From Desulfosporosinus sp. (GTDB lineage Bacteria; Bacillota; Desulfitobacteriia; Desulfitobacteriales; Desulfitobacteriaceae), in contig JAIMKP010000009.1 of the NCBI GenBank assembly GCA_020692355.1, forward strand, positions 1 through 64,000: 64,000 bases of DNA. The letters are read 5' to 3'. Position numbers and translations under genes: made by a program. Below the pieces are notes generated by a model that searched no databases, was not told the DNA's origin, and was given only the letters and a program-made list of their open reading frames with translations. Of the stretch, positions 1 to 64,000 are shown in pieces (position 1 is the stretch's first letter; each line of letters begins with the position of its first letter).

Positions 1-79
1 GTCAGGAGTCAGGAGTGTCCGAGCTGGAAAGCGGACTGCGGACTGCGGACACCGAAGTCAGACGGGTGGGGGGGTTGGA
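1..79. repeat. short degenerate direct repeats upstream of the GntR gene
   Basis: The segment holds two tandem short repeats: GTCAGGA twice near position 1 and GGACTGC twice near 33-48. It belongs to the loose GAAGTC/GACTGC-type repeat family that recurs in other gaps of this window. No convincing promoter is visible, and the true upstream region lies outside the window. Confidence 0.45.
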
Positions 80-1027
80 GTGGAACTGGATCGACAAAGC
101 GGGATTCCCTATTACATTCAGCTGAAGGAACAGATCCGCCGCCGGATCACTCAAGGGACATGGGCTTTGGGCACCAAGCTTCCGACTGAACGAGAACTGG
201 CAGGGCAGTTGGGGGTAAGCCGGAATACCATTAGCCAGGCGTACAAGGAACTGGAAAGTGAAGGAGTTTTGAGTTCGGCACAGGGTAAAGGCACCTTTGT
301 GGCTGATACGTCTTATATTATCCAGCAGGAGGGGCGCAAGGAAAAGGTTCTGCGCATCATTGACATGGCCATGGAAGAGGCGGTGGGCTTAGGTTTTTCT
401 ATCGATGACTTTATCTCGTTTGTCCATGTACGCGGTATGGAAAAAAAGGAACTCTTGGGGCGCGTTAAGGTTGGTTTTATCGAATGCAATCCGGAGCAAC
501 TGCAGGACATCCATTGGAATTTAGGCCCTGGGATTAGCCTGATACCGATTCTACTGAGTGATATTCGGGAAGGGGTACGGCTGAGGGAAGGTCTGGCGGC
601 GATGGATATGCTCATTACCGGGACGGGGCATCTGGCGGAGGTAAAGCCGCTGCTTCAAGGGCTTCGGGTACCGCTTTTGGGGGTTGTTTTGCAGCCTAAG
701 TTAGAGACCGTGGTGCGGGTGGCCAAATTGCCTCCTGGAGAGGAAGTGACGCTAGTCTGCGAAAGTCTGACGTTTGCGACGAAAGTACGGGAGTCCCTGC
801 AGCTGGCGGGGCTGCATCCGGATTTGAAGGTTTTGACTCTGCCGGATGAGGTATTCTTGAAGAAGGTTTTGGCGAACGCCGGGGCGGTCATTGTGGCTCC
901 GGGATGGCGGGCCAAGGTTGAAAAGGCCCAAAGTCTAGGACTCGATGTGATAGAATACCGATTCGAACCGGATGCGGGGTCGCTCAGTCTGTTGCGTGGG
1001 GCGCTCTTGGAACTGAAGAAAGGATGA
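80..1027 (+). CDS. GntR-family transcriptional regulator
   Basis: This 315-residue protein is a DNA-binding regulator that probably controls the glutamate degradation genes downstream. Residues about 10-76 form a GntR winged helix-turn-helix, with the recognition segment SRNTISQAYKELE and the wing GKGTFV. Residues about 110-315 are an effector or dimerisation domain that I cannot assign to a known ligand class. The start is GTG, behind a G-rich but weak ribosome site. Only 6 bases separate it from the glutamate racemase gene, so the two are probably co-transcribed. Glutamate or a pathway intermediate is the obvious candidate effector, but that is inferred from position only. Confidence 0.85.
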   Translation: MELDRQSGIPYYIQLKEQIRRRITQGTWALGTKLPTERELAGQLGVSRNTISQAYKELESEGVLSSAQGKGTFVADTSYIIQQEGRKEKVLRIIDMAMEEAVGLGFSIDDFISFVHVRGMEKKELLGRVKVGFIECNPEQLQDIHWNLGPGISLIPILLSDIREGVRLREGLAAMDMLITGTGHLAEVKPLLQGLRVPLLGVVLQPKLETVVRVAKLPPGEEVTLVCESLTFATKVRESLQLAGLHPDLKVLTLPDEVFLKKVLANAGAVIVAPGWRAKVEKAQSLGLDVIEYRFEPDAGSLSLLRGALLELKKG

Positions 1028-1033
1028 CATGAT

Positions 1034-1948
1034 TTGCAGCATGTGATCGGGGTGTTTGATTCTGGAGTCGGCGGGCTCACGGTGATGAACGAGATTCTAG
1101 CCCGGATACCGGATGTGCGGATTATTTATTTTGGCGATACGGCGAGAGTTCCGTATGGGAACCGCTCGAAAGAAGAACTCATCCGCTTTGGGGAAGAGAT
1201 CATCACCTTTCTCGTCAGCCAGGGGGCGGAGGCGATTGTGGTCGCTTGCAATACGAGTTCGGCCACGGCCCTGCCAACATTAAGAGAGCATTTTGACATA
1301 CCGATTTTGGGGATGATTGAACCCGGGGCGCGCTTGGCCGTTGAAGAAACTGCTCACGGAAAGATTGGCCTCATTGCGACAGAAACCACGGTGCGCAGCC
1401 GGGCCTATTCGCTTGCAGTGAGTAAGGCTTTGGCCAAAGGGGTTCTGCCGCAGAATCAAGGGTTAAAGAGAGCTTGGAAAAAAGGGGAACAGCCCATTTT
1501 TTTGGCGCAGGCTCAGGCTTGCTCGCTCTTTGTTCCGTTAGTGGAAGCAGGGCTTTTTAATTCCGCTGAGGCGCGGGGGATTGCCCGGACTTATCTGGCA
1601 TCCATCAAAGAAGCTGGAGTGGATACCCTGATTCTGGGGTGTACGCATTATCCGTTCTTATCTCCGGTGATTCGGGAAATCCTAGGCGAAGGGGTCAAAC
1701 TGGTCGATCCTGCTCTGGCTGTGGTGGAAGAGCTAAAAAGGGTATTGAAGAAACTGGATGAACGCGATGAAAGAGAGCATCTGGACGCGGAGAAGCGCTT
1801 AGACGAAGGAGAGCAACCCATAGAAGGTCAGAGGATTTGGCGGGTACGTTATTTTGTCAGCGGTGACCCCGAGCTTTTTCGCCGGGTCGGAAATACCCTC
1901 CTGAAGGAGCCGATTGGCGAGGTTCGCCCTGCACCGTGGGTCGATTAG
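1034..1948 (+). CDS. murI: glutamate racemase
   Basis: MurI interconverts L- and D-glutamate without a cofactor, using two cysteines as acid/base pair. Both are present: Cys72 in ACNTSS and Cys203 in GCTHYP. The N-terminal DSGVGG motif (9-14) is also intact. At 304 residues it is somewhat longer than typical, with a charged stretch near residues 235-265 ([14 protein letters not shown]). The start is TTG, with AAAGGATGA just upstream. It lies between a GntR regulator and the glutamate mutase genes. Here it may channel D-glutamate from wall or polyglutamate turnover into fermentation as well as, or instead of, supplying peptidoglycan synthesis. That role is inferred from position. Confidence 0.9.
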
Positions 1949-1964
1949 AAAGGGGGTGTTGAAC

Positions 1965-2378
1965 ATGGAACAGAAAACATTGATTCTGGGAGTGATTGGG
2001 GCGGATGTCCATGCGGTGGGGAACCGAATATTGGACTATGCGTTTACCCAAGCGGGTTTTAAGGTGATAAACATTGGTGTGCTGGCCTCTCAGGAGGAGT
2101 TTATTCAAGCAGCCATTGAGACGAATGCGGATGTTATTCTGGTGTCTTCCCTTTACGGGCATGGGGAGATCGACTGCCGGGGCCTTAGAGAAAAGTGCCA
2201 AGAATCAGGGATTGGCAACATCCTTCTCTATGTTGGGGGGAACCTGGTTGTAGGGAAGCAGGATTTTGCCCCGGTGGAGCGGCTGTTTAAGGGAATGGGG
2301 TTTGACCGGATTTATCCGCCCGGAACCATGCCGGACGTCCCAATCGCCGACCTGCGTCAAGATTTGGGACTTGTCTAA
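1965..2378 (+). CDS. glmS: glutamate (methylaspartate) mutase, small B12-binding subunit S
   Basis: GlmS (MutS in some organisms) is the cobalamin-binding subunit of glutamate mutase, which rearranges L-glutamate to (2S,3S)-3-methylaspartate by a radical mechanism. The diagnostic D-x-H-x-x-G motif is at residues 14-19, with His16 as the lower cobalt ligand. The length of 137 residues is normal for the family. I chose ATG 1965 because AGGGGG lies just before it and the family starts close to [12 protein letters not shown]; an in-frame upstream extension into murI is unlikely. The catalytic partner GlmE and the reactivase GlmL are the next two genes. Confidence 0.95.
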
Positions 2379-2531
2379 CAAAGTCCGACATCCGACTTCT
2401 GAATCGCCCACGCGCCATGGATGGCATAACGTGCGACTTGGGCAAACGACGGACTTGGGTGGAAGCAAAAGAACCGTCCCCCTGCTTCCCCTGGCCTCTG
2501 ACTTCTGACTTCTGATTTGGGGGTGATTGAT
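2379..2531. repeat. intergenic repeats between glmS and glmL, including one REP-like unit (2462-2488)
   Basis: Three repeat types sit in this gap. A GCCATGGATGGC 12-mer at 2414-2425 recurs in other gaps of the window. A REP-like unit at 2462-2488 has GAAGCA/TGCTTC ends around an AGAACCGTCCCC core. A CTGACTTCTGACTTC array lies around 2496-2514. The AATTTGGGGGTGAT-type sequence at the end supplies the glmL ribosome site. Confidence 0.7.
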
Positions 2532-3911
2532 ATGCAGGCAGTGTTGCTCGTTGATTTTGGCAGTACGTATACCAAAGTGACGATCGTGGATCTCGAGACA
2601 GAGCGGATCATCGGCACTGCTCAAGCAGGAACCACGATAGAAACAAATATGATGGAAGGGTTACATCAGGCGCTGGAGAAGATCCCGGAGCCACAGGGTG
2701 GCTGGCAGTTCGTTCGCAAACTGGCCTGTAGTTCGGCAGCCGGTGGGCTAAAAATGGTGGCGAGCGGCTTGGTGAAGGAACTTACGGCAGAAGCAGCACG
2801 CCGGGCGGCATTGGGAGCAGGGGCTCGGGTGCTCCAAGTTTTTAGCTACGAATTGTCTGCAAGCGATCAGGAGAAAATAGTGGCGCTGAAGCCGGATATA
2901 CTCCTGTTGGCCGGTGGGACGGATGGGGGGAACAAAGAAATCCTCTTAAAAAACGCTGAACACCTGGCCGAACTGCCTTTTTCGATTCCCGTCGTGGTTG
3001 CGGGAAACAAGGTGGTGGCGCCGCAGGCGGCAGAGATCCTTAAGATTCGTCATCACCCGGTGGTTGTGGCCGAGAACGTTATGCCTGAACTGAATGTTTT
3101 GGCGGTGGATTCGGCTAGGCTGGCCATCCGGGAGGTTTTTCTGGATAACATCATTCATGCGAAAGGGCTCGACAAGGCGGAAGAGTTTATGGAGCGGGTC
3201 CTCATGCCGACGCCGGCGGCGGTGCTGTCAGCGGCTGAACTGTTGGCCCAGGGCTTCGATGACGAGGCGGGTCTGGGAGAACTCCTGATCGTGGATGTCG
3301 GTGGGGCAACGACGGATGTGCATTCTTTAGCTCAGGGAGAACCAAGTAAGCCGGGGGTAATGCTGAAAGGGTTGCCGGAGCCCTATGCTAAGCGAACAGT
3401 CGAAGGAGATTTGGGGATGCGCTATAGTGCCTTGGCCCTTGGGGAAGCGGCAGGCAAGCGCTTGGCCAAGCACCTTGGCTGGACAGAAGAGAAGGTACAT
3501 CGGCAGTTGGAACTTTATGTTGCGGAGCCTTGGCGGGTGCCTGAGTCTGAAGAAGAAAGTTCTTTTGATACGGCGATGGGGCGTCTGGCGGTTGAACTGG
3601 CGGTGGAAAGGCATGTGGGAAGAATTGAAGTCGTGTACACCCCCTTTGGCGCGTCCTATATTCAACATGGCAAAGACTTGACCCCGTTACCGGCCGTGAT
3701 TGGGACGGGGGGAGTGCTCTTACGCAATTCTCGGCCGCTTGGGATTTTGGAAGGGGCGGTTTTCAACCCGGCGGAACCGACCTTGCTCAAGCCCCAGGAA
3801 CCGGAGTTTTATGTGGACAAGGATTATATTCTGGCTGCGATGGGTTTGTTGCGGGAGATTTCTCCGCTTGCCGCCTTGAGGATGATGAAAAAATATTTGG
3901 TTAAGATTTAG
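2532..3911 (+). CDS. glmL: glutamate mutase reactivating protein GlmL (MutL)
   Basis: GlmL is an actin/Hsp70-fold ATPase found between the two subunit genes of glutamate mutase. It is thought to act as a chaperone or reactivase that swaps damaged cobalamin. The phosphate-1 motif VDFGSTYTK is at residues 6-14, and a second nucleotide-binding motif, VDVGGATTDVHS, lies near residue 255. The 459-residue length fits the family. ATG 2532 is preferred over an upstream in-frame TTG because it follows GGGGGTGAT. The order S-L-E with glmE only 12 bases downstream matches clostridial glutamate mutase operons. Confidence 0.93.
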   Translation: MQAVLLVDFGSTYTKVTIVDLETERIIGTAQAGTTIETNMMEGLHQALEKIPEPQGGWQFVRKLACSSAAGGLKMVASGLVKELTAEAARRAALGAGARVLQVFSYELSASDQEKIVALKPDILLLAGGTDGGNKEILLKNAEHLAELPFSIPVVVAGNKVVAPQAAEILKIRHHPVVVAENVMPELNVLAVDSARLAIREVFLDNIIHAKGLDKAEEFMERVLMPTPAAVLSAAELLAQGFDDEAGLGELLIVDVGGATTDVHSLAQGEPSKPGVMLKGLPEPYAKRTVEGDLGMRYSALALGEAAGKRLAKHLGWTEEKVHRQLELYVAEPWRVPESEEESSFDTAMGRLAVELAVERHVGRIEVVYTPFGASYIQHGKDLTPLPAVIGTGGVLLRNSRPLGILEGAVFNPAEPTLLKPQEPEFYVDKDYILAAMGLLREISPLAALRMMKKYLVKI

Positions 3912-3923
3912 GAGGGAAAAGTC

Positions 3924-5378
3924 ATGGAATTATCAGGCAAGAAGATGGATCAAGAAGTATTTCAAAGACAGCGCGAGGAAGTTCTCGCTCAGTGGTCCAC
4001 AGGCAAGGAAGTCAATTTTGAGGAAGCGGTGGCTTATCATAAGGCATTACCCAAGAGCAAGGTGATGGCCGCGAAACTGGCAGAAGGAAAGGCGAAAGGA
4101 ATTACTTACACTCAACCCCGAGCCGGTGTGGCGCTGCTGCAAGAGCACATTGAGTTGCTGCGTTACCTTCAGGATGAAGGAGGAGCGGATTTTCTGCCGA
4201 CCACGATTGATTCCTATACCCGGCAAAACCGCTATAATGAGGCGCAAGCAGGAATCGAGGAAAGCCGCACGATCGGGCGTTCGATGTTAAATGGTTTTCC
4301 GGCTGTGAATCATGGGGTGACGGCCTGCCGTCGACTCATGGAGAGTGTCCAGGTTCCGGTACAGGTTCGTCACGGGACTCCGGATGCTCGCTTGCTGGCC
4401 GAAGTTACCCTGGCAGGCGGGTTCACGGATTTCGAAGGTGGATCAATTTCCTATAATATTCCCTACTCTAAAGACGTTCCGATTGCGACCACGATCAAGC
4501 ACTGGCAGTATGTGGATCGTTTGGTTGGCTTATATGAAGAAAATGGGGTCAAAATCAACCGCGAGCCGTTCGGCCCTCTTACGGGAACGCTCGTTCCGCC
4601 ATCTATCTCCCACGCCGTGGCCGTCATTGAGGGCGTCCTGGCAGTTGCTCAAGGGGTGCAAAGCCTCAGCTTGGGTTATGGGCAGTGCGGCAACCTCGTT
4701 CAGGATGTGGCCGCCTTGCAAACCTTGCCCGTTTTGGCCGAAGAATATCTACACAAGCTGGGGTTATCCGATGTGATGATTACGACCGTCTTCCACCAAT
4801 GGATGGGCGGCTTCCCGCAGGATGAAGCCAAGGCGTATGGTGTAATTTCCTGGGGTGCGGCGACCGCAGCTCTGGGGAAGGCGACAAAGGTGATCGTCAA
4901 AACACCGCATGAAGCCCTGGGAATTCCGACGAAAGAGGCTAACGCGGCTGGACTCAGGACGACTAAACAAGTTCTGAATATGTTGAAAGATCAAACCTTC
5001 CCGCAGACAGAAGAACTCGCACTGGAAAAAAAGGTGATCCTCGCGGAAACACGGGCGATTCTCGATAAAGTCCTCGAACTCGGGGAAGGGGATATGGCGC
5101 TGGGAACCGTGCGGGCCTTCCAGGCCGGTGTGATTGACGTCCCCTTTGCCCCCAGCCGCTTTAACGCAGGCAAGATTCTGCCGGCGCGTGACACCACCGG
5201 AGCGGTTCGGCTCCTCGATTTCGGGAATCTGCCTTTTGATGAAGAAACCAAGAGCTTCCACCAAGAGCGGATCGCCAAACGCGGCCGGGATGAAGGTCGG
5301 GATCCGTCGTTCCAGATGGTGATTGATGACATCTACGCCATTGGCAAGGGGATGCTCGTGGGGCGGCCGAGGCCCTAG
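3924..5378 (+). CDS. glmE: glutamate (methylaspartate) mutase, catalytic subunit E
   Basis: GlmE (MutE) is the TIM-barrel catalytic subunit that binds glutamate and, with GlmS, sandwiches adenosylcobalamin to make 3-methylaspartate. It has 484 residues, the usual size. The conserved barrel segments [23 protein letters not shown] and [15 protein letters not shown] are all present. ATG 3924 follows a strong AGGAGGG site 12 bases after glmL. The gene is the last member of the tight GntR-murI-glmS-glmL-glmE run; the next enzyme gene, for the ammonia-lyase, follows after a 326-base gap. Confidence 0.95.
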
Positions 5379-5704
5379 GGAAATCTGGGGTAGGGATATT
5401 CGCGGCACTAGACTCACCCCAGTTCACGCTGGCCAAACTTCCTACTCCTGGCTCGGTCTAGGGTGGGGGTAAATCGCCAAATTCGCCATCCTTGGCTCAG
5501 TTGGCGACGCCACGCATCCGGCGTAGCGCCCCAAGTTATGGAGCACTCGCCAGTCGTAGAGTTTGGCAACTGCGTGTGCCTAAGGGGTTCCCTAAGTGCT
5601 CGCGAACATCCCTGGCTCTAAATAATTACTTAGGCTTCGAAGCCTGGTTTAAGATTGAGTCTCGGGCCTCGGTCTTTTTACTTTGGATAGTGGGGTGGTA
5701 GTTT
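5379..5704. other. 326-base gap between glmE and the methylaspartate ammonia-lyase gene
   Basis: I see no gene here. The DNA contains decayed repeat material. Segments such as CCATCCTTGGCTCAGTTGGC resemble the palindromic repeat at 46.6-46.9 kb. A GGCTTCGAAGCC perfect palindrome lies near 5633-5644. GGGGTGGTAG just before 5705 is the ribosome site of the next gene. No clear terminator with a T-run was found. Confidence 0.5.
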
Positions 5705-6982
5705 ATGAAGATTATTGATGTCTTGACGTCTGCAGGGTTGACCGGGTTTTATTTTGATGATCAAAAGGCGATTAAGGCTGGAGCGGGGCATGATGGGTTT
5801 GCTTATACCGGAGAGCCGTTGACGCCGGGGTTTAAGGCGGTGCGCCAACGAGGGGAATCCGTTTCGGTGCTTCTTCTTTTGGAAGATGGACAGGTAGCGA
5901 GTGGGGACTGTGCGGCGGTCCAATATTCCGGGGCTGGGGGCCGAGACCCCTTATTTTTGGCAGAGGAGTTTATCCCTATAATTTTGGAGGAGATTCGCCC
6001 GAAGCTTATGGGTGAGGAATTAGATTCTTTTCGGCGGTTGGCGGGGATGACGGAGGCTCTTGTGCGTCCGAATGGCGAGCACTACCATACTGCAATTCGC
6101 TATGGTGTGAGCCAGGCGATCCTGGATGCAGTGGCGAAAGCGAAACACCAGACCATGACCGAGGTGATCACGGAGGAATATCGATTGCCGCTCATCCTAG
6201 AGGCGGTGCCGATTTTCACGCAAACGGGCGATGACCGTTATGATAATGCCGATAAAGCGATCATCAAGCGGGCTGGGGTATTGCCTCATGCCCTCATTAA
6301 CAATGTGGAAACGAAGCTTGGGAAGCAGGGTGAGTTGCTGCTTGAATATGTAGAATGGCTGCGTAACCGCATCCTCCAATTGGGAGGGGACGATTATCGG
6401 CCTGTGCTGCATATTGATGTATATGGCACGATCGGGCTAGCCATGGGAGACGAAACGGAAAAAATGGCTGAGTACCTCGTTAAGCTGGAGAAAGTGGCAA
6501 AGCCGCTGCATTTGCGGATTGAAGGTCCGATGGATGTAGGGAGCAAAGATGGTGAGGTCCGGGCTTTGAAGGCTTTACGGGAGGCACTGAAGGCCAAAGG
6601 GGCGAAGGTTGAAATCGTGGCCGATGAATGGTGCAATACTTATGAAGATATCGTAGAGTTTGTGGATGCTCAGGCGGCGGACATGGTTCAGATCAAGACC
6701 CCGGATTTGGGCGGAATCCAAAACACGATTGAGGCAGTTCTTTATGCCCGGAAATATGGAGTGGGTGCTTATGTCGGCGGTTCCTGTAATGAGACAGAGG
6801 GTGGCGCGCGTACGGCAGTCCATGTTGCTTTAGCGACGCGCCCGGATCAGATGTTGGCCAAGCCGGGCATGGGTGTCGACGAAGGGTATATGCTCGTGCA
6901 CAACGAGATGAACCGGACGTTAGCGATCCTTCGCTATAAAGAAGGGAAGCAAAGGGACGGTTCTCGTGCTTCTTCAAAATAA
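5705..6982 (+). CDS. mal: methylaspartate ammonia-lyase
   Basis: This enolase-superfamily enzyme eliminates ammonia from 3-methylaspartate to give mesaconate, the second step of the pathway. Active-site residues fall at the positions known from the Citrobacter amalonaticum enzyme. Lys331 is in VQIKTPDLGG. The Mg ligands are Asp238 (HIDVYG), Glu273 (RIEGP) and Asp307 (ADEW). A histidine at 195 corresponds to the catalytic His194. The protein has 425 residues. Its last dozen residues (EGKQRDGSRASSK) are encoded by a REP-like repeat that overlaps the 3' end, so the native stop was probably replaced. Confidence 0.95.
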   Translation: MKIIDVLTSAGLTGFYFDDQKAIKAGAGHDGFAYTGEPLTPGFKAVRQRGESVSVLLLLEDGQVASGDCAAVQYSGAGGRDPLFLAEEFIPIILEEIRPKLMGEELDSFRRLAGMTEALVRPNGEHYHTAIRYGVSQAILDAVAKAKHQTMTEVITEEYRLPLILEAVPIFTQTGDDRYDNADKAIIKRAGVLPHALINNVETKLGKQGELLLEYVEWLRNRILQLGGDDYRPVLHIDVYGTIGLAMGDETEKMAEYLVKLEKVAKPLHLRIEGPMDVGSKDGEVRALKALREALKAKGAKVEIVADEWCNTYEDIVEFVDAQAADMVQIKTPDLGGIQNTIEAVLYARKYGVGAYVGGSCNETEGGARTAVHVALATRPDQMLAKPGMGVDEGYMLVHNEMNRTLAILRYKEGKQRDGSRASSK

Positions 6983-7030
6983 AAGGTCGTGAAATTCGTG
7001 CACTGAGACAGAGGAACCGTCCCCGTGTCT
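6946..7030. repeat. two REP-like units at the 3' end of mal
   Basis: Unit one (6946-6972) has GAAGCA/TGCTTC ends around AAGGGACGGTTCTCG and supplies the final codons of mal. Unit two (7006-7030) has AGACA/TGTCT ends around GAGGAACCGTCCCCG, that is, the same core in the opposite orientation. The two could form hairpins in RNA. Confidence 0.8.
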
Positions 7031-7101
7031 TGCTGAATTAGCGAGCGCTGCTGGGCATTTCCTCTAACCATATTTCACCGAAGGAGATAGTACCTAGACT
7101 T

Positions 7102-8118
7102 ATGGGTAAAATCGGTTTGACAACCACGGTTCCGATGGAGGTTATTTATGCGGCTGGGGATATCCCAGTTGATCTGAATAATATTTTTATTACGAGTCCT
7201 GAGGCCACCAAGCGGGTGGAAGAGGCCGAGCTGGCGGGCTATCCCCGCAATGTCTGCGGCTGGATCAAGGGGCTTTATTCTACGGCGCTTTTGAATCCGG
7301 AGATTCGGCGGATTGTTGCCGTGACCCAGGGGGATTGCAGCAATACGCACGCCTTGATGGAAACTTGGGCGGTTCAGGGAATTGAAATCATTCCCTTTGC
7401 CTTTCCATACGACCGGGATCGGGATATGCTTCGTTTACAGATGGACAAGTTCATTCAGGCGATGGGGACGACGTGGGAGGATGTGAACGCCCAAAAGGGA
7501 CGTTTGGATCAGATCCGGGCTTTAGTGTGGGAGATGGATCGCCTGACTTGGGAGGAAAACAAGGTCAGCGGCTTCGAAAACCATCTTTATCAGGTGTCCT
7601 GTTCGGATTTCAATGGAGATCCCGAAGGGTTCGTGGCAGCCATGGAGGCGTTTTTGGCAGAAGCGCGCCAGAGGGAGCCGTTCCCGGAACGATTGCGCGT
7701 GCGTGCTAAGACCGGAAAACGTAAAGAAATACGAGTAGGGTTCATCGGAGTGCCGCCGATCATGCCGGATCTCTATGATTTTCTGGAAGAACAAGGGGCA
7801 CGGGTCGTCTTTAACGAGGTGCAAAGGCAGTTTACGATGCCTTTTGACACGGAGGATATTGTGGAGCAATACCGCCGTTATACCTATCCTTATTCAGTTT
7901 TTGAACGGATTGGCGACATTGCCCGGGAGGCAAAAAAACGGAACTTAGATGGTATCATTCACTATGTGCAGAGCTTCTGCTATCGCCAGATCGAGGACAT
8001 GATCATGCGCAAGAAATTGGATTACCCGATCTTGACGTTAGAAGGGGAGAACCCGACAGGGCTTGATGCCCGCAGTAAGATTCGGCTCGAGTCGTTTTTG
8101 GAGATGTTGAGGGATTGA
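7102..8118 (+). CDS. 2-hydroxyacyl-CoA dehydratase-like iron-sulfur protein (HgdB/YjiM type)
   Basis: The protein belongs to the 2-hydroxyglutaryl-CoA dehydratase/benzoyl-CoA reductase subunit superfamily, members of which hold a [4Fe-4S] cluster that receives a low-potential electron from an ATPase activator. It has 338 residues and four cysteines: Cys52 (NVCGW), Cys79 (GDCSN), one in VSCSDF and one in QSFCYRQ. The last two motifs are typical of the family. No second dehydratase subunit is adjacent, so it may act as a homodimer. The activator gene follows. It is placed inside a methylaspartate-pathway locus although hydroxyglutarate dehydration belongs to a different glutamate route, so its substrate is unknown. 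Confidence 0.85.
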   Translation: MGKIGLTTTVPMEVIYAAGDIPVDLNNIFITSPEATKRVEEAELAGYPRNVCGWIKGLYSTALLNPEIRRIVAVTQGDCSNTHALMETWAVQGIEIIPFAFPYDRDRDMLRLQMDKFIQAMGTTWEDVNAQKGRLDQIRALVWEMDRLTWEENKVSGFENHLYQVSCSDFNGDPEGFVAAMEAFLAEARQREPFPERLRVRAKTGKRKEIRVGFIGVPPIMPDLYDFLEEQGARVVFNEVQRQFTMPFDTEDIVEQYRRYTYPYSVFERIGDIAREAKKRNLDGIIHYVQSFCYRQIEDMIMRKKLDYPILTLEGENPTGLDARSKIRLESFLEMLRD

Positions 8119-8123
8119 ACCGG

Positions 8124-8399
8124 GTGGAAGCAAAGGGACGGTTCTTGTGCTTCTTCAAGGTGGAAGCAAAGGGACGGTTCTTGTGCTTCTTCAAGATAAA
8201 AGATCATGAGATCCGTGCGCTGAGACAGGGATAACCGTCCCCCGTGTCTTGTGAGACAGGGATAACCGTCCCCCGTGTCTTCCCCGTGTCTTGTCACTGC
8301 GACAGAGGAACCGTCCCCGGTGTCGCGCCCGCCTCCCCGGTGTCGCGCTGCGTTTCTTTCCGACTTCTGACCTCTGACCTCTGACCTCCGATTTCTGAA
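8124..8399. repeat. cluster of REP-like units and a short tandem array
   Basis: A 36-base unit is repeated perfectly in tandem (8124-8159, 8160-8195), with GAAGCA/TGCTTC ends. Two further units at about 8221-8250 and 8252-8281 have AGACA/TGTCT ends. One unit at 8299-8326 has GCGACA/TGTCGC ends. A CTGACCTCTGACCTC array fills about 8367-8395. The core GGGACGGTT (or its complement) is constant while the palindromic ends differ. Confidence 0.85.
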
Positions 8400-8417
8400 T
8401 TAGGTGGGTGATGTTGT

Positions 8418-9209
8418 TTGCGTGATCTGTTATGCGGTGTGGATTTAGGGAGCCGCAGTGTGAAAATTGCGGTGATGGAAGCGGGTACGGATGATGAGCC
8501 AGGGCGGATTGTGCGGCTGGAGAAGGTGGATACGATTGCGTTTTACCGGAACTATGGGCGGAAACAGGGAGATAAGCTTGTCGTGGATTTCGCAGGCCTC
8601 GGTTTGGACGCAGTGGAGATGCTTGTATCTACCGGATATGGGCGCAATACGTTGGAGCTGGCTGGAGGGGAAGCGATTCCGGAGCTTAAAGCTCATGTTT
8701 TAGGAGCGGTTCATCAGACCGGACTCAAAGACTTCACCCTCATTGATCTCGGGGGGCAGGACAGTAAAATCATCCAGGTGCGTCGGGGAAGGATGCAGGA
8801 TTTTCTGACGAATGATAAGTGCGCGGCTTCCTCAGGCCGTTACCTTGAAAACATGGCGCATGTGCTGGGGATGAGTTTGGAAGAACTGGGATGCCATATA
8901 GAAGACCCAGTTGAACTCAGCTCGACGTGTGCGGTGTTTGGTGAGAGCGAACTTATCGGCCAAATTGTGGAGGGCCGCCCTTTGCCGCAATTGGCAGCCG
9001 GGGTGAATGCCACGATCGTTCGGCGTGTTTTACCATTGTTGCGCAATTTTCCGGGAGAGACGCTCGTATTCACGGGTGGGGTTGCCCATAATTCAGCGGT
9101 GCGAATTCTGTTGGCCCAGCAAACAAGGCGAGAGGTCATGGTTCCGCCCGAGCCCCAGTTCAATGGAGCCATCGGCTGCTGTGTCTATGGGCAGCGCCAA
9201 CGGGAATAG
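8418..9209 (+). CDS. ATPase activator of 2-hydroxyacyl-CoA dehydratase (HgdC/BadF family)
   Basis: This 263-residue actin-fold ATPase is the predicted electron donor ('archerase') for the dehydratase-like protein encoded upstream. It bears the ATP-binding DLGSRSVK motif near the N-terminus, DLGGQDSK near residue 110 and NDKCAASSGRYLE near 133. Its homodimer usually holds one [4Fe-4S] cluster between two cysteines per monomer; candidates are the cysteines in NDKCAAS and STCAVFGE. The start is TTG, because the nearer ATG runs into a stop. A 300-base repeat cluster separates it from its partner, but strand and order support one functional pair. Confidence 0.88.
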   Translation: MRDLLCGVDLGSRSVKIAVMEAGTDDEPGRIVRLEKVDTIAFYRNYGRKQGDKLVVDFAGLGLDAVEMLVSTGYGRNTLELAGGEAIPELKAHVLGAVHQTGLKDFTLIDLGGQDSKIIQVRRGRMQDFLTNDKCAASSGRYLENMAHVLGMSLEELGCHIEDPVELSSTCAVFGESELIGQIVEGRPLPQLAAGVNATIVRRVLPLLRNFPGETLVFTGGVAHNSAVRILLAQQTRREVMVPPEPQFNGAIGCCVYGQRQRE

Positions 9210-9441
9210 GCATCGTATTCAAAAATCTAAATTTTATAAGAGGGTAGTTTAGAAAGGAAAGTACCGTTTAATGCAGAATAATTAATTAACCGGGATGATT
9301 AAAGGAAAGGCGTCCCTTCTACTCAAAAATCGGCATTGAAAGCTTTGCAACCGGAGGCTCTTGGGGTGGAGTGATCATTCATTAAACACAACAGCAGCGA
9401 AATTTTGGCACTAAAAAGTGTCAGGGGAAAGGGGTAGGGCG

Positions 9442-10299
9442 TTGAAACAGATTCTGGTTGAGGAAATTATTACAGCGGTGGAGAAACTCTGTATCGAAGC
9501 CAACTATGATCTCGGGGACGATATCATGGCTGGGTTCAGGCAAGCGCTGGAGACCGAGGAATCTCCCCTTGGGCGGGAGGTTATCGATCGCCTCATGGAA
9601 AATGCCAAGATCGCCCACAACGAGCGGGTGCCGATGTGTCAGGACACGGGCATGGCCGTTCTCTTTGTCGAGATCGGGCAGGATCTACATGTGGTGGGGG
9701 GAGGTTTGACCGATGCCCTCAACGAAGGGGTTCGGCGCGGATATGACCAAGGATATCTACGCAAATCGGTTGTGAAAGACCCCTTTGAGCGTGTGAACAC
9801 CGGCGACAATACGCCCGCTGTCATTCATTACAATATTGTGCCTGGAAACAAACTTCATCTTGTCATTGCTCCGAAGGGATTTGGCTCGGAGAACATGGGC
9901 GCTTTAAAAATGTGTAAGCCTTCCGAGGGATTGGAAGGGGCGATGCAGTTTGTTGTCGATACGGTGGATAAAGCGGGTGGGAATCCCTGTCCGCCGATCA
10001 TTGTCGGTGTTGGGGTAGGCGGTACGATGGAGAAAGCCACTTTCTTGGCTAAAGAGGCTCTGCTTCGCCCGGTGGGAGAGCATAGCCCGGAGGAGCGCCT
10101 AGCGAAGGTTGAGACTGAACTTCTCGAGCGGATTAATAAGCTTGGGATTGGGCCGCAAGGATTTGGCGGCCGCACGACCGCGTTAGCGGTCAACCTGGAG
10201 GTTTACCCAACTCACATTGCTGGGATGCCGGTCGCGGTGAATATCGGTTGCCATGCTACGCGACATAAAGAAATAACCCTCGAAGGGAGGGATGCCTAA
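9442..10299 (+). CDS. class I fumarase/mesaconase alpha subunit
   Basis: This is the larger (N-terminal-type) subunit of the oxygen-sensitive [4Fe-4S] hydro-lyases that includes two-subunit fumarase, L-tartrate dehydratase and clostridial mesaconase. Family motifs seen are [24 protein letters not shown] and [11 protein letters not shown]; the cysteines in the first two and in [10 protein letters not shown] are likely cluster ligands. After glutamate mutase and methylaspartate ammonia-lyase, hydration of mesaconate to (S)-citramalate is the expected step, so mesaconase is my preferred reading. Fumarate hydration cannot be excluded. I prefer TTG 9442 behind AGGGGAAAGGGG; an in-frame GTG at 9418 would add 8 residues. 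Confidence 0.88.
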
Positions 10300-10857
10300 A
10301 TGGCAGACGTGATTCGGATTGAAACCCCTTTGACCCAGGAGAAATTAGCGCAATTAAAGGCTGGAGACAATGTTTTAATCAGCGGCGTGATCTATACGGG
10401 CCGGGATGCGGCCCACAAGAAGATGGTTGAGGCTTTGGCGCGCAGAGAAGTGTTGCCTTTTGATGTTAAAGATCAGATTATTTATTTTGTCGGGCCGACT
10501 CCGGCGAAACCTGGACAGGTTATTGGTTCAGCGGGGCCGACCACCAGCGGGCGGATGGATGCCTATTCCCCTATCTTAATTGCTAAAGGGTTAACCGGGA
10601 TGATCGGTAAAGGACTGCGCTTGCCGGAAGTGATTAAGGCGATGAAAGCGCACGGAGCGATCTATTTCGGTGCGATTGGGGGAGCCGGGGCCTTAATCGC
10701 CAAGCGGATCTTAGAAGCCGAGGTGATCGCATATCCTGAGCTGGGGCCTGAAGCCATTCGACGCTTGGTTGTGAAGGATTTCCCCGTGATGGTGATTATT
10801 GATAGCCAGGGAAACAACCTCTATGAGACAGGAAAGGCGCAGTATCGCAGAGCGTAG
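10300..10857 (+). CDS. class I fumarase/mesaconase beta subunit
   Basis: This 185-residue protein is the small subunit that completes the hydro-lyase. It starts directly after the alpha-subunit stop, behind GAAGGGAGG, so the two are translated together. Conserved features are the GVIYTGRDAAHKKM segment (about 29-42), the GPTTSGRMDAYSP loop and the GAIGGAGALIAKR glycine-rich stretch. No citramalate lyase gene follows, so the pathway step to acetate and pyruvate must be encoded elsewhere. A terminator hairpin at 10922-10955 ends the cluster. Confidence 0.9.
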   Translation: MADVIRIETPLTQEKLAQLKAGDNVLISGVIYTGRDAAHKKMVEALARREVLPFDVKDQIIYFVGPTPAKPGQVIGSAGPTTSGRMDAYSPILIAKGLTGMIGKGLRLPEVIKAMKAHGAIYFGAIGGAGALIAKRILEAEVIAYPELGPEAIRRLVVKDFPVMVIIDSQGNNLYETGKAQYRRA

Positions 10858-10921
10858 GAAGTGGATGGCAGCGCGGCACAGGCTTGTTGCTCTACGTGAG
10901 CGATAGAGGGGCGCTGAGTGG

Positions 10922-10960
10922 AGAGCGAATTCCAGCGTGAAATGGAGTTCGCTCTTTTGC
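10922..10960 (+). terminator. rho-independent terminator after the fumarase/mesaconase genes
   Basis: The arms AGAGCGAATTCCA and TGGAGTTCGCTCT pair over 13 bases with one G-T and are followed by TTTTG. It closes the glutamate degradation cluster. Confidence 0.75.
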
Positions 10961-11139
10961 GTTGTTTTCTACCAGTCAGAAAACCAACCGAGCGCATAGC
11001 GGTCACCCAGATAAGTTAGGACAGAGTAGCTGAGTAACAAAATTTTCTAATGGGATGGCTTGCAGCAGGAGTTTTTCGCAGCCAAGAAGAATTTACTTGA
11101 AAAGAATTATTTTAATGGTTCCAGGAAAAGGGAGGTTTA

Positions 11140-12384
11140 ATGATGATTGAACTCAAGGGATTTACCTTGGAGGAGTCTTTGCAATTGCTCAAGCTGGATC
11201 AAGCCCAACTGAACCTTTTAAAGGAAATCCGTCCGCTGATGGAACGGGATGCGGATGAGATTGTCCGGCGTTTCTATGCCCATGTCACCCTGGTGCCAGG
11301 ACTCAATGGGATCATTGAACGCTTCTCCTCAGTCGAGCGCTTGCAAGTGACGATGAAAAAATACCTGTTATCCCTCTTCCCAGAACGGATTGACGCCGAG
11401 TTTATGGCTTGGCGGATCACGATCGGGGAGGTGCATAAACGGATCGACCTTCCGCCTTTTTATTATTTAAGTGCGAACCAAGTGCTCTATGATGAGATTT
11501 GGCCGCGGATTTTCAGCTTCTATCGCAAGAAAACGGATCGAGCCCTTGAGGTCGTTCTTGCCGTAAGCCGATTGTTAAGCTTTGATCAACAGGTGGTCAT
11601 GGCGAGCTACATTCAGTCTTACATGGCGGATATTGATAAGAAAGCGGAACTGGAATCGGCGCTTTCTGAGCTCTCCGCTTTGCAGCGGCGAGTGAGCGAT
11701 GCCAGTCAGGCTTTGGCTGCTACTTCGGAAGAGACGGCGGCCTCAGCGAGCCAGATGTATGAAGCAACTGGCCGAATTTCCCACAATGCATCGGAAGCGG
11801 CTCAATTCTCGCAGCAGGTGGATACGTTGGCCCAGGAAGGGGCACAGAAGATTCAACAGATTTCTGTTCGCATGCTGCAACTCGCCGAGATGACGGCGAA
11901 AATGCAGGAGAAGATGAAGGAACTTGATCAAAGTTCGGCCCGAATTGCCTCGATCACGGATGTCATCAAGGAGATAGCTTCCCAAAGCAACCTCTTGGCC
12001 TTAAACGCAGCCATTGAAGCCGCGCGGGCTGGGGAGAGCGGGCGTGGATTCGGAGTGGTAGCCGAAGAGGTAAAGAAACTCGCGAGCCATTCGGAACAGT
12101 CCGTTCAGGAGATCAGTGCCATGATTACCCTGACGAAGCAGAATACGGTGGCGGTCAATCAAGCGATCGGGGAGACGACCACAGCGATGCAGGACGCAGC
12201 GCTTGAGGCCAATCAGGTCGTTCAGCGTTTTGGCGAGATTATGGCAGCGATCAATTCGAGCATTCAGCAAGTGCGGGAGATCGCGACTCAGATCGATTCC
12301 CTCACGCAAACGGCCGGGCAGATCGGGGCGGCTTCGGAGGATGTGGCTCAGTCAGCGACGACACTGGCCCAGATGGGGCTCTAG
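11140..12384 (+). CDS. globin-coupled methyl-accepting chemotaxis protein (HemAT-like)
   Basis: The protein couples an N-terminal haem globin sensor to a cytoplasmic chemotaxis signalling domain. Residues about 10-175 are a protoglobin-type sensor. The proximal haem ligand is predicted as His99 in [12 protein letters not shown], matching the HemAT pattern. The C-terminal half is a coiled-coil MCP domain whose hairpin tip contains [18 protein letters not shown]. There is no membrane segment, so it is a soluble sensor, most simply of oxygen or another diatomic gas. That fits an anaerobe avoiding air. Two ATG codons occur in a row; the second is better spaced from GGGAGG. It abuts the HD-GYP gene. 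Confidence 0.9.
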
Positions 12385-13614
12385 GTGAAGACCATGAACC
12401 AGGCGTTTTATCTGCGGCGTATTTGGAGTTTCTCGAAGGCGCTGGATTTGGCTTTGGTGGATGAAGAGATTGAACGCGGTTTGCAGATTGCTCTTGGGGA
12501 GCGGCATGGTGAGCGGGTCGCGTATATCGCCCTGAGTCTAGGATCCGTGCTCAAGTTGTCTGAGAACGATAAAATGTTGCTCATGGTAGCGGGGCTCTTA
12601 CACGATATTGGGGCTGTGGGAAGCTTCAGGCGTTATCACGGGGATCACCGTCTGATGGTTAAGCATTGTTTGGCGGGAGAAAAGCTGGTCGAGCGTTTTC
12701 CCTCGGGCGAGGGATTAGCGCCTATTGTCCGTTTGCATCATGAGGCTCCAGATGCGAGCCGGGGGGCTTTGGGTGTGGCAGCGGGGCAAGTTCCGTTATT
12801 AGCTAAGATCCTGGCTTTTGCGGATCGGGTGGATGTCCATTTAGCTCGCAGGTATTCCTCCCGTCAAGAACGGGAAGCGTTGGTACACTGGATTCAGGAA
12901 GGGGATGGCAAGCTCCTCTATCCCGAGATTGTCCCTGCTTTCCTGGCTTTGATCGGGAAGGAATCCTTCTGGCTCGATTTAGAGCAGTCTGATTTGTTCC
13001 AAATTTGCCTTGGGCACTTGTTCCAGGAATGGGCCATTCCGGTGCGGGAAGATTTAGAGACTGGATTTACAGATGACTTAGTGACAACCTTTGCGGACTT
13101 GATTGACCAAAAGAGTGAATTTACGTTCCGCCATTCTGCCTCCGTGTCTGAGGCTGCCGAACGGCTCGCGAGAGCGCTCGGTTGGCAGGAACAGGCGCTC
13201 TACGAGATGCGCGTTGCCGGGCTCTTGCATGATCTGGGCAAACTCGCGATGCCGAAAAAGATTTTGGATAAACCGGGTCCTCTCAATGCCGAGGAAATTG
13301 ATGTGATTCGTACCCATACCTATTACACCTATCGCTTGCTCACGGAGGCCGGTTTTCCTCAGCAGGTAGTCGAGTGGGCGGCATATCATCATGAACGCTT
13401 GGACGGGCAAGGGTATCCCTTTGCGCTGGCGGGGGAAGAAATTTCCCAGGGCGCACGTTTGATGGCCATCGCCGATATGTTTGCCGCTTTGACGGAAGAG
13501 CGACCTTATCATCAAGCGCGCACAGCCGGAGAAGCTCTGGATATCATCCGTAAAGGAATCGGTACCAGTGTTGATGGAACGTTGGTCGCGTTGGCTGCCA
13601 GGGTGCTTGGTTAG
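12385..13614 (+). CDS. tandem HD-domain protein with HD-GYP phosphodiesterase domain
   Basis: The 409-residue protein contains two HD-type domains. The first (about residues 40-170) has LLHDIGAVG and LHHEAP. The second (about 235-390) is a canonical HD-GYP with LLHDLGKLAMP, THTYYTYR, YHHERLDGQGYP and IADMFAALTE. HD-GYP enzymes hydrolyse the second messenger c-di-GMP. The gene starts with GTG immediately after the stop of the globin-coupled chemotaxis gene, with an ATG 9 bases further as alternative, so the two are translationally linked. This suggests that gas sensing and c-di-GMP turnover are co-regulated; direct interaction is only inferred. Confidence 0.87.
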   Translation: MKTMNQAFYLRRIWSFSKALDLALVDEEIERGLQIALGERHGERVAYIALSLGSVLKLSENDKMLLMVAGLLHDIGAVGSFRRYHGDHRLMVKHCLAGEKLVERFPSGEGLAPIVRLHHEAPDASRGALGVAAGQVPLLAKILAFADRVDVHLARRYSSRQEREALVHWIQEGDGKLLYPEIVPAFLALIGKESFWLDLEQSDLFQICLGHLFQEWAIPVREDLETGFTDDLVTTFADLIDQKSEFTFRHSASVSEAAERLARALGWQEQALYEMRVAGLLHDLGKLAMPKKILDKPGPLNAEEIDVIRTHTYYTYRLLTEAGFPQQVVEWAAYHHERLDGQGYPFALAGEEISQGARLMAIADMFAALTEERPYHQARTAGEALDIIRKGIGTSVDGTLVALAARVLG

Positions 13615-13649
13615 TCAGGTGGGAACAAAGGCCATCGAGGTTATTGGGC

Positions 13650-13921
13650 TTTATGATGTTGTCAAGCGAAGTTTCTTTGGGTGATTAAACCGGATACGCA
13701 ACTCCCGATAGAGAAGATCGTTTAATTTTCGTTTACTGACGCTTATTCAGTTGATCAAAGACGTACCGACTGACATGGTTCATAGCATCCCTGTAAGCAT
13801 CCAGCGTACGGAGCATCAATCGTTTTTGTGCTGGGGTCACGCTGAGTTTAAGTTTAACAGACAGGGTTAAGCGGTCTTCAATTCGATAGGGTTCTTCACT
13901 CATATGATCACCACCTTTCAA
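13650..13921 (-). pseudogene. decayed N-terminal fragment of an IS605-family TnpB/OrfB gene
   Basis: A minus-strand frame of 62 codons begins with ribosome site AAGGTGG and encodes SVKLKLSVTPAQKRLMLRTL, the typical start of TnpB (OrfB), the RNA-guided nuclease of IS200/IS605 elements. It stops at 13733. In the +1 frame the similarity continues as KLNDLLYRELRIRFN, so the gene is frameshifted as well as truncated. The RuvC-like nuclease core and zinc finger are missing. No tnpA gene is nearby. It is dead as a transposase, though the short product could still be made. Confidence 0.7.
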
Positions 13922-14015
13922 CCCTATCTATATATATCATAGCAGTTAGTTGAAATACAAAAAGAAATCTTGTTCATAAGGAGACCATGGAAATAAGAAA
14001 ATTTGTGCGTCTGTC

Positions 14016-14044
14016 TTTTCAAATGCTCGGATTCTGTTTACAAT
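14016..14044 (+). promoter_or_regulatory. predicted sigma-A promoter for the P-loop-rph-rdgB operon
   Basis: TTTTCA (14016-14021) and TACAAT (14039-14044) are separated by 17 bases, about 25 bases upstream of the chosen start of the P-loop gene. Confidence 0.5.
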
Positions 14045-14071
14045 AAGGGGAAAGGCAGGTGTGGAACTGTG

Positions 14072-15007
14072 ATGACAACTTTCGCCCATGAACATCTGAT
14101 GCAGGCGGTTTATTTTGCTCCTCGGGGAAAAAAACGCCTGCTTTTTTTGGGAACAAACCTTCAACAACGCTACTTGAGTCCCGAAGACAAGCTCATCGGT
14201 TTTTTAGGCGATGCGGGTGCAGGAAAATCTCTGCTCATTCGCGGAATGTTTCCAGGCTTAGAACTCACCAATGATGATGACGGGATTAACATCCGACCGC
14301 TACCGTTGCTCGAAGATGCTCAGCGGGGGCATTTCCGTTGTCATACCTATCACCTGGATGCCCGTTTTGAATCGGCATTTACGCAGCCATGGTTGATCGC
14401 GGATGCTGTCAGGGCCGCGATTATGAAGGGGCGTCGCGTGGTAGTGGAACATTTCGATTTAGTGTATCCCTTTCTGAAGGTCAATGCAGAGGTGTTGATT
14501 GGGGTCGGGGAAGAGGTTATCGTCATGCGACCGACGGTATTTGGGCCCGAACCTCAGGGGATTGCGGATATCGTCTTTGAGTCGATTAAATATCGGCGTA
14601 TGGCGCACAGTGCGGAAGATTTAACATCGATGATCCTGGAAGAGATGGGAATGCCTAAGCCGGAGATTCATAGCGATATTAAACATGGTTTTGTCTTGGA
14701 ATCGCCAGTGAAGCCCGACATTGACTTGGATTTGGTGGAAAGAAAGGTGCTCGACTTGATTCAAGCCGATGTACCTATCTGTTTTGCGGATGATGAGCAT
14801 ATTAGAGTGGGAGAAACCATCTACCCCTGCACTGGGCCGCGCATTCATATCCGAAAGACGGGGGAAATTCAGGGGTTCCGTCTCTTGAAGGAATTCCGCT
14901 ATGACCCAATCCAGAATCTATATACGATTGCCGGCGTTGTGGGGGATTTCCCCTCGCCTTACCGTTCCCTTGATTTGATAGGGCCTGAAGTTTCCAAACG
15001 AAAATAA
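14072..15007 (+). CDS. P-loop protein of unknown function upstream of rph
   Basis: I do not recognise the function of this 311-residue protein. A Walker A motif GDAGAGKS lies at residues 46-53, preceded by a beta-rich segment (KRLLFLGTNL), so it probably binds ATP or GTP. The C-terminal half contains GFVLESPVKPDIDLDLVERKV and several histidines and cysteines (PICFADDEHIRVGETIYPCTGPRIH). From memory, similar clostridial proteins carry a label mentioning an alanyl-tRNA synthetase-type additional domain; treat that as weak. It precedes rph by 17 bases, which points to a link with RNA metabolism. ATG 14072 (or GTG 14069) follows AAAGGCAGG. Confidence 0.65.
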   Translation: MTTFAHEHLMQAVYFAPRGKKRLLFLGTNLQQRYLSPEDKLIGFLGDAGAGKSLLIRGMFPGLELTNDDDGINIRPLPLLEDAQRGHFRCHTYHLDARFESAFTQPWLIADAVRAAIMKGRRVVVEHFDLVYPFLKVNAEVLIGVGEEVIVMRPTVFGPEPQGIADIVFESIKYRRMAHSAEDLTSMILEEMGMPKPEIHSDIKHGFVLESPVKPDIDLDLVERKVLDLIQADVPICFADDEHIRVGETIYPCTGPRIHIRKTGEIQGFRLLKEFRYDPIQNLYTIAGVVGDFPSPYRSLDLIGPEVSKRK

Positions 15008-15024
15008 TAAAATGAGGTTTTAGC

Positions 15025-15759
15025 ATGATAAAACGATTGAATGATCGGGCTTATGATGAGATGCGGCCAGTCAAAATGACGCGAAACTATACCAAGATGC
15101 CGGAAGGCTCTGTCCTGATTGAAGTCGGGGAAACCAAAGTTTTATGTACAGCGAGCATCGAGGAAAAAGTTCCTCCATTTCAAAAAGGGTCGGGGAAAGG
15201 TTGGGTGACCGCTGAGTATGCGATGCTTCCCCGAGCGACGCAAACGCGTACCCAAAGGGAGGCAACGAAAGGGAAGCTAAGCGGTCGGACCATGGAAATC
15301 CAACGGCTTATTGGCCGCGCTCTCCGCTCAGTAGTGGATTTGAAGAAGTTGGGAGAGCGCACGATTTGGCTTGATTGTGATGTGATTCAGGCGGATGGTG
15401 GGACGCGCACGGCTTCGATTACCGGGGCTTATGTCGCTTTGGTTGATGCTGTTCAGGTGCTTCAAAAAAAGGGGTTATTAAGACAGAATCCCATTACGGA
15501 TAGTTTAGCTGCCGTTTCGGTGGGCAAGGTAAATGGAGAGGCTATGTTGGATCTGGCCTATGAGGAAGATTCCAAGGCTGAAGTTGATATGAACATTGTT
15601 ATGACCGGACATGGAAAATTTGTGGAGATTCAAGGAACTGCAGAAGAGGTTCCCTTTGACCGGGAAGAACTGGAATGGTTTCTGCTCCTGGCTGAGAAGG
15701 GTATCAAGGAACTGATTGCCGCACAGAAAACGGTATTGGAGGCATCGGCTCAGTCATGA
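15025..15759 (+). CDS. rph: ribonuclease PH
   Basis: RNase PH is a phosphorolytic 3'-5' exoribonuclease that trims tRNA 3' ends as a hexamer. The 244-residue protein has the family start ([17 protein letters not shown]), the [13 protein letters not shown] segment and the catalytic region [17 protein letters not shown], where the aspartate is conserved. It overlaps rdgB by 4 bases (ATGA), a very common Gram-positive pairing. Three tRNA genes lie just downstream of the operon, a fitting neighbourhood. Confidence 0.96.
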
Positions 15760-16355
15760 AAATCTTACTCGCGACCAAAAACCAAGGCAAGGTAAGTGAA
15801 CTGGAAGAACTCTTAGCGGACGAAGCGATTGAAGTTTTGTCCCTTCTCGACCTTGATAATTGGGAGGAAGTAGAGGAAATCGGTTCAACCTTTATGGAAA
15901 ATGCTGCCCTAAAGGCGCAAGTTGCGGCCAAGCGAACCGGGCTCATTTGTCTAGCCGATGATTCCGGGCTAGAAGTGGATGCCCTGAACGGGGCGCCTGG
16001 GATTTACTCCGCCCGTTTTGCCGGCAAGCCTGCCAATGATGAGGCGAACATTGACAAGCTTTTACAGCTATTAGAGAAAGTTCCGGATGAGGAGCGAACT
16101 GGTCGTTTTCGCTGTGCCTTGGTCGTGGCGACCCCTGATGGGCAAGAGTATAGGACGGAGGGAACGGTGGAGGGGAAAATTCTCAAGCAGCGGCGTGGCC
16201 AAGGTGGATTTGGCTATGATCCCGTCTTTTTTGTCCCCGATTTCGGACGAACAATGGCTGAATTGAGTTTAGGGCAAAAAAATAAATTAAGCCATCGGGC
16301 ACAAGCCTTTCGTAAAGCGGTTCCGATCTTGCTGGGGCTGAAGCAGAGGAGCTGA
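15756..16355 (+). CDS. rdgB: XTP/dITP diphosphohydrolase (HAM1/RdgB family)
   Basis: This 199-residue enzyme hydrolyses non-canonical purine nucleotides (XTP, dITP, ITP) to monophosphates and keeps them out of DNA and RNA. The family signatures are [11 protein letters not shown] at the N-terminus, [22 protein letters not shown] near residue 66 and [21 protein letters not shown] near 148. Translation is coupled to rph through the ATGA overlap. Length and motifs are intact. Confidence 0.95.
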
Positions 16356-16421
16356 ACCTGAATTTACCTAGTCAACAAGGAAAAGAAATTTGCTTTAAAG
16401 TTAATAAAGTTAAATTGTTTC

Positions 16422-16450
16422 TTGACGTAAACTGGCTCATGCGTTATACT
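16422..16450 (+). promoter_or_regulatory. strong sigma-A promoter for the tRNA cluster
   Basis: TTGACG (16422-16427) and TATACT (16445-16450) are spaced by 17 bases and lie 18 bases before tRNA-Pro. Confidence 0.75.
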
Positions 16451-16467
16451 TTTCAATGTCACTTCAA

Positions 16468-16545
16468 CGGGGCATAGCGCAGTTTGGCTAGCGCGCCTGC
16501 CTTGGGAGCAGGAGGCCGGGGGTTCAAATCCCTCTGCCCCGACCA
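16468..16545 (+). tRNA. tRNA-Pro (anticodon TGG)
   Basis: The acceptor stem pairs CGGGGCA with TGCCCCG, the anticodon stem encloses TTGGGAG, and the T-loop has GGTTCAAATCC. The CCA end is encoded. Confidence 0.95.
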
Positions 16546-16547
16546 TA

Positions 16548-16665
16548 ACAGAGGTCAGAGGCCGGAAGTCGGAAGTCAGATTATAGTGGTTAGACATCGG
16601 AGGTTCGATTCAAAGGTCGGAAGTTGGAGACAGGAAGTCAGAAGTCTAAAGTCTGATTCAGATGT
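16548..16665. repeat. GAAGTC-type degenerate repeat array between two tRNA genes
   Basis: Irregular copies of GGAAGTC/AGGTCGGAAG occur about ten times over 115 bases. The array separates tRNA-Pro from tRNA-Arg. No gene or promoter was recognised in it. Confidence 0.7.
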
Positions 16666-16724
16666 AGATTGCTGGCCCAGGATGTTGGCTTTTAAGCTTG
16701 GAGTTCGATTTTGCTCGTCAACAT

Positions 16725-16801
16725 GCGCCTGTAGCTCAGTTGGATAGAGCATCTGCCTTCTAAGCAGGTTGTCGGGAGTTCGAATCTCTCCAGGCGCACC
16801 A
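16725..16801 (+). tRNA. tRNA-Arg (anticodon TCT)
   Basis: The acceptor pairs GCGCCTG with CAGGCGC, the anticodon loop is TTCTAAG, the T-loop is GTTCGAATC and CCA is encoded. Confidence 0.95.
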
Positions 16802-16810
16802 GTCATTCAT

Positions 16811-16887
16811 GGTGGATGTGGCGAAGTGGTTAACGCACCGGATTGTGGCTCCGGCACTCGTGGGTTCAAGTCCCATCATCCACCCCA
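16811..16887 (+). tRNA. tRNA-His (anticodon GTG)
   Basis: The acceptor pairs GTGGATG with CATCCAC. An extra G at 16811 opposite C at 16884 gives the G-1:C73 pair that marks tRNA-His. The anticodon loop is TTGTGGC and CCA is encoded. Confidence 0.95.
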
Positions 16888-16970
16888 AAACGTTTATTTC
16901 ACATCGGAAGTACGATTGACGGATTGTGTCCGGTGTGTCGTCATGTTTGAAGCCCTACTCAATGCTACTG

Positions 16971-17008
16971 AGCAAGCAAAAGAGGAGGGCTTTTTGCTTG
17001 CTTCCATT
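16971..17008 (+). terminator. hairpin terminator after the tRNA cluster
   Basis: AGCAAGCAAAA pairs with TTTTTGCTTGCT across a short G-rich loop. A second, weaker palindrome (AGTGAAC/GTTCACT, then CACTTATAGAAGTG) follows at about 17086-17118 and resembles the IS605-type ends elsewhere in the window. Confidence 0.55.
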
Positions 17009-17226
17009 TTTGTATCGACTCTATGCGGGCAAAGCATTAAACTAGTTGTTTTACTCACTGATTGCGCTGGTTTTTGCCAACAAAGGAGTGAACTGAACGT
17101 TCACTTATAGAAGTGGGCGGCATGACAGTGGATTCTTCTAATGTTAAATGGTGTCATTACAGGGTTATATTACATATCGTGTACTAGGCTTTGGAAAAGG
17201 CCATGGCAAGAAAGGGGGAAATAGAA

Positions 17227-17328
17227 ATGGCATTTGGCGCTGGTGTAGCTGGTGGCGGCTGGGGAGCCGGAATCGCGATCGTTGTGGTTATCATTTTGCT
17301 CCTGATTGCGTTGGGGATCGTTTTTTAA
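17227..17328 (+). CDS. YjcZ-like glycine-rich microprotein 1
   Basis: This 33-residue peptide has a glycine-rich N-terminus (FGAGVAGGGWGAG) followed by one hydrophobic helix (IAIVVVIILLLIALGIVF). That is the layout of the YjcZ/YjcZ-like sporulation proteins of Bacilli and Clostridia, which are small spore-associated membrane proteins. AAAGGGGG lies just upstream of the ATG. It is the first of three tandem related genes; the C-terminal helix is nearly identical in all three. Confidence 0.75.
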   Translation: MAFGAGVAGGGWGAGIAIVVVIILLLIALGIVF

Positions 17329-17361
17329 TGGCACATGGGCGGCGGTAGAGGAGGAACAAGG

Positions 17362-17547
17362 ATGTACGGCGGTTACGCGTATGCACAGTGCAACAGAGTT
17401 GGACTCGGCCAAGTTCCTGGTCCTGGCGGCATCGGAACGCTTCGTCCTTGGGTTTGCAGTAGTGGAGGTTGGGCATCGGCTGGAGGCGGCGTGGGGATTA
17501 TTGCCATTGCGATTCTCATTTTGATTGCGCTGGGTGTTATTTTCTAG
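17362..17547 (+). CDS. YjcZ-like glycine-rich microprotein 2
   Basis: The 61-residue product begins MYGGYAYAQC, continues through a glycine- and proline-containing spacer with two cysteines, and ends in the hydrophobic segment GIIAIAILILIALGVIF shared with the next gene. ATG 17362 follows AGGAGGAACAAGG; a further ATG at 17335 is in frame but poorly placed. It probably encodes a spore-associated single-pass membrane microprotein like its neighbours. Confidence 0.75.
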   Translation: MYGGYAYAQCNRVGLGQVPGPGGIGTLRPWVCSSGGWASAGGGVGIIAIAILILIALGVIF

Positions 17548-17575
17548 ATTCTAAGGTTAGAAAGGAGTGAATTGG

Positions 17576-17728
17576 ATGTACGCATATGCTGGCAGTGTTG
17601 CAGGTTATGGTGTCAACTGCGGTCCAAATGTCGTTCATGGCGGTGGATTTATCGGTGGCTGGGGCGCTGGTGTCGGGATTATCGCGATTGCCATTTTGAT
17701 TCTCATTGCCTTGGGCGTTATCTTCTAA
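17576..17728 (+). CDS. YjcZ-like glycine-rich microprotein 3
   Basis: The 50-residue product starts MYAYAGSVAGYG, has one cysteine, a glycine-rich middle (HGGGFIGGWGAGVG) and the same terminal hydrophobic helix as microprotein 2. AAAGGAGTGA gives a strong ribosome site. The tandem arrangement and shared C-terminus point to recent duplication within the sporulation-protein family. Confidence 0.78.
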   Translation: MYAYAGSVAGYGVNCGPNVVHGGGFIGGWGAGVGIIAIAILILIALGVIF

Positions 17729-17763
17729 GCATTTAGGGCTCGTCGGAAAACTAGACCTTGGGT

Positions 17764-17875
17764 CGTTGCTAAGACCCCCACTTCTATAAGTGGGGGTTAC
17801 TTTTTCAGTCTCTTCGGTGGGGGTAGAGTCCCCCACCGAAGCCCCGATGTTTAGCGGAAGCTCAACGAGTTCACT
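17764..17875. repeat. palindromic IS605-type remnant
   Basis: Two perfect hairpins occur in a row: CCCCACTTCTATAAGTGGGG and a TTCGGTGGGGG/CCCCCACCGAA stem. They are followed by GATGTTTAGCGGAAGCTCAACGAGTTCACT. That last segment matches, with changes, the outer end of the 136-base repeats at 32159 and 44427. The first hairpin plus T-run could terminate the microprotein transcript. Confidence 0.6.
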
Positions 17876-17885
17876 GGGTTCAGGC

Positions 17886-18632
17886 TCATGCTTTTTGCCA
17901 GTGAGCCATGAATTTTCCGATAGGGTGCGATTCGGGGAAGTGGAGCAATTCACTGGGGGATCCCTCAGCAGCCACTTTTCCGTCTAACAAAATTACCGTT
18001 CGCTCCGTGAGACGCAGGATATCGTTGAAATCGTGGCTGATTAAGACGGCAGTTGTTTGGGCTTTGGCGAAAATAGAGGCGAGATCGGCCACAAGTGCTT
18101 CCTTGGCAGGGGCATCTAGAGCGGAAAAGGGTTCATCCAAGAAAATGATGTCCGGTTCCAAGACAAAAGCCCGCGCCAGGCTGACGCGCTGAGCTTCTCC
18201 GCCAGAAAGAGAGCGGGCATGCTGTTTGGATAAGTGGGAGATGCCGAAGCGTTCCAGCCATTCTTGGACACGACGACGGGTTTGTTTGCGGTGCAGGCCC
18301 CGAATCGTAAGACCAGTGGCCACATTCTCTTGGACACTCGCGTCGAAGAGAAGAGGCTCTTGAAAGACCACCGCAATCTTACGACGGAGCGCCAGGGGGA
18401 TGGGCCGGGGGACATTTCCACCTTGAAACGTCAGGCGACCACTCGTTGGGGTTTCCAGAAAGGATAGGATTTTTAGGAGGCTGCTTTTGCCCGAGCCGTT
18501 GGGTCCGATCAGGCCAACGTGTTCACTGGGCACCAGGGAAAAGTTAATCCCTTGCAAAATGGGTTTGTTCTTTTTCACCCAGGATAGGTTTTCAGCTTTG
18601 AGCAAGGTTTCTGAGTGTTTGGTTATTGGCAC
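17886..18632 (-). CDS. tupC: tungstate ABC transporter, ATP-binding protein
   Basis: TupC energises uptake of tungstate (WO4) by the TupAB system. The 248-residue ATPase shows Walker A GPNGSGKSS, the Q-loop QEPLLF, the signature LSGGEAQRVSLARA, Walker B IIFLDEPFSALD and the switch histidine in ISHDFND. GTG 18632 is chosen because GGGGGAG sits just upstream and the start falls right after the tupB stop. A longer in-frame reading from 18698 would overlap tupB heavily. The assignment to tungstate rests on the neighbouring TupA. Confidence 0.88.
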   Translation of the reverse strand: MPITKHSETLLKAENLSWVKKNKPILQGINFSLVPSEHVGLIGPNGSGKSSLLKILSFLETPTSGRLTFQGGNVPRPIPLALRRKIAVVFQEPLLFDASVQENVATGLTIRGLHRKQTRRRVQEWLERFGISHLSKQHARSLSGGEAQRVSLARAFVLEPDIIFLDEPFSALDAPAKEALVADLASIFAKAQTTAVLISHDFNDILRLTERTVILLDGKVAAEGSPSELLHFPESHPIGKFMAHWQKA

Positions 18633-18639
18633 AACGAGT

Positions 18640-19338
18640 TCACTCCCCCTGGCGTTTTTGCTGGAATAGGGTGAGGGCAAGGGTGACCAGGTAGGCAAGG
18701 AGGGAAAGAATGATGCTTAAGGCTATAGCGATATCGAAGTTTCCCTTCGAAACTTCGAGTACGGTGGCTGTTGTGAGCACGCGTGAGTACCCTTTAATAT
18801 TGCCGCCGACTGCCATTGAAGCCCCAACTTCGGATACCACCGCACCAAACCCAGCGATCACGGCAGCCAGCAGAGAGAAGCGTACCTCCTTCAAGATGAG
18901 CCAGAGGTACTGGAAGTTCGAGGCCCCGAGCGCGCGAATTTGAAGCCTTAGTTTGGGATTGGTCTGCTGAATTGCCGCGCTGGTGAGAGCCACCACGACA
19001 GGAGCGGCAATGATGGCTTGGGCCATGATGATGGCTGTCGGAGTATACATGATGTTGAGAAAACCCAGCGGGCCGGAACGCCAAAGCATTATAGAGACCC
19101 AAAGGCCGACGACCACCGGAGGCATGCCCATGCCCGTGTTGACGAGACTCAGAACGAACCGGCGGCCGGGGAATTGTTTGAGGGCGAGGAACGTTCCTAA
19201 GGGTATGCCCAAGATGAGGCTGATGAAGGTGGCTGTTCCGGAGACCTGAAGGGTTAACAGCGTAATGCCGATGACCTCAGCATCCCCGGTGATCAGGAGC
19301 TGCAGTGCAGCCGTTATCCCTTGCCAAATCAGTTCCAT
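18640..19338 (-). CDS. tupB: tungstate ABC transporter, permease
   Basis: TupB forms the membrane channel of the tungstate importer. The 232-residue protein is mostly hydrophobic, with about five or six predicted helices. The cytoplasmic coupling loop IRALGASNFQYLWLILKEVRFSLLAAVIAGFG carries the EAA-like motif of binding-protein-dependent permeases. It is transcribed with tupA upstream and tupC downstream. Confidence 0.9.
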   Translation of the reverse strand: MELIWQGITAALQLLITGDAEVIGITLLTLQVSGTATFISLILGIPLGTFLALKQFPGRRFVLSLVNTGMGMPPVVVGLWVSIMLWRSGPLGFLNIMYTPTAIIMAQAIIAAPVVVALTSAAIQQTNPKLRLQIRALGASNFQYLWLILKEVRFSLLAAVIAGFGAVVSEVGASMAVGGNIKGYSRVLTTATVLEVSKGNFDIAIALSIILSLLAYLVTLALTLFQQKRQGE

Positions 19339-19405
19339 AACCTAATCCTAACCTTTTTATCTTTTTAAAGGGGATGCCCACTTTCTGTTTGGCGTCCCTT
19401 AAAAC

Positions 19406-20311
19406 CTACTTGCCCAAGTCTTCCATTTTCTTACCTGCGTCCGGGAAGAACAGAGACTGACCGAACTTATCTTTGCCAAAATCTGCAATGACTTTTTGGG
19501 TGGCCGTATCAACCATGAAGTCATCGAAGGCCTTAGCGCCATCCTTGTTTACTTTCGGGTACTTTTCCGGGTTAACCTGCATGACATGGTAGATATTGAG
19601 GAGCGCCGCTTCCCCTTGCAAGACAATGTCAAGTTTTAAGTTCTTTTGGTTGGCTAAGTAGGTGGCCCGATCGGTTAGGGTGTAGCCGTTTTTTTCTGAA
19701 GCTATGTTCAGGGTTTGGCCCATCCCTTGGCCGCTTTCTTGGTACCAGGTACCCGAGGGTTTTAGCCCGGCTTTGTTCCAGAGGGCCTTTTCCATTTTGT
19801 CGGTGCCGGAATCATCGCCGCGGGAGATAAAAATGGATTGGGTTGTGGCGATCGCTTTAAGGGCAGCGGCTGTTGTTCTTAGTTCTTTAATCTTGGCGGG
19901 ATCAGAGGCAGGGCCCACCAGGATGAAGTCATTGTGCATGACCAAATTGTAGTTAATTCCGGTTTGATTATCGACCAGTTTCTTTTCAGAGGAGGGAGCA
20001 TGGACGAGAAGCACATCCGCCTCTCCCTTTTCTCCCATCGCGAGAGCAGCACCCGTGCCGACTGCAATGGTTTTAACCGTATAACCCGTTTTTTGTTCGA
20101 ATTGGGGCACGAGGACGTCGAGCAAACCGCTGTCCTGGGTACTCGTCGTCGTTGCCAAAATCACGTTCGGGTTGGCAGGCTTTGGGGTAGTTTGTGCCGC
20201 TTGAGGTGCTGGGGAGGCCTGAGGGGTTGAGGTTGTGCCACATCCTGAAAGGAGTACTGCGGCCGAAAGTGTGGCTGCCGCGACGGAAGCTAAGGCTTTT
20301 TTAAATCGCAT
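19406..20311 (-). CDS. tupA: tungstate-binding lipoprotein
   Basis: TupA captures tungstate outside the cell. The signal peptide ends in the lipobox LLSGC (Cys24), followed by a proline/alanine-rich linker. The mature protein starts with ILATTTSTQDSGLLD, in which the TTTS motif is characteristic of TupA rather than ModA. Further family features are GTGAALAMGEKGEADVLLVHAP and SRGDDSGTDKMEKALW. At 301 residues it is full length. Tungsten supports aldehyde oxidoreductases and some formate dehydrogenases in anaerobes. Confidence 0.93.
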   Translation of the reverse strand: MRFKKALASVAAATLSAAVLLSGCGTTSTPQASPAPQAAQTTPKPANPNVILATTTSTQDSGLLDVLVPQFEQKTGYTVKTIAVGTGAALAMGEKGEADVLLVHAPSSEKKLVDNQTGINYNLVMHNDFILVGPASDPAKIKELRTTAAALKAIATTQSIFISRGDDSGTDKMEKALWNKAGLKPSGTWYQESGQGMGQTLNIASEKNGYTLTDRATYLANQKNLKLDIVLQGEAALLNIYHVMQVNPEKYPKVNKDGAKAFDDFMVDTATQKVIADFGKDKFGQSLFFPDAGKKMEDLGK

Positions 20312-20383
20312 AGGGGTATCAGCCCTTTCTTTGCTTTTAGTTTGGGAGGGATGCTTAGCGGCACCCCGTTCCCAGTGAATAAC

Positions 20384-21358
20384 CTATTGATGCGCTATAA
20401 TCTGCCCGCTGAGCGAGGTATCGGAGCCGAGCTGGCGTAGGGCTTTTTGGAAAGCGGGCGCACGCAGGGTGCTGAGGAGGGAACCTAAGGCGGGACTCTC
20501 GGAAGCTGCCTCAAGGTAAATAAGGTCGTAATGCTCTTTGAACAAGGGGATGAAATCGAGTCCTAAGCGCTGGGCAGCGGCCTGAACGCCAATACCCGCG
20601 TCCGCTTCTCCATTGGCGATGCGAAGGGCGACCCCTGAATGGGTTGTTTCTTCGAAGGTGTACCCTTTGATCGCGGTGGGAAGGATCTGGTTTATGTGTA
20701 GGTAGCTGTCCACGCGGATGCGGGTTCCGGACCCTTTTTGCCGATTGACGAAACGCAGGCCTTTGCGCGTGATGTCGGTCCAGGAAGCAAGCCCCAGGGG
20801 ATTTCCGGGGGGGACTATCCAGCCCTGGGTCCGCTCTACGAAATTGACGAGGATGAACGTTTCCCCAGCTAAGACGTGGTTAGCAAAGGGAAGATTGTAC
20901 TCATCGGTATTGGAGTCCCAGAGGTGCATTCCTGCGACATCCGCCTCGCCGCGAAAGAGCGCAATGAGCCCTTCCATGCTGCCCGTAAAGGTGAGGTCCA
21001 TTTGAATTGGGTTGGCAGAGTGCTTGAGAAATTCACTGGCAAGCTCAATTCCGGGTTCGTGGCTGCCGGCAAAGCGAAGGCGCAAGCATTCTGCAGCCGA
21101 TACTGTCCTCTTGCTTCTCTGCCGTGTGCTCGGATCCTCTGGTTCTGAGGGCGGCGAGCTTTGGCGTGCGACCGGAGATGAGGCCGCCAGCGAGGCTGCG
21201 GGCGGAGACATAAGGTAACGGTTTAAGGCTTCCGGATCAATGCGAAGCTGGCGTCCGACCCGTTGAGCAGGAATTTCCCCTCGTTTTATCAATTCATATA
21301 ACGTATATTTTGAGATTCTAAGAATCTTGGCGGCTTCCTCTGCTTTGAGGGGACCCAT
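20384..21358 (-). CDS. excisionase-type HTH regulator with periplasmic-binding-like domain (probable tungstate/molybdate regulator)
   Basis: The protein pairs an N-terminal MerR/excisionase-type helix-turn-helix (LKAEEAAKILRISKYTLYELIKRGEIP) with a C-terminal PBP-like ligand domain from about residue 90 onward (NPIQMDLTFTGSMEGLIALFRGEADVAGMHLWD). This class often senses oxyanions such as molybdate or tungstate. It is the first gene of the tup operon, 72 bases ahead of tupA, so it probably controls it. ATG 21358 is well spaced from AAGGAAGGTG; the GTG at 21367 overlaps that site. A strong promoter and twin 21-base repeats lie directly upstream. Confidence 0.85.
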   Translation of the reverse strand: MGPLKAEEAAKILRISKYTLYELIKRGEIPAQRVGRQLRIDPEALNRYLMSPPAASLAASSPVARQSSPPSEPEDPSTRQRSKRTVSAAECLRLRFAGSHEPGIELASEFLKHSANPIQMDLTFTGSMEGLIALFRGEADVAGMHLWDSNTDEYNLPFANHVLAGETFILVNFVERTQGWIVPPGNPLGLASWTDITRKGLRFVNRQKGSGTRIRVDSYLHINQILPTAIKGYTFEETTHSGVALRIANGEADAGIGVQAAAQRLGLDFIPLFKEHYDLIYLEAASESPALGSLLSTLRAPAFQKALRQLGSDTSLSGQIIAHQ

Positions 21359-21384
21359 TGAACTCACCTTCCTTTCTCAACACG

Positions 21385-21413
21385 AGTGTAAGCGGGTGTA
21401 CGAGAAATGTCAA
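21385..21413 (-). promoter_or_regulatory. strong sigma-A promoter of the tup operon
   Basis: Read on the minus strand, TTGACA (21413-21408) and TACACT (21390-21385) are separated by exactly 17 bases. It reads into the regulator-tupABC operon. Confidence 0.75.
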
Positions 21414-21474
21414 TGGTTTAGATGGTTATAGTTTATTTTGGATGGATGTAGCTTGGTTTAGATGGTTATAGTTT
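21414..21474. promoter_or_regulatory. twin 21-base direct repeats, probable activator site for the tup operon
   Basis: TGGTTTAGATGGTTATAGTTT occurs identically at 21414-21434 and 21454-21474, exactly 40 bases apart (about four helical turns). The first copy abuts the -35 hexamer of the tup promoter. That is the position of a class of upstream activators, so these are likely binding sites for the operon's own regulator. Confidence 0.65.
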
Positions 21475-21661
21475 GCGTTGTAATGCCACGCCAGCGGTTG
21501 TCATGGTTTGTAAAGTTTTGCTGGCAGGAAAGGGCAGGTGTCGCGTCGAAGATTAAACCTACACAGACGTTTTAGAGATCACGACTGTTTTCTGCGAGAT
21601 CCTAGGATTCTCGTTTAAGGAAAAAGGAGCGGTTGAGGACGATGGCAGGAGGATTTGAAGG
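21475..21661. other. spacer upstream of the S41 protease gene
   Basis: This stretch contains no gene I can support. GGAGG followed by GAAGG at about 21649-21660 forms the ribosome site of the protease gene. No convincing plus-strand promoter was found. Confidence 0.4.
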
Positions 21662-23419
21662 ATGAGACAGAGTAGAATCAGCTTACGTAAATTCAAAAGG
21701 TTGCAACAGGTATTGGGAGTGTTATTCATTGTAGCCATGCTCTTCGGCAGTGTTCCAGCGGCGTTGGCCGGAGATACGCTGTCAGAGGTACGCACCCTCT
21801 TGCAAAACAACTATGTGGATCCGGTCTCCGATTCCGTGCTGAGTGCGGGTTCCATCCCGGAGATGCTTGAACGTCTCGGTGATCCGCATACGATCTTCTT
21901 CACGCAGCAGGAGTTTCAGGCGTTTCTGGGTTCTCTGGAAGGAATTCAGTTTGCAGGATTGGGAATTAACATAGATATGGTATCCGAGGGTGTGAAGGTT
22001 ACTTCTGTATTCCCCGGCTCGGGGGCGGAAAATGCTGGCTTGAAGCAAGGCGATGTCATTATCAAGGCGGGGCAGGATAGCCTAGCCGGGATTACGGCAG
22101 AGAAGGCGGTAAGCATCCTGCGCGGGGACGAGGGAACCTTTATTCTCCTCACCGTGAAGCGGGGAGCGTCGGTGTTGACGCTTAATGTTGAACGCAAGCT
22201 CATCGAAATTCCCACCGTAAGTGGGAACGTGGTCGATGGTAGACTTGGGTATGTCAATATTCGTTCGTTTGGCACGGATACGGCGGCTGCTCTGGGAAAA
22301 ATTCTCGGGGAACTGCGGCAGCAGCCGATCAAAGGCTGGATCATCGATTTGCGGGATAATCCAGGCGGGTATCTGTCCTCGGTCGTCGATCTGGCCAGTT
22401 ATTTCATCGGGCCGAACAAGGTCGTCCAAGTTCGTGAACGAGATGGCAAAGTGGAGGAATTGGTTTCCCCAACCCATGGTTTTACCTTGACTGAACCTGT
22501 CATTTTCTTAACCAATGATTATACGGCGAGTGCCTCAGAGATCCTTTCGGCGGCAGTCAAGGATTACAAAAAAGCCACCATCTTGGGGATAACGACCTAT
22601 GGCAAAGGTACCGTTCAAGATATGTTTAACTTAAGTGACGGAAGTGTGCTCAAAATGACGGTCGCACATTTCTATTCGCCTTTTGGCTTTACGATTAATA
22701 AAGTCGGGATTAGTCCGGATTTGACCATCGAGAATACCGATCCGGGAATGGCCGCCCGGCTGCTTTTAAAGAGTCAGGATGGGGTAGTGAATGGGGCGAA
22801 TAAGCGAGGGTTTGTTCAGATCAAATTGCCACAGCAAAGTTTCACGGTCGATTTGGCCGACGTACGCCAACCTTCATACTGGTCATCCTATGCCGAAATT
22901 CTGACGCACCTCACTGTGGGCGAAATGGCCAAGGGAACCACCCTGGGGTGGGAGAACTTCGCGAGTGCTGATTTTGCGAAAACCTTCCCGTTCTTTTACC
23001 CGGATTATCAGCTTGTGAGCACGTTGAAAGATGTTTCGCTGGACAAGAAGTTTACGGTTCACTTCAGCGGGCAACCGGATTGGCAGACCGTCAATACCAG
23101 TACGGTGGAACTGATGAATAGCTACACTGGGGAGCGGGTGCCGATTGCCTTTAACCCGCAGGGTTTAAATGATGTTCAAGTGATTCCGCAGGAGAAACTC
23201 GTCTCCGGGACGACCTATTGGCTTGTGATGCATCCGGGGATTAAAGGGGTAAACGGCTTAGTGAGCGCCACGGGTTATATCGCCGAAGCCTTGACCGCTG
23301 TGCCGGCTCAGGCCTCTACTGGTTCGAACAAGTCGGCTAAGGCCATGGGCTTGGGCAGAGCGAGGTTGGAGCCGGGGGCCTATGGGGAAGCGGTTCGAGG
23401 CTTGCGGGGTCGTGAATAA
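21662..23419 (+). CDS. secreted S41 family (CtpA-like) protease with PDZ and C-terminal Ig-like domain
   Basis: This 585-residue protease should act outside the membrane. Residues 1-36 are a signal peptide ending AALA. Residues about 90-180 form a PDZ domain (GLGINIDMVSEGVKVTSVFPGSGAENAGL). The S41 catalytic domain follows, with WIIDLRDNPGG, the nucleophile serine in YTASASEI and the catalytic lysine in TYGKGTVQ. After about residue 455 an SbsA-type Ig-like domain is predicted (SLDKKFTVHFSGQPDW to YWLVMHPGIKG), an unusual C-terminal addition for a CtpA. The target is unknown. It stands alone between the tup operon and an IclR gene. Confidence 0.88.
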   Translation: MRQSRISLRKFKRLQQVLGVLFIVAMLFGSVPAALAGDTLSEVRTLLQNNYVDPVSDSVLSAGSIPEMLERLGDPHTIFFTQQEFQAFLGSLEGIQFAGLGINIDMVSEGVKVTSVFPGSGAENAGLKQGDVIIKAGQDSLAGITAEKAVSILRGDEGTFILLTVKRGASVLTLNVERKLIEIPTVSGNVVDGRLGYVNIRSFGTDTAAALGKILGELRQQPIKGWIIDLRDNPGGYLSSVVDLASYFIGPNKVVQVRERDGKVEELVSPTHGFTLTEPVIFLTNDYTASASEILSAAVKDYKKATILGITTYGKGTVQDMFNLSDGSVLKMTVAHFYSPFGFTINKVGISPDLTIENTDPGMAARLLLKSQDGVVNGANKRGFVQIKLPQQSFTVDLADVRQPSYWSSYAEILTHLTVGEMAKGTTLGWENFASADFAKTFPFFYPDYQLVSTLKDVSLDKKFTVHFSGQPDWQTVNTSTVELMNSYTGERVPIAFNPQGLNDVQVIPQEKLVSGTTYWLVMHPGIKGVNGLVSATGYIAEALTAVPAQASTGSNKSAKAMGLGRARLEPGAYGEAVRGLRGRE

Positions 23420-23717
23420 GCGGGTGCAGGGAGATCCGTGGCGCCTGCGCCCGCCACGCCCTATGCCATCCATGGCGGGCGGGGCATCAGTCCATCCATG
23501 GACAAGTCTAGGAACCTCGTGTTCCGTCGTCGCCCCTTAGCTTTGGGGTGCGAGCCTTAAGCAAAGTTTGGCAGCTGGAGAGAAGCAAGAGAACCGTCCC
23601 CATGCTTCACCGAATCTCGAATTTTGGGTTGACTTATTGGCTTTAATTGGGCATACTACTATAAGAGTTTTAAAACAGCGTTTCGAACAATGAGACAGCA
23701 AAATGGAGTGAGATAGA
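23420..23717. other. repeat-containing gap with the iclR promoter
   Basis: The gap holds a GCCATCCATGGC motif (23465-23476, complement of the 12-mer seen elsewhere) and a second near-palindrome, GTCCATCCATGGAC. It also holds a REP-like unit with GAAGCA/TGCTTC ends at 23582-23608. A plausible promoter for the IclR gene follows: TTGACT near 23631 with CATACT 17 bases downstream. Confidence 0.55.
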
Positions 23718-24497
23718 GTGACCGAAAAAAATGTTCAAACGCTTGACCGATCGCTTGATGTGCTGGAAGCCCTGTCCCAGGCGGATGAGCCGCTCGGTGT
23801 GACGGAAATTGGGAATCGAGTGGGTTTGCATAAAAGCACAGTTCATCGTATTCTTCAGACGTTAGCTTACCGTGGCTATGTTGAGAAAGAAAAAGATCGG
23901 GATCGCTATCATCTTGGGATTAAGATTGTCGAGCTTGGGATTAAGTTCTTTGATGATCTGCAGATTCGCAAAGTGGCTGAGCCTTTTCTCGCGGATCTGG
24001 CCAAGGAATTTGATGAAGTCGTGCATTTAGTGATTTCGGATGAGGGTGAGATCGTCTATCTGGATAAGATGGAAGGTTCTCAGGTGATTAGCATGCGCTC
24101 CCGCGTTGGCCGCAGAGCACCCATGCACTGCACGGCGGTGGGGAAGGCGATATTGGCAAGCCTTTCAGAAGAAGAAGCACGTCATATTTTAGAGAGTAAA
24201 GGGATGTCTCGACTTACACAGAAGACGAAGACCTCCGTCGAAGAGATTCTCGAGGAGTTGCCAGGGATTCGCGAGAAGAAAGTAGCGCTTGATGATGAAG
24301 AAAATGAGCTGGGTATTATTTGCCTTGGGACTCCAGTACTGGATTACTCCGGGCGGGCCATTGGCGGTGTCAGTGTATCAGGACCTGCGAATCGGATGCA
24401 CGAAAAAGGGTTGGATCAGATCGGGGAGGTTCTACGCCAAATTGGTGAAGAGATATCGTCAAGGCTTGGGTTTAATTTTTTCAATAAACATGCCTAG
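23718..24497 (+). CDS. IclR-family transcriptional regulator
   Basis: IclR proteins are usually repressors or activators of carbon-source genes. The 259-residue protein has an N-terminal winged helix (VTEIGNRVGLHKSTVHRILQTLAYRGYVEKE, about 24-58) and a C-terminal IclR effector domain (MRSRVGRRAPMHCTAVGKAILA and IGGVSVSGPANRM). The start is GTG. It lies directly upstream of, and in the same direction as, the three-gene hydroxyacid oxidase operon, so that operon is its likely target. A terminator separates them, which implies separate transcription. Confidence 0.9.
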   Translation: MTEKNVQTLDRSLDVLEALSQADEPLGVTEIGNRVGLHKSTVHRILQTLAYRGYVEKEKDRDRYHLGIKIVELGIKFFDDLQIRKVAEPFLADLAKEFDEVVHLVISDEGEIVYLDKMEGSQVISMRSRVGRRAPMHCTAVGKAILASLSEEEARHILESKGMSRLTQKTKTSVEEILEELPGIREKKVALDDEENELGIICLGTPVLDYSGRAIGGVSVSGPANRMHEKGLDQIGEVLRQIGEEISSRLGFNFFNKHA

Positions 24498-24558
24498 ATG
24501 CCTAGAAAAGTTACTCGTTTTACTAAGGCAAAACATCGGAGCAAGTGGAGAATCTAGA

Positions 24559-24600
24559 AGCACGTTGATATAATTACTGAATTATTTCAACGTGCTCTTT
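24559..24600 (+). terminator. terminator after the iclR gene
   Basis: AGCACGTTGATATAATT pairs with AATTATTTCAACGTGCT with a four-base loop and is followed by CTTTAT. Confidence 0.8.
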
Positions 24601-24715
24601 ATGTATTTAACGAAAATGGATGTCCGCATGGAAAAGCCCATTCGAATCATGGCAAAATTATAATTTGTTAAGGAAAAGATTTAAATAAGACCTTTTCGAA
24701 TGTTCAAACAGCATG

Positions 24716-24758
24716 TATAATAAATTCGGGTGCTAGACATCTAGTGGTAAGGCCACTA
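24716..24758 (+). promoter_or_regulatory. promoter -10 and palindromic operator ahead of the hydroxyacid oxidase operon
   Basis: A perfect TATAAT lies at 24716-24721, with only a weak -35 about 17 bases upstream. Downstream of it, TAGTGG-N5-CCACTA (24742-24758) is a perfect palindrome with six-base arms, in the position of a repressor site. The adjacent IclR protein is the natural candidate to bind it. The intergenic stretch 24498-24824 holds nothing else I recognise. Confidence 0.5.
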
Positions 24759-24824
24759 TACCATGAACCGCTAAACTTCATTATTTAGAAAACAAAAAAA
24801 TATACCATAAAGGAGGAGATTTCT

Positions 24825-26081
24825 GTGGGGGTTTTGAATGATGTTTATGAAATGCTTAATACCTGTAACAAGTGCGGCTTCTGCCTGACAGCATGTAAGA
24901 CCTATAAAACCGACCTTAGGGAGCCAATGAGCCCCCGGGGCCGTATTCAGCTGATTAAGAAGCTGGCTGATGGGGTGATCGAGCCGGACAAGGATTACGA
25001 AGACGCCATCAATAGCTGCCTTCTTTGCGGAGAATGTGCGGTAGCTTGTCCGAGCGGCGTCAGAGGCAATGATCTCGTTCTGGCAGCCCGCCGGGATCTG
25101 AAACTACGTAAAGGCGGAATCAAGCCTTTTACGAAGTCGTTTGCCTTGAAGACGCTGGCTAGCCCCTCACGCTTGGAACATGGTTTTAACTTATTTAGAG
25201 GCGTAGGCAAAGGAATCCTGAATCGTATTGACGGCCTGGATTATTTTCGAGGTGTCGATGTCAAAGGTATGCCGGTTGCTAAGAAGCCTTTTATGGATCA
25301 AGTTCCCGAGCATATCACGGTGAACAACCCGAAAAAGAAAGTGGCGTTCTTTGTTGGCTGTTTTCTCAATCACTCCTTGGATGGAACGGCCCATTCCGTG
25401 GTCAAAGTTTTGACCAAGAATGATTGCGATGTGATCATCCCCAAAGATCAAGTCTGCTGTGGTTTGCCCCAATACGCTTATGGCGATTTCGAGACCGCCA
25501 AGGAAAATGCGCGCAAGACGATTGAATCTTTCTTAAAAAAAGATATTGATTCGGTGGTGACAGCTTGTGCCTCCTGTGGCTCCATGCTGAAAGAAGAATA
25601 TTTGAAACTTTTTGCCGATGAACCGAACTATCTGCCGCGGGTTAAGGAATTCTGCGCTAAAGTTTTTGAGTTCTCGCAATTTGTCGAGGAAGAAATCGAG
25701 CTTGACAAGAGCAAGCTGAAATCCCATACTCCAGTGAAAGTGACCTATCATGACCCTTGTCACATGGTGCGTCATTTGAAGATCACGTCCCAGCCGCGCC
25801 AGGTCTTAAGGAGCATTCCCAGGCTTGAGTTCACGGAAATGAACGAGGCTAACCGTTGTTGTGGCGCATCCGGCTTGGTGCAAGCGTTCTATCATGAACT
25901 TTCTACAGATATTACCCGGCAAAAGACGAAAAATATTGTTGACAGTGGAGCTGAAGTGGTCGCGACAAGCTGTCCGGCCTGCATGCTGCGGATCCAGGGC
26001 GGGATCAACTTTGCCGGCCAAAAACAGAAAGTTGTTCATGTCGCCGATTTGCTGGCGAAAGCATACAAGTCTGAGAACTAG
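24825..26081 (+). CDS. GlcF-type iron-sulfur subunit of a 2-hydroxyacid (glycolate/lactate) oxidase
   Basis: The 418-residue protein carries two [4Fe-4S] motifs near the N-terminus (Cys14, 17, 20, 24 in CNKCGFCLTAC and CLLCGECAVACPSG). Two CCG domains follow (QVCCGLPQYAYG and NRCCGASGLVQ, each with supporting cysteines), as in GlcF and LldE-type electron-transfer subunits. It should pass electrons from the flavin subunits to quinone or another acceptor. GTG 24825 follows AAGGAGGAG. It is the first gene of an F-E-D ordered operon. Confidence 0.88.
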   Translation: MGVLNDVYEMLNTCNKCGFCLTACKTYKTDLREPMSPRGRIQLIKKLADGVIEPDKDYEDAINSCLLCGECAVACPSGVRGNDLVLAARRDLKLRKGGIKPFTKSFALKTLASPSRLEHGFNLFRGVGKGILNRIDGLDYFRGVDVKGMPVAKKPFMDQVPEHITVNNPKKKVAFFVGCFLNHSLDGTAHSVVKVLTKNDCDVIIPKDQVCCGLPQYAYGDFETAKENARKTIESFLKKDIDSVVTACASCGSMLKEEYLKLFADEPNYLPRVKEFCAKVFEFSQFVEEEIELDKSKLKSHTPVKVTYHDPCHMVRHLKITSQPRQVLRSIPRLEFTEMNEANRCCGASGLVQAFYHELSTDITRQKTKNIVDSGAEVVATSCPACMLRIQGGINFAGQKQKVVHVADLLAKAYKSEN

Positions 26082-26117
26082 TGGCTTAACATTCTGTGAG
26101 TGGAAGGGTGGATAATC

Positions 26118-27416
26118 ATGAATAAAGCTATGGCACAAATCAAGGGCCTGATCGGGGAAGGCCATGTCGTAGATTCTGTGGCTGAAATGGCAAAGTTTTT
26201 GCGGGGAAACGGAAAGCCGCTGGCGGTCGTTTTTCCTGGAAGTACGGCAGAGGTTTCTGGCCTAGTGAAGTTGGCTAACGAACTAAACTTGAAAATTGCG
26301 GTGGGTGGCCAAGTGGTCGAGAGCAAAGGTTTGGATGGTGGGTTGGCCTTGGTGCTCTCGCGGATGAATAAAATTCTGGAGATTGACCACGCCAACTTAG
26401 TGGCGACGGTGGAGCCGGGGATCTTACACGCAGCGTTTGTGACGAAAATGGAGGAAGAGGGGCTTAATTTTCCTCCCGAACCGTTTGCGGTCGAGACCGG
26501 TTCCGTTGGTGGCTGCTTCGCGATCGGGGACACCGATTCCAAGGCGTTCCAATATATGCCGACTCGGACGTATCTCTTGGGATACGAAATGGTGTTGCCG
26601 ACCGGGGAAGTGTTGGACATTGGCAACAAGTGCATTAAGAATGTGTCCGGTTATGACTTGATCCACTTCGCGGTAGGGAGCAGAGGAACGCTGGGGATTT
26701 TCACCAAACTTCTCATCAAACTCCTTCCTCCCCCGGAAGTGAAATATGCGGTTCTGGCTGACTTTGCCTCGATCCACAAGGCAAGCATCGCTTTTACGAC
26801 CTTGATCAAACGCAATATTCACCCCACACGCCTCAACCTCATCAATGCAACGCTAGCGAAGAATACGTTCCCTGCTACGGAGGGCAACTTGGTGATGGTG
26901 GATCTCGAAGGGTTTAAAGCATCCACCGAACTCTTGGCCGAGGAGATTTCCAGTGTGTTCAAGCTCGCGGGTGCGAAAAACATTCGCATTGTCACGAATG
27001 CGGATGAATACGTTAAAATCTGGCGGGCTTGGCTCTCTTTGCGCGGAGAACTCAATACGCAAGATGTGGAGCGCATCCTCGATATCAATGTCGGCCCGAT
27101 GAAGATGCCGCCAGCGCTTAAAGCGTTGGAAGAAATCACGGGGGATTTGGCAGGTTATCCAGGTATTGTTCTGGAAGGGCTTTTGGGGCATATCCGGATG
27201 CTGCTACCGACTGCGGCTGAGAAAAACCAGCTGGCTGGGAAAGTGAATGCCCTGGCGATGTCCTTTGGTGGGAATGTTTCAGGGGTTCTCGGCAGCCGCC
27301 TTGTCTGTGAAGCCTACAACGACGCAGAGATGTGGCAGGGGATCACCTCCCTCATCAACCAAATCCGTAAGCAATTTGACCCGAAGGGGATATTAGCTCC
27401 GGGAGCAAGCCTCTAG
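26118..27416 (+). CDS. GlcE-type FAD-binding subunit of the hydroxyacid oxidase
   Basis: This 432-residue protein resembles the GlcE subunit: an FAD-binding PCMH-type N-terminal domain followed by a C-terminal FAD-linked oxidase domain. Segments such as PGSTAEVSGLVKLANE, ATVEPGILHAAFV and NVSGYDLIHFAVGSRGTLGIFTKL support this. The start at ATG 26118 is placed after GGAAGGGTGG, and an in-frame GTG at 26100 is less likely. In known systems GlcD and GlcE form the flavin core and GlcF the Fe-S part. Confidence 0.82.
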   Translation: MNKAMAQIKGLIGEGHVVDSVAEMAKFLRGNGKPLAVVFPGSTAEVSGLVKLANELNLKIAVGGQVVESKGLDGGLALVLSRMNKILEIDHANLVATVEPGILHAAFVTKMEEEGLNFPPEPFAVETGSVGGCFAIGDTDSKAFQYMPTRTYLLGYEMVLPTGEVLDIGNKCIKNVSGYDLIHFAVGSRGTLGIFTKLLIKLLPPPEVKYAVLADFASIHKASIAFTTLIKRNIHPTRLNLINATLAKNTFPATEGNLVMVDLEGFKASTELLAEEISSVFKLAGAKNIRIVTNADEYVKIWRAWLSLRGELNTQDVERILDINVGPMKMPPALKALEEITGDLAGYPGIVLEGLLGHIRMLLPTAAEKNQLAGKVNALAMSFGGNVSGVLGSRLVCEAYNDAEMWQGITSLINQIRKQFDPKGILAPGASL

Positions 27417-27445
27417 GCTTGGGAGGGAAAGAAGGAGGGTATTTC

Positions 27446-28819
27446 ATGATCAGTCACAATGTTCTCGATCAACTGAAAGCGATTGTCGGAGAGAAAAATG
27501 TCTTTGCTGATACGATCAGCGTTTCTTCCTACAGCTATGATGCCACCATGCTCTCGGGTACAGCCATGGCGACGGTTTTCCCGGTGACTACGGAACAGAC
27601 GGTTCATCTCGTTAAATACTTGGACTCTGTCAACATTCCGCTCGTTCCCCGGGGTGCAGGAACAAATCTTAGTGGCGGCACGATTCCGATGGAGAATTCC
27701 GTGGTCGTTAACTTTAGCCGCATGACGAAGATCCTTGAGATCGATACGGAAAATTTTGTCGCGGTTGTTGAACCGGGGTTGGTTAACTTTGATTTTCAAG
27801 TAGAGCTGGAGAAATACGGTTTCTATTATCCGCCCGACCCGGCCAGCTACAAAGCGACGACCTTGGGTGGAAATCTGGGTGAATGTTCCGGCGGTCCGCG
27901 CTGCTTCAAATACGGTGTGACTCGCGACTACGTTTTGGGGCTGGAGGTTGTCCTCCCAGACGGGCAAATTATCCAAACAGGCGGGCGCAATTTCAGAAGC
28001 GAGCCTGGCTTTGACCTGACCCGGATTCTTGTGGGCTCGGAAGGGACCTTGGGCTTTATCACGAAAATCTTCCTGCGCATCCTGCCTAAACCGGCTGCGA
28101 AGAAAACCATGCTGGCGATCTACAACGAGGTTGAGGATGCTTCTCAAACCGTGGCCGATATTGTAGCGGCAGGGATTGTGCCAACAACGTTGGAAATGAT
28201 GGACAACATCCTGATCAATACCGCAGAAGATGCGACCGGTGCGGGGCTTCCCCGTGATGCGGGGGCTTTGCTTATCATTGAAATTGACGGGCACGAGGTG
28301 GATATGGATGCCCAGGTTGAGATCATTGCTGAAATCTGTAAAAAGGCCCGCGTCCGTGAGTTCAAAATCGCACGAACCGTGGCTGAGGTGGATCAGCTTT
28401 GGCTGGCGCGTCGGGTTGTCATCGGGTCGGTGGCCCGTCGGCGTCCCTCCTATTCCCTGCAAGACGTTACGGTGCCGCGCAGCATGTTCCCGAGCGCTGT
28501 GAAGGAGATTGTCAAAGTCCGCAAGGATTATAACTTGGACATCGGAATTTTGGCTCACGCCGGAGATGGAAACTTCCACCCCCTGGTGCTGTTTGACCAA
28601 CGGAATAAGGACGAAGTGGAAAGGGTACATGCGGTAGAAAAACATATTTGTACCATGGCCCTGGCACTCGGTGGAACTGTGAGTGGAGAGCACGGAATCG
28701 GCCTCTTGAAAAAGCACTTTATCGAGATGGAGTTCTCAGCCACCGCGATGGAGTCCTTCAAAAAGATTAAAAGTGCCTTTGATCCGAATCACCGCTTCAA
28801 TCCTGGCAAAATCATGTAG
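27446..28819 (+). CDS. GlcD-type FAD-linked dehydrogenase (glycolate/D-lactate)
   Basis: The 457-residue catalytic flavoprotein has the PCMH FAD-binding segment LVPRGAGTNLSGGTIP (about residues 68-83) and VAVVEPGLVNFDFQ. Its C-terminal substrate domain ends HAGDGNFHPLVLFD, GGTVSGEHGIGLLKK and DPNHRFNPGKIM, signatures of the GlcD/D-lactate dehydrogenase family. Glycolate and D-lactate cannot be separated from sequence by eye. D-lactate is plausible for a sulfate-reducer-like clostridium. GAAGGAGGG lies before ATG 27446. Confidence 0.88.
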   Translation: MISHNVLDQLKAIVGEKNVFADTISVSSYSYDATMLSGTAMATVFPVTTEQTVHLVKYLDSVNIPLVPRGAGTNLSGGTIPMENSVVVNFSRMTKILEIDTENFVAVVEPGLVNFDFQVELEKYGFYYPPDPASYKATTLGGNLGECSGGPRCFKYGVTRDYVLGLEVVLPDGQIIQTGGRNFRSEPGFDLTRILVGSEGTLGFITKIFLRILPKPAAKKTMLAIYNEVEDASQTVADIVAAGIVPTTLEMMDNILINTAEDATGAGLPRDAGALLIIEIDGHEVDMDAQVEIIAEICKKARVREFKIARTVAEVDQLWLARRVVIGSVARRRPSYSLQDVTVPRSMFPSAVKEIVKVRKDYNLDIGILAHAGDGNFHPLVLFDQRNKDEVERVHAVEKHICTMALALGGTVSGEHGIGLLKKHFIEMEFSATAMESFKKIKSAFDPNHRFNPGKIM

Positions 28820-28838
28820 TTTAGAGGGATGTATTTGA

Positions 28839-28875
28839 GGGGATTTATAGGTAAAATAACCTATAAATCCCCCGT
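28839..28875 (+). terminator. hairpin terminator after the hydroxyacid oxidase operon
   Basis: GGGGATTTATAGG and CCTATAAATCCCC are perfect 13-base arms with an eight-base loop. There is no long T-run on either strand, so strength is uncertain. Downstream to 29008 I see no gene. Confidence 0.6.
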
Positions 28876-29008
28876 TCGGTTAGCCAGCTGGTCATTGAGC
28901 GGCGCTCAAGGGTGAATCTAGTGGATGTGCGCAATGGGAAGGAACTGCTGATGACCGGAATTCGGAACTCATCCATCGAGCCAGCCCCTAGGGGCAAGGG
29001 GCCGTTTA

Positions 29009-31549
29009 TCAATATAAGGGTGAAGTAATTTTGGAATAAGCTAGGGCATTCTTAGCTTCCGGAAGGGTCTGAGATCCGTCGTCAGCAGGGTTTTTCGTGT
29101 TTTTGGGCTTATGGAGAAGGAGTGTGTTAATATCAGAACTCGGCAGGGGCTTGCAGAAGATGTATCCTTGGATTTCATCACAATGCTTGCCCTTGAGGAA
29201 AGCGAGTTGTTCCTCAGTCTCCACTCCCTCGGCGATGACTCTTAATTGCAGGTTTTGGGCCAAATCGATGATGGCGGTCACGATTTCATCCCCATGCTCC
29301 GGTCGGATATCCTTGACAAAGGATTTGTCTATTTTTAGGGTATCGATAGGGAAACTGCGGAGATAGCTTAAGGATGAGAATCCAGTGCCAAAATCATCAA
29401 TCGAGATGTGGATACCCATGGCTTTCAAGTCATTCAGAATTGAAATGGTAAGGTCAATATCCTGAGCCGCTATACTTTCAGTAATTTCCAATTCCAGGAG
29501 GTGAGGTTCCAAGGAGGTTTCAGCGAGAACCTCTTTGATGGTTTCCGCAAGGTTTGGTTGACGAAACTGGCGGGCGGAGAGATTGACAGCCATCCGCAGT
29601 GGATAGCCGAGCATTTGCCAAGCTGCGGCTTGAGCGCAGGCCGTTCTTAAAACCCATTTTCCCAGGGGCACGATGAGTCCGGTATCTTCGGCGATGGGAA
29701 TGAATTGTCCGGGTGGGATCAGTCCTTTGTGAGGGTGAAGCCAACGTACCAGCGCTTCGACGCCAACAATCATACCATTCGAGAGCGAAATGACAGGCTG
29801 ATAATGAATAATAAATTCTTCTTTATCTAAGGCCCGGCGGAGACTGCGTTCGATTTCCAGTCGTTCCTGGGCGGAGGAGTTTAAGGCAGTCGTAAAGAAC
29901 TGAAAGTTATTGTGGCCGGATTCCTTGGCACAATACATGGCCGTATCAGCATGCTTGATAAGGCTTTCAATATCTCTTCCGTCAGTCGGGTAAAGGGAGA
30001 TCCCAATGCTGGATGTGACAAAAACTTCTTCATCACTCAGAATAAAGGGCTCCGAGAAAACCTCGAGGATTTTTTGAGCGACAATACCGGCTTCCTGGCT
30101 GGAGGCTACGTCGGGAAGGAGGATGATGAATTCATCCCCGCCTTGGCGGGCAATGGTGTCCCCTTGGCGCAGCATGCGTTTGAGCCGTTCCGATACCGCT
30201 TTCAAAAGCAAATCCCCGACCGTGTGCCCCAAAGTGTCATTCACAAGTTTAAAGCGGTCAATATCCAAAAAGAGAATCGCTGCCTTTTTATTCTTACGGT
30301 GAGACTGTGCGATGGCTTGGCTGAGACGGTCATTAAAGAGGAGGCGGTTCGGTAGTTCGGTCAGTGCATCGTGATGGGCCTGATGTGTCATTTGATGGAG
30401 GAGGTTGCGTTTGTCGCTCACATCGCGGAAAACCAGCACAGCACCAATAATCGCTCCCTGTCGATCTCGGATGGGGGCTGCTGAGTCTTCAATTGCGAAC
30501 TGATAGCCGTCGCGATGGACGAGCACCGTGTGATTGGTTACATCCACGATCCGTCCTTCGGCAAGGCAGCGGGCAACCGGATTTTCGGCAGGTTCGTTGT
30601 TCATGTCACTGATAGTGTGAAAGACGCTATCTAATCCCAGTCCTTGGGCTTCTTCACTCCGCCAACCAGTCAGGTCTGCGGCGACGGGATTCAGGTATTC
30701 GATGCGGCCATGAACGTCGGTTGTAATCACGCCATCCCCAATAGATTCAAGGGTAACCTGAGCACGTTCCTGGCTTTCTTCAAGCTGTTTTTTCGTAAGG
30801 GCTTCTTCAGCTTCGAATGCTTTTTCCAGGGTAATATCTTCTAAGGTGGTTACGAACTCTTCTATTAATCCTGTTTCCAGGTTTATGATCGGATCCGTGG
30901 TACAGGTGAGCCAGCGACAACGCCTCTCTCCCTGAACAATAAACAGGTGGTTTACGAGGCGCTCCCGTCCGGCTGCAACGTATCGCTCGGGCAGGTCTTC
31001 CCAGACAAAGGGCGTGCCGTCTTCATATTCGGCTTGCCAGTGTTCAGTCAGTGGTAACGCACGCGCGAGTTGGGCGTAGCGTAAGCCAAGCAGGCGTTTG
31101 GATGCTTGATTGGCATGGAGGACGACCCCTGAGAGGTTTTGGATGAGTACGCCGCTGGAAACACCTTCATAAATTCGTCTAAAACGGGCTTCCGTGGCCT
31201 GAATTGCCTCGAACTGTTGAGAAAGTTCTTCCTCAGCGGCCACCAATTCTTCGTGTGTCGCTTCCAAGTCTGCTAAATTAGTCTGCAGTTCCTGTTCGGA
31301 AAGACGAAGAACCACCATGCCATGCTTGATGAGATGATAGAGGAGCATCGCCGTTAACAAGACAAAGAGCCAGCCTTTTATGGTTTGGATCGACAAGAAA
31401 ATCTCCCGATTGGGAATGAGGAAATTCAAAATATGATCGGAGGCTAGGATCCAGCCTGCTCCGAATAAGAGATAGAGAAGGGTGATGCGGCGGGGAGTGA
31501 GGTTTTGGAAGGGATTGCGATAACTAGGGAATGGATTTGGAAACTTCAT
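29009..31549 (-). CDS. membrane-anchored PAS-GGDEF-EAL protein
   Basis: This 846-residue protein makes and/or degrades c-di-GMP. Residues about 20-90 hold two transmembrane helices, followed by a coiled coil (QELQTNLADLEATHEELVAAEEEL). Two PAS domains follow (about 115-240 and 265-385). The GGDEF domain has an intact RQGGDEF and an RxxD inhibitory site (RQGD) just upstream. The EAL domain has intact EALVRW, NLSARQF and DDFGTGFSSL motifs. Both activities are therefore possible. It is monocistronic and convergent with the hydroxyacid oxidase operon. PAS ligands cannot be read from sequence. Confidence 0.9.
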   Translation of the reverse strand: MKFPNPFPSYRNPFQNLTPRRITLLYLLFGAGWILASDHILNFLIPNREIFLSIQTIKGWLFVLLTAMLLYHLIKHGMVVLRLSEQELQTNLADLEATHEELVAAEEELSQQFEAIQATEARFRRIYEGVSSGVLIQNLSGVVLHANQASKRLLGLRYAQLARALPLTEHWQAEYEDGTPFVWEDLPERYVAAGRERLVNHLFIVQGERRCRWLTCTTDPIINLETGLIEEFVTTLEDITLEKAFEAEEALTKKQLEESQERAQVTLESIGDGVITTDVHGRIEYLNPVAADLTGWRSEEAQGLGLDSVFHTISDMNNEPAENPVARCLAEGRIVDVTNHTVLVHRDGYQFAIEDSAAPIRDRQGAIIGAVLVFRDVSDKRNLLHQMTHQAHHDALTELPNRLLFNDRLSQAIAQSHRKNKKAAILFLDIDRFKLVNDTLGHTVGDLLLKAVSERLKRMLRQGDTIARQGGDEFIILLPDVASSQEAGIVAQKILEVFSEPFILSDEEVFVTSSIGISLYPTDGRDIESLIKHADTAMYCAKESGHNNFQFFTTALNSSAQERLEIERSLRRALDKEEFIIHYQPVISLSNGMIVGVEALVRWLHPHKGLIPPGQFIPIAEDTGLIVPLGKWVLRTACAQAAAWQMLGYPLRMAVNLSARQFRQPNLAETIKEVLAETSLEPHLLELEITESIAAQDIDLTISILNDLKAMGIHISIDDFGTGFSSLSYLRSFPIDTLKIDKSFVKDIRPEHGDEIVTAIIDLAQNLQLRVIAEGVETEEQLAFLKGKHCDEIQGYIFCKPLPSSDINTLLLHKPKNTKNPADDGSQTLPEAKNALAYSKITSPLY

Positions 31550-31713
31550 GAAAAATTCCTCGCTATCTAGAACATTTCATCTTATCCTAAGATGAGGTTT
31601 CGGCAAGTATCCGAATTATCCTGCATGAGAGCGGTTCTAAACGCGATTTGTCTGGGCAAAGTTCAACTGAAGGCGCTGAAGGTGAGGACAAGTGTCGCTC
31701 AGTTCGAATCAAC

Positions 31714-31742
31714 TTGTCAACTTAATAAAAATGCGGTAGAAT
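31714..31742 (+). promoter_or_regulatory. sigma-A promoter of tRNA-Leu
   Basis: TTGTCA (31714-31719) and TAGAAT (31737-31742) are spaced by 17 bases and stand about 70 bases ahead of the tRNA gene. Confidence 0.6.
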
Positions 31743-31811
31743 AGTTCTTGCGGCTCAACGATTTCAGCACGCTGAACATTAGTCCAGTTTGGTGGTTTTC
31801 ACGGTTTGCAT

Positions 31812-31894
31812 GCGGGAGTGGCGGAACTGGCAGACGCACTGGATTTAGGTTCCAGCGGGTAACCGTGCAGGTTCAAGTCCTGTCTCCCGCACCA
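31812..31894 (+). tRNA. tRNA-Leu (anticodon TAG)
   Basis: The acceptor pairs GCGGGAG with CTCCCGC, the anticodon loop is TTTAGGT, a short class II variable arm is present and CCA is encoded. Confidence 0.95.
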
Positions 31895-31906
31895 CAAGAA
31901 CTCAAC

Positions 31907-31952
31907 AAATCCCCCTTAACGCCTCATTTGCGGGCGGTGAGGGGGATTTTTA
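31907..31952 (+). terminator. terminator after tRNA-Leu
   Basis: AAATCCCCC pairs with GGGGGATTT, followed by a T-run. Confidence 0.75.
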
Positions 31953-32158
31953 GCTTGAGCAGGATGAACCTTTTTCAATCAGGAAGTGTCATTTATATTT
32001 AAGAAGTTCTGAAGGGTGGTGTGGTTTCTAAAGATTTTGTTAAAAATCGCTCGGAAATAAAGGATTTTTGTGATCACGTTGCAAATATATACAAAGAATG
32101 GAAATCTAAACGGGACTGAATATTGTTCGCTCTTTTTGTTAAGTATTTTAGGTAAAGG

Positions 32159-32452
32159 AGTGAACTCGTTCAGCTCAAGCTGAACATCGAGACTTCGGTG
32201 ACGAAAGCCTCCAGTGACGTTAGTGTCCTGTGGACACTAACGCCGAAACCGCCAACTGTCAAAGGATGACCTCACGGCTGAGGATGGGTTTCGCCAAAGC
32301 CGCCAACCCCAAGAAGAAGACTTTGCGGCGACGGGGGAGTCTACCCCCACCGAAGCAGAGTACGGGGGACCCACTCCCGACGGTCATGGAGGACCTAGTG
32401 TCGCTGAAGCCATGGATGGCGGGAAGCGACCACTTGTAGAAGTGGGAGTCTT
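32159..32452. repeat. structured IS605-type repeat element; left 136 bases repeated inverted at 44427
   Basis: Positions 32159-32294 match the reverse complement of 44427-44562 with one mismatch. The shared part begins AGTGAACTCGTT and contains TTCAGCTCAAGCTGAA and GTTAGTGTCC-TGT-GGACACTAAC hairpins. To the right are the CCTAGTGTCGCTGAAG segment, shared with the repeats at 46.6 kb, and a CCACTTGTAGAAGTGG hairpin at 32430-32446 resembling IS605 right ends. Chance frames through it are not genes. The stretch 31953-32158 is A+T-rich with no gene I can support. Confidence 0.75.
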
Positions 32453-32485
32453 ACGATTGGATCAAAGGAAGGAGGGTTTTTCCTG

Positions 32486-33637
32486 GTGAAGCACTTACGG
32501 GTACTCATTTTTTCGGCTACTTTTGGAGCGGGTCATGTGAGGGCAGCGGAGGCCATGATTGAAGCTCTGCGATTGGAGGAGCCTGGAGTTGAGATTACTC
32601 ATCTGGATTTTGGCGCATTTGTCAATAAGACCTTTAACAAGGTGATCAAGAACACTTATATCGAAGTGATCAAACATACCCCAAAACTTTGGGGGAAGTT
32701 TTATTATCGTACCTCTAAGATTCCGCCACACTCCGTTTTCCAGCGTTTTTTAAATGGAATTGGCCGGGGGGAATTAGTTAAGTACATCAGTGCTTTGCAG
32801 CCGGATCTCGTGATTTGCACCTATCCGACGGTAGCTGGGGCTTTGGCCGAGTTGAAGTTGAAGAAAGTGCTTGATGTGCCTTTAGTGACCGTCGTGACGG
32901 ATTATGCGGTTCACAGTCAGTGGGTTCATCCGGGGATCGACCTTTACATTGTCGGTTCCCAGGAAGTCTTAGCCGGTTTGGTGCGGCGGGGGATCGAAAC
33001 GCACAAAATTCGGGTGACGGGGATTCCTGTGAGTCCGCGTTTTGAACGGCCCATAGAAAGAAGAAATGCTGCAGAAAAGCTGGGGCTTCATCCGGAGCAG
33101 CTGACCTTTTTGGTGATGGGTGGAGCCTATGGCGTCTTAACCGGCGCTAAACGAGTGTGTCGTCTCTTGGGAATGGCCGATGTACCGGTTCAGACGATCG
33201 CGGTTTGTGGTCGGGATGAAAAACTTTACCGTTCGCTGGATGATGTGGTGGCTGAGTCCTCTAATTCCGTTGTTCGCTTTGGTTTTGTCAATAATGTGGA
33301 GGAACTCATGGCCGCTTCGGATTTGATCATCACCAAAGCCGGGGGCTTGACGGTGAGTGAAGCCCTGACCCGACGGCTGCCGCTCCTCATTTTTAAGCCC
33401 ATTCCGGGACAAGAAGAAGAAAACGCGATGTTCCTGGAAAGCATAGGGGCGGGGCGGATTGCCCATACCCAGGAGGAGCTGGAAGAGCGGCTTCAGGAGC
33501 TCCTTCACTATCCGGAACGCTTAGAAGCGATGCGCCAGGCGGCAGCTCAGGCGCTTCCGGGACGTGGGGCCGAGCGTGCTGTGGAACATATTTTGAAGCT
33601 CCTGACACCGGAAAAAAGCAAGCAGAAGATAGGGTGA
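32486..33637 (+). CDS. glycosyltransferase family 28-type (MGDG synthase/UgtP-like)
   Basis: The 383-residue protein resembles processive diacylglycerol glycosyltransferases, which add sugars to membrane lipids, and more distantly MurG. It starts with the acceptor-site segment ATFGAGHVRAAEAMIEAL and an MGDG-synthase-type N-terminal domain. The nucleotide-sugar region follows near residues 265-310 (GFVNNVEELMAASDLIITKAGGLTVSEAL). No membrane helix is evident; the family is peripheral. GTG 32486 follows AAGGAAGGAGG. The stop overlaps the start of an MFS gene, and a polysaccharide deacetylase-like gene follows, suggesting a joint surface glycolipid or glycan role. Confidence 0.85.
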   Translation: MKHLRVLIFSATFGAGHVRAAEAMIEALRLEEPGVEITHLDFGAFVNKTFNKVIKNTYIEVIKHTPKLWGKFYYRTSKIPPHSVFQRFLNGIGRGELVKYISALQPDLVICTYPTVAGALAELKLKKVLDVPLVTVVTDYAVHSQWVHPGIDLYIVGSQEVLAGLVRRGIETHKIRVTGIPVSPRFERPIERRNAAEKLGLHPEQLTFLVMGGAYGVLTGAKRVCRLLGMADVPVQTIAVCGRDEKLYRSLDDVVAESSNSVVRFGFVNNVEELMAASDLIITKAGGLTVSEALTRRLPLLIFKPIPGQEEENAMFLESIGAGRIAHTQEELEERLQELLHYPERLEAMRQAAAQALPGRGAERAVEHILKLLTPEKSKQKIG

Positions 33638-34785
33638 GCGATTTGATGGCTCTGTTGGTACTAGGTTTAGTCGAATTCGTGCGTGGTGCGCTGGTTTTCA
33701 GCATGCTACCGCTCTACGGGCAGTATATCGCCGGATATTCGCTGGGGGTCATCGGGACGGCAATTTCCTTACATTATCTACTGGACAACCTTTTGCGCAT
33801 TCCGGCGGGATGGCTTACCGATCGTTTTGGGGGCAAGTGGATCATGACTGGAGGGATCACTTTGTCCGGACTGGGAGTCTATCTTATCTCGTTGCGATTG
33901 AGTCCCACCCTATTTATGCTCGGAGCAGCCCTTTTTGGTTTCGGAAGTTCTCCGCTGTGGCCGACGGTGATTACCGGTGTGGCGGCGAAGATGCCCTTGA
34001 AACAACTCGGGGAGGCCCTGAGCAAGGTTTTCATTGCCTGGCTCGTAGGAGCCGGGTTAGGGCCTGTGACGGTTAACTTTCTGATCGGGCACTCTTACAC
34101 TTGGGCTTTCCTAGCTTTAGCAGGGGCCCTTTTCCTTGCTGTAACGCTTTCTATTTTTGGCGAGTTCCCCCGGGGATTAGGAGAGATGCCTTCCTTAAAA
34201 GGGTATCTCGCGGACTTATGGGAAGAAATCCTTTCACTTTGGGTTCTTTATCCGGGGATGTTTGTCCAGACGATGGCGGTGGGCGTGCTGATGCCGGTAA
34301 TCACGATTTATGCCCGCACGGTGTTTGGTTTGAGCACGGGACAGTTTAACTATCTTCTGATTGGGGGTGGAGCGTTCACCGTCCTCCTGCTTTTACCAGC
34401 GGGCAAGCTTTCTGATCGCTTAGGGGTTAAAGGTCCGCTTGTGGCCGGGTTCTTCGCGGCTGCGATCTGCCTCGCTTTGCTGCCATTGCAGCGGGCGGTG
34501 TTTCCGACTTTAGTGGTCGGAGCCTTTCTCGGTTCCTCCTACTCACTCATTCTTCCGGCCTGGAATGGGTTGCAGGCCAAGGTGGTCTCTCCGGAGAAAC
34601 GAGGAACGATGTGGGCCATCTTTATGACGATTGAGGGGATTGGTACGGCTACCGGGGCGTTTATCGGGGGGAAAGTCTGGGAGGGTTTTGGGCATGCGGC
34701 GCCATTTTTTGTCAGTGCCGGGGTCTTGGCTGTGATGGCTGTGTTTTACTCCTTCAATAATCTGCAAAAATTAATGAAAACCTAA
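33634..34785 (+). CDS. MFS transporter in the glycosyltransferase operon
   Basis: This 383-residue protein has about 12 hydrophobic helices and the MFS loop motif GWLTDRFGGKWIM between helices 2 and 3, with a second half-motif GKLSDRLGVKGPL. Its substrate is unknown. GTG 33634 overlaps the preceding stop; ATG 33646 is an alternative. Its position between a glycolipid glycosyltransferase and a NodB-domain protein suggests export of a surface component or flipping of a lipid, but that is inference. Confidence 0.82.
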   Translation: MSDLMALLVLGLVEFVRGALVFSMLPLYGQYIAGYSLGVIGTAISLHYLLDNLLRIPAGWLTDRFGGKWIMTGGITLSGLGVYLISLRLSPTLFMLGAALFGFGSSPLWPTVITGVAAKMPLKQLGEALSKVFIAWLVGAGLGPVTVNFLIGHSYTWAFLALAGALFLAVTLSIFGEFPRGLGEMPSLKGYLADLWEEILSLWVLYPGMFVQTMAVGVLMPVITIYARTVFGLSTGQFNYLLIGGGAFTVLLLLPAGKLSDRLGVKGPLVAGFFAAAICLALLPLQRAVFPTLVVGAFLGSSYSLILPAWNGLQAKVVSPEKRGTMWAIFMTIEGIGTATGAFIGGKVWEGFGHAAPFFVSAGVLAVMAVFYSFNNLQKLMKT

Positions 34786-34821
34786 TCTTGAATGGGGCAT
34801 GGTGAGAGTGGAGTGAATTTG

Positions 34822-36111
34822 ATGGTGTTTTGGCTGGCCTTTATAGCGGGACTTGTTTATACGGTGATTCCGGATGTGCTGATCCATCGTTTGGGAATAG
34901 GCAGTTGGAGGAGGCAGTTTTCCCAGGGCGTTGTGCTCACGTTTGATGATGGGCCTGATCCGCAAGTGACTCCGAAAGTCTTAGATATCCTGGTGAAATA
35001 TAAGGTTCCTGCGGTTTTTTTCCTGGTCGGAGAGCAAGCGCAGGCGCACCCGGAAATAGTAAAGCGTATTCTGGCTGAGGGGCACCGTGTCGGACTTCAT
35101 TCCCAGTCTCATCGTTATGCTTGGTTTCTTTCTCCGCGACAGACCTGGAGGGAATGGGAAGATGGAGCCAAGGTTTTGGAGAATCTTACGGGAGCAGCGG
35201 TTGCATGGATGCGCCCGCCTTGGGGAACGTTCAATCTTGTGACCTGGCTCTGGTTGAAACGGCGGGGAAAAAAAGCAATCCTTTGGAATGTCGAAGGGCA
35301 GGAATGGAAAAAAGGCCAAAGCGAAGCCCAGGTGCTCAAACGCCTTGTGAATAAGGCGAGGGAAGGTTCCATCATCGTGCTTCATGACGGCGGGCGATTC
35401 ATTGGGGAAAAGATGTTCATTCTTCCGATAGTAGATGCGCTTTGCCAACGAATCGTTGAGGAACGCAAACTACCCTGGGCGGCTTTGGAATTCCCCGCTT
35501 GGAGCCTCGCCAGACGGGTGGGTTTTCGTCTGTGGGAGAAGTGGGAACATGTCTTTGCACGGGTTTATCGCGTCGAGCGCCTTGATGCCGTGAATATACT
35601 GCGCTTGGGAAAGACGCGGTATCAAGGGCCTGATCTCTATCACGAGGATGGCAGGATTCTGGCAAAGCGCGGAGATGTGGTGGGGGAAATTCACCTTGAC
35701 AGCATTCGAGTACAGGCGCAAAGCCGGGATATACAGAAATCGGGGATCCAAGCGTTGCGTATGGCCCGTGAGTCGTTCCCGGTCTTGGCGCGGTATATCG
35801 CACAAAGCCCGGAGTATCAAACGATCAAAGTATTTTTGGGGTTTACCCTTATGCATCGGGGTGTTAAGGGCCTGGGCTTTACGGTGCAGGAGATTCCGGC
35901 TACTTGGGGAATCCGCTGGATCGGGTTTCTGCAGAAAATGATCATGTCGGTGTACCATCCGGCTGGCAAGGCTCGCCTAAACGGACGTTTGCAGGGCGCG
36001 CCGAAGCTGATTTGGATTTCGAAGGAGAAGCTCTTGGAACGCTGGCTTCCGGCAGAGGAGGGCACTGCATTGGCCCCAGTGGCGCCGGTTGTCCCTGTTA
36101 GCGAGGCTTGA
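34822..36111 (+). CDS. polysaccharide deacetylase (NodB) with YkoP-like C-terminal domain
   Basis: The 429-residue protein begins with a membrane anchor (residues 1-20). The NodB domain follows with the metal motif TFDDGPDP, the histidine motif HSQSHRY, RPPWGTF and LHDGG. These are the catalytic features of zinc-dependent de-N-acetylases acting on peptidoglycan or other N-acetylated glycans. After about residue 225 a second domain (DLYHEDGRILAKRGDVVGEIHLDS) resembles YkoP, which in Bacillus lies in a glycosyltransferase locus. ATG 34822 is preferred (GGAG 11 bases upstream); ATG 34792 is in frame. It ends the three-gene operon. Confidence 0.82.
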   Translation: MVFWLAFIAGLVYTVIPDVLIHRLGIGSWRRQFSQGVVLTFDDGPDPQVTPKVLDILVKYKVPAVFFLVGEQAQAHPEIVKRILAEGHRVGLHSQSHRYAWFLSPRQTWREWEDGAKVLENLTGAAVAWMRPPWGTFNLVTWLWLKRRGKKAILWNVEGQEWKKGQSEAQVLKRLVNKAREGSIIVLHDGGRFIGEKMFILPIVDALCQRIVEERKLPWAALEFPAWSLARRVGFRLWEKWEHVFARVYRVERLDAVNILRLGKTRYQGPDLYHEDGRILAKRGDVVGEIHLDSIRVQAQSRDIQKSGIQALRMARESFPVLARYIAQSPEYQTIKVFLGFTLMHRGVKGLGFTVQEIPATWGIRWIGFLQKMIMSVYHPAGKARLNGRLQGAPKLIWISKEKLLERWLPAEEGTALAPVAPVVPVSEA

Positions 36112-36136
36112 TTTATGAATATAAGTCTGGTAGAAT
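36108..36136 (+). promoter_or_regulatory. sigma-A promoter ahead of the tig leader
   Basis: TTGATT (36108-36113) and TAGAAT (36131-36136), spacing 17. The -35 overlaps the end of the deacetylase gene. The start point would be about 36143. Confidence 0.65.
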
Positions 36137-36149
36137 AATTCAGGTATAT

Positions 36150-36308
36150 CAGGGTGTGAAAAACCTACGGAAGTCGATAGAACGGGGTCGAGGCAACTCT
36201 GGACAAGGGGGAACGAAGGTTCTCCCTTTTCCAGATAGGGATGAGGCAAAGGATGGTTTGCACCGGGCGCAATTCGGCAAGACTAGGTGAGTACCCAACG
36301 TCACACCA
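36150..36308 (+). ncRNA. structured leader or small RNA upstream of tig, unidentified class
   Basis: Nested long-range pairing is visible. GGTGTGA (36152-36158) pairs with TCACACC near 36301. Inside it, ACCTA-N5-GTC pairs with GACTAGGT. A strong hairpin, TCTGGACAAGGGGGAAC with GTTCTCCCTTTTCCAGA, projects from the centre (about 36197-36235). It starts about 10 bases after a predicted promoter and has no terminator, so it reads into tig. It matches no riboswitch or 6S/SRP/RNase P pattern that I know. Confidence 0.5.
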
Positions 36309-36349
36309 TGAAATTGTCATAGATAAGTTGTTAAGGGGGAGCAAAAAAC

Positions 36350-37633
36350 ATGTCTGTCAAGCTGGAGAAAATAGAAAAGAATGTGGTGGCCTTAGAAGTT
36401 TCTGTGGATGCCAAAAAATTCTCTGATGCCGTCGGTCGGGCAGCGAAAACCTTGGCGCATCGGGTAAATATTCCTGGGTTTCGGAAAGGAAAGGCGCCGC
36501 GCCGATTGGTCGAACTCCATGTAGGTACCGAGGCGTTGTACAATGAAGCCATTGACCATCTTCTCGGTTCCAGTTATGCCCAAGCGGTTGAGGAAAGCGG
36601 CATTGATCCCGTGGATCGTCCGGAAGTTGAATTGGTACAAATCGAAGATGGAAAAGATCTTGTTTACAAAGCTAAAGTCACGGTAAGGCCTGAAGTTGAG
36701 CTGGGCGAATACAAGGGTCTGAACGTCGAAAAAGAAGCTGTGGTTGTGGATGACGCTGCGGTGGAAGCTGAACTCAAACGCAAGCAGGAACAATATGCTA
36801 AAGTCGTTCCCATGGAGACAGGGAATGTTGAAAAGGGAGATACCGTGACCCTTGATTTTGACGGTTTTGTGGATGGTGTCGCTTTTGAAGGCGGCAAAGG
36901 GGAAGATCATGAACTAATAATTGGCTCAGGCACGTTTATCCCAGGATTTGAAGAACAACTCGTCGGAGTGGAAATCGGTCAGGAAGTAGATGTCAACGTT
37001 CAGTTCCCCGCTGAATATCATAGTGCAGAACTGGCAGGTAAAGATGCCTTGTTTAAGGTTAAAGTAAACGGGATCAAACGCAAGGAGTTGACTCCACTGG
37101 ATGATGAGTTTGCGAAGGATGTCAGCGAATTCTCCACGCTGGACGAACTAAAGGAAGACACCCGTAAGAAGCTGTTAGAAGCGGAAGAGAAGCGGGTGGA
37201 AACGGCTTATCGCAATGCTGTTGTGGCCCAAGCGGTTGACAACGCCAGTGTTGAGATCCCTGAGGTGATGTTCCATTCGCAAATTGATTTCATGATGCGG
37301 CAGTTCGAAGAGGGTCTCTCGTATCAAGGTCTTAACTCGGAGCAATATTATAGGTATACAAACTCTAACGAACAGGATATGAGAGAGCGTTACCGTTCGC
37401 AGGCGGCAGAGACGATCAAAACTGAACTTGTCATCGAAGCGATCGCTAAAGCAGAAGGAATTTCCGTTTCTGATGAAGAATTAGATCAAGAAATTGTGAA
37501 ATTGGCTGAGAAGTATAACCAAACCGCGACTAGTCTGAGGGATTCTCTGCTCCAACGCGACGAAATGAAGTTCTTCCGGTCTAACTTGGTAACAGAGAAA
37601 ACCGTGGAGTTTTTGGTTGTCAATAACGCATAA
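36350..37633 (+). CDS. tig: trigger factor chaperone
   Basis: Trigger factor binds the ribosome exit tunnel and folds nascent chains. The 427-residue protein has the N-terminal ribosome-binding domain (signature PGFRKGKAPRRLVE, about 43-56) and the FKBP-type prolyl isomerase domain (about 160-245, VEKGDTVTLDFDGFVDGVAFEGG). The C-terminal arms carry the chaperone surface. The start ATG lies after AAGGGGG. It heads the protein quality-control block and follows a long structured leader. Confidence 0.96.
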   Translation: MSVKLEKIEKNVVALEVSVDAKKFSDAVGRAAKTLAHRVNIPGFRKGKAPRRLVELHVGTEALYNEAIDHLLGSSYAQAVEESGIDPVDRPEVELVQIEDGKDLVYKAKVTVRPEVELGEYKGLNVEKEAVVVDDAAVEAELKRKQEQYAKVVPMETGNVEKGDTVTLDFDGFVDGVAFEGGKGEDHELIIGSGTFIPGFEEQLVGVEIGQEVDVNVQFPAEYHSAELAGKDALFKVKVNGIKRKELTPLDDEFAKDVSEFSTLDELKEDTRKKLLEAEEKRVETAYRNAVVAQAVDNASVEIPEVMFHSQIDFMMRQFEEGLSYQGLNSEQYYRYTNSNEQDMRERYRSQAAETIKTELVIEAIAKAEGISVSDEELDQEIVKLAEKYNQTATSLRDSLLQRDEMKFFRSNLVTEKTVEFLVVNNA

Positions 37634-37675
37634 TCACTTACCCGGGAGGACATTCTGAAGTAGAGAGGTGAGAGG

Positions 37676-38941
37676 ATGGCAAAGTACAACGACGAAAAGA
37701 ACCAGCTGAAGTGTTCATTCTGTGGTAAGACACAGGACCAAGTCAAGAAGTTAGTTGCCGGTCCCGGAGTATATATCTGCGACGAGTGCATTGAGCTTTG
37801 CAACGAAATCATTGAAGAAGAACTCAATGAGGATCTGTCTGCAGACATCGGGGATATCCCCAAGCCCAAAGAAATCCGGTCGATTCTTGACCAGTATGTG
37901 ATTGGCCAGGACGAAGCCAAAAAGGCCTTAGCGGTGGCCGTATACAACCACTATAAGCGCATTAACTTGGGGATGAAGATTGATGATGTTGAATTGCAGA
38001 AATCCAACATTGTCATGCTAGGACCCACAGGTTCTGGTAAAACGCTCTTGGCCTCTACTTTGGCGAAGCTACTGAATGTTCCCTTTGCTATCGCCGATGC
38101 GACTTCGTTGACTGAAGCCGGGTATGTGGGCGAAGATGTCGAGAATATCCTGTTGAAGCTGATTCAGGCTGCGGATTATGATGTGGAGAAAGCAGAAAAA
38201 GGGATTGTTTACATCGATGAAATCGACAAGATTGCCCGAAAATCCGAAAACCCGTCTATTACCCGTGATGTCTCCGGGGAAGGTGTTCAGCAGGCCCTTT
38301 TAAAAATCCTTGAAGGAACGGTGGCCAGCGTTCCCCCGCAAGGCGGACGCAAACACCCACATCAAGAGTTCATCCAGCTGGATACGACGAACATCCTTTT
38401 TATTGTCGGTGGGGCCTTTGATGGGATCGAGAAGATCATCATGAATCGCATTGGCAAAAAAACGATGGGATTTGGAGCCGACATTCAAAAGAAGAGTGAC
38501 GTCAAGATCGGGGATACGTTGAGCAAGATTTTGCCCGCAGACCTTTTGAAGTTCGGGTTGATCCCTGAGTTTGTGGGTCGGCTTCCCGTAATGGTTACGC
38601 TGGATGCATTGGATGAAGATGCTTTGGTGCGAATTCTCACCGAGCCCAAGAATGCCCTCGTCAAGCAGTACCAAAAGCTTTTGGAACTGGATGGGGTTGC
38701 CTTGGAGTTCAAAGAGGATGCACTCACAGCCATCTCCGAAGAAGCGATTCGTCGTAATACCGGTGCTCGGGGGCTCCGGGCCATCGTCGAAGAGATCATG
38801 CTTAATGCCATGTATGATCTCCCATCCCGTACGGATGTCACCAAGTGTGTGGTTACACGCGATGTGATCCAGAAGAAGGAAGAACCCCTCCTGGTCACGG
38901 CTGACAAAGGGAAAAAGGGTAAGAAGGAAGAGTCGGCTTAA
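37676..38941 (+). CDS. clpX: ClpX, ATP-dependent unfoldase of the Clp protease
   Basis: ClpX unfolds substrates and feeds them to ClpP. The 421-residue protein has the N-terminal zinc finger (Cys13, 16, 35, 38), Walker A GPTGSGKT, Walker [12 protein letters not shown], and sensor and pore segments ([11 protein letters not shown]). The ClpP-docking loop reads MGFG where IGF is usual, a conservative change, so ClpP binding should be retained. Normally clpP sits between tig and clpX. Here only 42 bases separate them and clpP is absent from the whole window. Confidence 0.96.
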
Positions 38942-39015
38942 GGGTCTACTCTTAAACGAGGAAAATAATAACGTCAGTCGATGCCTTCGGGTAGGCGATA
39001 GCGTTTTGGGTTTCG

Positions 39016-39057
39016 GAAGAGAACCTAGCGAACCGTAGGGTAAGCTAGGTTCTCTTC
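39016..39057 (+). terminator. terminator between clpX and lonB
   Basis: GAAGAGAACCTAGC and GCTAGGTTCTCTTC are perfect 14-base arms. The T-run is weak on both strands; it may be bidirectional or a processing site. Confidence 0.65.
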
Positions 39058-39135
39058 GTATTGGGGGTCTATGTTTTGTTTTCCGATTTGTGGCAATACT
39101 AGGGTAAGAGATTGCCGCAGGAGGGAAGAAATAGT

Positions 39136-40863
39136 ATGAGTGTTGGCCTCGGTAGTTTGTTGATGATGGTGCAGTTATTTTTTGCGGTCGTAATCGGCCT
39201 TTATTTTTGGGGGATGTTGAAGTCCCAGCAGGGAACGAAGATTGCGGTAAACAGAGAGTCGCGCAAGGAACTTGAAAAGCTGGAAAAGATGCGCAAAATT
39301 TCGCTGACTGTTCCGCTGGCGGAAAAGACGCGACCGCAACATTTTGAAGAGATCATCGGCCAGCCGGAGGGAGTCAAAGCCCTGAAAGCGGCTCTTTGCG
39401 GTCCAAATCCTCAGCATGTAATTATTTACGGACCTCCGGGGATCGGGAAGACGGCTGCTGCCCGTTTGGTTTTGGAGGTGGCGAAAAAGAATCCCCTTTC
39501 CCCGTTTAAGGGGGAGGCCCGTTTTATCGAGATTGATGGAGCGACCGCCAGGTTTGATGAACGGGGAATTGCGGATCCATTGATTGGCTCGGTGCATGAC
39601 CCTATCTATCAGGGGGCGGGGGCGATGGGGATGGCGGGAATTCCGCAGCCAAAAGCGGGGGCCGTTACCAAGGCCCACGGTGGAATTTTATTTATTGACG
39701 AGATCGGGGAACTTCATCCGATTCAGATTAATAAGCTCTTGAAGGTGCTGGAAGATCGTAAGGTCACACTGGAAAGCGCCTATTACAGTTCCGAAGATCC
39801 GAATATCCCTGCCCATATTCACGATATCTTTCAACATGGTCTGCCGGCGGATTTTCGCATGGTAGGGGCGACGACTCGGGGGCCGGAAGAGATTCCACCG
39901 GCGATTCGTTCTCGCTGCATGGAAATCTACTTTAGAGCGCTTTTGCAGGATGAGATTGCGGAAATTGCCCAAGGGGCTGCGGCTAAGGTGGACATGGCGA
40001 TGACGGAGGGGGCGATTGAGGTCATTAAGCGTTACGCGGCCAATGGCCGTGAGGCGGTTAACATGGTGCAGCTCGCTGCCGGTGTCGCGCAGACCGATAA
40101 CTTGGAACAGATCGACGCGGCAACTGTGGAATGGGTGGCGGCTTCGGGCCAGTATGCTCCTCGACCGGAAAAGAAAGTCCCCTTGCAGCCGCAAATTGGG
40201 GTGGTAAACGGACTTGCTGTCTACGGCCCCAACATGGGGATGCTTTTGGAACTTGAAGTGACCGCTCAGGCAGTGGCAGCGGGGACAGGCGGGTTATTGG
40301 TTACTGGGATCGTAGAAGAGGAAGAACAAGGGAGCGGGGGCAAGAAAATTCGCCGCAAGAGTATGGCGCGGAGTTCGGTGGAGAACGTCCTGACGGTGAT
40401 TCGCCGCAAGCTGGGCATCGAACCAAAGAACTTTGACATTCATGTTAATTTTCCCGGAGGAGTGCCGATTGATGGCCCCTCGGCGGGTATCGCCATCGCC
40501 ACGGCCGTCGTTTCGGCTATCCGCAAGCGTAAGGTAGATAATTTCCTGGCCATGACCGGGGAGGCCTCCATTCGCGGAGGGGTGAAACCCGTCGGCGGGA
40601 TTACGGCGAAAATCGAGGCGGCGCGCCAAGCGGGCTGCAAGAAAGTCCTGATTCCGCGCGAGAACTGGCAAGAGCGGTTTAGCACTGAGACGCCGGGAAT
40701 CGAAGTGGTACCGGTTGAGGATTTAGCACAGGTTTTAGATATGGCTCTGTTGGCTGAAGGAATTCAGGAGCAGACGGAGATTCGCCCTGCTTTAGAAGAA
40801 GTCCTGAGCCGTTTGGATTTCGTAGCCGCCGGAAATTTGCCTGAGCGTGGGCAATCATGTTAG
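39136..40863 (+). CDS. lonB: LonB, membrane-anchored ATP-dependent protease
   Basis: LonB of spore formers is a Lon-type protease localised to the forespore membrane. The 575-residue protein starts with one transmembrane helix (about 5-27). The AAA domain follows with Walker A GPPGIGKTAAARL and Walker B ILFIDEIGEL. The C-terminal Lon protease domain has the catalytic serine in DGPSAGIAIATA and the lysine in GGITAKIEAARQ. It lacks the long N-terminal substrate domain of Lon. ATG 39136 follows GGAGGGAAG. Its presence supports an endospore-forming host. Confidence 0.93.
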   Translation: MSVGLGSLLMMVQLFFAVVIGLYFWGMLKSQQGTKIAVNRESRKELEKLEKMRKISLTVPLAEKTRPQHFEEIIGQPEGVKALKAALCGPNPQHVIIYGPPGIGKTAAARLVLEVAKKNPLSPFKGEARFIEIDGATARFDERGIADPLIGSVHDPIYQGAGAMGMAGIPQPKAGAVTKAHGGILFIDEIGELHPIQINKLLKVLEDRKVTLESAYYSSEDPNIPAHIHDIFQHGLPADFRMVGATTRGPEEIPPAIRSRCMEIYFRALLQDEIAEIAQGAAAKVDMAMTEGAIEVIKRYAANGREAVNMVQLAAGVAQTDNLEQIDAATVEWVAASGQYAPRPEKKVPLQPQIGVVNGLAVYGPNMGMLLELEVTAQAVAAGTGGLLVTGIVEEEEQGSGGKKIRRKSMARSSVENVLTVIRRKLGIEPKNFDIHVNFPGGVPIDGPSAGIAIATAVVSAIRKRKVDNFLAMTGEASIRGGVKPVGGITAKIEAARQAGCKKVLIPRENWQERFSTETPGIEVVPVEDLAQVLDMALLAEGIQEQTEIRPALEEVLSRLDFVAAGNLPERGQSC

Positions 40864-40884
40864 AATAGTTAAAGAGACAGAATG

Positions 40885-40911
40885 GCACACTAATTCCAGT
40901 GTGCTTTTCCT
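40885..40911 (+). terminator. terminator after lonB
   Basis: GCACACT and AGTGTGC arms with a six-base loop, followed by TTTTCCTTTT. A direct repeat, CCTTTTCTGGACAT, follows at about 40922-40951. Confidence 0.75.
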
Positions 40912-41032
40912 TTTCTGAGCAGCCTTTTCTGGACATCCTTTTCTGGACATCCTTGTGATCGCTCGGTTTGGGAGAAATGAGAGCCTGAAATTGGGACGGG
41001 GGTAAAATTGAAGAACGCATAGAGAAAAAGTT

Positions 41033-41077
41033 GGGTTCGAACTTCGAACTTCGAACCTCGAACTTCGAACTTCGATA
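41033..41077. repeat. seven-base tandem repeat (ACTTCGA type) upstream of lon
   Basis: Six imperfect copies of CTTCGAA or ACTTCGA occur just before the lon ribosome site (GGGGGG at about 41079). Each includes the palindrome TTCGAA. It may be a heat-shock-type or simple-sequence element, but I recognise no known operator. Confidence 0.65.
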
Positions 41078-41091
41078 ACGGGGGGATTCTA

Positions 41092-43506
41092 GTGACGAAT
41101 GTAAGAGAGCTACCGGTGCTTCCCTTGAGGGGAATTCTCGTTTTTCCCTATATGGTCATTCACTTGGATGTTGGACGGGAACGTTCGATGGCTGCCATCG
41201 ACGAAGCTATGCTAGGGGATCGCATGATCCTCTTAGCTTCACAGAAAGAGTCCGAAATTGATTCTCCGACTGCGGCGGATATGTACACAATTGGTACCAT
41301 CGCAGAGATTAAACAGTTGTTAAAGTTGCCGGGTGGGACGATGCGGGTATTGGTAGAGGGGATCAGCCGGGGGAAAGTTCATGAGTTCCTCCAGGAAGAA
41401 CCCTATTTTAAAGTTAGGGTTGAGGAATTCACAGAAAAGGTAAGGCCCCTTACCCCAGACATTGATGCGCTCATTCGCGGCGTCAACCATCAGTTTGAGG
41501 AGTATGCGAAACTGAGTAAAAAAGTGCCAACGGAGACGCTCGGTACGGTATTGGCTGTGGAAGAGCCCGGGCGGTTGGCTGATATTGTAGCCTCCCATTT
41601 AAATCTGAAGGTTCCGGAGAAACAGGCTATTTTGGACGCGTTGGAAGTAGACGCACGCTTGGAGCGCTTGACTGAGCTTATTATGCGAGAGATCGAAATC
41701 CTGGAACTCGAACGACGCATCGGCCTCAGAGTACGCAAACAGATGGAGAAGGCCCAGAAAGAATATTATCTGCGCGAACAGATTAAAGCGATTCAGAAAG
41801 AGTTGGGCGACAAGGACGAACGCCAGCAGGAAGCCGATGAATACCGGGAGAAAGTCGCGAAGGCAAAGCTCTCGAAAGAAGTTGAGGAGAAGACGTTAAA
41901 GGAAATTGAGCGCCTGGAGAAAATGCCACCGGCTTCTGCTGAGGGAACCGTTGTCCGGACTTATTTAGATTGGATCTTGGTACTACCCTGGAATAAATCG
42001 ACCAGGGACAAAACGGATCTGAACCGGGCGGAGGCTATTCTCAACGAGGATCATTATGGGTTGGAAAAGGTCAAGGAACGGGTCCTGGAGTTTCTGGCGA
42101 TCCGCAAATTAACCCCGAAGATGAAAAGCCCGATTCTTTGCTTTGTTGGGCCTCCGGGTGTCGGCAAAACCTCGCTCGCCAAGTCCATTGCTCGGGCCTT
42201 GGATCGGAAGTTTGTCCGCATGTCCCTGGGCGGGGTGAGGGATGAAGCGGAAATTCGCGGACACCGCCGGACTTACATTGGAGCCCTCCCTGGACGCGTG
42301 ATTCAGGGGTTGAGAACCGCCGGCACGCGCAATCCGGTATTCCTTTTCGATGAGATCGATAAGATGACTTCGGATTTTCGCGGGGATCCGGCTTCAGCCC
42401 TCTTGGAAGTGCTCGATCCGGAGCAGAATAACACCTTTTCAGACCATTACTTAGAGGTCGAGTTTGACCTCTCACATACCCTTTTTATCTTGACGGCGAA
42501 TTCGCTGTATACGATTCCGCGACCGCTCTTGGATCGGATGGAAGTGATCTCAATCAGCGGGTATACGGAAGATGAGAAGGTCAATATCGCCGCACGCTAC
42601 TTGGTGCCGAAACAGCTGAAAATTCATGGGTTGACTGTGGAAATCCTGCCCCTGGATCAAGAGATTCTCTTAAAGCTCGTGCAAGGGTATACACGGGAGT
42701 CGGGAGTTCGCAATTTGGAGCGGGAAGTGGCAAATCTTTGCCGCAAAGTGGCGACGCGTTGGGTTAAAAAGGAATGGGAGCCACATCCGCTGACCGCCTT
42801 GGATTTAGAGAGCCTCTTGGGAACACCACGTTATCACTTCCAGATGGTGGATATGAACCCGGAAGTGGGAGCCGCAACCGGTCTGGCTTATACGGAGGTT
42901 GGTGGTGATGTGTTGACCATCGAAGTGACACCCCTGCCGGGGAAGGGACATTTGACCCTGACTGGGAAGCTGGGAGATGTGATGAAGGAATCCGCGCAAG
43001 CCGGTTGGACGTTTGTCCGGGCGCATGCGCAGGCACTCGGGATTCCGGAGGATTTCTACGACAAAGTGGATCTCCACATCCACGTTCCTGAAGGGGCGAT
43101 TCCCAAGGATGGTCCTTCTGCCGGGATTACGATGGCTACGGCTATCGCTTCTGCCCTTTCGAAACGGGCGGTGCGCCCGGATTTAGCGATGACCGGGGAG
43201 ATCACGTTGCGTGGCAATATTCTGCCCATCGGTGGGGTGAAGGAGAAAGTCCTGGCTGCTCACCGCTCGGGAATCAAAGTTGTCCTCCTACCGGAAGAGA
43301 ACCGCAAAGATCTGGAGGAAATCCCGGCGAATGTTCGGGAAAAAATGGAATTCCACTTCGTCAGCCGCATGGAGGAAGTCATCTCGTTGGCGCTTTTGCC
43401 CACCGCAGATTCAGATGGCTATGGACACGCTGCCATGAGCGGTGTCTTTGCCTCCGGGGTCATCCCGGTCGCTGAACCCCTTCCAGAAGAGCATCCTATA
43501 GCGTAA
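41092..43506 (+). CDS. lon: Lon protease (La)
   Basis: Lon is a cytoplasmic hexameric AAA+ protease that degrades misfolded and regulatory proteins. The 804-residue protein contains the N-terminal substrate domain ([17 protein letters not shown]), the AAA module (Walker [14 protein letters not shown], then [24 protein letters not shown]) and the C-terminal protease domain. The catalytic serine is in DGPSAGIT and the lysine in [14 protein letters not shown] 41092 lies after a G-rich site. The order lonB-lon-engB is conserved in Bacilli and Clostridia. Confidence 0.97.
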
Positions 43507-43578
43507 CAGAAGTCGGAGGTCAGAAGTCGGATGCTTAGGCAGGGCTTCGAAGGCATAATTCCGTTTGAAGAGGTATCT

Positions 43579-44169
43579 ATGATTATTCGTAACGCAGAAT
43601 ACGTCTGTTCGGCCGTAAAACCTGAGCAATATCCAGCCGATGGTTTGCCTGAGATTGCCATGGCCGGACGCTCTAATGTCGGCAAGTCATCACTGATCAA
43701 CCGTTTCTTGGGGCGCAAGAATCTGGCCAGGACGGGCAATGCCCCAGGCAAAACACAGACTCTGAATTTTTACCGGATCAACTCAGCCTGGTATTTCGTG
43801 GATCTACCGGGTTACGGATACGCCAAGGTCTCCTATGACGTTAAATCTCAATGGGGACCGATGATGGAGCGATATTTTAAAGAGCGGGAGCATCTCCTGG
43901 CCGTAATCCAGATCGTAGACATCCGGCACGCCCCGAGCTTAGAAGACGTTTCGATGCATGATTGGTTGCGAAGCCGGGGAGTCCCCGTCCTTGTGGTCGC
44001 GACGAAGGCAGATAAGATCGCCCGAGGCAAGTGGTCAAAACAGCTAAGCATCGTTGCCGCAAGCCTGGGCATTCTGGACTGGCACCTTATCCTTCCCTTT
44101 TCCGCTGAATCCGGCGTCGGGGTCGAAGAACTCCATATTGCGATTGAAGACATCCTAAGCCTAAGCTGA
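43579..44169 (+). CDS. engB: ribosome biogenesis GTP-binding protein EngB/YsxC
   Basis: EngB is an essential GTPase involved in assembly of the large ribosomal subunit. The 196-residue protein has the G1 motif GRSNVGKSS, G2 region GKTQT, G3 DLPGYGYAKV, G4 TKAD and G5 SAESG. ATG 43579 matches the usual MIIRNAEYV start; an in-frame upstream start at 43531 would only read through intergenic DNA. A GAAGTCGGA repeat lies between lon and this gene. Confidence 0.95.
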   Translation: MIIRNAEYVCSAVKPEQYPADGLPEIAMAGRSNVGKSSLINRFLGRKNLARTGNAPGKTQTLNFYRINSAWYFVDLPGYGYAKVSYDVKSQWGPMMERYFKEREHLLAVIQIVDIRHAPSLEDVSMHDWLRSRGVPVLVVATKADKIARGKWSKQLSIVAASLGILDWHLILPFSAESGVGVEELHIAIEDILSLS

Positions 44170-44186
44170 CTAGGAGACAGGGGGTA

Positions 44187-44283
44187 AGACAAGGGGGACG
44201 GTTCGTGGTGTCTGGGTAATAAGGTAAGACAAGGGGGACGGTTCTTGGTGTCTGTAAGACAAAGAGAACCGTCCCCTCTGTCT
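44187..44283. repeat. three REP-like units after engB
   Basis: Units at about 44187-44213, 44227-44253 and 44257-44283 all have AGACA/TGTCT ends. The first two have a GGGGGACGGTTC core and the third has the inverse core GAGAACCGTCCCC. Confidence 0.85.
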
Positions 44284-44285
44284 CA

Positions 44286-44426
44286 GCGAACTTGTCCAGG
44301 TCCCGTCCTGATTTAAAGCCAAACTGCCCGCTCAGCTCCATGGGAACGGTTACAGGTAGCACGGACACGGAAAACACGCCACTTTTTTCAATATACTCAT
44401 GGGTCAAGTTCTTTTTATTGATATGA
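44286..44426 (-). pseudogene. fragment of a flavin reductase-type gene
   Basis: About 47 codons on the minus strand read INKKNLTHEYIEKSGVFSVS and then PMELSGQFGFKSGRDLDKFAE. This resembles the middle of the FMN-binding flavin reductase family. Both ends are cut abruptly: upstream by the 136-base IS605-type repeat, downstream by the REP cluster. No start or active protein remains. Confidence 0.6.
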
Positions 44427-44562
44427 GCGAAACCCATCCTCAGCCGTGAGGTCATCCTTTGACAGTTGGCGGTTTCGGCGTTAGTGTCCACAGGACACTA
44501 ACGTCACTGGAGGCTTTCGTCACCGAAGTCTCGATGTTCAGCTTTAGCTGAACGAGTTCACT
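44427..44562 (-). repeat. 136-base inverted copy of the repeat at 32159-32294
   Basis: It is identical to 32159-32294 on the opposite strand except for one base. Homology stops exactly at GGGTTTCGC, where the flavin reductase fragment begins, so this looks like an insertion boundary. The rest of the gap to 44710 has no gene I can support. Confidence 0.85.
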
Positions 44563-44710
44563 ATGCCGAGATTCCTGCTCAATTACCGATATCTTTCTAA
44601 GTGTTCAAATAGCCCCTTGGGGAAAGGATGCACGAGGGTCTGATTCGCCCCCTCAGCGAATAAGATTTCATGAGTATACATGAGTTGGCAAAGGGGAGAA
44701 GGAGACGGAT

Positions 44711-45709
44711 TTGGGGAATTATGCCTTGTTGGTGCTCAGTCTGGGGATCATCCTGATTGGGGCGGAAGGATTTACGAATGCCATCGAGTGGCTGGGCAAA
44801 AAGCTCGATTTAGGGGCCGGAGCGGTCGGGAGTATTCTGGCGGCGGTCGGGACGGCGCTGCCAGAGACGATGGTTCCGATCCTTGCTTTCGTGAACAGCA
44901 CTTGGGAGGGGAACATGACGCAAGAGGTGGGCATCGGAGCCATTCTGGGCGCCCCCTTTATGCTGGCGACCTTGGCCTTTTTTATCTCCGGCCTGGCCGT
45001 TTTGTTTTTTAGGAGAGAAAATAGCCCGTTGAAAATCGACGCGCGCGTGGTCAAACGGGACTTAGGTTTTTTCCTTTTAGTTTACAGTGTAGCAGTTCTG
45101 GCTTCCTTCTTGCCCGAACCGCTCAAAAAGGGTGCTGCCTTGGTGCTGGTAGCCAGTTATTTAGGGTATGTCGTGGGCACGGTACGCTCGAGCCAGGGGC
45201 GGGATCACGGCAAGATCACGCCTCTTTATCTGGCCAGAGGGGTTTATAAACCATCTCTGAGCCTGGTTTTGGCTCAAGTCGCCTTAGCACTAATCATCAT
45301 TGTCTGGGGGGCGCAGGGGTTTGTGCATGCGGTCGAGACGGTCGCTTTGGCGAAAGGGATACCGGTATTTGTCCTCTCCCTGATCATTACGCCGATTGCG
45401 ACCGAACTTCCGGAGAAATTCAACAGCGTCTTATGGCTGCGCCAGGGGAAAGATACGCTGGCGCTGGGGAATATCAGTGGGGCGATGGTATTTCAAAGTT
45501 CCGTGATTCCGGCATTGGGCATCATGTTGACCCCTTGGAAACTGGAATCCTTGGCCTTGTGGAGTGCCGTACTGGCGCTGGGGGCTGCTTGGGTCCCCTA
45601 TTATTCTTTGCGGCGGTGGGGCAGGATTTTGCCTTCTTCCCTGCTGTTGGGGGGGGGGTTCTACCTTGTCTTTATTTGGATCGTGCTAAGGGGTCCGATC
45701 CTCCATTAA
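44711..45709 (+). CDS. sodium/calcium exchanger-family (CaCA) membrane protein
   Basis: This 332-residue, largely hydrophobic protein has about 10 helices in two homologous halves. The alpha repeats that bind cation are GSILAAVGTALPETMVP and IITPIATELPEKFNS, close to the GTSLPE-type signature of the CaCA superfamily. It should exchange Na+ or H+ for Ca2+ or another cation. The start is TTG, with AGGGGAGAAGGAG upstream. Its end overlaps by 38 bases with the convergent EamA-family gene. Confidence 0.85.
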   Translation: MGNYALLVLSLGIILIGAEGFTNAIEWLGKKLDLGAGAVGSILAAVGTALPETMVPILAFVNSTWEGNMTQEVGIGAILGAPFMLATLAFFISGLAVLFFRRENSPLKIDARVVKRDLGFFLLVYSVAVLASFLPEPLKKGAALVLVASYLGYVVGTVRSSQGRDHGKITPLYLARGVYKPSLSLVLAQVALALIIIVWGAQGFVHAVETVALAKGIPVFVLSLIITPIATELPEKFNSVLWLRQGKDTLALGNISGAMVFQSSVIPALGIMLTPWKLESLALWSAVLALGAAWVPYYSLRRWGRILPSSLLLGGGFYLVFIWIVLRGPILH

Positions 45710-46556
45710 ACTCGGCAACCAGCATGCCCGTAAGGACGAGGGCTGCCCCGAGCAGGCCGCGCGGGGTGAGGATTTCGCCAGCCAGGAAGAAGGCGAAAAT
45801 GGCGGAAAAGACCGGTTCACTGGCAAAAATGAGGGCGGTATGGGACGGGGAGGTAAATTGCTGCATCTTTGTTTGGATAAAGAAGGCGAGGGACGTAGCG
45901 GGTATGGCCGTGAGCATTAGGCCCAGCCAGACGTTGGCTGTAAAATGCATCGAGCTCTGGGGAACGATAAGACTGAAAAGGCCGCTGAGAAGCGAGACCG
46001 AGAGAATTTGCGCAGCGGCCAGGATCGCTGCATCCGCTTCGGGGGCGTAGCGCCCGACCAGATAAATATGTAAAGCAAAGCTGATCGCGCAGAGGAGCAC
46101 CAGGAGATCCCCTTGGTTGAGCCGAAAGTCCTCGCTCAGCGAGAGCAGGGCCAGGCCGATGGTCGCACTTAAAATCCCTATCAGGAGGGGAGGGCGGGGT
46201 AGTGTTCGTGTGGTGATCGCGACGAGGGCAGGGACAAGCACGACAGAGAGCCCGGTGATAAATCCGGCATTTGAGGCAGTGGTATATTGGAGGCCGATGG
46301 TCTGCCAGGCATAGCCAGAAAAGAGAAAAACCCCGATGCCCAGCCCTTTGATCACGGTTTTAAGATCGATTTTTTTGTGGTTCAGGATAATGAAGGGCAA
46401 TAAGCTGAGAAAAGCTAAGGCGAAACGAATGGCCAGGAAAGGAAAGGGCGGCAGATCGGCGATAGCCCATTTAACGACGACGAAGGTGGCTCCCCAAACC
46501 AAAGTTACTAAGAGTAGGGAAAAATCCGCCCCTAAGCGGGATACCCTTTGCTTCAT
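45672..46556 (-). CDS. EamA/DMT-family transporter
   Basis: The 294-residue protein has ten predicted helices arranged as two EamA domains, the drug/metabolite transporter fold. The first domain begins LLLVTLVWGATFVVVKWAI and the second ends LVLTGMLVAEF. Substrates in this family range from amino acids to purines and cannot be read from sequence. ATG 46556 follows GAGGAGTG; a GTG three codons upstream overlaps that site. Its 3' end overlaps the convergent exchanger gene. Confidence 0.87.
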   Translation of the reverse strand: MKQRVSRLGADFSLLLVTLVWGATFVVVKWAIADLPPFPFLAIRFALAFLSLLPFIILNHKKIDLKTVIKGLGIGVFLFSGYAWQTIGLQYTTASNAGFITGLSVVLVPALVAITTRTLPRPPLLIGILSATIGLALLSLSEDFRLNQGDLLVLLCAISFALHIYLVGRYAPEADAAILAAAQILSVSLLSGLFSLIVPQSSMHFTANVWLGLMLTAIPATSLAFFIQTKMQQFTSPSHTALIFASEPVFSAIFAFFLAGEILTPRGLLGAALVLTGMLVAEFNGGSDPLARSK

Positions 46557-46589
46557 GAATATCACTCCTCATCCCTCGGTCTTGGTTCT

Positions 46590-46930
46590 ACCGGTCAGAA
46601 AGCATTCCTTTGTGGTGGCATAAGTGCAACCTCGGCTTCCGACGGCCAAGGATGGCCTAGTGTCGCTGAAGCCATGGATGGCGTGAAGCGACTGCCGTCG
46701 CCAAGGGCTTGGCACAAGCCGGGTTTTTTTTATCTCTTTATGTACGAAGTGAAAAAAGGCCGCTGCGCCTAAAAACGCAACGGCTTTTTTGCACCAGTCA
46801 GAAAGTAATCTTTGTGGTGGCATAAGTACAACCTCGGCTTCCGACGGCCAAGGATGGCCTAGTGTCGCTGAAGCCATGGATGGCGTGAAGCGACCGCCGT
46901 CGCCAAAGGCTTGGCACAAGCCGAGGTTTC
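46590..46930. repeat. two tandem copies of a ~140-base palindromic element with a bidirectional terminator between
   Basis: Copies at 46590-46731 and 46793-46930 are over 90 percent identical by eye. Each folds on itself: AACCTCGGCTT with AAGCCGAGGTT outside, GACGGC with GCCGTC next, and GTCGCT-N3-GCCATGGATGGC-N3-AGCGAC at the tip. Between them (46751-46790), GCCGCTGCG/CGCAACGGC flanked by A- and T-runs is a bidirectional terminator. The GTCGCTGAAGCCATGGATGG core also occurs at 32402. No gene lies from 46557 to 47052. Confidence 0.8.
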
Positions 46931-47052
46931 TTTACCGACCAGAGTATCTCCAACCGTACTGCAGTCAAAGCTAACCACTTAATCCTTAGTATACCGAAAA
47001 GTTAAAGGTTTGCAAGGGGTTTCGGGATCCTCAGGGTTGACCCTCCATGTGC

Positions 47053-47763
47053 TTAACCCGCTCCTCCTTCTTCAGGTGGCCCTGATGGAACCGGTGGCTC
47101 AGGCACGGGCATGGGCATGGTCAGGGGTTCACAGCAAAACTGGTTCTTCGCATCGAGAAAACAGTGGTAATGCCGGTCTTCATCGGCAGCTATTTGGGTC
47201 AGAAACGCTTGGATTTCAGGGAGCGGGATTTTCTGAGCGAGTTCCAGATATTCCTGGCAGGCTTTGGCTTCACCCTCCATGTTCATGTCGAGCATAGCAC
47301 AGAGATCAGGGATGTAATTGAGAAACTTGGAACGCCAATCGACCCAGTGCCCACTCCGGAAAGAACCATAACGAGGATCCACTCCAAGGTGGCGCAGGGC
47401 TCGGCCCAGCTGATCGAGGTGGTTGAGTTCATCAAACGCAATCGGACGCAGCAAGGCATCGAATTCAGGACGGTCTAGGACGACAGCTTGATAAAGATAG
47501 GTTGTGACGGCAGATAACTCCGAGTCCTTCCCGGCATAAGCCTCAAACAGCCATGCAGCATAAGTAAAATACGGTTCGGGAATTTCCACGGGTCCCGGTT
47601 CAACCCTATCCGGCCCTGGAATGAGTAGGATTTGCCCCGGATAAATCCGCTCCGGGTGCTGGAGCTGGTTTAGTTGGATGATCGCAGCCATACTGACACC
47701 ATGAGCTTTGGCGATTTTATAGACACTGTCCCCGGGCTGTACAACATGACGTTCGTAATCCAC
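47053..47763 (-). CDS. LysM domain fused to a ferritin-like (diiron-type) domain
   Basis: Residues 5-49 form a LysM peptidoglycan/spore-cortex-binding module (HVVQPGDSVYKIAKAHGVSM). Residues about 68-205 form a ferritin-like four-helix bundle. Candidate diiron ligands are Glu82, Glu112 with His115 (ELNH), Glu165 and Glu195 with His198 (EDRH), i.e. two ExxH motifs. The tail (210-236) is cysteine-, proline- and glycine-rich. There is no signal peptide. A wall- or spore-attached oxidoreductase or peroxide/iron-handling protein is plausible. It is divergent from the next gene. The function is unproven. Confidence 0.8.
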   Translation of the reverse strand: MDYERHVVQPGDSVYKIAKAHGVSMAAIIQLNQLQHPERIYPGQILLIPGPDRVEPGPVEIPEPYFTYAAWLFEAYAGKDSELSAVTTYLYQAVVLDRPEFDALLRPIAFDELNHLDQLGRALRHLGVDPRYGSFRSGHWVDWRSKFLNYIPDLCAMLDMNMEGEAKACQEYLELAQKIPLPEIQAFLTQIAADEDRHYHCFLDAKNQFCCEPLTMPMPVPEPPVPSGPPEEGGAG

Positions 47764-47925
47764 GAAGTTTCCCCCTTTCAGGAATGTTTTCGATCTACTA
47801 TATTCTCAGAGGTAACCGGGGGCGAATGGATAATTATGTATGAAACGGACAACTCCTGCGTAAATATGTACCAGAAATACAGTGTCTGGGAAAAATCCGA
47901 GTGTATTAGGAGGAGGCAGAGCGAA

Positions 47926-48645
47926 ATGGGTACAGCCGTTTTACGGGGAGTGAGTGCCGGTCTTTTGGTGACCGTGTTGACCCTCATGGGCGGCATGATC
48001 TGGACAGCGATGGGAATGGGTGGAGTGAGTGCAACGACCATTGTGGATATTGGACTTTTTTTGAGCTGTGTTGTTGGTGGATATCGAACCGGAAAGGAAA
48101 GCCAAACCTGGGTTCTGGGTGGTGTAACAGGGGCTCTTTATGTGGGAGTCGCGGCGCTGCTTTTGGCGTTGTTCCTCCCGCTTCGGACGGCTGGGGTATT
48201 GCAGGTTATCCTAGAAGGGACTGTTCTAGGGTTAATCGCGGGAGCTATTGGGGCAGGCGGCCGTGTGGGGCGTGGTTTTAGCCGGCCCCCAGGGATTTCC
48301 CGGAGGTCGGGCTATCACGCTTACACTGGCGAGGACAGAGTGGAATGGCATGCTCCGGAAACGGAGGAACACAGCCCGGAAGCCTGGGAATCTACGTTTC
48401 AAGAAGAGCCTATGCATGATCACCGCCCGTCCAGGATGCAGGAACGGAACTCAGAGCTTTCAGACTGGGACAAGTTAAGTAGCTACGTCCACAAGGAAGA
48501 CGACTATGAGCAGGAATTCAGGGGTGAAAGAGAGAAGGTTGGAACCCAGCGCGGTAAAGAGGAATTCTTGAACCGGGAAGAACGGAAAGTTGTCGGGTAT
48601 GAAAGGCGTTCCCCGTGGTGGGAGGAGGATGTCGGGAAAGGATGA
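47926..48645 (+). CDS. TIGR04086-like membrane protein with long charged C-terminal tail
   Basis: The first ~120 of 239 residues form four hydrophobic helices (AGLLVTVLTLMGGMIW, TIVDIGLFLSCVVGGYRTG, TWVLGGVTGALYVGVAALLLALF, VILEGTVLGLIAGAIG), the pattern of the small Firmicutes TIGR04086 membrane family. The remaining ~115 residues are hydrophilic, rich in E, R, D and W, and unlike the usual short form. Function unknown; homologues are common in spore formers. ATG 47926 follows AGGAGGAGG. Confidence 0.65.
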   Translation: MGTAVLRGVSAGLLVTVLTLMGGMIWTAMGMGGVSATTIVDIGLFLSCVVGGYRTGKESQTWVLGGVTGALYVGVAALLLALFLPLRTAGVLQVILEGTVLGLIAGAIGAGGRVGRGFSRPPGISRRSGYHAYTGEDRVEWHAPETEEHSPEAWESTFQEEPMHDHRPSRMQERNSELSDWDKLSSYVHKEDDYEQEFRGEREKVGTQRGKEEFLNREERKVVGYERRSPWWEEDVGKG

Positions 48646-48731
48646 AACATACGAAACTGTTAGGGAATATACGGTTAGAAACCTTATTCTATCCGGTCAA
48701 GCAAGAATTCCGGCTGTTCACTGCGATTTTC

Positions 48732-48760
48732 TTAACAAATAGCGCCTCTGGGCTTATAGT
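48732..48760 (+). promoter_or_regulatory. sigma-A promoter of the sigma-54 activator gene
   Basis: TTAACA (48732-48737) and TATAGT (48755-48760) with a 17-base spacer. A small hairpin (CCTACTGC-GTTT-GCAGGTAG) lies in the leader at about 48800-48819. Confidence 0.55.
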
Positions 48761-48839
48761 AAAATTGTTATTTTATGGGTTTGAGGGTGCTCCATAGGCC
48801 TACTGCGTTTGCAGGTAGTTTCCGGGAAGGGTGGTCAGC

Positions 48840-50657
48840 TTGCTTGTTGAGGATATGATCGATATTAAGCTATCGTCTCTGGCTGTCTTGTCCAGACGGA
48901 TGGAACTGAATGAAGTCCGCTCGATCGTTGAAGGAAACTCAAGCGTGCCTCTGTTTCCCCTCCTAGGAAAGCAAGGTGATGTGGAGTGCCTAGTGGATGG
49001 CGAGAGGGCGAGGCGTATCCTTCAAGCCACCTTGGTTAGTGATGCGGGGAACGAGGATCGAGCCAATCTACCCGACACGGATCCGACAGAAAGTTTTAAA
49101 ATATGGCCGTTACCAGGCCTATGTCTTAAGTTAGGTCGGCAGAAAGAGCTTGCCTGGGCCAATGATAATGCCATGCGCCTTTTGGATCACTTCGCCAACA
49201 ATGACTTACCCTTTGTGTACGTCCTCGATGAGCACAACCGTTTGTTGGGCGGGGTGCGAAGGGACGTGGTTGCCGCAGGGGCCATTGAGCGTTCCTTAGA
49301 TTTTATTCCGGTGCCTGAGATTTTCGATGCCCTCCATGATGCCATTATCATTATCGATAAAACTGGGACAATAAGCTACCTCAATCATGCCTACTCCCGG
49401 CTTCTGGGGGTGTCGGCCCGGCGGATCGTGGGGCGGAAGATGGCGGAAGTCGAGCCGACCTCGGGATGTTTAAGGGTTCTCAACGGGGATGTTCCTTTGG
49501 TCAACGAACGGCTCCATATTCAGTCGCTCGATGTGGATGTGGTGGCCACGATTACACCGATTTATCGGGATGGGGGGTTAAAAGGGGTCATTTCCGTTTT
49601 CCGAGATTTGGAAGAGACCTTGCGCTTAAGCCGCGAACTGGAGCGGTTGACTTCAGTGACGCACTATCTGCTGAACCAACTCGATGAGAAGAATGCACCT
49701 TCCTCAGAGTTTAAGAACATTATCGGAGCCAATGGTGGCTTCAAAAAATCCCTTAGCCTGGCAGCGAGAGTCGCAGGTAGCGATGTTCCGGTCATGATCC
49801 GGGGCGAGAACGGCGTGGGTAAAGAAATCGTGGCCAATGCGATTCATAAGGCGAGCAAGCGGGGGGACAAGCCTTTAATTCGAGTAAACTGTGCAGCGAT
49901 TCCAGAAAACCTGTTAGAGAGCGAGTTATTCGGGTATGAGGAGGGGGCCTTTACCGGAGCCAAGCGGGGCGGCAAAATAGGCAAGTTCGAAATGGCCGAT
50001 GGAGGAACGCTCTTCCTCGATGAAATTGGCGATATGAACTTGGCGATGCAATCTAAAATCCTGCGCGCGGTACAAGAAAAAGAGATCGAAAGAGTGGGCG
50101 GCACTCGTCCTATTCCGGTAGATATCCGCATCCTGTCGGCGACCCATCGGGATTTGGAGACGCTGATTCAGAATGACGCATTTCGAGAGGATCTTTACTA
50201 TCGGCTCAATGTCGTAACCATCAGTATACCACCGCTCAGGGAGCGTCAAGAGGATGTCTTGCTGTTTGCCGAGTATTTCATAGGAGTGTACAGTGAAAAG
50301 CAGGGGAAGGGTCTGATCAGGCTCTCTGAAAAGGTGAAGCAGATTTTTCTGGCCTACCATTGGCCGGGAAATGTGCGCGAATTGCAAAATGTGGTTCAAC
50401 ATGCAGTGCTTCTCTGTGACAACAGCTTGATTACGGTGGATGAGCTGCCCCCGTATTTACGCCATGGCCAAGATTCCCAAACCGAACGGATGCAGGGTAG
50501 CCTGGATTTAAGGACGATTCTGGAACAGACGGAAAAGGAAACCATCCTGTTCGCACTTGAGAAGGCGCGCAACAACAAATCGCTGGCGATGCGCCTGCTC
50601 GGGATCAATCGGCGAAGTTTTTATGACAAACTTAAAAAACATGGCATATTCTCGTAA
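48840..50657 (+). CDS. sigma-54-dependent transcriptional activator (PAS-AAA-Fis)
   Basis: The 605-residue activator opens sigma-54 RNA polymerase promoters by ATP hydrolysis. The N-terminal ~140 residues resemble paired CBS-like sensory modules. A PAS domain covers about 155-270 (DAIIIIDKTGTISYLNHAYSRLLGV). The AAA+ domain has Walker A GENGVGKE, the sigma-54 contact loop GAFTGA and Walker B LFLDEIGD. The C-terminus is a Fis-type helix-turn-helix (NKSLAMRLLGINRRSFYDKLKKHG). TTG 48840 is well spaced from GGAAGGG; the GTG at 48831 overlaps that site. Two -24/-12 promoters downstream mark its likely targets. Confidence 0.9.
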   Translation: MLVEDMIDIKLSSLAVLSRRMELNEVRSIVEGNSSVPLFPLLGKQGDVECLVDGERARRILQATLVSDAGNEDRANLPDTDPTESFKIWPLPGLCLKLGRQKELAWANDNAMRLLDHFANNDLPFVYVLDEHNRLLGGVRRDVVAAGAIERSLDFIPVPEIFDALHDAIIIIDKTGTISYLNHAYSRLLGVSARRIVGRKMAEVEPTSGCLRVLNGDVPLVNERLHIQSLDVDVVATITPIYRDGGLKGVISVFRDLEETLRLSRELERLTSVTHYLLNQLDEKNAPSSEFKNIIGANGGFKKSLSLAARVAGSDVPVMIRGENGVGKEIVANAIHKASKRGDKPLIRVNCAAIPENLLESELFGYEEGAFTGAKRGGKIGKFEMADGGTLFLDEIGDMNLAMQSKILRAVQEKEIERVGGTRPIPVDIRILSATHRDLETLIQNDAFREDLYYRLNVVTISIPPLRERQEDVLLFAEYFIGVYSEKQGKGLIRLSEKVKQIFLAYHWPGNVRELQNVVQHAVLLCDNSLITVDELPPYLRHGQDSQTERMQGSLDLRTILEQTEKETILFALEKARNNKSLAMRLLGINRRSFYDKLKKHGIFS

Positions 50658-50703
50658 TCCGGATAGCCTTGGCCAATATGAAGGGTGATTTGGCGCGAGT
50701 CTA

Positions 50704-50743
50704 CTGTATGAGAAAACATACAGGCGTGCGCCAGACCATACAG
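50704..50743 (+). promoter_or_regulatory. probable enhancer (UAS) for the sigma-54 activator
   Basis: CTGTATG-N6-CATACAG (50704-50723) is a perfect palindrome and a further CATACAG half-site follows at 50737-50743. They lie about 190-220 bases upstream of the -24 element, typical for Fis-type activators. The same CATACA/TGTATG pair recurs at 52447. Confidence 0.65.
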
Positions 50744-50924
50744 TTTCAAGGCTGGGCGTGTAGGCGTTACTTTACTGGGAACCGTTATTTCTAAGGTATG
50801 AAGGAAGTGGCTGGAACTGCTTCTCAGCCACAAGGCAGAATCTAAGCGGAGTTTTGGTTTGTAACGTGAAGGTGGGCGCACAATACGGGGTACAATCAAA
50901 TAAGAGACAGAATATTTAGACACA

Positions 50925-50940
50925 TGGCACAAACTTTGCA
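50925..50940 (+). promoter_or_regulatory. sigma-54 (-24/-12) promoter for the MFS gene
   Basis: TGGCAC-AAACT-TTGCA matches the sigma-54 consensus exactly at all conserved bases. The expected start point is about 50951, 117 bases before the MFS start codon. Confidence 0.88.
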
Positions 50941-50980
50941 CACCCTCTTTGGCAAGACGTGAAAGGGGGTGTGGCTTTTT
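50939..50980 (+). terminator. terminator whose 5' arm overlaps the sigma-54 promoter
   Basis: CACACCCTCTTT (50939-50950) pairs with AAAGGGGGTGTG (50962-50973), followed by GCTTTTT. Transcripts from the upstream activator gene can form it. Transcripts starting at about 50951 lack the 5' arm. Confidence 0.75.
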
Positions 50981-51067
50981 AAGTAAAGGGGTTATCGGGT
51001 TAGGCTGGAGCAGAACAGGGTGGGGAGGAAAGCTTGGCGATAGCTAGAGAGATGGAGGGAATAAAAC

Positions 51068-52414
51068 ATGGCGGTCATAACGGATACCACGCGAAGAAAG
51101 GTTTTGTCCTACCGTTGGTTAGCTTATGGTATGTTGGCGTTGGTCTATTTCTTTGTTTATTTTGATCGGTTGGCTCCAGCTGTGGTCTCCCCTGAACTGG
51201 TTAAGACATTCCATATCAATGCGGCCTCGCTGGGGTTGTTGTCCGCTGCTTATTTTTACCCTTATGCAGTCATGCAGTTTCCGTCCGGGTTGTTGTCCGA
51301 TTACCTCGGCCCACGGCGGGCGGTCAGCATCTTTATCCTCATCGCGGGAGTGGGGACAGTTTTATTTGGAGCCGCCCAGTCTTATGACATTGCCTTGGTC
51401 GGCAGGGGCATCATGGGGATCGGGGTGGCAGTGGTTTATATTCCTGTGATGAAGATTTTGGCGGTATGGTTTAGAAAGCATGAGTTTGCGACGTTAACGG
51501 GTGCTTTGCTGACGGTTGGAAATATTGGTGCCTTGGCGGCTTCAGCTCCTTTGGCCTGGCTCGTTGCCCAGGCAGGCTGGAGGGAGTCGTTTTATTACCT
51601 GGGCGGAGTCACGGTCGTACTTGCCATTTTGACGTTTACCTTAGTGCGCAACAAACCGCAGGACCTGGGACTGCCGACCATCGATGCTATCGACGGGGTG
51701 CAAGCAGACAGTACAACCGCGAGTGCGACGGTTGAAGAGGAAATCCCACCCGGGAGAGCTATGAAAATGGCCGTGTCCAGTCGCAACTATTTTCCCTTAG
51801 CGATTTATGCGTTCTTTGTCTATGGGACCATGATGGGTTTTCAGGGTTTGTGGGGCGTTCCCTATATGATGGACACCTATGGGTTTAGCAAACAGGTGGC
51901 GAGCAATGTCCTGATGATGTGGGCTGTCGGCATGATTTTCGGTTGCCCCATCGCAGGGGTCTTATCGGATCGAATTTTCCATAACCGCCGGACTGTGGTG
52001 TTATTGGGTTCAGGAACTTACACGTTGCTTTGGCTTCTCTTGGTGCTCGCGCCAGGGGCGCTCAATGCGACCCTGCTCAGTATCCTCTTCTTCGCGATGG
52101 GCTTCACGGGAGGATTCTATGTTGTGACCTATGCCCAAATCACCGAACTCCTCCCAAAACAGGTTGCGGGTACGGCCGTTGGCGTGTATAATCCCTGGTT
52201 TTTCATCGGGGGAGCGCTCTTCCAGCAAATTATGGGGGTCATTCTCGATTCCTATGGCAAGGTCGGAAAGATCTTCCCTGTCAACGCCTATCGGGCGACC
52301 TTCATCCTCTGCTTTGTGGGGATGATCATCGGCACGCTCGGTGTGTTCTTCAGTCGGGACACTATGACGCAGCGGCTACCTGGAACGGAGAAAGGGTACA
52401 GCATGAAAGCATGA
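51068..52414 (+). CDS. MFS transporter of the sigma-54 regulon
   Basis: This 448-residue transporter has 12 predicted helices, the loop motif GLLSDYLGPRRAVS between helices 2 and 3, and a central cytoplasmic loop near residues 200-240. It belongs to the organic-anion-type MFS families (anion:cation symporter and oxalate/formate-like). Given its sigma-54 promoter and the following CoA ligase operon, it probably imports the carboxylic acid degraded by that operon. The substrate is not known. The start ATG follows GAGGGAATAAA. Confidence 0.85.
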   Translation: MAVITDTTRRKVLSYRWLAYGMLALVYFFVYFDRLAPAVVSPELVKTFHINAASLGLLSAAYFYPYAVMQFPSGLLSDYLGPRRAVSIFILIAGVGTVLFGAAQSYDIALVGRGIMGIGVAVVYIPVMKILAVWFRKHEFATLTGALLTVGNIGALAASAPLAWLVAQAGWRESFYYLGGVTVVLAILTFTLVRNKPQDLGLPTIDAIDGVQADSTTASATVEEEIPPGRAMKMAVSSRNYFPLAIYAFFVYGTMMGFQGLWGVPYMMDTYGFSKQVASNVLMMWAVGMIFGCPIAGVLSDRIFHNRRTVVLLGSGTYTLLWLLLVLAPGALNATLLSILFFAMGFTGGFYVVTYAQITELLPKQVAGTAVGVYNPWFFIGGALFQQIMGVILDSYGKVGKIFPVNAYRATFILCFVGMIIGTLGVFFSRDTMTQRLPGTEKGYSMKA

Positions 52415-52446
52415 CGCTTAGGGCTAGGCAAAAGTGTCTTGAATAA

Positions 52447-52461
52447 CATACAGGGTGTATG
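52447..52461 (+). promoter_or_regulatory. second probable UAS of the sigma-54 activator
   Basis: CATACA-GGG-TGTATG is a perfect palindrome using the same six-base arms as the UAS at 50704, in the reverse arrangement. It lies about 75-90 bases upstream of the second -24 element. Confidence 0.55.
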
Positions 52462-52535
52462 GATAGCCAAACACTTAACCTCCTAAAGTGCGGGGGGAGT
52501 GAGGGAGGGGGCAAGCGTGCTGAATGACCCTCACT

Positions 52536-52551
52536 TGGCACGCTATTTGCT
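52536..52551 (+). promoter_or_regulatory. second sigma-54 (-24/-12) promoter, for the CoA ligase operon
   Basis: TGGCAC-GCTAT-TTGCT matches the consensus. The expected start is about 52562, 35 bases before the ligase start codon. AGCGTGC (52514-52520) pairs with GCACGCT (52538-52544) across the -24 element, so a small hairpin again overlaps the promoter. Confidence 0.85.
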
Positions 52552-52596
52552 TCTAAGCATGGCAGGGGGTTCGTACAATGGAGAGGAGGAAATGAG

Positions 52597-53937
52597 ATGC
52601 CGAACCACAGATTGTGGAGGGGGAACGGCTATGCACCTTATTGGGATGAGGAGTTAGAGACGATGCCCCGGGAAAAGATTAAGGAGCTTCAACTCAAACT
52701 TTTACAAGAAACCGTGGAGCTTGCTTATCACAACTCGGATTATTATCGCACAACCTTCGCGGCAGCCGGTGTTTCCCCGGAGAACTTGCACAGCCTCGAT
52801 GACTTAAAGAAGTTTCCTTTTATTGACAAGAAGATTTTAAGAAAAAGGCAAGAAGTGGTTCCGCCCTATGGGGATCTGGTCTGTGTCCCCCATGATGATC
52901 TGGTCTACTTATCTGCTTCCAGCGGCTCAACGGGTGTGCCAACCGCCTCGCCATTTACCTGGCAAGACTTTGAAGACTGGCAGGATTATGAAGCCCGTTT
53001 GTTTTGGTCATCGGGCTTAAGACCAACGGATATCTATTGCCATTCGCTTCAGTTCACTTTGTTTGTCGGTGGACCGGATGTTGTGGGAGCTATGAAGGTG
53101 GGTGCGCTCAGTATTTGGGCGGGTGCCATCCCGTCGGAAAGGCTTTTGGACATCTTTCAGAAGTGGAAACCGACGGCGATTTGGACGACGCCTTCCTATG
53201 CCTGGTATTTGGGGGAGACCGCTCAAGGCCAGGGAGTCGATCCGATGCGGGATTTGGCAGTGCGGAGAATCTTTGTGGCCGGGGAGCCGGGAGGGTCTAT
53301 TCCCGAGACTAGACAGCGCATTGAGGCCCTATGGGGTGCAGAACTCTACGATTACTATGGACTTTCGGATATTTTCGGTGCCTGTGCAGGGATGTGTGAG
53401 GCCAAGAACGGTCTGCACTGGGCAGAAGACCATATCCTGGTCGAAGTCCTCAATCCGGATACCGGAGAGGAGGTCAAAGAGGGAGAACGCGGGGAACTCG
53501 TGATTACCTCGCTAAGGAAAAAGGCCCGGCCGCTTATTCGCTTCAGGACGGGGGATATCGTTTCCCATACGACAGAGCCCTGTAGCTGTGGGCGCACACA
53601 CTTAAGGCTTCACGGAATTCATGGCAGAGTGGACGATATGCTGATCATTCGAGGTGTCAATGTCTTCCCGAGCGATATCGAGAAGGTTGTGCGTCAGAAT
53701 GAAGATCTGACAGGGGAATACCGCTTGGTGGTCAACGAGGAGAAGCATCTCGCGGTACTGACGGTGGAAGTCGAGCAAGCCGAGGGATATAATGCGAGTG
53801 CGGACAGGCTAGAACACGAAGTTGTTTCAGATATTTTTAAGATCCTGGGAATAAAGCCGCGTGTGAAGATCTTGCCGCCTAATACCTTGGAGCGGGCTAC
53901 ACACAAGGCAAAACGGGTATTTGATGAAAGAAAATAG
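52597..53937 (+). CDS. acyl-CoA ligase of the phenylacetate-CoA ligase (PaaK) family
   Basis: The 446-residue adenylate-forming enzyme should activate a carboxylic acid to its CoA thioester with ATP. It carries the P-loop YLSASSGSTGVPTA, the adenine-site segment LYDYYGLSDIFG, the hinge region RFRTGDIVSHTTEPCSCGRTHLRLHGIHGRVDDMLIIRGVNVFPSDIE and the C-terminal lysine region THKAKRVFD. PaaK-family members take aryl acids but also others. It is the first enzyme of the sigma-54 operon. GAGGAGG precedes ATG 52597. Confidence 0.88.
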   Translation: MPNHRLWRGNGYAPYWDEELETMPREKIKELQLKLLQETVELAYHNSDYYRTTFAAAGVSPENLHSLDDLKKFPFIDKKILRKRQEVVPPYGDLVCVPHDDLVYLSASSGSTGVPTASPFTWQDFEDWQDYEARLFWSSGLRPTDIYCHSLQFTLFVGGPDVVGAMKVGALSIWAGAIPSERLLDIFQKWKPTAIWTTPSYAWYLGETAQGQGVDPMRDLAVRRIFVAGEPGGSIPETRQRIEALWGAELYDYYGLSDIFGACAGMCEAKNGLHWAEDHILVEVLNPDTGEEVKEGERGELVITSLRKKARPLIRFRTGDIVSHTTEPCSCGRTHLRLHGIHGRVDDMLIIRGVNVFPSDIEKVVRQNEDLTGEYRLVVNEEKHLAVLTVEVEQAEGYNASADRLEHEVVSDIFKILGIKPRVKILPPNTLERATHKAKRVFDERK

Positions 53938-54020
53938 GCAAATTGTCAGCAATGTTCGAGGCGGAATTGTCAGAAGATTACAAGAAGATTAGCCGACGAT
54001 CACGGATTGTTGTCAGGGGC

Positions 54021-54042
54021 CCCGACTTCGCTAGAAGTCGGG
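54021..54042. repeat. perfect hairpin between the ligase and dehydratase-like genes
   Basis: CCCGACTTC-GCTA-GAAGTCGGG. It resembles the CCACTTNTAGAAGTGG-type hairpins at 17778 and 32430. There is no T-run; it could attenuate or process the operon mRNA. Confidence 0.6.
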
Positions 54043-54085
54043 ACTTCCTGACCAATACATATGAACGATACTCGGAGGTGAAAAT

Positions 54086-55546
54086 ATGACTTTGCGAACT
54101 CGCGAAGACTATCTGACGGCGCTCAAGGGGATGCGTCCAAATATTTACAAGTTCGGGGAACGGATCGAGGATGTGACGACCCATCCCGCGACCCGGCGGG
54201 TGGTAGAGAGTCATGCCCGTGCTTTTGATGCGGTGGATGATCCGAAGCTGGCGGACATTTTTACGACGCAGTCGAGTTTTGACGGCGAACCGATCCATCG
54301 CTTTAATTCCCTGATGACTTCGCTGGAAGATACCCTGTACAACATGAAACTGAAACGTGCCAGTTACCGGATGACGGGAACCTGCTCTGGAGGCACTTGC
54401 GTGGGCTGGAATGCAGCCAATGTGCTCTGGGCCGTAACCCATGACATGGACGAAGAGATGGGGACAGCCTACCAAGCCCGTTTGAAAAACTGGCTTCTTC
54501 AAGCCCAAAAGAAAGGGCTCGTGGTGGCCGGGGCCTTAACCGACGCGAAAGGGGATCGGAGCTTAAAGCCTTCCCAACAGCCGGATCCGGACAGCAATGT
54601 GCATGTGGTAGAGGTCAGGGAAGACGGGATCGTGGTGCGCGGAGCCAAGGTGATGATTGCGGGGGTTGCAGCCTCGGATGAGATCATGGTTATTCCGGGT
54701 TCAGGGTATGGGGAAGATGACAAAGACTGTGCCGTCGCATTTGTGATCCCTAGGGATATCGAAGGGCTTACGATTGTTGAAGCCCGAAGAGCAAGCGATT
54801 CGCGAGAATTCGAAGAGGGGTTTGATATCCCGGAAACCGGAATTACTCAAGCTTATCTCATGTTTGAGAATGTCTTTGTACCCAATGAGCGAGTCTTCAT
54901 GTGCAAAGAGTATAAGTACACCGGCAAAATCATTCAGTATTTTACAGCGAATTATCGGGCCTGCATCGGGGCCTGTGTGGCTGGGCAAGGTGATGTGATG
55001 ATCGGGGCCGCGATGCTCATGGCGCGTACGAATGGACTCTCTGCCAAGACGTTTATGCCGAAATTAGTGGACATGGCCCTTAACAATGAAACCACTTATA
55101 CGGCCGGAGCGGGAGCGCTCGCCCTGGGAAAACAGCACGAGGCCGGGGTGTGGATGGCCGACTCAGTGGCTGCCCACACAAATAAGGTGTTGGTAGCGAC
55201 CTTGCCTTATGAGACGAAACGGCTCTGCCAGGATATTGCCGGAGGGATCGGGGAGACAGGATGTCTGCCATCTTATCAAGACTTTATGGATCCGAACATT
55301 GGGCCCTTGGTTCAGAAATATGTCAAAGGCGGGCAAAAAGTCACGGCCGAAAGCCGGGTGCGGGCTGCGCGGCTCGTGGAATGGCTGACCCTCGGGGCGG
55401 GTGTGCCAGGCACGATGCATGGGGGTGGCTCACCCGATGGGGCGAAGTTGGTTGTGCGGGCGGGGACGCCGTTTGAAGACTATGTCACATATGCGGCGAG
55501 GATTGCCGGGATCGAGGAGGAGATTCAGGATCCTGGCAGGAAGTAA
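54086..55546 (+). CDS. 4-hydroxybutyryl-CoA dehydratase/HpaB-superfamily flavoprotein
   Basis: The 486-residue protein belongs to the flavin-dependent superfamily of 4-hydroxybutyryl-CoA dehydratase (AbfD) and 4-hydroxyphenylacetate 3-monooxygenase (HpaB), which share an acyl-CoA-dehydrogenase fold. AbfD binds a [4Fe-4S] cluster through Cys99, Cys103, His292 and Cys299. Here the region MTGTC-SGGT-CVGWNAAN has Cys100 and Cys105, one residue wider than in AbfD. Around the other ligands, Tyr290 appears to replace the histidine, with Cys293 and Cys297 nearby. An AbfD-like radical dehydration or isomerisation of a CoA ester is likely; the exact substrate is open. GGAGGTG precedes the ATG. Confidence 0.8.
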   Translation: MTLRTREDYLTALKGMRPNIYKFGERIEDVTTHPATRRVVESHARAFDAVDDPKLADIFTTQSSFDGEPIHRFNSLMTSLEDTLYNMKLKRASYRMTGTCSGGTCVGWNAANVLWAVTHDMDEEMGTAYQARLKNWLLQAQKKGLVVAGALTDAKGDRSLKPSQQPDPDSNVHVVEVREDGIVVRGAKVMIAGVAASDEIMVIPGSGYGEDDKDCAVAFVIPRDIEGLTIVEARRASDSREFEEGFDIPETGITQAYLMFENVFVPNERVFMCKEYKYTGKIIQYFTANYRACIGACVAGQGDVMIGAAMLMARTNGLSAKTFMPKLVDMALNNETTYTAGAGALALGKQHEAGVWMADSVAAHTNKVLVATLPYETKRLCQDIAGGIGETGCLPSYQDFMDPNIGPLVQKYVKGGQKVTAESRVRAARLVEWLTLGAGVPGTMHGGGSPDGAKLVVRAGTPFEDYVTYAARIAGIEEEIQDPGRK

Positions 55547-55623
55547 TTCCAGAAGAAAAGTTAGGTTATTATGGAGATAGACTCGCCCTAGTCATTCAGG
55601 CTTAGGAATGGAGGAGAAATAAC

Positions 55624-56769
55624 ATGCCGGAATTGAAGTTTTCGGAAGCCCAGGAGATGCTGCGTAAAGTCGTGAGAGAATTTGTGGAGAAAGAAGTCGT
55701 TCCGATCGCCCACCGGATCGATGTGGAGAATGAGTGCCCCGTCGATGTCTTCAAGAAGATGGGGACGCTCGGGTTCGCGGGTGTGTTTGTGCCGCAGGAA
55801 TATGGCGGCGCAGGTATGGGTTTGACAGAACGGGCGATTATTTTGGAAGAAATCAGCCGCCATGCTGCCGGGTTTGCCATGATCTTGATGACGCATCATT
55901 TGGGCGTGGAAGCGATTCTATCCTATGGCACGGAGGAACAGAAACGGAAATACCTGCCCGATTTGGCCTCAGGCCGGAAAATCGGGGGTCTGGCTGTGAC
56001 GGAACCCTCGGGAGGATCCGATGTCGGCGGGCAGCAAACGAGTGCGGAATTTAAAGATGGGCGCTGGGTGCTTAATGGGCGCAAGTGCTTTATTACCAAT
56101 AGTTCGAATGCGGATGTCACCGTGGTTACGGCGCGAACCGGCGAAGATGCGAAAGGGCGTCCGGCCTTTGGAGCCTTTATCCTTGAGGCCGGGACACCAG
56201 GGTTTGCTCCGGGACGGGAGGAAAACAAATTTGGCCTCAGAGGTTCGGGCACCGGGGATCTGCTCCTGAATGACTGCGAAGTTGGGGAAGAAGCACTTTT
56301 GGGTGCCCAGGGCAATGGGGCGAAGCTCGCTTTGGCAACGATTGCCAAAGTGGGTCGAACCGGCATGTCTGCGATTTCGGTGGGGATTCTGCGGGGTTGC
56401 TTGGAAGAAGGGGTTAAGTTTGCCAAAGAACGCATTCTCTATGGCAAACCGATTGCCAAGTTGCAGGCGATTCAGCTGGAAATTGCCCAGAATCGGGTGG
56501 ACTACGAAGCAGCCCGGTTACTCACCTATCAAGCGATCGGGTTGAAGGAATCCGGGGCCAACTGTGATGCGGAAATTGCAGCAGCTAAGTACTTCTCAAC
56601 CGAGGCCGCTGTACGCTCCGCGAAGCGGACGATAGATCTGATGGGCGGCTACGGGGTTATGAACGATTACCCGGTCGGGCGTTACCTGCGGGATGCGATG
56701 GCGACGATTCCTTCAGGAGGGACATCGCATGTGATGCAGCTCGTGATCGCGGGGCAGACGCTCGCCTAA
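55624..56769 (+). CDS. acyl-CoA dehydrogenase
   Basis: This 381-residue FAD enzyme has the three-domain acyl-CoA dehydrogenase layout: N-terminal helical domain, beta domain with GLAVTEPSGGSDVGG and KCFITNSSNADV, and C-terminal helices with QAIQLEIAQNRVDYEAARLL, then DLMGGYGVMNDYPVGRYLRDA. It should introduce or (run in reverse) reduce an alpha-beta double bond in a CoA ester, passing electrons to or from the EtfBA encoded next. It starts 77 bases after the dehydratase-like gene behind GGAGGAG. Confidence 0.93.
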   Translation: MPELKFSEAQEMLRKVVREFVEKEVVPIAHRIDVENECPVDVFKKMGTLGFAGVFVPQEYGGAGMGLTERAIILEEISRHAAGFAMILMTHHLGVEAILSYGTEEQKRKYLPDLASGRKIGGLAVTEPSGGSDVGGQQTSAEFKDGRWVLNGRKCFITNSSNADVTVVTARTGEDAKGRPAFGAFILEAGTPGFAPGREENKFGLRGSGTGDLLLNDCEVGEEALLGAQGNGAKLALATIAKVGRTGMSAISVGILRGCLEEGVKFAKERILYGKPIAKLQAIQLEIAQNRVDYEAARLLTYQAIGLKESGANCDAEIAAAKYFSTEAAVRSAKRTIDLMGGYGVMNDYPVGRYLRDAMATIPSGGTSHVMQLVIAGQTLA

Positions 56770-56782
56770 AAGGAGATTTGCG

Positions 56783-57580
56783 ATGGAGATTGCGGTTCTT
56801 TTGAAGCCGGTGCCGGATCCGGCGCAGTATGATAAGATTCAGATTGACCCAGCAACAGGCATTCTCGTCCGGGAAGGGCTGAAGACCGTAATCAACCCGG
56901 AGGATAAGCATGCCTTGGAAGCGGCGTTGCAGCTTAAGGAGCAATACGGTGGTCGGGTGGCCTTAATCGGTATGGCTCCGGCTAGCGCTGTTGAGACCTT
57001 CAGAGAAGGCTTGGCGATGGGGGCGGAGGAAGCGTTTCTTTGCAGTGACAGGGCCTTTGCGGGGGCAGATAGTCTGGCGACCTCGCGGGTCTTGGCGGCG
57101 GCAGTTAAGAAGGCGGGGCCATTTGATTTAGTGCTCAGCGGCAGCACGAGTGCGGATGGGGGAACAGCGCATGTTCCTTCTCAGGTTGGGGAGCTGTTGG
57201 GCTTTGCTCATTTAACCCATGTGATTCAGTTCGAAATAGGTTCGGACGGGTTGGCGAGTGTGAGAACGAAGATGGAAAACGGCTACCGGGAGAGCCGCGG
57301 GAGGCTGCCTCTGGTTTTGGGGATTCGGCGGGAGCTGAATACCCCGCGTTATATTTCCCTGATGGGCATTATGGCGGCCCAAGGTAAGCCAGTCCACGTT
57401 TGGAGCCTGGATGATTTGGGCCTGGATAAGGGAAAAGTGGGTTTAGCCGGTTCACCGACGCAGCCAGGGAAGCTTTACCAGCCGGACATGAAACGGAAAG
57501 GTGAAGTTCTTCAAGGGGAGGCATGGGAAGTGGCTCAGCGCCTCGTGGGGATATTCCGTTCGACAGGTATCCTGGGTTGA
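56783..57580 (+). CDS. etfB: electron transfer flavoprotein, beta subunit
   Basis: EtfB binds AMP or a second FAD and, with EtfA, carries electrons to or from acyl-CoA dehydrogenases. The 265-residue protein starts VLLKPVPDPAQYD and has INPEDKHALEAALQLKEQYGG and the ADGGTAHVPSQVGELLG segment of the family. It lies 13 bases after the acyl-CoA dehydrogenase gene (AAAGGAG). Whether this Etf bifurcates electrons cannot be told by eye. Confidence 0.93.
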   Translation: MEIAVLLKPVPDPAQYDKIQIDPATGILVREGLKTVINPEDKHALEAALQLKEQYGGRVALIGMAPASAVETFREGLAMGAEEAFLCSDRAFAGADSLATSRVLAAAVKKAGPFDLVLSGSTSADGGTAHVPSQVGELLGFAHLTHVIQFEIGSDGLASVRTKMENGYRESRGRLPLVLGIRRELNTPRYISLMGIMAAQGKPVHVWSLDDLGLDKGKVGLAGSPTQPGKLYQPDMKRKGEVLQGEAWEVAQRLVGIFRSTGILG

Positions 57581-57595
57581 TGGGGGTGAGTTGGA

Positions 57596-58624
57596 GTGGC
57601 AGAAAAAAGATTGGCGATCTGGGTTGTGGTCGAACAGAATCAGGGAAAACTCGCTTCTGTAAGTATTGAGGTTTTAGGACAGGCGGCTCGTTTGGTCGAA
57701 ACCGCGTCCGCGCTTTCGGGCGGGGTGGCGGTCGTTCTCCTGGGGGATCAAGTGGGGGATTTGGCCGAGGAACTGAGCGCCTATGGAGTCGATCAAGTGT
57801 ACTGGGTGGATGATCCCCGTTTGAAGCATTATCAAAATGACAGTTACAGTGGGGTGCTGCAGCGACTGGTGGAGCGGGAAAAGCCAGACATTCTTCTCTT
57901 TGGCGCGACCGGTGCAGGCGAGGAGCTGGCCCCGACGTTGGCGGCCCGACTAAGTACCGGCCTCGCAGCCCATTGCACCGGCCTGGATGTGAATGCTGAC
58001 GGCCAATTGGTGATGAAGGTACCGGCGTTTGGAGGAAGAGTGTTAGGAGAAATCTTTTGTCCTAATACTCGCCCCCAAATGGCGAGTATCAAGCCGGGAA
58101 CATTTACCGTGCCGCAGCGCCGGGCTGGGCGCGGGGAAATCGTTCGGGAGGATGCTTCAAGCCTGCTTTTGGATACAGACATTCGGTTAACAACAGTTGA
58201 TGTGCTTCAGTCCGAACCGTTAGGGCTGCCGTTGGAAAAGGCGGATGTCGTCATCGCGGGCGGATATGGTATGGGTAGCAAAAAGAATTGGGGCTTGCTG
58301 GAGCAGTTGGCCGCCGAACTCCAGGGAGCTGTGGGCTGTACGCGCCCAGCACTTGACGAAGGTTGGACCGCCGGCGAACATACTATGATCGGCACGAGCG
58401 GCAAGACCGTGCGCCCGAAAGTCTATCTTGGCTGCGGGATTTCTGGTGCAGCTCACCATGCTGCAGGGATCAAGGATTCCGGCGTCATCATAAATGTCAA
58501 CCGGGATGCCTTGGCCCCAGCCCATGCTTATTCAGATTATTGCGTAACAGCCGATGCCAAGAAAGTTGTTGAGGCTTTGTTGGAGGAGATTCGGAGAACG
58601 AAAAACGAAAAACGAGGACGATAG
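57596..58624 (+). CDS. etfA: electron transfer flavoprotein, alpha subunit
   Basis: EtfA carries the FAD. The 342-residue protein has the family N-domain (RLAIWVVVEQNQGKLASVSIEVLGQA) and the C-terminal FAD-binding signature (SGKTVRPKVYLGCGISGAAHHAAGI, then INVNRDALAPAHAYSDY). No N-terminal ferredoxin domain is fused. GTG 57596 follows GGGGGTGAG. It ends the sigma-54 operon. Beyond it lie CGTAACCC-type repeats and then the B12 riboswitch. Confidence 0.93.
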   Translation: MAEKRLAIWVVVEQNQGKLASVSIEVLGQAARLVETASALSGGVAVVLLGDQVGDLAEELSAYGVDQVYWVDDPRLKHYQNDSYSGVLQRLVEREKPDILLFGATGAGEELAPTLAARLSTGLAAHCTGLDVNADGQLVMKVPAFGGRVLGEIFCPNTRPQMASIKPGTFTVPQRRAGRGEIVREDASSLLLDTDIRLTTVDVLQSEPLGLPLEKADVVIAGGYGMGSKKNWGLLEQLAAELQGAVGCTRPALDEGWTAGEHTMIGTSGKTVRPKVYLGCGISGAAHHAAGIKDSGVIINVNRDALAPAHAYSDYCVTADAKKVVEALLEEIRRTKNEKRGR

Positions 58625-58763
58625 TGAGTAGCATATGTCGTTACCGTAACCCCGTGGTAACCCTGCCGTAACCCTGCGATTGTCGTTACCCTGGGATTGA
58701 CAAGCCTTAGGCTTGTGTGTTAACCTCAGGATGAAAAACTTCATATTTGCGGAACGAGTATAC

Positions 58764-58915
58764 TTTCTCAAGGGAAAGTATTGAAAAGGGAAGTCAGCTA
58801 ATCTGACGCGGTCCCGCCACTGTGGTAGTGAGCGGTCTTACAGAGTGTCACTGGGTAACCGGGAAGACGTAAGGCGGCGATGAACTTAAGCCAGGAGACC
58901 TGCTCGCTTCGAATC
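58764..58915 (+). promoter_or_regulatory. cobalamin (AdoCbl) riboswitch
   Basis: The aptamer hallmarks are in order: AAGGGAAGTC, GCGGTCCCGCCACTGTGG, a GTCACTGGG segment, the GGGAAG-then-GGCGATGA region and the B12 box AAGCCAGGAGACCTGC. It lies ahead of the cobalt transporter genes and should repress them when B12 is plentiful. The preceding 58630-58700 has several GTAACCC repeats of no known function. Confidence 0.93.
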
Positions 58916-58997
58916 CAAACAGGAACCTACGGAGGATAGGGGAGGTGTCACTTATGTCGGATAGCCAATGTATGTCATCTGGCTAGCGGAGACAGCC

Positions 58998-59037
58998 ATA
59001 ACCCTTTACAGGTATTTTCTGTGGAGGGTTTATTTTT
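58998..59037 (+). terminator. intrinsic terminator controlled by the cobalamin riboswitch
   Basis: ATAACCCTTTACAG pairs with CTGTGGAGGGTTTAT, followed by TTTTT. Its place between aptamer and cbiM indicates transcriptional attenuation when cobalamin is bound. Confidence 0.8.
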
Positions 59038-59116
59038 GTCCCATCAGAGCTTGATACAAGCCAAAAGAAGATTCTCGAAAGGAACGAAAAAATGAGATGA
59101 ACGGGGAGGTTATGGG

Positions 59117-59911
59117 ATGAAGAGAAGTACGGTCAAGCCGATCTTATTGTCTATCGGCTATCTTGCGATGGTTTACCTTATATGGCCCGATAACGCTTAT
59201 GCCATGCATATCATGGAGGGTTTTTTGCCGTTTAATTGGGCAGCGTTCTGGATGGCCGTGATGCTTCCTTTTGTCATTTGGGGGATGCGTTCGATTCGCA
59301 AGACGGTCTCCGACAGTGCAAGTTTAAAAATGTTATTGGCTATGGCAGGGGCTTTTGCTTTTGTGCTCTCGGCGATGAAAATTCCATCGGTAACGGGAAG
59401 CTGTTCTCATCCGACAGGGGTGGGCTTGGGGGCTATTTTATTTGGTCCGACACCCATGACGGTCTTAGGGATGATCGTGCTCATCTTCCAGGCTTTGCTG
59501 CTGGCCCATGGTGGCTTGACGACCTTAGGAGCGAATACGTTTTCCATGGCGATTGTCGGTCCCTTTGTCTCTTATGGAATTTACAAAGGGTTACAGAAAC
59601 TGAGAGCACCACGCTGGTTGAGTATTTTTCTGGCGGCCACCCTGGGAGACTTAATGACGTACGTCACGACCTCGTTTCAGCTAGCCTTAGCCTTTCCGGA
59701 TCCGAGCGGAGGGGTATGGGGATCCGCACTGAAGTTTATGGGGATCTTTGCGTTCACTCAAGTGCCACTGGCGATTAGTGAAGGCCTTTTGACGGTGATG
59801 GTCTTTAACCTCTTAGTGGCTTACAGCCGCAATGAATTAAAAGTCTTGTCCGTTTTCCGTGCTGACGAATGGCAGAAGATCTCCCCCAGCAAAACGGAGG
59901 TGAAAGCATGA
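59117..59911 (+). CDS. cbiM: cobalt ECF transporter, S component CbiM
   Basis: CbiM binds Co2+ for uptake. In the family the mature N-terminus MHIMEG, after removal of a signal peptide, wraps the metal. Here the sequence [12 protein letters not shown] places cleavage before Met34. Seven or so hydrophobic helices follow, with [18 protein letters not shown], a conserved family stretch. The 264-residue length fits. The start lies behind GGGGAGG. The operon cbiMNQO feeds B12 synthesis, required by the glutamate mutase in this window. Confidence 0.95.
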
Positions 59912-60204
59912 AACTGGTTTGGAAGAACGTCATTTTGGGAATTTTGGTTATCGGCTTGGCCTTCGGTCCACTCGTGTTTGCGCATAACGCCAAATTCGCC
60001 GGGGCCGATGATCAGGCGGGAGAAGCGATTAGCACCATTGATGCCAATTACCAGCCGTGGTTTAAGCCGCTCTGGGAGCCGCCCAGCGGTGAAATAGAGT
60101 CTTTCCTGTTTGCTTTACAGGCTGCTTTGGGCAGTGGGATGGTCTTCTATTATTTAGGCTATGTTAAAGGCAAACACACAGCGACAAAAACGAAGAAAGG
60201 TTGA
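59908..60204 (+). CDS. cbiN: cobalt ECF transporter subunit CbiN
   Basis: CbiN is a small auxiliary protein with two transmembrane helices that helps load cobalt into CbiM. The 98-residue product has helices at about 7-24 and 73-90, with an exposed loop containing [40 protein letters not shown]-type family sequence. The start ATG overlaps the cbiM stop (ATGA), giving translational coupling. Confidence 0.93.
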
Positions 60205-60211
60205 GGAGCGT

Positions 60212-60976
60212 GTGTTTGACCTTGATACGTATGCCTATACCAATCGCTGGATCAAGATTCATCCGTTAGAGAAATTTGTCTTTGCCCTGGCGACCATGCT
60301 TGTCTGCCTCATCTCCCCATCAGTGGTGGTGGTTTGGGCAGTGCTGTTACTGATGACCGTAGCGAGTACGAAGGGTGCGGGAACTCCAGTTTGGCATTTT
60401 TTGCGCTTTATGATGATCCCTTTTTCCTTTATTCTGACGGGTGTGTTGACCATTGCCTTTTCTGTCTCTCACGATCCAGGTGGCTTCTTATTTGGGTTTA
60501 CATTTGGGAGCATCACCGTTGGAGCCAGCCAGGCGAATTTAATGAAGGCGGGATTTATCCTGTTTAAATCCCTGGGAGCTGTCTCCTGCCTCTACTTTCT
60601 GTCGTTGACGACGCCGGTCTTGGAAGTGATTTCAGTGCTGAGAAAGCTGAAGCTGCCCTCTCTTTTCTTGGAGTTAATGGGGCTGGTCTACCGCTTTATT
60701 TTTGTCTTGATGGATACGACCGCTCTCATCCGCATGTCCCAGAGCTCACGCTTGGGTTATGCCTCCGCTAAGAATACGTTTCGTTCCTTGAGCCAGCTCA
60801 TCTCTTCCCTGTTTGTGCGCTCCTTTCATCGGGCCGGAGAACTGGCTATAGCGCTCACGGCCAGAAATTACACGGGGGAAATAAGAACCCTGGAAAAGGA
60901 GTATCCGGTCTCGAAAAGAAATTATGCCGTGATCCTGGGAATTGAACTGGGTTTGCTCTTGTTGAACTTCACTTGA
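60212..60976 (+). CDS. cbiQ: cobalt ECF transporter, transmembrane T component CbiQ
   Basis: CbiQ couples the ATPase to CbiM. The 254-residue protein has several hydrophobic helices. The cytoplasmic coupling helices carry the short A-R-G/S-type ATPase contacts near SSRLGYASAKNTF and ALTARNYTGE. GTG 60212, eight bases after the cbiN stop and behind GAGGAG, gives the expected FDLDTYAYTNRW start; a longer frame from 60161 overlaps cbiN. Confidence 0.9.
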   Translation: MFDLDTYAYTNRWIKIHPLEKFVFALATMLVCLISPSVVVVWAVLLLMTVASTKGAGTPVWHFLRFMMIPFSFILTGVLTIAFSVSHDPGGFLFGFTFGSITVGASQANLMKAGFILFKSLGAVSCLYFLSLTTPVLEVISVLRKLKLPSLFLELMGLVYRFIFVLMDTTALIRMSQSSRLGYASAKNTFRSLSQLISSLFVRSFHRAGELAIALTARNYTGEIRTLEKEYPVSKRNYAVILGIELGLLLLNFT

Positions 60977-60990
60977 GGGGGGATTTTCCA

Positions 60991-61839
60991 TTGGCTGAGT
61001 TTATTTTGGAAGCTGAAGCGGTCGAGTACTCCTATCCGGATGGCACCCAGGCCTTAAGAAAAATCGACATGGCTGTGACCAAAGGGCAAAAGGTGGCCAT
61101 CCTCGGATCCAACGGGGCGGGTAAATCCACGCTGTTCCTGCATCTCAACGGGATTCTGCGTCCGGCGGGCGGGAAAATCCGCTACAAGGGACGAGATGTG
61201 TTATATACCGCCGCAGGGCTGCGGGAATTGCGGACAAAGGTGGGGATTGTGTTCCAGGACCCGGACAGCCAGCTTTTCTCAGCCAGTGTCTGGCAGGAGA
61301 TCTCTTTTGGCCCGCTCAATCTCGGACTTGAGAAGCGTGAGGTGAAAGAACGGGTATTGAAGGCCATGGCAGAGACGGAAATTGAGGATTTAGCGGACAA
61401 GCCAACCCACATGTTGAGCTTTGGCCAAAAAAAGAGAGTGGCGATTGCCGACATTCTGGCCATGACGCCGAAAGTGATTATCTTCGATGAGCCGACAGCC
61501 TGGCTGGATCCCCGGCATGCACGGGAGTTTATGCAGCTCTTGGATCGTCTGGCAGCTACTGGACGAACTATTATCATTTCGACCCATGATGTCGATGTAG
61601 CCTATGCTTGGGCGGATAACATCTTGATCATGAACCATGGTCAGGTTGTTGCCTCCGGTGTTCCAACGGAAGTATTTCGACACACTGATCAGATCAAAGC
61701 CGCTGATCTGGCCTTGCCATGGTTGGTGGAAATGCATGGGGAATTGATGCGCAGGGGCTGGCTGAAGCCGGACGCGCCTTTGCCACGGTCGAAAGAAGAT
61801 CTATTCATACAACAGCACATCGTTTCGGGCATTCGCTAA
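60991..61839 (+). CDS. cbiO: cobalt ECF transporter ATPase CbiO
   Basis: CbiO is the ATPase of the cobalt importer. The 282-residue protein has Walker A GSNGAGKST, Q-loop FQDPDSQLFS, signature LSFGQKKRVAIA, Walker B VIIFDEPTAWLDP and switch histidine STHDVD. TTG 60991 follows GAGGGGGG and is preferred over the TTG at 60973 that overlaps cbiQ. The last 13 codons are antisense to the end of a foreign gene fragment, so the C-terminus may have been altered. Confidence 0.92.
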   Translation: MAEFILEAEAVEYSYPDGTQALRKIDMAVTKGQKVAILGSNGAGKSTLFLHLNGILRPAGGKIRYKGRDVLYTAAGLRELRTKVGIVFQDPDSQLFSASVWQEISFGPLNLGLEKREVKERVLKAMAETEIEDLADKPTHMLSFGQKKRVAIADILAMTPKVIIFDEPTAWLDPRHAREFMQLLDRLAATGRTIIISTHDVDVAYAWADNILIMNHGQVVASGVPTEVFRHTDQIKAADLALPWLVEMHGELMRRGWLKPDAPLPRSKEDLFIQQHIVSGIR

Positions 61840-62352
61840 TGCTTTCATCTGTTCTGTGTAGCCGTTGATACTGAAAAAGATGAAATATTCACGGCGGTTA
61901 TCTTTTTTCCAGGTAACCGCTCTTTCCTTTTCCAGCAGGGCATAAAAAACATCAGTGTCCATCGGCTCGTTAGTGTATTTGCATTCGCCGAAGAGGATGT
62001 CCTTACCGGCACTATCGTAAGCCACAATATCTATTTCCATATTGTTGTTCCACCAGCGCCCAATCTTATCAAAGCAGAAGGGGAGCTTTTTTTCCGCATT
62101 CAGTTGCCACATTTTTTCTTGGCAAATGTCCTTATATACATAAGCAATGTGGCGGCTGACCCAATTGGTCTTTATTTTATTCATCACGAAAGTAGCGTTG
62201 TCGGTTTCGATAAAGTTCTTATTAGGGTAAACAAATTTAAACCAAAATTCTATAAAATTATCCTTGATACGGTAAAGTCCTTTTTTGCTTTTTTCGGGGT
62301 TATCCTCGGTGATGGGAACTTGACGTTCCAAGATATCGAGGTCAATCAAGGC
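61801..62352 (-). pseudogene. C-terminal fragment of a DUF234-type AAA ATPase gene
   Basis: The conserved part reads ALIDLDILERQVPITEDNP, then GLYRIKDNFIEFWFKFVYPN and the DUF234 nuclease-like end MEIDIVAYDSAGKDILFGECKY. The N-terminal P-loop ATPase, about 250 residues in intact homologues, is missing. The open frame continues upstream to 62496 with unrelated residues, so a full-length reading is not real. Base composition is more A+T-rich than the operon before it. It overlaps the end of cbiO by 39 bases on the other strand. Confidence 0.7.
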
Positions 62353-62717
62353 CTTTTTGCATTTATATACACAGGGAAGAAACGCTATTTTGTCCCGAAA
62401 AATGGTGACCAAACAATCTTTGAATTGGGACGGATGACACGGTGCGTTAGGCTTGGTATATTTGTATAATAAAATTGTGAAAAAATTTACTATCACTTCT
62501 AGCTTAACGATTATGCTATGTTAACTCCCCTGTCCCGTTTATTTCCCCATATTTCAAATGGGTTGGATTCCCGGTTTGTGCTGATTTGACAGTTCACTCA
62601 TCCACCTTAAACTTAAATATTCAAATTGTAGTTGGATCAACAAACCGAAAGGCAGGTGAACTTGACATGAAGAAAAACAGTGTTCCAGGATCAAGTAAAA
62701 AAGGGGGAGAAGAATTA

Positions 62718-62978
62718 GTGAGAAAAGTATGGTTATTTATTTTACTCGCGGTACTGGCGGCAATTGTTGTAATGGGTTGCGGAAATCAGCAAGTAACAGC
62801 TCCGGCATCAAATACTCAAAAATCATCAGCTTATATCCAAAAAATAGTTTATCATCACAGTTCAACAGAAAGGTGCAGATTACTTAAAGATTGGCACCAA
62901 AAAAACAAAATATCTACATTTGTGGGAGGGAGAATGGTGAAAAAACTTGATAAAACAACGGGGGGAAACTATGTCTAA
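62718..62978 (+). CDS. small lipoprotein upstream of the cytochrome gene
   Basis: The 86-residue product begins with a lipoprotein signal (VWLFILLAVLAAIVVMGC, lipid-attached Cys21), then GNQQVTAPASNTQKSS. After about residue 40 the sequence is basic and unlike a folded domain. The leader and the following ten residues resemble the start of the cytochrome lipoprotein encoded next. It may therefore be a degenerate duplicate of that gene's 5' end. GTG 62718 follows AGGGGGAGAAG; an ATG at 62667 is in frame. Its stop overlaps the next start region. Confidence 0.5.
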   Translation: MRKVWLFILLAVLAAIVVMGCGNQQVTAPASNTQKSSAYIQKIVYHHSSTERCRLLKDWHQKNKISTFVGGRMVKKLDKTTGGNYV

Positions 62979-64000
62979 CCACAAAAAGCTAACTATTCTG
63001 TTCTGTTGTCTTGCTGTGGTAATCGTGATTGTGCTCGCCGGTTGTGGAAAGACAAACTCAACGGTGGCACCGACCCAAACGGCAACCACACAATCGGTAG
63101 GGGAACAGTGCTTAACCTGCCATAGTAGCAAAGAGCTGACCATGAAAGTTGGCGAGGAGACGGTACCACTATACGTTGATAAAGTTGCTTATAGCAAGAG
63201 CAAACACGGTAATACAGAGTGCATCGTTTGTCATACAACGATTAATCCCACGCCGCCGCATAATGCTAAACGCATCTACGGTAGCTGGGCCCGGTTCAGT
63301 GCCAAGAATACCGATGTTACTAAGACCCTCAACTTCTATAGTGTTACTGCCGAAGCCTGCGTAACGTGTCACAAAGACCAGAGTTTCCAAGCATTTGGCC
63401 AAAGCGAACATGCCACGATCAAAGACATGAAGTTTACGGCCGACGGTAAGCCACGGGTGGAACACAAGCTGAAAGGGACTGACGGGAAAGAATATGTTGC
63501 CGACGAGAACTTTGACGCCGCAGATTGTGAACGTTGCCACATTAACACTAACTGTGCGGCCTGCCACTGGAAGACTCAAATTAAGCAAAAGCAATCCGGC
63601 AGTGCGCTCGACCTTTGGACTAAATATGATAAAGATAGCAACACGTCCAAGGGAGGTATGACTGAATACGGAATGGACTGGACTTTTAATGTTGCGGCCC
63701 ACGATTTTGTCGGTAAAGCTGAGCTGACTAAATCTAGCGATCTTTGCGAAGCTTGCCACACTGGCTATTATCAAGGTGACAAGTCCATTGCCGCTATCGG
63801 CACGTTCGGTATGGGCGTACGCCGCCACCCACAGTCAGAAGAACTTCAACTAAGCGCCCAACGTGGGGTTCACGAGACCCTAGGGAGTTGTACCAACTGC
63901 CACAAAGACTTGCACAGTATGAAACTGAAGAACACTGAGCAAGGCGGGCGATTGGAAGGTAAGACGCAGTGTATTAACTGCCATGCGGACAAGTCGCCAA
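62971..64000 (+). CDS. multihaem c-type cytochrome lipoprotein (partial, runs off the window)
   Basis: The open frame covers 343 codons without a stop. It begins with a lipoprotein signal peptide (lipobox VLAGC, Cys25), so the protein is anchored outside the membrane. Eight CxxCH haem motifs are visible: CLTCH, CIVCH, CVTCH, CERCH, CAACH, CEACH, CTNCH and CINCH. The pattern TCH then KHG...C..CH is typical of multihaem electron-transfer or reductase cytochromes. The acceptor is unknown. ATG 62971 follows GGGGGGAA and overlaps the preceding small gene by 8 bases. Confidence 0.85.
   Translation, partial: MSNHKKLTILFCCLAVVIVIVLAGCGKTNSTVAPTQTATTQSVGEQCLTCHSSKELTMKVGEETVPLYVDKVAYSKSKHGNTECIVCHTTINPTPPHNAKRIYGSWARFSAKNTDVTKTLNFYSVTAEACVTCHKDQSFQAFGQSEHATIKDMKFTADGKPRVEHKLKGTDGKEYVADENFDAADCERCHINTNCAACHWKTQIKQKQSGSALDLWTKYDKDSNTSKGGMTEYGMDWTFNVAAHDFVGKAELTKSSDLCEACHTGYYQGDKSIAAIGTFGMGVRRHPQSEELQLSAQRGVHETLGSCTNCHKDLHSMKLKNTEQGGRLEGKTQCINCHADKSP

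Follow-up and report, generated by a model that had tools for sequence, protein, structure and literature searches.

A putative terminator embedded in a sigma-54 promoter between an activator gene and its target in Desulfosporosinus sp.

Here, we describe a sigma-54 promoter of Desulfosporosinus sp. that shares bases with a terminator-like hairpin, located in a 64,000-nt stretch of DNA (hereafter, the window; all unprefixed coordinates refer to it). Promoter, hairpin and T-run stand in a precise register that is rare by chance and recurs at other loci (Table 1). It is likely, judging from this anatomy, that the element is a start-site-selective intrinsic terminator whose selected function is to insulate a tight sigma-54 promoter from read-through. 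In the proposed mechanism, the sigma-54 promoter of the target operon has taken up the intrinsic terminator for RNA from the activator gene. Read-through transcripts would hold both arms, fold the hairpin and be released at the U-run, and so would never get to the MFS/CoA-ligase operon; RNA from any other promoter upstream of the -12 box would be treated likewise. RNA begun at about G50951 by the activated sigma-54 polymerase would be without the 5′ arm, no hairpin would form and elongation would continue. Sigma-54 promoters are prized for their near-zero basal activity, and many of them lie directly downstream of a transcribed activator gene. A terminator that can be folded only by upstream-started RNA would solve the problem of read-through at the promoter itself.

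Table 1. Features of the locus in the window and of two further loci in the same genome with the same geometry.
Feature	Position	Strand	Basis or context
Sigma-54-dependent activator gene	48831..50657	+	ORF; PAS PF00989, Sigma54_activat AAA+ PF00158 (E=5e-70), Fis-type HTH PF02954 (Pfam)
Candidate upstream activator sites, CTGTATG-N6-CATACAG plus a further CATACAG	50704..50743	.	sequence repeats
Sigma-54 promoter (-24/-12) TGGCAC-N5-TTGCA, TGGCACAAACTTTGCA	50925..50940	+	exact match to TGGCACN5TTGCW
5′ arm of terminator hairpin, CACACCCTCTTT	50939..50950	+	inverted repeat, folding; identical in sister species
Predicted sigma-54 start, G, first loop base	50951	+	sequence and usual sigma-54 spacing
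Hairpin loop, 11 nt with 2 extra pairs	50951..50961	+	folding
3′ arm of terminator hairpin, AAAGGGGGTGTG	50962..50973	+	inverted repeat, folding
T-run TTTTT after 2-nt GC spacer	50976..50980	+	sequence
Target gene, MFS transporter, first of induced cluster	51068..52414	+	ORF; PF07690
Candidate activator site before second promoter, CATACAGGGTGTATG	52447..52461	.	CATACAG copy
Hairpin over second sigma-54 promoter	52514..52544	+	fold, -14.9 kcal/mol alone
Second sigma-54 promoter, TGGCACGCTATTTGCT, before AMP-binding CoA ligase gene 52597-53937	52536..52551	+	pattern match; Pfam
L012, whole promoter as 5′ arm: TGGCACGATGTTTGCT-TTCT-AGCAATACGTGCCA-TCTTTTTTT	C92:7282		between two molybdopterin oxidoreductase genes
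L006, 5′ arm directly after -12 box, inside cobalamin riboswitch terminator	C56:18293		predicted start in loop

The activator gene lies upstream of the promoter at 50925-50940, on the same strand as the target, and an intergenic region of 410 nt separates it from the MFS gene, with approximately 270 nt preceding the promoter. Its Sigma54_activat domain is one of 25 strong PF00158 matches genome-wide, and a genome with 25 activators implies the presence of rpoN. Exact TGGCACN5TTGCW sites number 12 in the genome vs. 0 for a reversed control pattern, which makes the promoter match meaningful. All four exact copies of CATACAG in the window fall in the two sigma-54 leaders (three at the first and one at 52447), suggesting that a single activator probably serves both promoters.

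A first-pass annotation of this DNA had predicted the sigma-54 promoter and a 12-bp hairpin, and both are present exactly where it placed them. The final two bases of the TTGCA -12 element (C50939 and A50940) are also the first two bases of the 5′ arm. Counting 12 nt from C50939 leads to G50951, where a pyrimidine run gives way to its first purine and the usual spacing predicts the start, so that the 5′ arm ends one base before it, again as annotated. The 5′ arm is therefore wholly upstream of the predicted start, and the 3′ arm and T-run are beyond it. The hairpin comprises 12 pairs, including one G-U, with a folding energy of -21.7 kcal/mol; an intrinsic terminator is expected to have a stable stem of at least six pairs, as seen here, followed by a U-run, which is present but modest. 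Its T-tail score of 3.08 is moderate, and the efficiency of termination may be moderate as well, since only five T's follow the 2-nt spacer. Even so, the hairpin ranks second by strength among terminator-like hairpins of the window. When the 410-nt intergenic region was shuffled with dinucleotide composition preserved, a hairpin of -18 kcal/mol or below with a T-tail arose anywhere in only 1 of 400 shuffles, and one spanning the start in none of 400. A simple terminator scanner missed the hairpin because its 11-nt loop exceeds the scanner's limit of 8 nt. Terminator scanning combined with hairpin scoring revealed no other strong terminator in the activator-to-MFS gap, leaving 50939-50980 as the sole candidate for ending the activator mRNA.

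Folding predictions separate the two transcripts clearly. Read-through RNA, modelled from a point 40 nt ahead of the start to the T-run, folded at -23.1 kcal/mol with a mean pairing of 0.98 in the 3′ arm, vs. -3.9 kcal/mol and 0.31 for RNA from the predicted start at 50951. The same contrast was obtained at L012, L006 and a Clostridia locus described below (L276), where the sigma-54 RNA folded at 0.0 kcal/mol. The position of the terminator would be the furthest downstream that still spares sigma-54 transcripts, and stray starts within the activator-site region would consequently be blocked too.

Across the genome, 11 activators have a same-strand sigma-54 promoter downstream, 110-406 nt after the stop codon. 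A terminator is present in six of these 11 gaps, indicating that insulating targets from their activator genes is a common theme in this genome. Five of the six terminators (two of them weak) lie wholly upstream of the promoter, including one whose T-run runs straight into the -24 box. The embedded terminator at 50939-50980 is the furthest downstream and is the extreme form of this theme. In a set of 140 sigma-54 sites drawn from this genome and its relatives, strong terminators were found upstream of and across the start, and none ended at +40 to +79. At three loci that follow activator genes in this genome, relaxed sigma-54 promoters carry long imperfect repeats that pair the -24 region with the leader and have no T-run. 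At three other loci, the -12 to +1 stretch of a sigma-54 promoter can pair with a downstream ribosome-binding site (e.g., GCATATATCCTA/TATAGGAGTGTGC), possibly a translational version of start-site discrimination in which the ribosome site would be hidden.

The geometry of the window's terminator recurs at two more loci of its own genome, L012 and L006. The riboswitch at L006 is a cobalamin riboswitch (RF00174, 115 bits) preceding cbiM (PF01891), and a sigma-54 start there would bypass B12 repression of cbiM. The perfect sigma-54 promoter at the riboswitch terminator (region 1281-1540 of L006; C56:18073-18332 in the genome) is also seen at the corresponding locus of the sister species; among 299 genomes, no overlap of riboswitch and sigma-54 promoter occurred outside the genus. 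The window contains a second cobalamin riboswitch at 58739-58921 (RF00174, 105 bits), accompanied by a strong terminator (59000-59030).

The sister species keeps the 50939-50980 terminator with a single change in the hairpin, T to C in the loop. Identity of the arms is weak evidence, given that most of the region is unchanged too. The geometry of L012 and L006 is also kept in that species, and orthologues of the MFS gene outside the genus are too distant to extend conservation of this locus. Nine homologous copies with the same geometry occur in six Desulfosporosinus genomes, where the promoter serves as 5′ arm and the long hairpin it forms runs out into a T-run. Among them, almost no variation is seen in the promoter, 3′ arm or T-run, and the loop and flanks diverge; the T-run, CATTTTT in most, is kept in eight of the nine copies. 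In the alignment, 95.9% of cells are paired vs. 40-62% in slid controls, and the arms show one compensatory change (C-G to U-A). The pairing did not exceed a shuffle control because there is little variation among the copies. Four copies directly follow an activator gene, and all eight with readable context have a same-strand gene upstream, the readable copies not directly after an activator being preceded by another same-strand operon gene. At eight Desulfosporosinus loci, this multi-copy promoter-plus-hairpin element has conserved upstream repeats and precedes operons for thiolase, a ChsH2-like OB-fold protein and acyl-CoA dehydrogenase, as well as activator genes.

A further case was found at L276, in an unrelated Clostridia MAG, where a 16-bp perfect stem followed by T7 separates a sigma-54 response-regulator gene from an ABC transporter gene; a pattern search of its family (350 genomes) returned L276 alone. 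L276 was also among the 20 contigs recovered by a GTDB-wide scan (84,980 genomes) limited to the type with the -24 box in the arm and a T-tail, as distinct from the 50939-50980 type, in which the arm runs from -12 to -1. Eight of the 20 contigs came from the Desulfosporosinus group or sister species, and the other 11 were mostly in open frames and were taken as chance. Since the Desulfosporosinus copies form one homologous family, only some three to five independent origins can be counted, and coincidence could account for part of these.

The annotation had proposed looking for such an arrangement in related genomes. It is present at these individual loci, and a general enrichment was not seen. 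Across the phylum (398 genomes), a search for TGGCACN5TTGCN{3,33}GTGCCA showed no enrichment; among the matches listed, 36 places were mostly coding-like by eye, with a clear T-tail at L012 only. One other candidate (TGGCACAACTTTTGCAAAGACAAGTTGTGCTTTTT, G015:C315) appears to be the terminator of a serA-like gene, its likeness to a promoter being accidental. Promoter-to-leader pairing was slightly higher than in permuted pairings (104 sites, p 0.02), and was not significant when the window's own genus was left out (p 0.07) or when the test was confined to activator-downstream sites in the window's genome (p 0.17). Together, the weak permutation excess and the lack of pattern enrichment indicate that the embedded terminator is rare and that most sigma-54 promoters lack it.

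The annotation also extended its model to a smaller stem at the second promoter. A hairpin does exist there (52514-52544), and we rejected it as a start-site-selective terminator: both arms are upstream of the predicted start at ~52562, no T-run follows, and the region is no more stably folded than its shuffled versions (z -0.36). Similar inverted repeats with the -24 box as 3′ arm (GTGCCAA...TTGGCAC), both arms being upstream of the start, were observed here and at three other loci. Apart from this extension, the annotated model, in which upstream RNA would end, sigma-54 RNA would escape and the target would be insulated, fits all of the evidence at the first promoter and is backed by the other loci.

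Several alternative explanations deserve consideration. It is conceivable, if unlikely, that the hairpin simply terminates the activator gene in the ordinary way and overlaps the promoter by happenstance, in which case the overlap would be functionless and a terminator placed anywhere in the gap would serve. Terminators are common in the activator-to-target gaps of this genome and mostly end before the promoter begins, embedding is the minority case, and the ~270 nt available before the promoter mean that overlap is not needed. Happenstance is harder to reconcile with three embedded cases in one genome, a conserved Desulfosporosinus family and a 16-bp stem beside an activator gene at L276, and with a predicted start that comes after the 5′ arm in every embedded case.

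We find it improbable that the hairpin is instead a poor terminator, present by chance or as a structure that stabilizes a 3′ end. The five T's behind a GC spacer and the moderate T-tail score would suit such a role, but the hairpin's rarity among shuffles (1 of 400) and its second place in 64 kb argue against it, as do the lack of another candidate to terminate the activator mRNA and the identical layout elsewhere with longer T-runs. Nor does it seem at all probable that the inverted repeat works on DNA or in the induced RNA, as a binding site that controls open-complex formation or as a leader sequence conserved for itself. The nearly invariant 3′ arm of the Desulfosporosinus copies, with which the sigma-54 RNA would begin, is what such a role would predict. 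However, that arm complements the promoter in register, the T-run is kept in eight of nine copies, and unrelated loci have geometry rather than sequence in common. Selective termination thus remains our preferred reading of the hairpin at 50939-50973. More tentatively, and with the odds somewhat against it, a 5′ arm embedded in a sigma-54 promoter could be a repeatedly evolved insulation device that sorts RNAs by their start, holds tightly regulated operons silent behind their own activator gene and, at L006, lets sigma-54 transcription bypass a B12 riboswitch.

Sigma-54 activator-target pairs of Clostridiales, whose regulons have been reconstructed (PMC6615313), likewise have a PAS-type activator gene beside the target operon, a -24/-12 promoter and repeated activator sites; terminators, stem-loops and hairpins are absent from the main text of that paper. 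Intergenic terminators, sigma-54 promoters beside activator genes and structures confined to the longer RNA are each known, and their combination in a sigma-54 promoter is new to the literature searched: a word-based search of the open literature, with most subscription literature outside its scope, returned no description of it. The design gives a sharp, testable prediction and would serve as a compact insulated promoter. Like the intrinsic (Rho-independent) terminators found between regulators and targets, the element has a GC-containing stem and a T-run that would stop upstream RNA; unlike them, it has a 5′ arm that belongs to the downstream promoter, making termination dependent on the start point of the RNA. 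At L006, a terminator stands upstream of cbiM as in an ordinary RF00174 riboswitch, but a sigma-54 promoter abuts its 5′ arm and the predicted start in the loop would bypass the switch. The transposase genes of IS10 and IS200 are protected from outside transcription by fold-back structures that mainly hide the ribosome site. There, too, one arm of the inhibitory structure is found only in upstream-started RNA, and RNA from the element's own promoter escapes, whereas at 50939-50980 the structure would be a terminator set in a sigma-54 promoter rather than a cover for the ribosome site.
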